From positions 1-20,222 of the IMG/VR virus record IMGVR_UViG_3300025286_000182: 20,222 bases of DNA; one strand, written 5' to 3'. The notes under the pieces were generated by a model. It was not told the origin of the DNA. It did not search any database and saw only the letters and a list, made by a program, of their open reading frames with translations. The position numbers were made by a program, and so were the translations under genes. The DNA comes from a virus. Shown here piece after piece: positions 1 to 20,222 of this stretch; position 1 is the first letter of the stretch, and each line of letters opens with the position of its first letter.

Positions 1-627
1 GGTTTTAAAGATTTGAGTGTAACCAAAATCATCATCTAAAGACTTAGACCATACATCAGGAGAACCCGAACCCTCTTCAAACGCAGTACCTATAATCTGA
101 GCTCCATCGCCATCGGCAACAGCATTATAACCACTAGTACTTGAATTACCAAGACTAAGACAAGTTACACCACAAACAGTTTCTGTAGAACCAACAGTTA
201 CACTGTCAAGTCTAAAGATTGCATGTGATTCGCCATCAACAACGTCAATTGCCACAACCATTCCTTTAATAAGATAGTCAATAGCACTTCCAGAACCATC
301 ATCAAAATCAATAGTTCCTGTTGTGCCAGCCGATAATGAACCAAGTGCACTATCAGCATTAAAGCTCCTATTTGTCCAATCAATCTTAGAACGATTTTCT
401 AAGAATCTGAACACAGGATCAGTTGTAGGTACTTTGCTAACCTTACTTAAATATACAAAAAATGGAGATTCATCTGGAGATAGTTCTGCGACTCTATCGC
501 CCCAGTCGTATAGTCTACGCTGGTCACCAGCAACACCGTGTGCTGTTGCATGGGCATTCGCAATAGTAGTAGCAGCATCAGCACTGGTCAAAGAACCAGT
601 ACGTATTGCATTTGCACTATTTGCCAT
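1..627 (-). CDS. Major capsid protein, SU10/DUF5309-like (N-terminal part; runs off the window)
   Basis: This would be the main structural subunit of the icosahedral head. The frame is open from an ATG at 625-627 to the window edge, giving 209 residues without a stop; the C-terminal part is missing. A Shine-Dalgarno GGAG lies at 635-638. The N-terminal stretch with SPDESPFF and the later segment DDDFGYTQIFKT resemble the SU10-type capsid family (DUF5309), where the N-arm precedes an HK97-like fold. It follows the scaffold-like gene with a 58-base gap, the usual order portal, scaffold, capsid. The gap holds a possible small hairpin (arms at 644-648 and 676-680) with a GAAA loop inside. The family call rests on remembered motifs, not a search; the gene order makes it fairly safe. 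Confidence 0.82.
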   Translation of the reverse strand, partial: MANSANAIRTGSLTSADAATTIANAHATAHGVAGDQRRLYDWGDRVAELSPDESPFFVYLSKVSKVPTTDPVFRFLENRSKIDWTNRSFNADSALGSLSAGTTGTIDFDDGSGSAIDYLIKGMVVAIDVVDGESHAIFRLDSVTVGSTETVCGVTCLSLGNSSTSGYNAVADGDGAQIIGTAFEEGSGSPDVWSKSLDDDFGYTQIFKT

Positions 628-685
628 GATCTTACTCCAATTTACCCTCTATCAGCTGTCTTTCGACCTTCAAGTAGGGTTGTTA

Positions 686-1426
686 TTAAGGTAATCTACC
701 TCCAAATTTACCTTCAGCATTAAGCACATCTTCATACATTTTTTCATCAGTAGACTTTCTCCTTGGTTGCTGTCCTTGAAGGACACCAGCCGATTGAGGA
801 TTAGCCTGTGTTTGACGAATTTTATCTAAAGGGCTTTCTGCTTGAGTATCTGGAGTTTGAGATACAGCACGCCACATTTTAAGTACATTATCCAAGCCAT
901 ATTCGGATGGATGCTTATCAGCAAATTCAAAGAAAGAATTTTGTTCTTGCTCATTTAGTCCATGATTGGCTAAATCAGTTCGAAGACTTGTTCTTCCTTG
1001 TTGTGCTTTAAGTCCACCGACAGCTTGTTCAACTGCACCATTTATGGTTTCTTGCATCTCTTGCATCCTAAATTTATAAGATGCTGATGATGGGTCATTG
1101 TAGGCTTCCCAAGGATCGAATTCATCAGGCTTTAACGTGACACGTTGTTGTTGAGCTTCTGGCTGACCACCTACTTCCGACATAAGGTTTTGAACCAAGT
1201 CTGGACGTGATTCCAAAAATTTCCCAACTTTTTCGTATTGCTTAAGCTTCTGATTTTCAACATGGAGTTTATCCTTTTCAGATTGATAGTACTTAGCTTG
1301 AGACTGCCAATCTTCTGTAGAGTCTTCCTGTTGTATTGTTCCTTCATCTTGCCCTACTTCTTGTTGAGCGGGTTGACCATCTTCATGATCTCCGACAACA
1401 GAAGCGATAACGTCTTCGTTTGACAT
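686..1426 (-). CDS. Head scaffolding-like protein
   Basis: Probable scaffold that guides procapsid assembly and is absent from the mature head. The 246-residue protein is acidic and Gln/Glu-rich at the N-terminus. A coiled-coil-like stretch lies at about residues 38-75, followed by a segment with DPWEAYNDPSSASYKFRMQ and a low-complexity, Gln-rich C-terminal third. This composition and the place between portal and capsid genes are typical of phage scaffolds. No protease catalytic motif is visible. The ATG is preceded by AGGAGT at good spacing, and only about 18 bases separate it from the portal stop. Function is inferred from position and composition. Confidence 0.68.
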   Translation of the reverse strand: MSNEDVIASVVGDHEDGQPAQQEVGQDEGTIQQEDSTEDWQSQAKYYQSEKDKLHVENQKLKQYEKVGKFLESRPDLVQNLMSEVGGQPEAQQQRVTLKPDEFDPWEAYNDPSSASYKFRMQEMQETINGAVEQAVGGLKAQQGRTSLRTDLANHGLNEQEQNSFFEFADKHPSEYGLDNVLKMWRAVSQTPDTQAESPLDKIRQTQANPQSAGVLQGQQPRRKSTDEKMYEDVLNAEGKFGGRLP

Positions 1427-1444
1427 TTCTATTACTCCTTATTT

Positions 1445-3481
1445 TTACGATTTCTCAGAACCTTTACGAGATTGACTACGTTTCTTTTCCGCTTCTGTCA
1501 CTAAACGTAATTTCTCAGATTCGAGTTTGACCGCATTTGACAATTTATCAATTGAAACTTTATTTTGTGTTTTAGAGTCGTATTCTTGTTCCTTGAGTTT
1601 TCCTTTGAACTTTTCAACTTCAGTCCTTTTGCGTGATTGAACTTCTGCACGATTAGATGTTTGAAGATCACCACTAAGTTTCTTAATTTGTTCTTGAGCA
1701 CTCTGTAACTGTTGCTGTAATTGTGCAACCATATCAGTTCTTTGCAATACACCCTCTTTATCAAATATTTCTGTTTTCTTCAAGGCTTCTACCTTATCAA
1801 TTAAACCTTTTTCATATGCTTCCATATATACATTCCATTCGCCCCATTTATTAGATGGCATTGTAGAATTGCCTATAACACGTATATCATACGTTCCAAC
1901 ACTCAAATTGTTCTCTATCGTTTTAAGTTCATTCGTTTTATCGTCATATAATCTCTTATTTACTGTATATTCACTTATGTCATTATTCGGTTGAACAATT
2001 CTAAATGTCTTTTTAAAATCATAATGCGACTTGGCTAAATGATATATAAGTTTGCCAAGACGTTTTAAACTTGCTTCTACATCCCTTAGTTTAGATTTTG
2101 AGCGTCTTTGTCCAAAATCTTCCATCATCATTGTCCCAGACGATGTTCGTGGTGCAGCCTCAGTATTTCCTTGCTGCATCTCAAAAATACCAATGTTAAG
2201 ATCAATATAGTGCTCAATCATTTTTGGCAACTGTAATATTGATCCAGCTAATGGCTGTGGAGAGGGGAAATGAGGTTCTCCAAATGAAGCGTCATATTCA
2301 ATCGTTGCATTGGGATTCGCCCAATCACGTTCAAGTTCTTCTATATCTTGTATAGAACCTTGGGGTATAAGCAACTTCAAGCCTGACGATGCCTGCGCAT
2401 GCGATGTAATTAAAGACATTACTTTATTTAAGAACCTCTGAAATCCCTTGTTTTTCCGAACATCACTCATAGGATAGGGAGTATTCGTCCAAATATTAGG
2501 TACAGGTACTAATGGAAATATGTTTGTTGCTAAGACTTTCTCATACAAAACTATTTGACCAACAATACATGTAATTTGAATTCGTGTTTGCTGTACCTGT
2601 ACAATATCAAAAAGCCCACGATCAAAAGCTTCGGCAGCACTTTCATCTGCCAAAAGCATTTCGAGACCATTATTATCTAAAACCTTCTCTTGGCCACTAC
2701 GAAGATCAATAACACGAAAGAAAGGAATCTTTACCTTTCTAAAGTCTTCTATAATTCTGTATTTTTCGCTTGTTTCTCCCCAATCATAATCATTTACAAT
2801 ATCTGGTGTAAACGATATTCCTTGCTGACTTTGTGTTGAAGATGGATAATCAGAATCAGATATAGCAACACTTTCAATACTGTCAATTAAAATATCTCCA
2901 TTTGCATCTGGAGCACTAAGCATAGGATAAGCATCAAGAAGTTGACCTTTTGAAAGGATGGTTGAAAGCTGCATACCAGACGCATCATCAAACCACTTGC
3001 TTCTACTATTAGGATCAACAACGACACGGAAGGGATCAACATAAGTAAATTTAACATCTCCACGACCATAATCATCTTCTGGATCTATATAACCATAAAA
3101 ATAACCAAGACCAGTAACAGAGTAATCATGTACCACTTGTTTAAATACTTCATCACCATCAGACTTATCCCATATATATTCTAGTATAGTTTTCCAAACA
3201 TTTGCAAGTTTAGTATCAGAATCTTCTCTGCCAACGGCAGAAAATTTGGGGGGTTTTGAGGTAATGATTGCTTTGAACTGCTCAATAGCAGCATAGAGAC
3301 GATCAATGGGTAAACCCATTTGATTTCTCTCTGCAAGATCATTTGCTTCAGCATCCGTAAAATGGTTGCCTAGATAGAAATCTATATCTTCTCTTGCCTG
3401 GACATCCCAATCTGCACGAGCATCAAACCAACGCCTCCAGCGTTCCTTGATCTCTTCTGCTCTTTTATCTTCTTCTATCAT
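1445..3481 (-). CDS. Portal protein (P22-like type)
   Basis: The portal forms the dodecameric ring at one head vertex through which DNA is packaged and ejected. The 678-residue length fits podovirus-type portals. The N-terminal region has the pattern REDIDFYLGNHFT, then LPIDRLYAAIEQ, a VHDYSVTGLGYFYGY segment and FRVVVDPNSRSKWFDDA, which resemble P22-like portals. The last 100 residues or so are Gln/Lys/Glu-rich and probably form a long coiled coil, comparable to the C-terminal barrel of that family. There is no strong Shine-Dalgarno before the ATG. The gene lies 37 bases after TerL. The exact portal family needs a profile search. Confidence 0.88.
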   Translation of the reverse strand: MIEEDKRAEEIKERWRRWFDARADWDVQAREDIDFYLGNHFTDAEANDLAERNQMGLPIDRLYAAIEQFKAIITSKPPKFSAVGREDSDTKLANVWKTILEYIWDKSDGDEVFKQVVHDYSVTGLGYFYGYIDPEDDYGRGDVKFTYVDPFRVVVDPNSRSKWFDDASGMQLSTILSKGQLLDAYPMLSAPDANGDILIDSIESVAISDSDYPSSTQSQQGISFTPDIVNDYDWGETSEKYRIIEDFRKVKIPFFRVIDLRSGQEKVLDNNGLEMLLADESAAEAFDRGLFDIVQVQQTRIQITCIVGQIVLYEKVLATNIFPLVPVPNIWTNTPYPMSDVRKNKGFQRFLNKVMSLITSHAQASSGLKLLIPQGSIQDIEELERDWANPNATIEYDASFGEPHFPSPQPLAGSILQLPKMIEHYIDLNIGIFEMQQGNTEAAPRTSSGTMMMEDFGQRRSKSKLRDVEASLKRLGKLIYHLAKSHYDFKKTFRIVQPNNDISEYTVNKRLYDDKTNELKTIENNLSVGTYDIRVIGNSTMPSNKWGEWNVYMEAYEKGLIDKVEALKKTEIFDKEGVLQRTDMVAQLQQQLQSAQEQIKKLSGDLQTSNRAEVQSRKRTEVEKFKGKLKEQEYDSKTQNKVSIDKLSNAVKLESEKLRLVTEAEKKRSQSRKGSEKS

Positions 3482-3518
3482 ATAGTTAAATTTACTGAAT
3501 AATTATTTATTATGCAAA

Positions 3519-5081
3519 TCATGTACGTTTACCTGTAATCCAATTATAAGCTTTGCGTACTTTTAAATATGAACCATCTACCTGTTTTTCCTTCTTAACC
3601 TTACCAGCTTTAGGATTTCCCCTTGCAAATTGTGTTGCAAGCCAGAATGCATCAATTGTATCATCATGTGAGCCTTTTGGAAAATCAAGCAGTTCATCTA
3701 TAAATTCATGGTGCACTTTTTTAAGATGAACAGCCCCAGCTTTGAACATTGGTTGTAATCCTTCAAACAGTCTATCTTTCTTTTTTTGAGTATAACCCTT
3801 AATTCCCTGCTCAATGCCTGGAACGAAGATACCCTCCTTTTTACTTCTCTTTTGGACATAATCTCTCAACATCTCCTGATAGGCTATTGTTTCAATATTA
3901 ACCCTTCTTATAGGGCTATATTGTTTAACCATCTCAAAGATCTTGTCAGCACATTCCATCGGGAGGACTCGCTCACGCCAATACTCAATAACATAGTAGT
4001 CGTACTCTGAAGTAACACCAATGACCATAATAACACTAAAGTCGTTACGAAGAGAAATAGATGAAGCGGGATCGACACCAATATAGATGTTAACGTACTC
4101 CCTGCTTCCATCATCGAATTTGATATACCAGCTATCGGATGCTTCTTCATGCCTTAGATTACCCCTATAAATTGCTTCATTTATATCTTCTTCGGCAAAA
4201 ATCTGATCTTCTGGAGATTTTGCCTGATTCATATACTCCTGATAGAACTTTGAAGGAGTCCCACTATCAATGTAGAATTGCTTACGTTCTTCTAGTTTCT
4301 TTAGTGGCCAACGAGATGGCCAAATTGACATCTCATCTTCTATAGCTTTCTTCGTGTAGACTTCCCAAGAATAGTCTTCCCCACTCTTGCGAGCATCCCT
4401 CCAACCCGTAACTATTCCATTTAAGAACGAATCCCAGTGCACAATTGTTCCATTACACCATAAAAATCCGTTTTTATCAAAATCGATGGCTGGGAATACA
4501 GCTGCCGTTACCCAATTCTTTATTTGTTGTCTTGCTTCTGGAGTCTTCGTATTTAACTCAGACTCGAAGTCATCTAGCACCATTCCAGTAAATCTTGTTG
4601 ATAATTGCTTTTTACCACGAAGTCGCTGTGTTGCACCCTTAGCAATCATCCTGCAACCATTAGTGAGCATAAACTCGGATTTCGTCCATTTGTTCCCTTG
4701 TAAATCACCAAAATAATAATGTATTGCTGGATTAGCTTCAATATGACTCTGCATCCAATTTAAATTATCTATTGCCTGATCTTGGGCTTCTCCAATCCAA
4801 CAAATAAATTCTGGTCTATCTTTAACAGCAAAAAGGAAGCGGTGAAGAACAGCAGTCGCAGCTAGAGTTGACTTTGCATGGTCACGTGGAAGAACGAGTG
4901 CTAACTGTTGTGCTGTCTTGTCTAAAAGTAACTTCCCTACCTCTACATGAAAATTGGGAGTAGCAGAGGCAAGGAAGTCTTGAGGAGAGAATAGTTTCCC
5001 AAAAACAATCAAATCATCATAAGCTTGTTTTAATAAAGCTTCATTTTTTGATACGTCACCGTGTAAATTTAAATTTGCCAA
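3519..5081 (-). CDS. Terminase large subunit (packaging ATPase/nuclease)
   Basis: This is the ATP-driven DNA packaging motor with a C-terminal headful nuclease. In the 520 residues, a variant Walker A (PRDHAKST, near residues 65-72) is followed by a Walker B-like MVLDDFE near residue 170. The RNase H-like nuclease half shows GVDPASS, then VNIETIAY, then HDDTIDAFWLA, supplying the expected acidic residues. The start is TTG at 5079-5081, directly after the TAA of the upstream gene. No in-frame ATG occurs before the Walker A region, so an alternative start codon is required. Translational coupling to the upstream gene is likely because no strong Shine-Dalgarno is present. Confidence 0.93.
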   Translation of the reverse strand: MANLNLHGDVSKNEALLKQAYDDLIVFGKLFSPQDFLASATPNFHVEVGKLLLDKTAQQLALVLPRDHAKSTLAATAVLHRFLFAVKDRPEFICWIGEAQDQAIDNLNWMQSHIEANPAIHYYFGDLQGNKWTKSEFMLTNGCRMIAKGATQRLRGKKQLSTRFTGMVLDDFESELNTKTPEARQQIKNWVTAAVFPAIDFDKNGFLWCNGTIVHWDSFLNGIVTGWRDARKSGEDYSWEVYTKKAIEDEMSIWPSRWPLKKLEERKQFYIDSGTPSKFYQEYMNQAKSPEDQIFAEEDINEAIYRGNLRHEEASDSWYIKFDDGSREYVNIYIGVDPASSISLRNDFSVIMVIGVTSEYDYYVIEYWRERVLPMECADKIFEMVKQYSPIRRVNIETIAYQEMLRDYVQKRSKKEGIFVPGIEQGIKGYTQKKKDRLFEGLQPMFKAGAVHLKKVHHEFIDELLDFPKGSHDDTIDAFWLATQFARGNPKAGKVKKEKQVDGSYLKVRKAYNWITGKRT

Positions 5082-5348
5082 TTATTTTTTTCTCTTCGAT
5101 TTTCCCCAACTGAATGGATTTAGATTTAATTCTTTTTCATACCACTCCATACGTTCCTGCATTTCTTGAATATGAGCTTGTTCAGCTACTTTTCTCTCCA
5201 TATCATGCAGTTCTATCTCCTCTAGTGCAAGAATCATATTTCTTTCTAATTCCTGTATCCTTCCTTCTATCTTCCAAAAAGCATATACCAGCATAGCAGT
5301 TGCAGCTATTATCTGAAGCAACCACTTGAAATTGATTGTGATGGCCAT
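5082..5348 (-). CDS. Small membrane-anchored coiled-coil protein
   Basis: Function not recognised. From the ATG at 5346-5348 the protein has 88 residues: a hydrophobic segment WLLQIIAATAMLVYAFW near the N-terminus, then a charged, heptad-rich helix and a basic end (SKRKK). One N-terminal membrane helix followed by a coiled coil is the layout of an i-spanin or of some holin-like proteins, and the M15 peptidase is three genes upstream; a lysis role is inference. The ATG has GGTGA four bases upstream. An in-frame TTG at 5399, overlapping the upstream stop codon, would add 17 basic residues. Since TerL must use TTG, that longer form cannot be excluded. The stop abuts the TerL start. Confidence 0.62.
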   Translation of the reverse strand: MAITINFKWLLQIIAATAMLVYAFWKIEGRIQELERNMILALEEIELHDMERKVAEQAHIQEMQERMEWYEKELNLNPFSWGKSKRKK

Positions 5349-5395
5349 GCTGTCACCAATAACCTCACCTCTGTATGACCTTGCACCTTTTGTTT

Positions 5396-5545
5396 TCAAT
5401 GATTCTTCAGCATATCCATTGCATATGATATATACGCATGAATCAGTTTTGTCAAATATTGTACATCTGCTAAGATTAAGTAAACCATATAGGCTATTCC
5501 GCTTAAAATAAGAAATATTGTTATTTTATTTAAGTCTATCTTCAT
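5396..5545 (-). CDS. 49-residue membrane protein
   Basis: Unrecognised small protein. The frame encodes MKIDLNKITIFLILSGIAYM and continues with more hydrophobic residues (VYLILAD), so one membrane helix covers about residues 8-26. An amphipathic tail ending KNH follows. It overlaps the last 20 bases of the upstream gene, and its TGA overlaps the possible TTG start of the next one. This tight packing, with a single clear membrane helix, supports a real gene. The Shine-Dalgarno signal is weak. A holin or antiholin role is possible from context only. Confidence 0.5.
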   Translation of the reverse strand: MKIDLNKITIFLILSGIAYMVYLILADVQYLTKLIHAYISYAMDMLKNH

Positions 5546-5765
5546 ATATTATATGCTCACATAAAATTTCTTCACATTCATAACCTTTCTTATGCCCTAT
5601 GTGAAAATGGTCTATAGAACAATATTTTGGACAAAACTCATAACCAGTCACCCTAACCATCAATGTATCTCCATTTCCAAGGGGTAATGGCTTCGGCTTT
5701 ACTCTGTCTGTCTCCCATGCCATGAAAGAAGCAAAAAAGATAAAAAATATCGTACCAATTGCCAT
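5526..5765 (-). CDS. Small secreted or membrane-anchored cysteine-containing protein
   Basis: Function unknown. The 79-residue protein opens with a hydrophobic stretch, MAIGTIFFIFFASFMAW, which could be a signal anchor or signal peptide. The remaining soluble part has four cysteines and several histidines (FCPKYC, then YECEEILCEH). If exported, the cysteines could form disulfides; if cytoplasmic, they could bind metal. No typical lipobox is seen at the hydrophobic end, so an o-spanin call is not supported. The ATG shares one base with the upstream TAA (TAATG), and the 3' end overlaps the next small gene by 20 bases. Confidence 0.62.
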   Translation of the reverse strand: MAIGTIFFIFFASFMAWETDRVKPKPLPLGNGDTLMVRVTGYEFCPKYCSIDHFHIGHKKGYECEEILCEHIIYEDRLK

Positions 5766-5905
5766 TACTTCTTACCAAAAACAAACACCCCTATATTCAA
5801 ACAACCAATGATAAAAACAAATAAACCACTACCTGTATGCCAATAATATAGGTTTAAAAGACCTATTGCGAGATTAGCAAGGCGTAATTTATTTCTTGTA
5901 GTCAT
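5765..5905 (-). CDS. 46-residue membrane protein
   Basis: Unrecognised. The protein begins MTTRNKLRLANLAIGLLNLY and has two hydrophobic stretches (about residues 10-21 and 27-43) separated by WHTGSG, ending in GKK. This is compatible with a two-helix hairpin such as a small holin. Its ATG overlaps the peptidase TGA in an ATGA junction, and its stop overlaps the next start (TAATG). Both junctions indicate translational coupling and argue strongly that the frame is real. A holin next to an endolysin would be the natural reading, but no family match can be claimed. Confidence 0.58.
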   Translation of the reverse strand: MTTRNKLRLANLAIGLLNLYYWHTGSGLFVFIIGCLNIGVFVFGKK

Positions 5906-6309
5906 TCTATCATTAAACCATTCCTGATCTCAAAATGAACGAGATCATCAAATTTGTTATCTGTTAGCGAAGTGTCATTATCCCAGTCTCCTCCCCAACG
6001 AAGTGGTATATCCATCTGATAGGCACAACCCTTAACAAAACCGCCAAAATATATAAAACGTTCTCTATCCTCCCAGTCCAGCGGGTAAGGAGCTACATCC
6101 ACAGCGAATGATGGATTAGAGTTGTGCTTGCCACGTGGCCACTTTAATTTTGAATGACCTTTATCAAAGGCTCTATTCTGCTCATTTTCGCCCCTAAAAC
6201 CGACTAAAACAGAACAATCAAAGTATTTCACCACCTCATTGAAGAGTTTTTGTAATTGTTTGTCGCATGTTGCGAGTCTCATCCTCGAATTTCTTCCAAA
6301 TTTAGCCAT
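5902..6309 (-). CDS. M15-family peptidase, probable endolysin (L-Ala-D-Glu or D,D-carboxypeptidase type)
   Basis: Predicted zinc peptidase that cleaves peptide cross-bridges of peptidoglycan at lysis. In 135 residues the expected metal ligands are visible: H62 in GKHN, D71 in FAVDVAPYP and H125 in DLVHFEI, with E127 close by, matching the H-D-H pattern of the VanY/T5-endolysin group. The segment LRWGGDWDND is also typical. The length is normal for single-domain phage M15 enzymes. No signal peptide is present, so release would need a holin; small membrane proteins are encoded directly downstream. A GGGAG precedes the ATG closely. Family call is confident; bond specificity cannot be read from sequence. 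Confidence 0.86.
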   Translation of the reverse strand: MAKFGRNSRMRLATCDKQLQKLFNEVVKYFDCSVLVGFRGENEQNRAFDKGHSKLKWPRGKHNSNPSFAVDVAPYPLDWEDRERFIYFGGFVKGCAYQMDIPLRWGGDWDNDTSLTDNKFDDLVHFEIRNGLMIE

Positions 6310-6314
6310 TCTCC

Positions 6315-6554
6315 CTATGCTTCTCCTCTTATGCCATTTTCTCCTAGAAATTTCCTAATATGGTCATCTGAGTCATACTCTGTCTTGCAATGAGGACACA
6401 GCCAGCCTATAACAGAGTCATAATCATCAACCAACCCGACCCTCTGAGTATATTCATCAGTTAAATATAACTCAGTACCACAAACTGGACACGGATCAAG
6501 AGCCTTCTTCTTTATCTTTTGTTTCGGCATGTGCGATAATCTTTGGTTTGCCAT
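6315..6554 (-). CDS. Zinc-ribbon protein
   Basis: Small protein (79 residues) with two CxxC pairs, CPVC and CPHC, about 30 residues apart: a classical zinc ribbon. The function is unknown; phage zinc ribbons often bind nucleic acid or host proteins. The ATG at 6554 has AAGAGGT about nine bases upstream and gives a 59-base overlap with the end of the terS gene. An internal ATG at 6530 would shorten it by eight residues but has no visible Shine-Dalgarno, so the longer form is preferred. The peptidase gene starts five bases after its stop. Confidence 0.68.
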   Translation of the reverse strand: MANQRLSHMPKQKIKKKALDPCPVCGTELYLTDEYTQRVGLVDDYDSVIGWLCPHCKTEYDSDDHIRKFLGENGIRGEA

Positions 6555-7272
6555 GTTTTTTTACCTCTTCAAGTTGCTCAGGCGAAAACCCCGCCCAAAT
6601 TGTTACTTGTTCAGACTTTTTACTCTCTGTGTTGAATAAGCCAGCCATTTTAGCAAGATCACGTAAAGCTCCAAGCTTATCACTATCTTTTTTAGCTGCA
6701 TCAGAAATGGTCTTATATCTCTCTATTATGTGTTCTGGTGTTGCCCCCTTCTTTTCCATGAGTGCAAGGATTTCTTTATCTATCATTTTTTCAATTTTCT
6801 CCGTTCTTAAAAGTTTTTCAGATCTATCTTTGATGTACGTACTGCTTTTTGACTCTGGAAACGCAAGTTTATAAGAATTTACAGCTCCCATACCGCTAGC
6901 AACATATCTTGCAAATAGCAACTCACGTGAATTACGTGCTCTGTTTTTGTAACGTTCCGCCCATTTATTATTTCCAGAGAAAGTGTAGATATTTTCAGCA
7001 ATACCCTCTTCACCTAACATTTCTCTGTTCATGTCAGAAGATATGAAAGTCCCACACAAGGTGCGAATACAGATAGCTTCTTTTCCATTTTTGTTTGAAA
7101 TATTAAGTTTACGTAGGATTTGACATACATAGCCATCATCTGTAAAAACCCACTCATCTTCTTCACCATGACGCCAGTTATGACGTACAGGAAAAGTTGG
7201 ATAATGAACATTGTACTCTTCCAGATTATCGTAGATGTAGTGTTTTTTGCTTTTTATTGTTTTGAAATCCAT
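6496..7272 (-). CDS. Terminase small subunit with N-terminal extension
   Basis: TerS recognises phage DNA and loads the packaging motor. The C-terminal part (about residues 110-215) has the TerS-like layout: LFARYVASGMGAVNSYKLAF resembles the helix-turn-helix with its AxxxAF turn, followed by TEKIEKMIDKE and a long helical oligomerisation region. The first 100 or so residues form a separate domain (WVFTDDGYVCQILRKL, later IRTLCGTF) that I do not recognise. Position just before the other packaging genes supports the call. The basic/acidic tail overlaps the next gene. No Shine-Dalgarno is visible before the ATG, which lies six bases after the preceding stop, so coupling is likely. Confidence 0.72.
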   Translation of the reverse strand: MDFKTIKSKKHYIYDNLEEYNVHYPTFPVRHNWRHGEEDEWVFTDDGYVCQILRKLNISNKNGKEAICIRTLCGTFISSDMNREMLGEEGIAENIYTFSGNNKWAERYKNRARNSRELLFARYVASGMGAVNSYKLAFPESKSSTYIKDRSEKLLRTEKIEKMIDKEILALMEKKGATPEHIIERYKTISDAAKKDSDKLGALRDLAKMAGLFNTESKKSEQVTIWAGFSPEQLEEVKKHGKPKIIAHAETKDKEEGS

Positions 7273-7278
7273 ACTGGG

Positions 7279-7419
7279 TTATTTATCTCTGTTTATGAGC
7301 TGGAATAGAGTTTTTACTTTTTCTTTCAGAACATCAATGTCAACTCTCATCGTTGTAATCGTCATAACTACTACAATGAATGTTACAAGCTGTGGCCAGT
7401 ATTCTTTTATAAATTCCAT
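7279..7419 (-). CDS. 46-residue membrane protein, first gene of the leftward head module
   Basis: Unrecognised. The frame encodes MEFIKEYWPQLVTFIVVVMT, then TMRVDIDVLKEKVKTLFQ, giving one membrane helix (about residues 9-24) and a short amphipathic helix. Similar single-helix proteins sit beside phage lysis genes, but here the neighbour is TerS. The start lacks a clear Shine-Dalgarno and could be close to the transcript 5' end. It is the leftmost reading frame before the AT-rich intergenic region, so a late promoter should lie just to its right. Confidence 0.5.
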   Translation of the reverse strand: MEFIKEYWPQLVTFIVVVMTITTMRVDIDVLKEKVKTLFQLINRDK

Positions 7420-7469
7420 GCTGTAATATAAGACAGTTTATTTAAATTTGCAAACTTCGGCTGTATATT

Positions 7470-7505
7470 ATAATATATAATATATAATATATAATATATA
7501 ATATT
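7470..7505. repeat. Tandem heptamer repeat, unit AATATAT
   Basis: About five consecutive copies of AATATAT lie between a TATATTA and an AATATTTC. The tract is pure A/T, so it should melt or bend easily. It sits 50-85 bases upstream of the first leftward head-module gene. It may serve as a promoter UP-like element, as a DNA-unwinding element of an origin, or be slippage-prone sequence with no function. Confidence 0.8.
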
Positions 7506-7621
7506 TCATAAAGTTCCATTTATAATATTATTTACAGTTATACTCTGTACGAATTTGATGAAAATCACAAAATTTGAAAAAATTGAGTTAGAATGGGTGC
7601 ACCTCTTTTTTTATCGACATG

Positions 7622-7655
7622 CCCCCGTTGAATTGTCCTCGTGGGGGGTTGAATT
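7622..7655. promoter_or_regulatory. Paired GTTGAATT repeats around a C5/G6 inverted tract
   Basis: GTTGAATT occurs at 7627-7634 and 7648-7655, exactly 21 bases apart, that is two helical turns. CCCCC (7622-7626) can pair with the G-run at 7643-7648. The G/C runs stand out in a very AT-rich context. This could be an operator with two same-face half-sites or an RNA hairpin. Nothing identifies the binding partner. Confidence 0.3.
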
Positions 7656-7721
7656 AGGTTGCTTTTTCCAATATATTATAATATTGAATGAAATCTTAAT
7701 AATATTTGAGGAAAGTTAATA

Positions 7722-7757
7722 CAATATAAAAACAAAACCCGCCAATGTTAGCGGGTC
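7722..7757 (-). terminator. Intrinsic terminator of the leftward small-gene operon
   Basis: Read on the minus strand, ACCCGC, an eight-base loop and GCGGGT form a six-base-pair GC-rich stem (7737-7742 with 7751-7756). It is followed directly by TTTTGTTTTTAT. This is a good rho-independent terminator for transcripts arriving from the genes at 7851-8552. It would insulate the head module from that operon. Confidence 0.78.
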
Positions 7758-7850
7758 TTGATCTCATGGTGTGGTTGTGTACGTGATGCGGAGGAGGTGG
7801 GCGAGTGAGTGTGGTGTTCAATGCATGCATGCGTATATAGTCATATTCCA

Positions 7851-8054
7851 TTAGACATTGGGTGTAAAGTCTTCATTTATATAACTCTTAAACCTTTCAC
7901 TATTAAACCGCATGTTATCACCCTTTAACCGCCAACCAAGTGAATATATTAAACCCTTTAAATCTACATCCTTTACATCATTTTTATTGTTTGGATCATA
8001 TAGTATATTCTCTTTTATTGCATCCGCTATTAGTACATAATCTTTCCTAGTCAT
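7851..8054 (-). CDS. Small conserved-type phage protein (MTRKDYVLIADAI)
   Basis: Unrecognised function. The 67-residue protein opens MTRKDYVLIADAIKE and has a C-terminal part with MRFNSERFKSYI. Short proteins with the MTRKDYxLIA opening recur in phage early regions, in my recollection without a known role. The sequence is predicted mostly helical, with no cysteine motif or membrane segment. It begins within an ATGA overlap with the upstream coiled-coil gene and is the last gene before the terminator. Confidence 0.75.
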   Translation of the reverse strand: MTRKDYVLIADAIKENILYDPNNKNDVKDVDLKGLIYSLGWRLKGDNMRFNSERFKSYINEDFTPNV

Positions 8055-8395
8055 TGGTTAATACCTCCACATTTAGCTTTATTTAGTTCCGCTTTTAACT
8101 TTTCTATTTCTTCAAAGTCTTCACGATTTGTAAGTCCAAATCCATCATTTAACCGCTTATTATTATCTATTAACTCCGCATTTATTCCATGCAACCGCTT
8201 ATTTTCCGCTTTTAACTCTTCATTCTCTTTCCGCAAGTCCTTAACTACATCATTTAAATCATCAATTCCATCATCGGCAATATTATAATCATTTTTTAAT
8301 AATTCATTTTCACGCTCTAGCATGCCAATATAATGCTCCATTATATCCATCATACGTGGAGATATAACCGCTAACTCTCTATTCTCTTTTTTCAT
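8051..8395 (-). CDS. Coiled-coil protein
   Basis: Function unknown. Residues about 20-110 of 114 form long heptad runs rich in Leu, Glu, Lys and Asn (LERENELLKND, then LRKENEELKAENKRLHG), so a dimeric or trimeric leucine-zipper-like coiled coil is expected. There is no DNA-binding basic region immediately before it. A second short helix, EDFEEIEKLKAELNKAK, ends the protein. An AAGGA lies about ten bases before the ATG. It is the middle gene of a three-gene leftward operon and is coupled to the next gene by ATGA. Confidence 0.75.
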   Translation of the reverse strand: MKKENRELAVISPRMMDIMEHYIGMLERENELLKNDYNIADDGIDDLNDVVKDLRKENEELKAENKRLHGINAELIDNNKRLNDGFGLTNREDFEEIEKLKAELNKAKCGGINQ

Positions 8396-8399
8396 GACT

Positions 8400-8552
8400 T
8401 TAATTCCTTTCCTTGTTATTATGCTCTTTTATTATTAAAGCGTCTAATTTCATCCATTTACCACCTTTAATTAGATACATGATATTATTTACAATTGATA
8501 TTCCATAGTTTGTTATATTATCATAAACTACGTGTTTTTTATTAGATTCCAT
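8400..8552 (-). CDS. 50-residue protein, first gene of the leftward early operon
   Basis: Unrecognised small protein beginning MESNKKHVVYDNITNYGISI, with a short hydrophobic patch (VNNIMYLI) and a basic, hydrophilic end. A strong AGAAAGGAAAA leader precedes its ATG, the same cassette used by the rightward early genes, which supports translation. It ends five bases before the next gene's start codon. No domain can be assigned. Confidence 0.6.
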   Translation of the reverse strand: MESNKKHVVYDNITNYGISIVNNIMYLIKGGKWMKLDALIIKEHNNKERN

Positions 8553-8589
8553 TGATTTTCCTTTCTTTTATTGTTTAAATGCTCATCAC

Positions 8590-8619
8590 AATATAAATAT
8601 AAATAACATAATAAAACAA
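8590..8619 (-). promoter_or_regulatory. Candidate leftward early promoter
   Basis: On the minus strand, TTGTTT (8614-8619) and TATATT (8590-8595) are separated by 18 bases and lie about 40 bases upstream of the 50-residue gene. The match is moderate and the whole region is AT-rich, so other pairs are possible. A promoter is needed here because the operon diverges from the rightward unit. Confidence 0.28.
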
Positions 8620-8674
8620 ACTATTTAGTATATATATCTTTTTTTACTTGTATTATGTTTCTAGTCATTGTAAT

Positions 8675-8703
8675 ATTGCTTACGCCTTCGGGCAATGCTT
8701 TTT
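8675..8703 (+). other. Hairpin with UUCG loop next to the rightward promoter
   Basis: ATTGC (8675-8679) pairs with GCAAT (8692-8696); alternatively GCC-TTCG-GGC (8684-8693) forms a stem capped by a stable UUCG tetraloop. Five T residues follow and overlap the -35 box. It resembles a weak intrinsic terminator that would insulate the promoter from read-in, but the two stems compete. No plus-strand gene lies upstream. Confidence 0.35.
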
Positions 8704-8731
8704 GACATTTAGGGAATATTAAAGGAATAGT
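8702..8731 (+). promoter_or_regulatory. Rightward early promoter
   Basis: A perfect -35 TTGACA (8702-8707) is followed after 18 bases by AATAGT (8726-8731), a four-of-six match to TATAAT. This leaves a leader of about 60 bases before the first rightward gene. The spacer carries GGAATATTAA, which recurs upstream of the ribbon-helix-helix gene. A host sigma-70-type polymerase would be expected to read it. Confidence 0.5.
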
Positions 8732-8799
8732 AGGTAGGAAAGACGAGCTTTTAATATTGGAAAGCATATTTTAATTCACTCATAAAAAAGGAGTAAATC

Positions 8800-9234
8800 A
8801 TGAGTTCATTACTTGATGGTTTAGGTTATGAAAAGCAAAGTAAAACCACAAATACCACAAATGACACCCAATTTGATATTATCAAAGCAAGTGTAAATAA
8901 GGCAATCCATGAACATTTACTGGAGAACTTTCCAGAGTTCTATCATGATTGTAGTGGTACGGAAATTGCTAAGCGTGATAAGGATGGCAATGTAAAAGGT
9001 GATGGCTTTGTTAGTGGGTCTAATACGTACCGTATTCTCATGCCAATAGAAGAAAAAGTTACTATAATGGTAGGCAATAATAAGAAAGTTCTTGCTAATG
9101 CTTGTAGGGTAGGCAAACCAACAATGTATTCCGAAGGAATTCAAAATTGGATCACGGAGTACGTAAAAATAAATGGCAAGACTCACTTATGGAATGCAAA
9201 AGAAGGTAAATTCACTTTAGATACTAAAAAGTAA
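8800..9234 (+). CDS. First rightward early protein, unknown function
   Basis: 144 residues, no recognised family. It opens MSSLLDGLGYEKQSK, followed by a Thr/Asn-rich linker, a helical segment (FDIIKASVNKAIHEHLLENF) and a probably beta-rich domain (TYRILMPIEEKVTIMV and onward). There is one weak CRVG cysteine and no CxxC pair. It has a strong AAAGGAG leader, a good promoter 70 bases upstream and a strong terminator 25 bases downstream, so it is expressed as a single-gene unit. This arrangement suggests an abundant, immediately expressed product, perhaps acting on the host; that role is inference. Confidence 0.85.
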   Translation: MSSLLDGLGYEKQSKTTNTTNDTQFDIIKASVNKAIHEHLLENFPEFYHDCSGTEIAKRDKDGNVKGDGFVSGSNTYRILMPIEEKVTIMVGNNKKVLANACRVGKPTMYSEGIQNWITEYVKINGKTHLWNAKEGKFTLDTKK

Positions 9235-9258
9235 ATTAGCCTAACAATAACACAAATT

Positions 9259-9291
9259 ACCCTTACTGATTAAATTCGGTAAGGGTTTTTT
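9259..9291 (+). terminator. Strong intrinsic terminator after the first early gene
   Basis: ACCCTTAC (9259-9266) and GTAAGGGT (9279-9286) form an eight-base-pair stem with a 12-base loop, followed by a run of T residues to 9291. It is oriented to stop rightward transcription, separating the first early gene from the dense operon that follows. Confidence 0.88.
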
Positions 9292-9348
9292 GTTGGGGTC
9301 ACTTATGAAATTTTGATTAAGTAAAAACAGAAAAGGAAAGGAAAGGGC

Positions 9349-9510
9349 ATGAGTAATTATATGTTTGCAGAGTTCAAAAGCCAAGAAGAATATCAGGATG
9401 CTTATAAATCGGTCATGGACAATACATTAAAGGATGATCAGTTTGAGTTAGTGATATTCATTGAAAGGCTAAAATCAACAATGTTAACAGAAAGGAATGA
9501 CAATGGATAA
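9349..9510 (+). CDS. 53-residue acidic helical protein
   Basis: Unrecognised. It begins MSNYMFAEFKSQEEYQDAYK and appears mainly helical (VMDNTLKDDQFELVIFIERL), with no cysteines. The GGAAAGGAAAGGGC leader before the ATG is strong. The stop lies inside the start region of the next gene (8-base overlap), indicating coupling. It opens the long early operon after the terminator; no separate promoter was found in the 57 bases between. Confidence 0.62.
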   Translation: MSNYMFAEFKSQEEYQDAYKSVMDNTLKDDQFELVIFIERLKSTMLTERNDNG

Positions 9511-9652
9511 AATAGACTTTACAGATGATTGTTATGAATGTAATGGAGAGCAAACACTCTCTGTTTTAGCATGGATGAACGTGGATTCTGGAGAGATTGT
9601 AAGTTTCATTAATCAAGAATGTTCTTCATGTGGATGGAATCAACAATCATAA
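9503..9652 (+). CDS. 49-residue zinc-ribbon protein
   Basis: Two CxxC pairs, CYEC near residue 10 and CSSC near residue 40, flank a short beta-rich stretch (TLSVLAWMNVDSGEIV), which is a minimal zinc ribbon. The partner is unknown. A GAAAGGA leader precedes the ATG, and the gene overlaps the previous one by eight bases. It ends 16 bases before the next start, a gap filled by another AGAAAGGAAAA leader. One of several CxxC mini-proteins in this operon. Confidence 0.65.
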   Translation: MDKIDFTDDCYECNGEQTLSVLAWMNVDSGEIVSFINQECSSCGWNQQS

Positions 9653-9668
9653 ACAGAAAGGAAAAGTG

Positions 9669-10013
9669 ATGCCAAGTTCACCAATACGCAGGCAACTGAC
9701 AAAAGATGAATTCCCAAAGGACTGGGAATCATTAAATAAAGTAATAATAAAAGATAATAATACCGAAGTATACTTAGCTGTTGACTTTAACATAGATAAT
9801 TTAACAGCAAGTTTAATGTATTGTTATATTGAAGATGATCCTTCATTAATGGTCAATTGGGGACATGTAGAAGATCTGGAGAAAGAAAGTAGACCAATAC
9901 TGAATACAATACAAGACGTTACTGGAGTATCATTCCATGATAGTATATGGGTTCAAATGACAGCAACCGAAACAGTAAGAGAACATGTAGATGAAGTTCT
10001 CCCATCTACTTAA
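9669..10013 (+). CDS. Small protein, paralogue of the one at 12213-12617
   Basis: 114 residues, no known family. The start at ATG 9669 is chosen for its AGAAAGGAAAAGTG leader; an upstream in-frame ATG at 9630 lies inside the preceding gene without a leader. The segment SLMYCYIEDDPSLMVNW followed by ILNTIQDVTGVSF aligns with YLMYMKIKYIKKDPDLVF and VLDVIETVFGINF of the later protein. The preceding DWESLNKVII and YLAVDF match DNWNL, MVI and YYRIEF. The two are probably an old duplication. The structured non-coding stretch begins at its stop codon. Confidence 0.75.
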   Translation: MPSSPIRRQLTKDEFPKDWESLNKVIIKDNNTEVYLAVDFNIDNLTASLMYCYIEDDPSLMVNWGHVEDLEKESRPILNTIQDVTGVSFHDSIWVQMTATETVREHVDEVLPST

Positions 10014-10404
10014 CATTCCATCTGAGTGATGGAGGTCGCACATAAGCAGATTCGACCCTCTTATGTGTTATACAAAGGGGCAGTTCTTCTTTATTATCTG
10101 CCCCTTAAATTTGTGGTAGGCTCTCAAAATAAGCAAGAAGTACAGAAAAACAGGATATTCGGCTGAGGGACAACATGAACGATAATGTCGTTTGGAATTA
10201 CCGACTAGTGCTGATAATAACTTGCCCTGTTGACTTGTCGAGTTAAGTCATAATCCTCGATAGTCTACCACATACTATTAAGATTGATACTGGTCGTATT
10301 TTTATGCCCAGTTCAATGGTTAACCAAAAAGGCTGAGTGGGTGTATAGGGATGGCCTCCTTAGATAGCATACATGAATATTACCAGTATGCCCAGCCTTT
10401 AAAA
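10014..10404 (+). ncRNA. Candidate structured non-coding RNA 1
   Basis: A gene-free island of about 415 bases in an otherwise gap-free operon. By eye, in order: hairpin TCCATC/GATGGA (10017-10022 with 10028-10033); CACATAAG/CTTATGTG (10039-10046 with 10060-10067), interleaved with GGTCG/CGACC (10034-10038, 10053-10057); a nine-pair stem AAGGGGCAG/CTGCCCCTT (10075-10083, 10098-10106). Then an 11-pair closing helix (10112-10122 with 10262-10272, one G-U) encloses an H-type pseudoknot: TGACTT/AAGTCA (10231-10236, 10245-10250) and TCGAG/CTCGA (10238-10242, 10256-10260), with loops of 1, 2 and 5 bases. Last, AAAGGCTG/CAGCCTTT (10328-10335, 10393-10400) encloses GCATAC/GTATGC (10367-10372, 10386-10391). 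I cannot match it to a known RNA family. Strand follows the operon. Confidence 0.6.
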
Positions 10405-10428
10405 TTAAATAAAAGAAAGGAAATACAA

Positions 10429-10668
10429 ATGAGCAAACAGGGAATAGCATGGAGTAAAGTAAATGAGTTCATAAGTAATAAAGCAGGTATGTTTTTAAAA
10501 GATTTACCTGACAGAGTATGTATGGAAGATTGGGTTGATGATGACATGACAGAAAAAGAAATAGATGGCATTGTCCCAGACATAGCTTGGGAAATACTTG
10601 AAAGTTCTGGAATGGATAGAAAAACTGTAAATATACTGTGTTATGGAGAAGATTGTGATGAGTGGTAG
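10429..10668 (+). CDS. 79-residue acidic protein
   Basis: Unrecognised. It begins MSKQGIAWSKVNEFISNK and is rich in Asp/Glu (EDWVDDDMTEKEIDG), with a C-terminal CYGEDCDEW. The acidic surface and small size would fit a DNA mimic or a protein-binding inhibitor, but no family can be named. The start is set by the AAAGAAAGGAAA leader; an in-frame ATG at 10351 lies within the structured RNA and has no leader. It overlaps the next gene by 11 bases. Confidence 0.75.
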   Translation: MSKQGIAWSKVNEFISNKAGMFLKDLPDRVCMEDWVDDDMTEKEIDGIVPDIAWEILESSGMDRKTVNILCYGEDCDEW

Positions 10669-10843
10669 ACTGGAAAGTAATTGCTGTAATGCAAGACCAT
10701 ATTTTGCACTTGGATACATACATGGTATAAAAATGGCAGAGAATGGTACATACTATGGTATCTGTGGAGAGTGTAAAGAGCACGCAGAATTCAACAAACA
10801 GGAAGCAGAAAAGGAGAGTAATGGAGCAGATAGATTATACTAA
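10658..10843 (+). CDS. 61-residue zinc-ribbon-like protein
   Basis: The protein has SNCCNARPYF near the N-terminus and GICGECKEHAEF in the middle, giving a CC/CxxC metal-binding pattern. Short phage proteins of the form CCNAP...C.EC recur widely in my recollection, with no assigned role. The ATG at 10658 has GGAG about nine bases upstream; an earlier in-frame ATG at 10643 is less well placed. It overlaps both neighbours by short stretches, as expected for coupled early genes. Confidence 0.68.
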   Translation: MSGRLESNCCNARPYFALGYIHGIKMAENGTYYGICGECKEHAEFNKQEAEKESNGADRLY

Positions 10844-10982
10844 GGTTACAGCCAATGAAGTTTTAATAAATTGTATGGAATGCAAAGGAGATGGCACTCT
10901 CACTGTTGTGGTGCTGGTTAATGAAAGTGGAGAGGCTGTAGCATATCAAAAACATGGATGTTACGTCTGTGAAAGAGATTAA
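10821..10982 (+). CDS. 53-residue CxxC zinc-ribbon protein
   Basis: CMECKGDGT and GCYVCERD give two CxxC pairs separated by a beta-rich stretch (TLTVVVLVNESGEAVAY). The CxECxGxGT half resembles a DnaJ cysteine-rich repeat. The start at 10821 has AAAGGAGAGTA directly upstream and overlaps the previous gene by 23 bases. Partner and role unknown. Confidence 0.66.
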   Translation: MEQIDYTKVTANEVLINCMECKGDGTLTVVVLVNESGEAVAYQKHGCYVCERD

Positions 10983-11016
10983 CAGCAATAAACAGAAAAA
11001 GAAAGGGAAAACAATA

Positions 11017-11325
11017 ATGAAACTACTAACTAAAAAAATAACAGAACAAGCAACAAAACAATTTGACAAAGGCTCTGACCTTGACGAGCAGATGATTGTA
11101 GCTAAGTTCTTTGATCCAATGGGTAGTTGGAGATGGTACTTAATGAATCTTGCAGATGATAAGGACTATGCTTGGGGCATAGTTGATGGACATGCTGTAG
11201 AGATGGGTTCATTCAGTATAAGAGAGCTACAAAGTATACAGTTACCACTAGGACTCGGCATTGAACGTGATAAGTATTTTGAGCCTGTTAAGGCAAGTGA
11301 ACTATGGAAGGAATTGAATGCATAA
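11017..11325 (+). CDS. DUF2958-domain protein
   Basis: 102 residues matching the DUF2958 pattern throughout: a start of MKLLTKKITEQ, then VAKFFDPMGSWRWYLMN, WGIVDGHAVEMGSFSIREL, LPLGLGIERDKYFEP. The length is normal for the family. DUF2958 proteins occur in plasmids, integrative elements and phages with no established function. The ATG follows AAAGGGAAAACAATA. The stop overlaps the next start (TAATG). Family assignment is from memory of the conserved GSW and GLxIERDxYFxP motifs. Confidence 0.8.
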   Translation: MKLLTKKITEQATKQFDKGSDLDEQMIVAKFFDPMGSWRWYLMNLADDKDYAWGIVDGHAVEMGSFSIRELQSIQLPLGLGIERDKYFEPVKASELWKELNA

Positions 11326-11543
11326 TGATAGCTGATACGCCACAGAAGATAGAGCTGTATCGTATGCATGTGCTTGAGAAGATGCTGAGGCTGGAAATAC
11401 TTGGTGTTAAAATGACTAAGAATGGACAGCCTACAGCATACTCTTTAATTAAGAAAGAACATAATCTTAAAGGTAACAAGCAGAAGGTATGGGATACATT
11501 CAAGGAAATAATAGAAGCAACAAAACAAACAGAAAGGGAATAG
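11325..11543 (+). CDS. 72-residue helical protein
   Basis: Unrecognised. It is basic and mainly helical (IELYRMHVLEKMLRLEIL, then KVWDTFKEIIEAT), with a central GVKMTKNGQPTAYSLIKKEH that could be a small nucleic-acid-binding turn. The ATG at 11325 shares a base with the upstream TAA, with an AAGGA 12 bases ahead; an ATG at 11304 has no leader. The gene abuts the next one, whose AGAAAGGGAA leader lies within its 3' end. Confidence 0.66.
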   Translation: MIADTPQKIELYRMHVLEKMLRLEILGVKMTKNGQPTAYSLIKKEHNLKGNKQKVWDTFKEIIEATKQTERE

Positions 11544-11544
11544 C

Positions 11545-11976
11545 ATGAATACAGAGCAAAGAAAACAACAAATGCAAGATATATTAAGAAATACTGTTGA
11601 TTACTACAGAGCAGACCCACAAGGACGTAGATCTGTAACTGAAGATGGTGATTGCATGTATACTTGGGGTGATAATCACTGTGCAATAGGTAGATATATG
11701 AAACCAGAGTTCAAGACTGAAGAGTTTGAAATGAATGAAGGTGTAGGTGTAAGTGGACTTGGCGGAGACATTGATGAATTTCTGATAAAAGAAGTACATG
11801 GAATTAAATTACTATTCTGGAGAGACTTACAGGATATTCATGATATAGTTGGTAACTGGGAAGAGTGGAGTCAAGATACAGATGGTTTTAGAGAGCATAA
11901 ATTAACAGATAGAGGTAAAGAGACATATGTAGGAATGCAGGACAAAATAATAAGAGGAGAATATGATAATGATTAA
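11545..11976 (+). CDS. 143-residue phage protein of unknown function
   Basis: No family assigned. The N-terminal half contains the compact motif DGDCMYTWGDNHCAIGRYM, with closely spaced Cys and His, which I associate with other phage orphan proteins. The middle is acidic (EEFEMNEGVGVSGLGGDIDEF) and the C-terminal part has LFWRDLQDIHDIVGNWEEW, suggesting an alpha/beta fold. A strong AGAAAGGGAATAGC leader precedes the ATG. The end overlaps the next gene by eight bases. Confidence 0.78.
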   Translation: MNTEQRKQQMQDILRNTVDYYRADPQGRRSVTEDGDCMYTWGDNHCAIGRYMKPEFKTEEFEMNEGVGVSGLGGDIDEFLIKEVHGIKLLFWRDLQDIHDIVGNWEEWSQDTDGFREHKLTDRGKETYVGMQDKIIRGEYDND

Positions 11977-12211
11977 ACAAGAAATGACATATTGTCGAGG
12001 CTGTGAGGCTGGGACAGAGATGTGTAGACCTATAGATCAGCATTGGTGGGCAAGACGTGATTCTTATGGCATCTACACAGGTATATATTGTGATGATTGT
12101 TACAACAGCGGTGAATCTGATAAGTATCCATATAGAAAAGATAACTACCATGACCCAATGTATGCAGGTGAAAGACTGGAACCAGAAGATAACTTACCTT
12201 GGGAGTATTAA
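11969..12211 (+). CDS. Small zinc-ribbon phage protein (HWWARRDSYGIYTGIYCDDCY)
   Basis: 80 residues. CRGC and a following Cys, then YCDDCYNS, provide CxxC...CxxC zinc ligands. The block QHWWARRDSYGIYTGIYCDD and the following KYPYRKDNY are a pattern I recall as conserved in small phage proteins of unknown role. ATG 11969 lies nine bases after GAGGAG; ATG 11963 (two residues longer) would leave only three bases, so 11969 is preferred. It ends one base before the next start. Confidence 0.76.
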   Translation: MIKQEMTYCRGCEAGTEMCRPIDQHWWARRDSYGIYTGIYCDDCYNSGESDKYPYRKDNYHDPMYAGERLEPEDNLPWEY

Positions 12212-12212
12212 T

Positions 12213-12617
12213 ATGCCTGAAACTAAGAAAATGAATACTAAAAAATACTTAAAAGACAAAGATGGCTTTGTAATTGCAAAAATAAATAATTTTCCTTGTG
12301 ATAATTGGAATCTATGTACAGACATGGTAATTCCTGATAAAACAACAGATTGTTATTATAGAATTGAATTTGACCCTGAGTCTGAACAGAACTATCCAGA
12401 AAAAAGAGATATAATAGTTTATTTGATGTATATGAAAATAAAGTACATCAAAAAAGACCCTGATTTAGTCTTTTCTTTATGGAATTTTGCAAGGGAATTG
12501 ACTGAAGGACACAATCATGTACTTGACGTAATAGAAACTGTGTTCGGAATAAATTTTGATGGTGAAGTTTTTGAAGAAAGAGGCAGAAAAGAAAAGGAGG
12601 ATACAGATAATGGGTAG
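12213..12617 (+). CDS. 134-residue protein, paralogue of the one at 9669-10013
   Basis: Unknown function. The region from about residue 25 to 115 aligns with the earlier protein: DNWNL with DWESL, YYRIEF with YLAVDF, YLMYMKIK with SLMYCYIE, KKDPDL with DDPSL, and VLDVIETVFGINF with ILNTIQDVTGVSF. It differs by a longer basic N-terminus, an insertion before the LMY motif and a charged tail. The ATG at 12213 follows GGGAG at seven bases; the longer frame to 12057 only shadows the upstream gene. An AAGGAGG within its end serves the next gene. Confidence 0.72.
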   Translation: MPETKKMNTKKYLKDKDGFVIAKINNFPCDNWNLCTDMVIPDKTTDCYYRIEFDPESEQNYPEKRDIIVYLMYMKIKYIKKDPDLVFSLWNFARELTEGHNHVLDVIETVFGINFDGEVFEERGRKEKEDTDNG

Positions 12618-12780
12618 CATAAAGAATTTACTGCTACATTGTCAGGAGACAATGAAAAAATATGATGACAATGTTAATGAAGACAACCTCAGATGTAAAC
12701 ATATAAATCAGGGATGGATAGAGGCACTTATATTTGTTGAAAGAAACTTTAACATAACAGAGAAAACAACAGGAGATTAA
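12610..12780 (+). CDS. 56-residue helical protein
   Basis: Unrecognised. It begins MGSIKNLLLHCQETMKKYDD and has a second helical segment, HINQGWIEALIFVERNFN. Two single cysteines, no CxxC pair. The start at 12610 is supported by AAAGGAGG about 12 bases upstream and an eight-base overlap with the preceding gene. It ends directly before the ATG of the zinc-finger gene. Confidence 0.62.
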   Translation: MGSIKNLLLHCQETMKKYDDNVNEDNLRCKHINQGWIEALIFVERNFNITEKTTGD

Positions 12781-13464
12781 ATGCCTAAATATAAAATAAT
12801 AAAAGACTATGATGGCAATCTGTTATACAAGAAAAAAATATCCGATCATGAATGGTATGATGATGAGGAATATAGATTTTTAAGAAAAAGACAGGTTGAT
12901 GCACAGCGGAATAGAGATGAATCACTTGTAGGAGAGTGGGAGCATCCTTCTTCAATTAATATATTAAGAAGAATAGATAGAAATTTCTCACCTTATTCAC
13001 AGTACAGAAAACAGTATAGATGTAATTATTGTTCCTTTACAGATTCTTATAGCAGAACCATAAGAGAACATCTAATAATTGTACATGGTATAGATGATGA
13101 TAGTGGGGAGACATCTTCAAAACAATGTCATGCCTGTAAGGAAAAATATAATAAGCTGTATAAAGAAGAAAAGTATATAGACTGGAATGAATATAAAAGA
13201 AGAAAACATCACTGGGGAGTATGTAGCAAAGTACAGGAAAGAGCAGCTACTTATATTACTGTTGAGGCTTCTACTTGGACAGAAAACATATTTGACACAG
13301 CTACACTTCCTATAAATATTAGACATGAATTGCTTAACAAGTTTGAAAAGAGTTATATAAGTAATAAACATGTATATAGCGAGTGTCAACCACGATATAT
13401 TGATAATGTAACTACAGCCTATCTCTCAGATGTAGTGAAAGGAATATTATCACATGAAAACTAG
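12781..13464 (+). CDS. C2H2 zinc-finger protein
   Basis: 227 residues with a canonical C2H2 finger: C81 and C84 in YRCNYC, then H97 and H102 in REHLIIVH, spacing C-x2-C-x12-H-x4-H. A second putative site follows: C116/C119 (CHAC) with H143/H144 and C148 (KHHWGVC). The N-terminal 75 residues are charged and rich in Arg, Tyr and Asp; the C-terminal part is helical and unrecognised. C2H2 fingers are rare in phages; a DNA- or RNA-binding regulator is possible. The gene starts immediately after the preceding TAA and overlaps the next by 11 bases. No strong Shine-Dalgarno is seen, so reinitiation is likely. Confidence 0.78.
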   Translation: MPKYKIIKDYDGNLLYKKKISDHEWYDDEEYRFLRKRQVDAQRNRDESLVGEWEHPSSINILRRIDRNFSPYSQYRKQYRCNYCSFTDSYSRTIREHLIIVHGIDDDSGETSSKQCHACKEKYNKLYKEEKYIDWNEYKRRKHHWGVCSKVQERAATYITVEASTWTENIFDTATLPINIRHELLNKFEKSYISNKHVYSECQPRYIDNVTTAYLSDVVKGILSHEN

Positions 13465-13768
13465 AGTATTTAAAACAGTTGATGAGCTTCTTGAATTTAT
13501 TAAAGAGTTTGAAGAGAAATGGATAAAGCATGATTTATATTTAGACAAAACAATTGATATAAACTATTTTAAGCTCAAAGTTACTCTTAGAAAGAAACAA
13601 AAGAACAGAAGAGTTGAGAATGAAAGTATTACGTACTTTTATAGAGACATAGCCATAAATGATTCTTTATCACTTATGAGGATGGCAGAAAAAGCACAGC
13701 ATCCAAAAGATGTAGATTGGATGAGAAAAATACCAATATCAATGACAAAAGAAAGGAAATCAACATGA
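13454..13768 (+). CDS. 104-residue basic protein
   Basis: Unrecognised. A helical N-terminus (FKTVDELLEFIKEFEEKW) is followed by a beta/basic stretch with FKLKVTLRKKQKNRRVENE and a helical end. The charge pattern could fit a nucleic-acid-binding protein, but nothing identifies it. It overlaps the zinc-finger gene by 11 bases and the next gene through an ATGA junction. The leader of the next gene lies inside its last codons. Confidence 0.7.
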   Translation: MKTRVFKTVDELLEFIKEFEEKWIKHDLYLDKTIDINYFKLKVTLRKKQKNRRVENESITYFYRDIAINDSLSLMRMAEKAQHPKDVDWMRKIPISMTKERKST

Positions 13769-14310
13769 AACCAGTAACTAAAAAAGTAAAAGAAAAGAAT
13801 AAAACAATAGATGATCTTGCAGAAGAATTACAAGCACTTAAAAGGCATTTGTATGCAGAATGCAATGAATGTGATGGAACAGGTAAATACAAAGCAGACT
13901 CTGGTAAACCTTCTAAAAATGGTACTGAAGACTCCAGATGTGCAACTTGTTATGGTACAGGAATGCGGAAGAATAGAATAGAAATGATAGAAAAAAGCAT
14001 AGAAAATATAAAAACAGAGGTAAGTAGAATTTCATCAAATCTAAAGATTCATGTAAACAAGCAATCAGTTGAAATTAGAGTATTACCAGAAGGTGGCGAT
14101 GTTAAAAATATTTCTGATTGGGAAGATTACTCAGGAGCATTTGATTTAGATGGTGATGAAGAAACAAGTATAATCATAGGCAAGGCAAGAAATCATTTTG
14201 ATACTTATTTTAAGGATGGTTTCTATCATCGTAATAAAAAGCTTGGAATATTTTTAACAAATCCAAGATCGGGTAAACAATTGATTGAACAAATGGAAAC
14301 AGAAGAATAA
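13765..14310 (+). CDS. Protein with DnaJ-type cysteine-rich repeats
   Basis: 181 residues. CNECDGTG (33-40) and CATCYGTG (59-66) are two CxxCxGxG repeats, half of the four found in DnaJ zinc domains. The region between them is Lys/Gly/Ser-rich. A helical segment (IEMIEKSIENIKTEVSRIS) and an unrecognised beta-rich domain (EIRVLPEGGDVKNISDW) follow. There is no J domain, so this is not a DnaJ orthologue; the repeats probably bind one zinc and mediate protein contact. Start 13765 is chosen for its AAAGAAAGGAAATC leader and ATGA overlap; an ATG at 13717 lies in the previous gene. Confidence 0.76.
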   Translation: MKPVTKKVKEKNKTIDDLAEELQALKRHLYAECNECDGTGKYKADSGKPSKNGTEDSRCATCYGTGMRKNRIEMIEKSIENIKTEVSRISSNLKIHVNKQSVEIRVLPEGGDVKNISDWEDYSGAFDLDGDEETSIIIGKARNHFDTYFKDGFYHRNKKLGIFLTNPRSGKQLIEQMETEE

Positions 14311-14330
14311 TAATAAGAAAGGAAAATAAA

Positions 14331-14576
14331 ATGGCACAGTATAGAGCTGAATGTAAAGGTGGTGGTAACACTGTTAGTAGACTAGGACATAAAACTACAG
14401 GGATTCACAGTCATACACGTGGTTGGGAGTCTGGTATAAAAGTAGAAGGACATTATGATGAGGACTTAGGAGATATATTCATGGTGTATCAAACAAGTGG
14501 TTCTGGTTTTAAAAGACCAGACAGACTTGTAGGCAAACTTGTTGGTGATAGTTTCCATTCCATAGAGAACACATAG
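14331..14576 (+). CDS. Small conserved-type phage protein (MAQYRAE)
   Basis: 81 residues. The pattern MAQYRAECKGGGNTVSRLGH, followed by a GW and GHYDEDLGDIFMVYQTSGSG, resembles a family of small phage proteins I recall as starting MAQYRGT with a conserved SRLGxK. The function is not known; the sequence is beta-rich and probably a compact barrel. The AAGAAAGGAAAATAAA leader is strong. The stop is one base before a 23-residue membrane frame. Confidence 0.76.
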   Translation: MAQYRAECKGGGNTVSRLGHKTTGIHSHTRGWESGIKVEGHYDEDLGDIFMVYQTSGSGFKRPDRLVGKLVGDSFHSIENT

Positions 14577-14577
14577 C

Positions 14578-14649
14578 ATGGACTGGTTAGCATTAATAAT
14601 ATTTGCTCTTATAGTAATAAACATAATAACTGAAATAAGGAAAGGCTAA
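14578..14649 (+). CDS. 23-residue single-helix membrane peptide
   Basis: The frame encodes MDWLALIIFALIVINIITEI followed by RKG. Almost the whole peptide is one membrane helix with a basic end. It fills the gap between two genes exactly, starting one base after a stop, and its 3' end contains the AAGGAAAGG leader of the next gene. No own Shine-Dalgarno is evident, so coupled translation would be needed. It may be real but short random frames of this size do occur. Confidence 0.42.
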   Translation: MDWLALIIFALIVINIITEIRKG

Positions 14650-14650
14650 C

Positions 14651-14902
14651 ATGGTACAGTTCAAGTACAATAATGTAATGAAGAGATATGATGTGAAAGT
14701 TCCATTTACTCTTGCAGATGAGAGTGATATGGTTGTTGTTGCATCAATAACAGAGGATGAAGAGTCAAGAGTGGTGCTACACAGAGATTTATCACTAAAG
14801 CTATTAAAACAGATCATATTGCATTGGGATGAATATGAGCATCAGATGGAAAGGAAGTCAAATGAGCTGATCGAAATAAAACCTAAAAAGAAAGGAAAAT
14901 AA
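14651..14902 (+). CDS. 83-residue protein, unknown
   Basis: No family recognised. The N-terminal half looks beta-rich (MVQFKYNNVMKRYDVKVPFT, then MVVVASITEDEESRVVLH); the C-terminal half is a helix with a basic tail (IKPKKKGK). It has an AAGGAAAGG leader and neighbours packed on both sides. The last codons encode the AAAGAAAGGAAAA leader of the next gene. Confidence 0.72.
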   Translation: MVQFKYNNVMKRYDVKVPFTLADESDMVVVASITEDEESRVVLHRDLSLKLLKQIILHWDEYEHQMERKSNELIEIKPKKKGK

Positions 14903-14903
14903 C

Positions 14904-15095
14904 ATGAAAGTAATAAGAACACTTATATGTCCAGATGGAGTTATTGGACTAAACGGATGGATGTATCTTTTAAATGATGATGGTACAACAATGGAGTTTA
15001 AAGATACAGACTCAGCCAATTCATTTTTATTAGGTGAATATACACAGGAGTATATAGATGAATGGATTGAAATAATAAAGAAAGGAGACAAGTAA
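14904..15095 (+). CDS. 63-residue protein, unknown
   Basis: The sequence opens MKVIRTLICPDGVIGLNGWM, with a short beta-hairpin (YLLNDDGTTMEF) and an acidic helical end (EYIDEWIEIIKKG). The layout suggests a small alpha/beta protein. Leader AAAGAAAGGAAAATAAC precedes the ATG, and the stop shares one base with the next start (TAATG). No domain can be assigned. Confidence 0.72.
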   Translation: MKVIRTLICPDGVIGLNGWMYLLNDDGTTMEFKDTDSANSFLLGEYTQEYIDEWIEIIKKGDK

Positions 15096-15598
15096 TGGGA
15101 TTTGATTTAACAGGACTTAATCCACAGAGTGATACACCAGAGCCTAAATGGACAAAGAGTGACCCAATGATTAAAACAGGTGAGCATTCGTATCAAATAG
15201 ATCCACAGATTAAAGAAGAGTACGATGACTACATGAGAACCAAGTGGGCGTGGCAGGATAGTACAGAGGGTGCGTACTTTAGAAATAATGTATGGCATTG
15301 GAGACCACTATGGAATTTCGTAAGTGGTTGTTGCAGTGATATACTTACAGAGAAAGACATAGAGAGTGGCTATATGAATGATGGACATCGCATAAGTAAG
15401 ACGAAATCAAAACGTATAGCACTTAGAATCAGAAAACGTCTGAAGGGTGGAGATGTACACGCATATGAATCATGGTATACAAGAAAAATATCTAAGCTAC
15501 CAGAAGATGATTGGAATAAAAACTATCCATTCAGCATAGAGAACGTAAGAGCATTTGAAAAGTTCTGTGAGAATAGTGGTGGGTTTGAAATATGGTAG
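15095..15598 (+). CDS. Conserved-type phage protein (MGFDLTGLNP)
   Basis: 167 residues. The opening MGFDLTGLNP and the block YFRNNVWHWRPLWNFV, followed by CCSDIL and a later MNDGHRISK, match a phage/bacterial protein group I recall as widespread and uncharacterised. The C-terminal half is basic and helical (KRIALRIRKRLKGG) and ends in aromatic residues. It has a GAAAGGAG leader and overlaps the following 28-residue frame by seven bases. No catalytic motif can be pointed to. Confidence 0.8.
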   Translation: MGFDLTGLNPQSDTPEPKWTKSDPMIKTGEHSYQIDPQIKEEYDDYMRTKWAWQDSTEGAYFRNNVWHWRPLWNFVSGCCSDILTEKDIESGYMNDGHRISKTKSKRIALRIRKRLKGGDVHAYESWYTRKISKLPEDDWNKNYPFSIENVRAFEKFCENSGGFEIW

Positions 15599-15678
15599 AA
15601 CGAATTTTAGTATACGTAAGCCTAATACTAGTCTGCATTGCTTTTTGGTTTTTAATGGTAAAGATAGTAACAGGATAA
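15592..15678 (+). CDS. 28-residue single-helix membrane peptide
   Basis: The frame encodes MVERILVYVSLILVCIAFWF and ends LMVKIVTG, a single hydrophobic helix with charged N-terminus. It overlaps the previous stop by seven bases, with GGTGGG upstream. The arrangement parallels the 23-residue peptide at 14578. Plausible but short, so confidence is limited. A structured non-coding element begins nine bases after its stop. Confidence 0.42.
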   Translation: MVERILVYVSLILVCIAFWFLMVKIVTG

Positions 15679-15686
15679 TATATTGT

Positions 15687-15757
15687 GAGGGGTGAGTTTA
15701 AACGTGTTGCTCTCACGTTGCAGGTTCTAACATCACCTGCCCTTTCTACTCACCCCT
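15687..15757 (+). ncRNA. Candidate structured RNA 3: three-way junction
   Basis: A ten-base-pair closing helix, AGGGGTGAGT (15688-15697) with ACTCACCCCT (15748-15757), encloses two perfect hairpins: AACGTG/CACGTT (15701-15706, 15714-15719; seven-base loop) and GCAGGT/ACCTGC (15720-15725, 15735-15740; nine-base loop). The hairpins are adjacent with no bases between. All 22 pairs are Watson-Crick. AAATTTT follows, so it could act as an unusual terminator, a processing site or a leader element for the next gene at 15790. It occupies most of a 111-base gap in an otherwise packed operon. Confidence 0.62.
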
Positions 15758-15789
15758 AAATTTTAACTTAATAAAATAAGGAACAGGTA

Positions 15790-16227
15790 ATGTCAAAAAG
15801 AAAATTAGGGGATACTAGTACATACACATTCATGGAAATGGGTGTGCAGAATTTTAGTCATGGTAAAGTTACAATAGATTCTAAATCTAACTTTATACAA
15901 GGTAAACAAATTACTTGTCCTCAATGTGAGCATAAGTTTGTATGGGATAAGTTTTTCTGTTTAACTCCAAGGTATCCTAAGAGTTGGTATGATGATCCAA
16001 AAAAAAATAAAGATGGTATTCCATATGGATTTCAAGTTTTAATGGAAGTAAACACTCCATCTGTAGATGAAGATGGAATAGGTGATAGACTACCAAGAAT
16101 AAGTTATATAGTGAAAGGTGCAAAGCTTACCATTGAAGACAGAGTAAATGATTCAAGTCCAAAGGATAGTGTAGCATTTAGAAGTTCAGATAAACAGCTG
16201 ACACTAACAATAAATAAAATGGGATAA
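15790..16227 (+). CDS. 145-residue protein with CxxC motif
   Basis: Unknown. A single CPQCEHKF motif near residue 40, followed by a further Cys (FFCLTPRYPKSWYDD), could bind zinc or be the remnant of a ribbon. The remainder is beta-rich (GFQVLMEVNTPSV and RISYIVKGAKLTIEDRV). The ATG is preceded by AAGGAACAGGTA. It starts a subcluster with the SH3-like and ParB-domain genes and ends seven bases before the next ATG. No catalytic residues recognised. Confidence 0.75.
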   Translation: MSKRKLGDTSTYTFMEMGVQNFSHGKVTIDSKSNFIQGKQITCPQCEHKFVWDKFFCLTPRYPKSWYDDPKKNKDGIPYGFQVLMEVNTPSVDEDGIGDRLPRISYIVKGAKLTIEDRVNDSSPKDSVAFRSSDKQLTLTINKMG

Positions 16228-16234
16228 TAAAACA

Positions 16235-16540
16235 ATGAAGACAATAGATAAAGATACTGCCAAGCAGTATATATATAAAACAAATGGAAAGATTTTCTCC
16301 GCTGTCTTTACTAAAAAGGATGGCGAGAAAAGGCTAATGGGTTGCAGACTTGGCGTCAGTAAACATGTTAAGGGCGTTGGTCTAAAGTTCAAGCCAGAAG
16401 AAAAGAGCTTAATAGGTGTATTTGACATGGTAAAACGTGCATATAGGTTTATAAGCCTAGATACCCTAGAACAGCTAAAAATAAACGGACATACATATTA
16501 TGTCCAAACTGAAAACAAAAAAACAAAAGGAGTCAAATAA
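16235..16540 (+). CDS. SH3 beta-barrel-like protein (DUF2693 type)
   Basis: 101 residues. The pattern GKIFSAVFTKKDGEKRLMGC, RLGVSKHVKGVG, then LIGVFDMVKRAYRFISLDTL and LKINGHTYYV matches a common small phage/plasmid group annotated as SH3 beta-barrel fold (DUF2693). Its molecular role is not established. The length is normal. Its stop overlaps the ParB-domain gene start in TAATG, so the two are made together. Family call is from motif memory. Confidence 0.74.
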   Translation: MKTIDKDTAKQYIYKTNGKIFSAVFTKKDGEKRLMGCRLGVSKHVKGVGLKFKPEEKSLIGVFDMVKRAYRFISLDTLEQLKINGHTYYVQTENKKTKGVK

Positions 16541-17238
16541 TGACTACTACGTTATCACTAAGGGATAAGGTACGCAACAAGGAGCTGAGAACTATTCCAG
16601 TTTCTGTGTTAAGACCAAATCCAAAAAATCCTCCAGAGAGGACAATGGACAATGCATCGTTCCAAACTCTTCTGCGTGAGGTAAGAAGGTTCGGAGTTGT
16701 AGAACCTATAGGAGTTCATAAACGTACATCAATGGTTATTAATGGTCATCGCAGGTGGATGGCAGCTAAGGCAGCTGGTCTTAGTAATATTGATGCATTC
16801 GTTTATGACATAACAGATGAAGAGATGGATGAACTTTTTCTTGCTCTTAATACGACAGGAAGAAAATTCACCTCTGGTGAAGAGTTGTTCACACATCTTA
16901 AAGGTGGTAAGATAACTAAAAAAACAATGAATGCAATAGATCACATTGTAAAGTTATCCTTGTTTGGGAAGAGAACCAGAGACCACCATTTGAGCATTAT
17001 AAGAGCTGGGATGAAAAGTCCAGTTACTTATCGTAGTGCAATTCAGATGTTTACAAAGCTAACAGAGGAAGTCCGAAGGGGTTCTCTCCTAAAGTGGCAA
17101 TACCTCTGTCTTGAATGGATAACCAAAGTATCTGGGCCATATAAGATGAAGAACTTCTGCGATGATAATATAGACGCAGATGTGTTACTGGATGCTGTTA
17201 AAAAACAAAAACCTATTAAACGTTCTTGGAGTATTTAG
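16540..17238 (+). CDS. ParB/Srx N-terminal-domain protein
   Basis: 232 residues. The N-terminal ParB-like domain (about residues 18-110) shows LRPNPKNP, FGVVEPIGV and INGHRRWMAAKAAGL; the last corresponds to the conserved G-(E/H)RR-xxAA box that contacts nucleotide in ParB/Srx folds. The C-terminal half is helical and basic and may bind DNA (SPVTYRSAIQMFTKL). ParB centromere binders are usually longer with a dimer domain, so this could be a transcription regulator, a ParB-like nuclease or a partition factor. No ParA is in the window. Three TGAGAC repeats and an inverted repeat lie directly downstream and are possible binding sites. Confidence 0.83.
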   Translation: MTTTLSLRDKVRNKELRTIPVSVLRPNPKNPPERTMDNASFQTLLREVRRFGVVEPIGVHKRTSMVINGHRRWMAAKAAGLSNIDAFVYDITDEEMDELFLALNTTGRKFTSGEELFTHLKGGKITKKTMNAIDHIVKLSLFGKRTRDHHLSIIRAGMKSPVTYRSAIQMFTKLTEEVRRGSLLKWQYLCLEWITKVSGPYKMKNFCDDNIDADVLLDAVKKQKPIKRSWSI

Positions 17239-17254
17239 TAGGTTAATTACCTCA

Positions 17255-17282
17255 TGAGACACACATGAGACATTGGTGAGAC
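17255..17282 (+). repeat. Three TGAGAC direct repeats at 11-base spacing
   Basis: TGAGAC occurs at 17255-17260, 17266-17271 and 17277-17282, each starting 11 bases after the last, close to one helical turn. The first two are extended to CATGAGACA. The first also lies in the palindrome CTCATGAG (17251-17258). Same-face spacing is typical of iterons or cooperative operators. They lie between the ParB-domain and ribbon-helix-helix genes, both of which could bind here. Confidence 0.72.
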
Positions 17283-17334
17283 TATCCTCGATATAGAAAA
17301 ATATTTACTATAAATATAAAATATATTGAGGATA
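17283..17334 (+). promoter_or_regulatory. 12-base inverted repeat next to the TGAGAC repeats
   Basis: TATCCTCGATAT (17283-17294) pairs with ATATTGAGGATA (17323-17334), 11 Watson-Crick pairs and one G-T, around a 28-base AT-rich loop. It starts on the base after the third TGAGAC repeat. No T-run follows, so it is not a standard terminator; an operator or an RNA stem upstream of the ribbon-helix-helix gene is more likely. Confidence 0.55.
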
Positions 17335-17392
17335 TATCACTTAAATAAATGTAACTTTAAATACTAATTATAAGGAATATTAAGGTAATTAT

Positions 17393-17545
17393 ATGGATAA
17401 CATTGAAGGTAAAAAGTTCGCAACATATCAATTTAAAGTACCACACGAGCTGTGGACGAAATTCAAGATAAAATCTCTCACAGAGAAAAGTCCAACCTAC
17501 AGAGACACACTGCTAGATCTGATTGAGAGGTATGTTCGCACATAA
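17393..17545 (+). CDS. Ribbon-helix-helix DNA-binding protein
   Basis: The 50-residue protein reads as a complete CopG/Arc-like fold: a beta-strand KFATYQFKVP, helix A HELWTKFKIKSL, a turn, and helix B TYRDTLLDLIERYV. Such proteins dimerise and insert paired strands into the DNA major groove, usually as autorepressors. An AAGG lies upstream of the ATG, and the stop overlaps the nuclease gene start (TAATG). The iteron-like repeats and inverted repeat in the 150 bases upstream are the obvious candidate operator. Fold assignment is by pattern only. Confidence 0.7.
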   Translation: MDNIEGKKFATYQFKVPHELWTKFKIKSLTEKSPTYRDTLLDLIERYVRT

Positions 17546-18333
17546 TGTTCGAGGAAATTTATCATGAATATTTAATCCATAAAAACGATAAAAATCGTGC
17601 TGAAAGATATGTCGGAAACGAAGACTGGTATCATGCAAGTGGTGCTGGTCTTTGCTCTAGAAAGTTGTATTATGAATCTGTAGAAAAGGCAGAGCCTACA
17701 AATCCACCGAACATAAAAAGTTTGAGGATAATGGGATTAGGTACAATAGTTCATGAAGATATTCAGAATGCATTGATATATTATAATAATATATATAATA
17801 ATACATCTCATAAAACAAAAGAAAAAAAAGAAACATCTTCTTACAAAAAGAAAAGTTTTGGAGATATTAAATTCACAATCGAGGGCGAGGTCACTATCCC
17901 TTCCTTCAAGGTCAGAGGTTTTTTTGATGTATTTTCGCAAGACTTCTCGGCTTCGACTACAGACCCACTAAACAGACTATACGATATAAAAACTATTGGC
18001 AATTTCCAATGGGGTAAAAGATTCAGTAAAGTAAACCCAGTTGAAAGTGGACATCATTATTTACAGCTTGGAACTTATGGACTTGCCTTAAAGGAAAAGT
18101 ATGGCACTATTGACAGCATGAGTTTACTGTATTATAACAAAGATAATTCTGTTATGAGGGAATCTGTAGTACCACTATCATACATGGATCAAGCTAAAAG
18201 ATACTGGTATGCAATCAATGAAGAGCATTCAAAAGGATTACCAGGATTTAATATTGGCACATCACCTGTACATAAATGGGTGTGTAATTATTGTCAGTTT
18301 AAAAATCATTGCAACCCACCAGCAATAATATAA
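17545..18333 (+). CDS. Cas4/AddB-like Fe-S PD-(D/E)XK exonuclease
   Basis: 262 residues. RecB-family nuclease motifs are in order: H70 (GTIVHED), D128 (RGFFDV), D147-x-K149 (LYDIKT) and Q174-x3-Y178 (QLGTY). Four cysteines, C37 (LCSRKLYY) and C247, C250, C256 (CNYCQFKNHC), match the 4Fe-4S clasp of Cas4 and AddB, one N-terminal and three C-terminal. It probably resects DNA ends to give single strands for the annealing protein two genes downstream, like the Exo-Beta pair of lambda. No cas1/cas2 or array is present, so a CRISPR adaptation role is not supported. The insertion at about residues 80-105 is Lys/Asn-rich. Confidence 0.87.
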   Translation: MFEEIYHEYLIHKNDKNRAERYVGNEDWYHASGAGLCSRKLYYESVEKAEPTNPPNIKSLRIMGLGTIVHEDIQNALIYYNNIYNNTSHKTKEKKETSSYKKKSFGDIKFTIEGEVTIPSFKVRGFFDVFSQDFSASTTDPLNRLYDIKTIGNFQWGKRFSKVNPVESGHHYLQLGTYGLALKEKYGTIDSMSLLYYNKDNSVMRESVVPLSYMDQAKRYWYAINEEHSKGLPGFNIGTSPVHKWVCNYCQFKNHCNPPAII

Positions 18334-18344
18334 GGAGAGAATAA

Positions 18345-18521
18345 ATGAAGAACATAATAACACTTATAACAGATTGTGCTATGTGGAAAAGACTTGACCT
18401 TGGAACAGTTATAATGATGCCAGATGTTGAGGCAAATAAAGCAGTAAAAAATGGATGGGCAAGCAAAACAGTAAGTAATAATACTCTTAGAGGAGAAAAA
18501 AGTAATGACCAAAACGACTAA
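18345..18521 (+). CDS. 58-residue protein, unknown
   Basis: It begins MKNIITLITDCAMWKRLDLG, then TVIMMPDVEANKAVKNGWA, which has the shape of a small beta-strand/helix element seen at the ends of phage proteins (strand, then A-x-x-x-x-x-G-W-A). Not recognised further. AAGGAGAG precedes the ATG at good spacing. Its 3' end overlaps the annealing-protein gene by 17 bases and carries that gene's GAGGAG leader. Confidence 0.66.
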   Translation: MKNIITLITDCAMWKRLDLGTVIMMPDVEANKAVKNGWASKTVSNNTLRGEKSNDQND

Positions 18522-19068
18522 AAAAACAAACTACTTTACAGAACTTGATCGTGTTGACGTTACAAGGCACATTGAGAAGAAAGGTAAGTTCAGCTATCTT
18601 AGTTGGGCTTATGCTGTAAGAGAATTAAAGAAAAGACATCCAGAGGCAACATGGGTTGTACATGAATGGGAAGGTATACCATATGTAAAGACAGAATGTG
18701 GATTCTTTGTAAAGGTAACTGTAACTGTTGATAATATTGATGCTACACAAGTACATCCTGTGCTAGATAATCAAAATAAAACAGTTAATGCACCAAATGC
18801 ATTCCAGATTAATACAAGTATACAAAGGTGTCTAGCTAAAGCTATTGCACTACATGGTCTTGGCATTCATTTATATGCTGGTGAGGATTTACCACCAAGT
18901 CCACCACTTGATACAATACAACAAAAAGAATTATTTAATGTTCTTGAATCTAAAGAAGCAGACAAGCAGTTAATTGACAAAGTAACAGAACAAATAAATA
19001 ATGGAATAATCAACCAGAGTAATTATCTGCAAGCAATGGATCATTACTCAAATTCAAAAACACAGTAA
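18505..19068 (+). CDS. DUF1071 single-strand annealing protein (Sak3-type)
   Basis: 187 residues. The N-terminal 135 residues match the DUF1071/Sak3 pattern: FTELDRVDVTRHIEKKGKFS, YLSWAYAVRELKKRHPEA, TECGFFVKVTVTV, then AFQINTSIQRCLAKAIALHG and LYAGEDLP. This group belongs to Rad52-like phage annealing proteins that form rings on single-stranded DNA. The remaining 50 residues are helical and polar, possibly for partner contact. The neighbouring nuclease and SSB complete a recombination module. A GAGGAGAAAAA leader precedes the ATG. Confidence 0.87.
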   Translation: MTKTTKKTNYFTELDRVDVTRHIEKKGKFSYLSWAYAVRELKKRHPEATWVVHEWEGIPYVKTECGFFVKVTVTVDNIDATQVHPVLDNQNKTVNAPNAFQINTSIQRCLAKAIALHGLGIHLYAGEDLPPSPPLDTIQQKELFNVLESKEADKQLIDKVTEQINNGIINQSNYLQAMDHYSNSKTQ

Positions 19069-19077
19069 GGAGAGTAC

Positions 19078-19722
19078 ATGGAGACAATGACCGAGTTATT
19101 AAAAGAAGAAGCTCTGTTCATACCAAGTGAAAATGGTACAACAGAAGGTAAAACATATACGCCAAAGGTAGAAGGTGATTATCTTGGGCATATAGTAGAT
19201 ACCAGAACTCTTGTGAGAGAGTTTAGAACAACCGAAGGTAGGAATGTTAAAGCACGTATATTCAATTTTAAAGTCTGTGTAGCTCCAGAAAATGCTACAA
19301 TAGAATATACTTTCACTGATAGAGAAGGTAGAGATCATACTACGAATGGCGAACCATATGTAGGATGGACTGTAAGTGCAAGGGGTGTATTTAGATTCCT
19401 TGAACCAACAGAACATGATACATTTGAATCAAACTCCGAGAACAATGTAGCATATCTTCGTTTCTGTCAAGCACTTGGACATACAATAGAGACAACAAAA
19501 CGTGAAGTAAATGGAAAAACTATTGATGTTCAAATCCTACCAACATTAACAGAATCTGACCTAGATGGTAGTCCAGTTATTGCTGTTGTTGGTCGTGATA
19601 AAGATTGGGTTAATAATGAAGGTGAAACAATGCCATCATGGAAGGCTAAGTTTGTTAAACTATGGAAAGAAGGTAAACGTCTTGCAACAACTACGACCAA
19701 CGACAATGACCTTCCGTTCTAG
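19078..19722 (+). CDS. Single-stranded DNA-binding protein with DNDLPF tail
   Basis: 214 residues. The C-terminus ends in Thr/Asn-rich linker and NDNDLPF, the acidic-Pro-Phe tip that bacterial SSBs use to recruit repair and replication proteins. The body is beta-rich (YLGHIVDTRTLVREF, RIFNFKVCVAP, GWTVSARGVFRFLEP), compatible with an OB fold, but is longer than E. coli SSB and only weakly like it. Context beside an annealing protein supports the role. GGAGAG lies just upstream of ATG 19078; an ATG at 19087 is the alternative. It overlaps the next small gene by 17 bases. Confidence 0.78.
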   Translation: METMTELLKEEALFIPSENGTTEGKTYTPKVEGDYLGHIVDTRTLVREFRTTEGRNVKARIFNFKVCVAPENATIEYTFTDREGRDHTTNGEPYVGWTVSARGVFRFLEPTEHDTFESNSENNVAYLRFCQALGHTIETTKREVNGKTIDVQILPTLTESDLDGSPVIAVVGRDKDWVNNEGETMPSWKAKFVKLWKEGKRLATTTTNDNDLPF

Positions 19723-19840
19723 CATAAAACGGAAAATAGCAAAGCTTCTTGTAAAAGGGTTTCATCGTAAGCCTACTACTGTTGCTAAATTTCTAAGTAT
19801 AAGCAGAGCAACTGTATATAGGTATATAAAAAATTCGTAG
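19706..19840 (+). CDS. 44-residue helix-turn-helix protein
   Basis: The short basic protein starts MTFRSSIKRKIAKLLVKGFH and ends with KPTTVAKFLSISRATVYRYI, which reads as a helix-turn-helix like the C-terminal domain of serine recombinases (HTH_7 type). It is the whole protein here, without a catalytic domain. ATG 19706 lies in the last codons of the SSB gene and has no visible Shine-Dalgarno, so coupling is needed; a longer frame from 19565 only shadows the SSB gene. It may be a small DNA-binding regulator. Confidence 0.55.
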   Translation: MTFRSSIKRKIAKLLVKGFHRKPTTVAKFLSISRATVYRYIKNS

Positions 19841-19842
19841 GC

Positions 19843-19938
19843 ATGGGGTCTCTTAAGAGGGATATTGCTAATCTTTATTCCATGCTAAAGACGAATATGC
19901 ACCTATGGTGCAACAGCTGGCTGGAAGTTGCAGGATAA
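19843..19938 (+). CDS. Possible 31-residue protein
   Basis: An open frame begins two bases after the previous stop: MGSLKRDIANLYSMLKTNMH and further to WLEVAG. The composition is plausible for a small helical protein, but there is no Shine-Dalgarno. The same bases hold hairpins (GCATGG/CCATGC at 19841-19846 and 19880-19885; TGCACC/GGTGCA at 19898-19903 and 19907-19912), so the stretch may instead be the 5' part of the structured RNA. Confidence 0.25.
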   Translation: MGSLKRDIANLYSMLKTNMHLWCNSWLEVAG

Positions 19939-19940
19939 AA

Positions 19941-20222
19941 ACTCCATTTAAACGTAGGAATGGGGGCAGTTACTTCGAGGTTACTGCCCCTAAGAATTGA
20001 AGATGTTGATAGAGACACCATATCCCAAGAAAAGACTACTGACGAGTGATAGAAAACTAACCCTATTGCTTATACTATGGATATTAGATAAAGTTGTCAT
20101 GGCTCTATTAATATGGCTAATGAATTGAGGGTTGATACAAACGGTGCTAAAAGGACATCGTGGATTATGTTGACTCGCTGGGATTCATAAACAATCACAA
20201 GTATTGACCCTCATAATTGGAA
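19941..20222 (+). ncRNA. Candidate structured non-coding RNA 2 (runs to the window end)
   Basis: No frame of note occupies this stretch. Pairings seen by eye: GGGGCAGT/ACTGCCCC (19963-19970 with 19983-19990), closed by a TTCGAG loop; ATATCC/GGATAT about 65 bases apart; and a 13-pair long-range helix TGAGGGTTGATAC/GTATTGACCCTCA (20126-20138 with 20201-20213, two G-U pairs) enclosing TTATG/CATAA. Just upstream, TGCACC/GGTGCA and TGCAAC/GTTGCA (19898-19932) share bases and would be alternatives. The GGGGCAGTT...CTGCCCCT hairpin also occurs in candidate RNA 1. The element may continue past the window. Family unknown. Confidence 0.5.

Follow-up and report, generated by a model that had tools for sequence, protein, structure and literature searches.

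Comparative evidence for a three-hairpin leader RNA at the boundary of a phage accessory-gene slot

In T4-type phages, the PeSL elements described by Arbiol et al. in 2010 are reportedly intergenic stem-loops located at sites where small accessory genes are exchanged. PeSL are defined by an early promoter with a stem-loop, and their copies are dispersed in the genome. The put RNA of phage HK022 is formed by two hairpins. The put RNA is reported to suppress the pausing and termination of RNA polymerase (PMC9378689). The ornate RNAs GOLLD, ROOL and OLE are much larger, often lie near tRNA islands and are represented in Rfam (PMC12286853). Comparative genomics has also provided intergenic candidate RNA motifs, with conserved covarying hairpins and no known function (PMC2864571).

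The locus described here lies in a viral window of 20,222 bases (the whole stretch of DNA analyzed), in which the minus strand carries P22-like portal and large terminase genes and the plus strand carries an early operon. The sample series to which the related contigs belong suggests a marine habitat for these phages. A first-pass annotation had pointed to a gene-free island in the operon and had interpreted positions 10014 to 10404 as one large structured RNA of no recognizable class, for which GOLLD and ROOL were the relevant comparisons. The island was indeed free of genes over 415 nt (10014-10428), from the stop codon of a gene for a 114-amino-acid (aa) protein to the ATG at 10429, and it belongs to no class that we could find: covariance models from Rfam, including GOLLD and ROOL, gave no match at the gathering threshold in the window or in 13 related loci, and the relaxed threshold gave only chance-level matches to snoRNAs. 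The locus is similar to GOLLD and ROOL in being a structured noncoding RNA carried by phages, with function unknown. It differs from GOLLD, ROOL and OLE in that no tRNA or tmRNA was found in the 20-kb window, no Rfam family matched and only about 95 nt are conserved; proximity to tRNA genes is frequent, not universal, for GOLLD- and ROOL-type RNAs, and the contig is only 20 kb long. We set aside a group I intron, RNase P and tmRNA as identities, since their known motifs showed no matching core and the island interrupts no gene.

Relatives were gathered with the 79-aa protein encoded downstream of the island (nine contigs), with the leader motif (more contigs) and with an alignment of the 114-aa protein (17 loci). 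After near-identical contigs were removed, 13 distinct sequences were retained, the window included. They share a common order, in which the 114-aa gene is followed by CTGAGTGAYGGAGG (or a sequence very similar to it), a first hairpin, TTATAC, a second hairpin that is GC-rich, AAATTTAAT, a ribosome-binding site (RBS) and a gene. This leader was present in all 13 distinct contigs that have the 114-aa gene and downstream sequence, and positions 10016-10111 of the window conform to the arrangement.

On the plus strand, the leader (10016-10111) is composed of three hairpins, P1 to P3, with their linkers. P1 (10018-10032), recovered in two alignments (A5 and A8), pairs CCATC with GATGG around GAGTGA. 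It is the weakest helix, because its 3' strand, GAGTGAYGGAGG, is nearly invariant and the pairing partner varies (CCUC, CCAUC or other). P2 (10038-10068) consists of nine pairs between GCACATAAG and CTTATGTGT, with pairing probabilities of 0.92 to 1.0, and changes on both sides were found across the relatives in six of the eight pairs tested. It is followed by the linker TATAC (10069-10073), invariant in all 13 sequences, and by P3 (10075-10106), which pairs AAGGGGCAG with CTGCCCCTT at probabilities of 0.85 to 1.0, shows changes on both sides in five of nine pairs and is followed by AAATTT. The strands joining the three hairpins, GAGUGAYGGAGG and UAUAC, are nearly invariant, and the arms of P2 and P3 covary strongly.

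For P2 and P3 together, 97.7% of the cells in the alignment were paired, and 11 of the 17 pairs had changes on both sides. The covariation score was 0.508, compared with 0.237 for shuffles and no more than 0.134 for slid controls, so the compensatory changes exceed both kinds of control. These values come from an alignment (A6) of gap-free P2 and P3 arms that leans toward structure, because it was placed by hand in the P2/P3 register and the loop tips, together with extra linker bases, were removed; the slid controls and a leave-one-out search served as safeguards. For that search, a covariance model carrying the hand structure (R2), which replaced a model with a weak automatic structure (R1), was built from the 12 other sequences. 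It matched the leader of the window, which had been left out, at an E value of 1.7e-11, the next match being at 0.007. Over the 0.6 Mb searched, each phage had one leader, at this locus only, and the search of other loci gave no convincing further copy.

Among the pairing cells of the leader, 31 were G-U and none was A-C. Therefore, it is in RNA of the plus strand that pairing is maintained, and not in DNA or on the minus strand. Among the relatives, no conserved reading frame runs through the leader. A small open reading frame (ORF) starting in GTGATGGAGG was rejected as not conserved: in the window it is open over 45 codons, in two relatives (L003 and L009) it is open for a stretch, and in other relatives it is short or lacks a start. 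A pattern scan with GAGTGAYGGAGGN{0,8}GCA was too unspecific to be informative. From these sequence comparisons, we conclude that the leader forms a genuine RNA structure, selected as RNA of the coding strand. It shares this type of evidence with the intergenic candidate motifs (PMC2864571) and differs from them in its clear genomic setting at the boundary of a slot for accessory genes; no Rfam family matched it at the gathering threshold. It is best called a structured-RNA candidate, new by Rfam, in an unusual setting.

Like the T4 PeSL, the leader provides intergenic stem-loops where related phages exchange small accessory genes. We considered a reading at the DNA level, with TTATAC as an extended -10 box and the hairpins as a mobile promoter/stem-loop unit of the PeSL kind. 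In most members TGTTATACA resembles TGnTATAAT, and the position in an exchange slot may be likened to that of the T4 cassettes. Such a unit is nonetheless highly improbable here. The TG spacing is not kept in two relatives (L005 and L178), the variable length of P2 excludes a fixed -35 box, and G-U without A-C pairs indicates selection for RNA pairing in P2, which would sit upstream of the transcription start. A promoter consensus scan found no strong plus-strand site in the leader, with one site at 9 of 12 positions (10069-10097); TTATAC looks like a -10 box, but its context is not fixed. In contrast to PeSL, the leader has no clear promoter, its hairpins covary as RNA, and a single copy per phage, not many dispersed ones, was present in the records searched.

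Folding energy was compared with that of dinucleotide shuffles. The whole island folded with a z score of -3.5 (0 of 100 shuffles as good), and its opposite strand gave -2.8, so folding energy alone does not fix the strand. The signal came mainly from 10014-10111 (z score of -5.45, or about -5 for the leader), and positions 10112-10404 alone gave about -2 (5 of 200 shuffles). Since windows of 150 nt across the early operon had a mean z score of -0.8 with a standard deviation of 1.3, the energy of the second part is unexceptional and that of the leader is exceptional. An empty-site comparison with L003 to L011 delimited this second part: the relatives retain the leader and the flanking genes and lack the whole of 10112 to about 10404. 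The island is therefore composite, with a conserved leader of about 95 nt followed by a lineage-specific insert of about 290 nt (10112-10404, plus strand).

The first-pass annotation was thus borne out on the presence of structured RNA, with comparative evidence for the first 95 nt or so, a part that it had counted among the flanking hairpins, but not on a single large RNA built around a closing helix and a pseudoknot. According to that proposal, all of 10014-10404 would be one noncoding RNA that folds on its own into a tertiary structure, and relatives would keep only its 5' part. The full island does fold better than shuffles, the probability of the closing helix is near 1, and the pseudoknot has a good geometry that is rare in shuffles. 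With the insert missing from relatives and most of the folding signal confined to the leader, we consider a single large RNA very unlikely. A virion-associated role, also raised at that time, found no support, and position and conservation point instead to a cis-acting intercistronic element.

The 11-pair helix and the pseudoknot noted within the insert were recovered at the stated places as predictions from the single sequence, and more than eight helices were predicted for the island, in line with the count of at least eight. Element A (10112-10272, plus strand) is closed by 11 pairs between 10112-10122 and 10262-10272, one of them G-U, with pairing probabilities of 0.81 to 1.0; the region 10106-10278 had a z score of -1.8. 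It encloses an H-type pseudoknot (10231-10260, plus strand) with stems of 6 and 5 pairs and loops of 1, 2 and 5 nt. Stem 1 pairs TGACTT (10231-10236) with AAGTCA (10245-10250), and stem 2 pairs TCGAG (10238-10242) with CTCGA (10256-10260). Element B is a single hairpin (10273-10326, plus strand; z score of -2.75, 1 of 200 shuffles). Element C (10328-10400, plus strand; z score of -1.55, 13 of 200 shuffles) lies just 5' of the RBS and has a predicted 8-pair stem, AAAGGCTG with CAGCCTTT, around two hairpins.

No homologue of the insert was found in phages, plasmids or the records of the relatives; blastn against the latter gave short A-rich matches at the RBS end only. The insert sequence is known from one contig, because the contig of a near-identical relative (L002) ends inside the leader. 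It is absent from all relatives with an orthologous locus, and the comparative evidence covers the leader pairs only. An assembly artifact is formally possible, but both ends of the insert join conserved sequence smoothly. There is also a real, if lesser, chance that the insert is unstructured filler or a decayed accessory gene in which helix and pseudoknot arose by coincidence. When the insert was shuffled, a helix of at least 11 pairs came up 23 times in 400 (6%) and a pseudoknot comparable to the predicted one 123 times in 20,000 (0.6%), the latter figure being optimistic because the criterion was set after the motif had been seen; the z score of about -2 is inside the spread of the early-operon windows, and the insert has no homologue. 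On the other side, the helix and the pseudoknot would be jointly rare by chance, no decayed gene was recognized, and a closing stem directly before the RBS is also a feature of other predicted modules.

Two such modules were predicted in relatives. In L184, a second one follows the leader (1215-1344; 8-pair closing stem; z score of -1.5), and in L004, one precedes the 79-aa gene (2867-2980; z score of -0.5); both fold little better than shuffles. Given that the slot holds differing predicted modules in these two phages, the extra 290 nt of the window are, by analogy, probably a second lineage-specific module between leader and RBS, although no sequence similarity to the other slot modules was found and no relation to them is demonstrable. 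The apical sequence GTCATCATTGGAKAARAGTTAAC is common to P2 of the L004 leader, P2 of the L178 leader and the second module of L004, with differing stems, and this tip was not found in the bacterial genomes searched. Its occurrence in three modules of two phages hints, at the level of sequence, at an exchange of sub-structures. It is conceivable, if rather doubtful, that the slot as a whole combines a fixed boundary leader with swappable folded RNA modules before the cargo, the helix-pseudoknot module of 290 nt among them, as a modular layer of RNA control.

Structured elements were also seen in other records. The more distant phage L205 has a 157-nt element (98-254) with a 15-pair closing stem and a z score of -4.6, as well as a gene-free stretch of about 420 nt (2325-2745) between terminator-like repeats with a z score of -0.8; neither matched an Rfam family. 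In G007 (13054-13152, plus strand; in L148), an element of 99 nt lies directly 5' of an RBS and a 121-codon ORF; its closing stem has 11 pairs, its inner hairpin is GC-rich, and its z score is -4.9.

The genes on the two sides of the leader behave differently. The 114-aa gene (MPSSPI...; 9669-10013, plus strand) is always directly 5' of it; its relatives have 37 to 49% identity, and one has 96%. The protein matched no Pfam or PHROG family and had no prophage relatives in the genome_contigs collection, and its AlphaFold model was poor (pLDDT of 50), too poor to judge it as an RNA binder. Downstream, the 79-aa gene (10429-10668, plus strand) is preceded by the RBS AGAAAGGAAA and has relatives in nine contigs at 65 to 87% identity. 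Its start is fixed by a conserved MSKQ: an in-frame extension to 10351 was rejected because in the relatives the protein begins at MSKQ, behind a good RBS. The model (pLDDT of 87) predicts a small, helical protein, for which no structural match was found at an E value of 0.001 or below.

The 79-aa gene follows the leader in six distinct phages, and a different gene does so in each of the seven others, giving eight kinds. Thus, the leader forms the left boundary of a slot for accessory genes. The right edge is a gene (11017-11325, plus strand) that we take to be DUF2958-like; it was found there in the loci that reach that far, 0.2 to 1.0 kb further downstream. Since the downstream gene varies and the upstream gene is constant, the leader is tied to the 114-aa gene and the boundary rather than to a particular cargo. 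Paralogues of the 79-aa protein (33 to 36% identity) were seen upstream of the 114-aa gene at L002 7-225, L184 318-551 and L181 9196-9429 (minus strand). One ribosome-binding motif, ACAGAAAGG, is repeated in front of early genes at 9487, 9653 and 11529 (plus strand) and in related phages, on the coding strand only, and such short repeats could act as seams for gene exchange.

The leader is most likely a new cis-acting intercistronic RNA, whose function we infer. We give about even weight to the view that the island, composite in origin, acts in cis as an intercistronic RNA region, with the leader acting across the slot boundary. During transcription, the hairpins of the leader would expose the invariant single strands to some factor, for which a host or phage RNA-binding protein, the ribosome and RNA polymerase are candidates; binding would then determine to what extent RNA from the upstream gene is continued, retained or translated into the slot gene. 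The RBS of the downstream gene was unpaired in the predicted fold, which therefore gives no direct view of a switch. HK022 put is comparable as a short phage cis-acting RNA with consecutive hairpins in an early operon; the leader differs in having three hairpins and a mid-operon position, and the likeness seen here is one of architecture, not of antitermination.

The constant link to the upstream gene means that a 3' element of that gene also fits, and this is the main rival reading: the leader would end, process or protect the mRNA of the 114-aa gene and be unrelated to the accessory genes. The leader always comes directly after this gene while the downstream genes vary. An intrinsic terminator combines a GC-rich stem with a U-run, but P3 is followed by AAATTTAAT, in relatives too, and was not called by the terminator scan; moreover, the operon runs on in the same direction. 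We regard a purely 3' role as unlikely, though less so than the DNA-level unit or the single large RNA, and favor the intercistronic RNA acting across the boundary. Within the early operon, the same scan did call a good terminator-like hairpin that has a T-run, at 9259-9286 (plus strand), between a 144-aa gene and the next gene.

Two further sites in the window had structural features. A three-way junction (AGGGGTGAG...CTCACCCCT) at 15688-15757 (plus strand; z score of -5.5) precedes a 145-aa gene and includes the hairpin GCAGGTTC...ACCTGC and a conserved CCTTTCT. Homologues in three related phages (G002, G010 and G003) carry some compensatory changes, and its CCUUU could pair with the AAAGG of the ribosome-binding site. 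At 17230-17400 (plus strand), just 3' of a ParB-like gene, direct repeats similar to ATGAGACA precede a long hairpin (17283-17334), and a similar arrangement was found in G002 near 10173-10314. This is possibly a partition or replication site.

Phage accessory genes are often thought to include genes for host takeover and counter-defense. To our knowledge, little is known of how newly arrived genes are controlled in the exchange slots of phages. A conserved RNA that keeps its place at the boundary as different genes come to lie behind it offers a concrete and testable candidate for such control, and the succession of GAGUGAYGGAGG, a hairpin, UUAUAC and a hairpin provides a sequence handle for slots in other phages.
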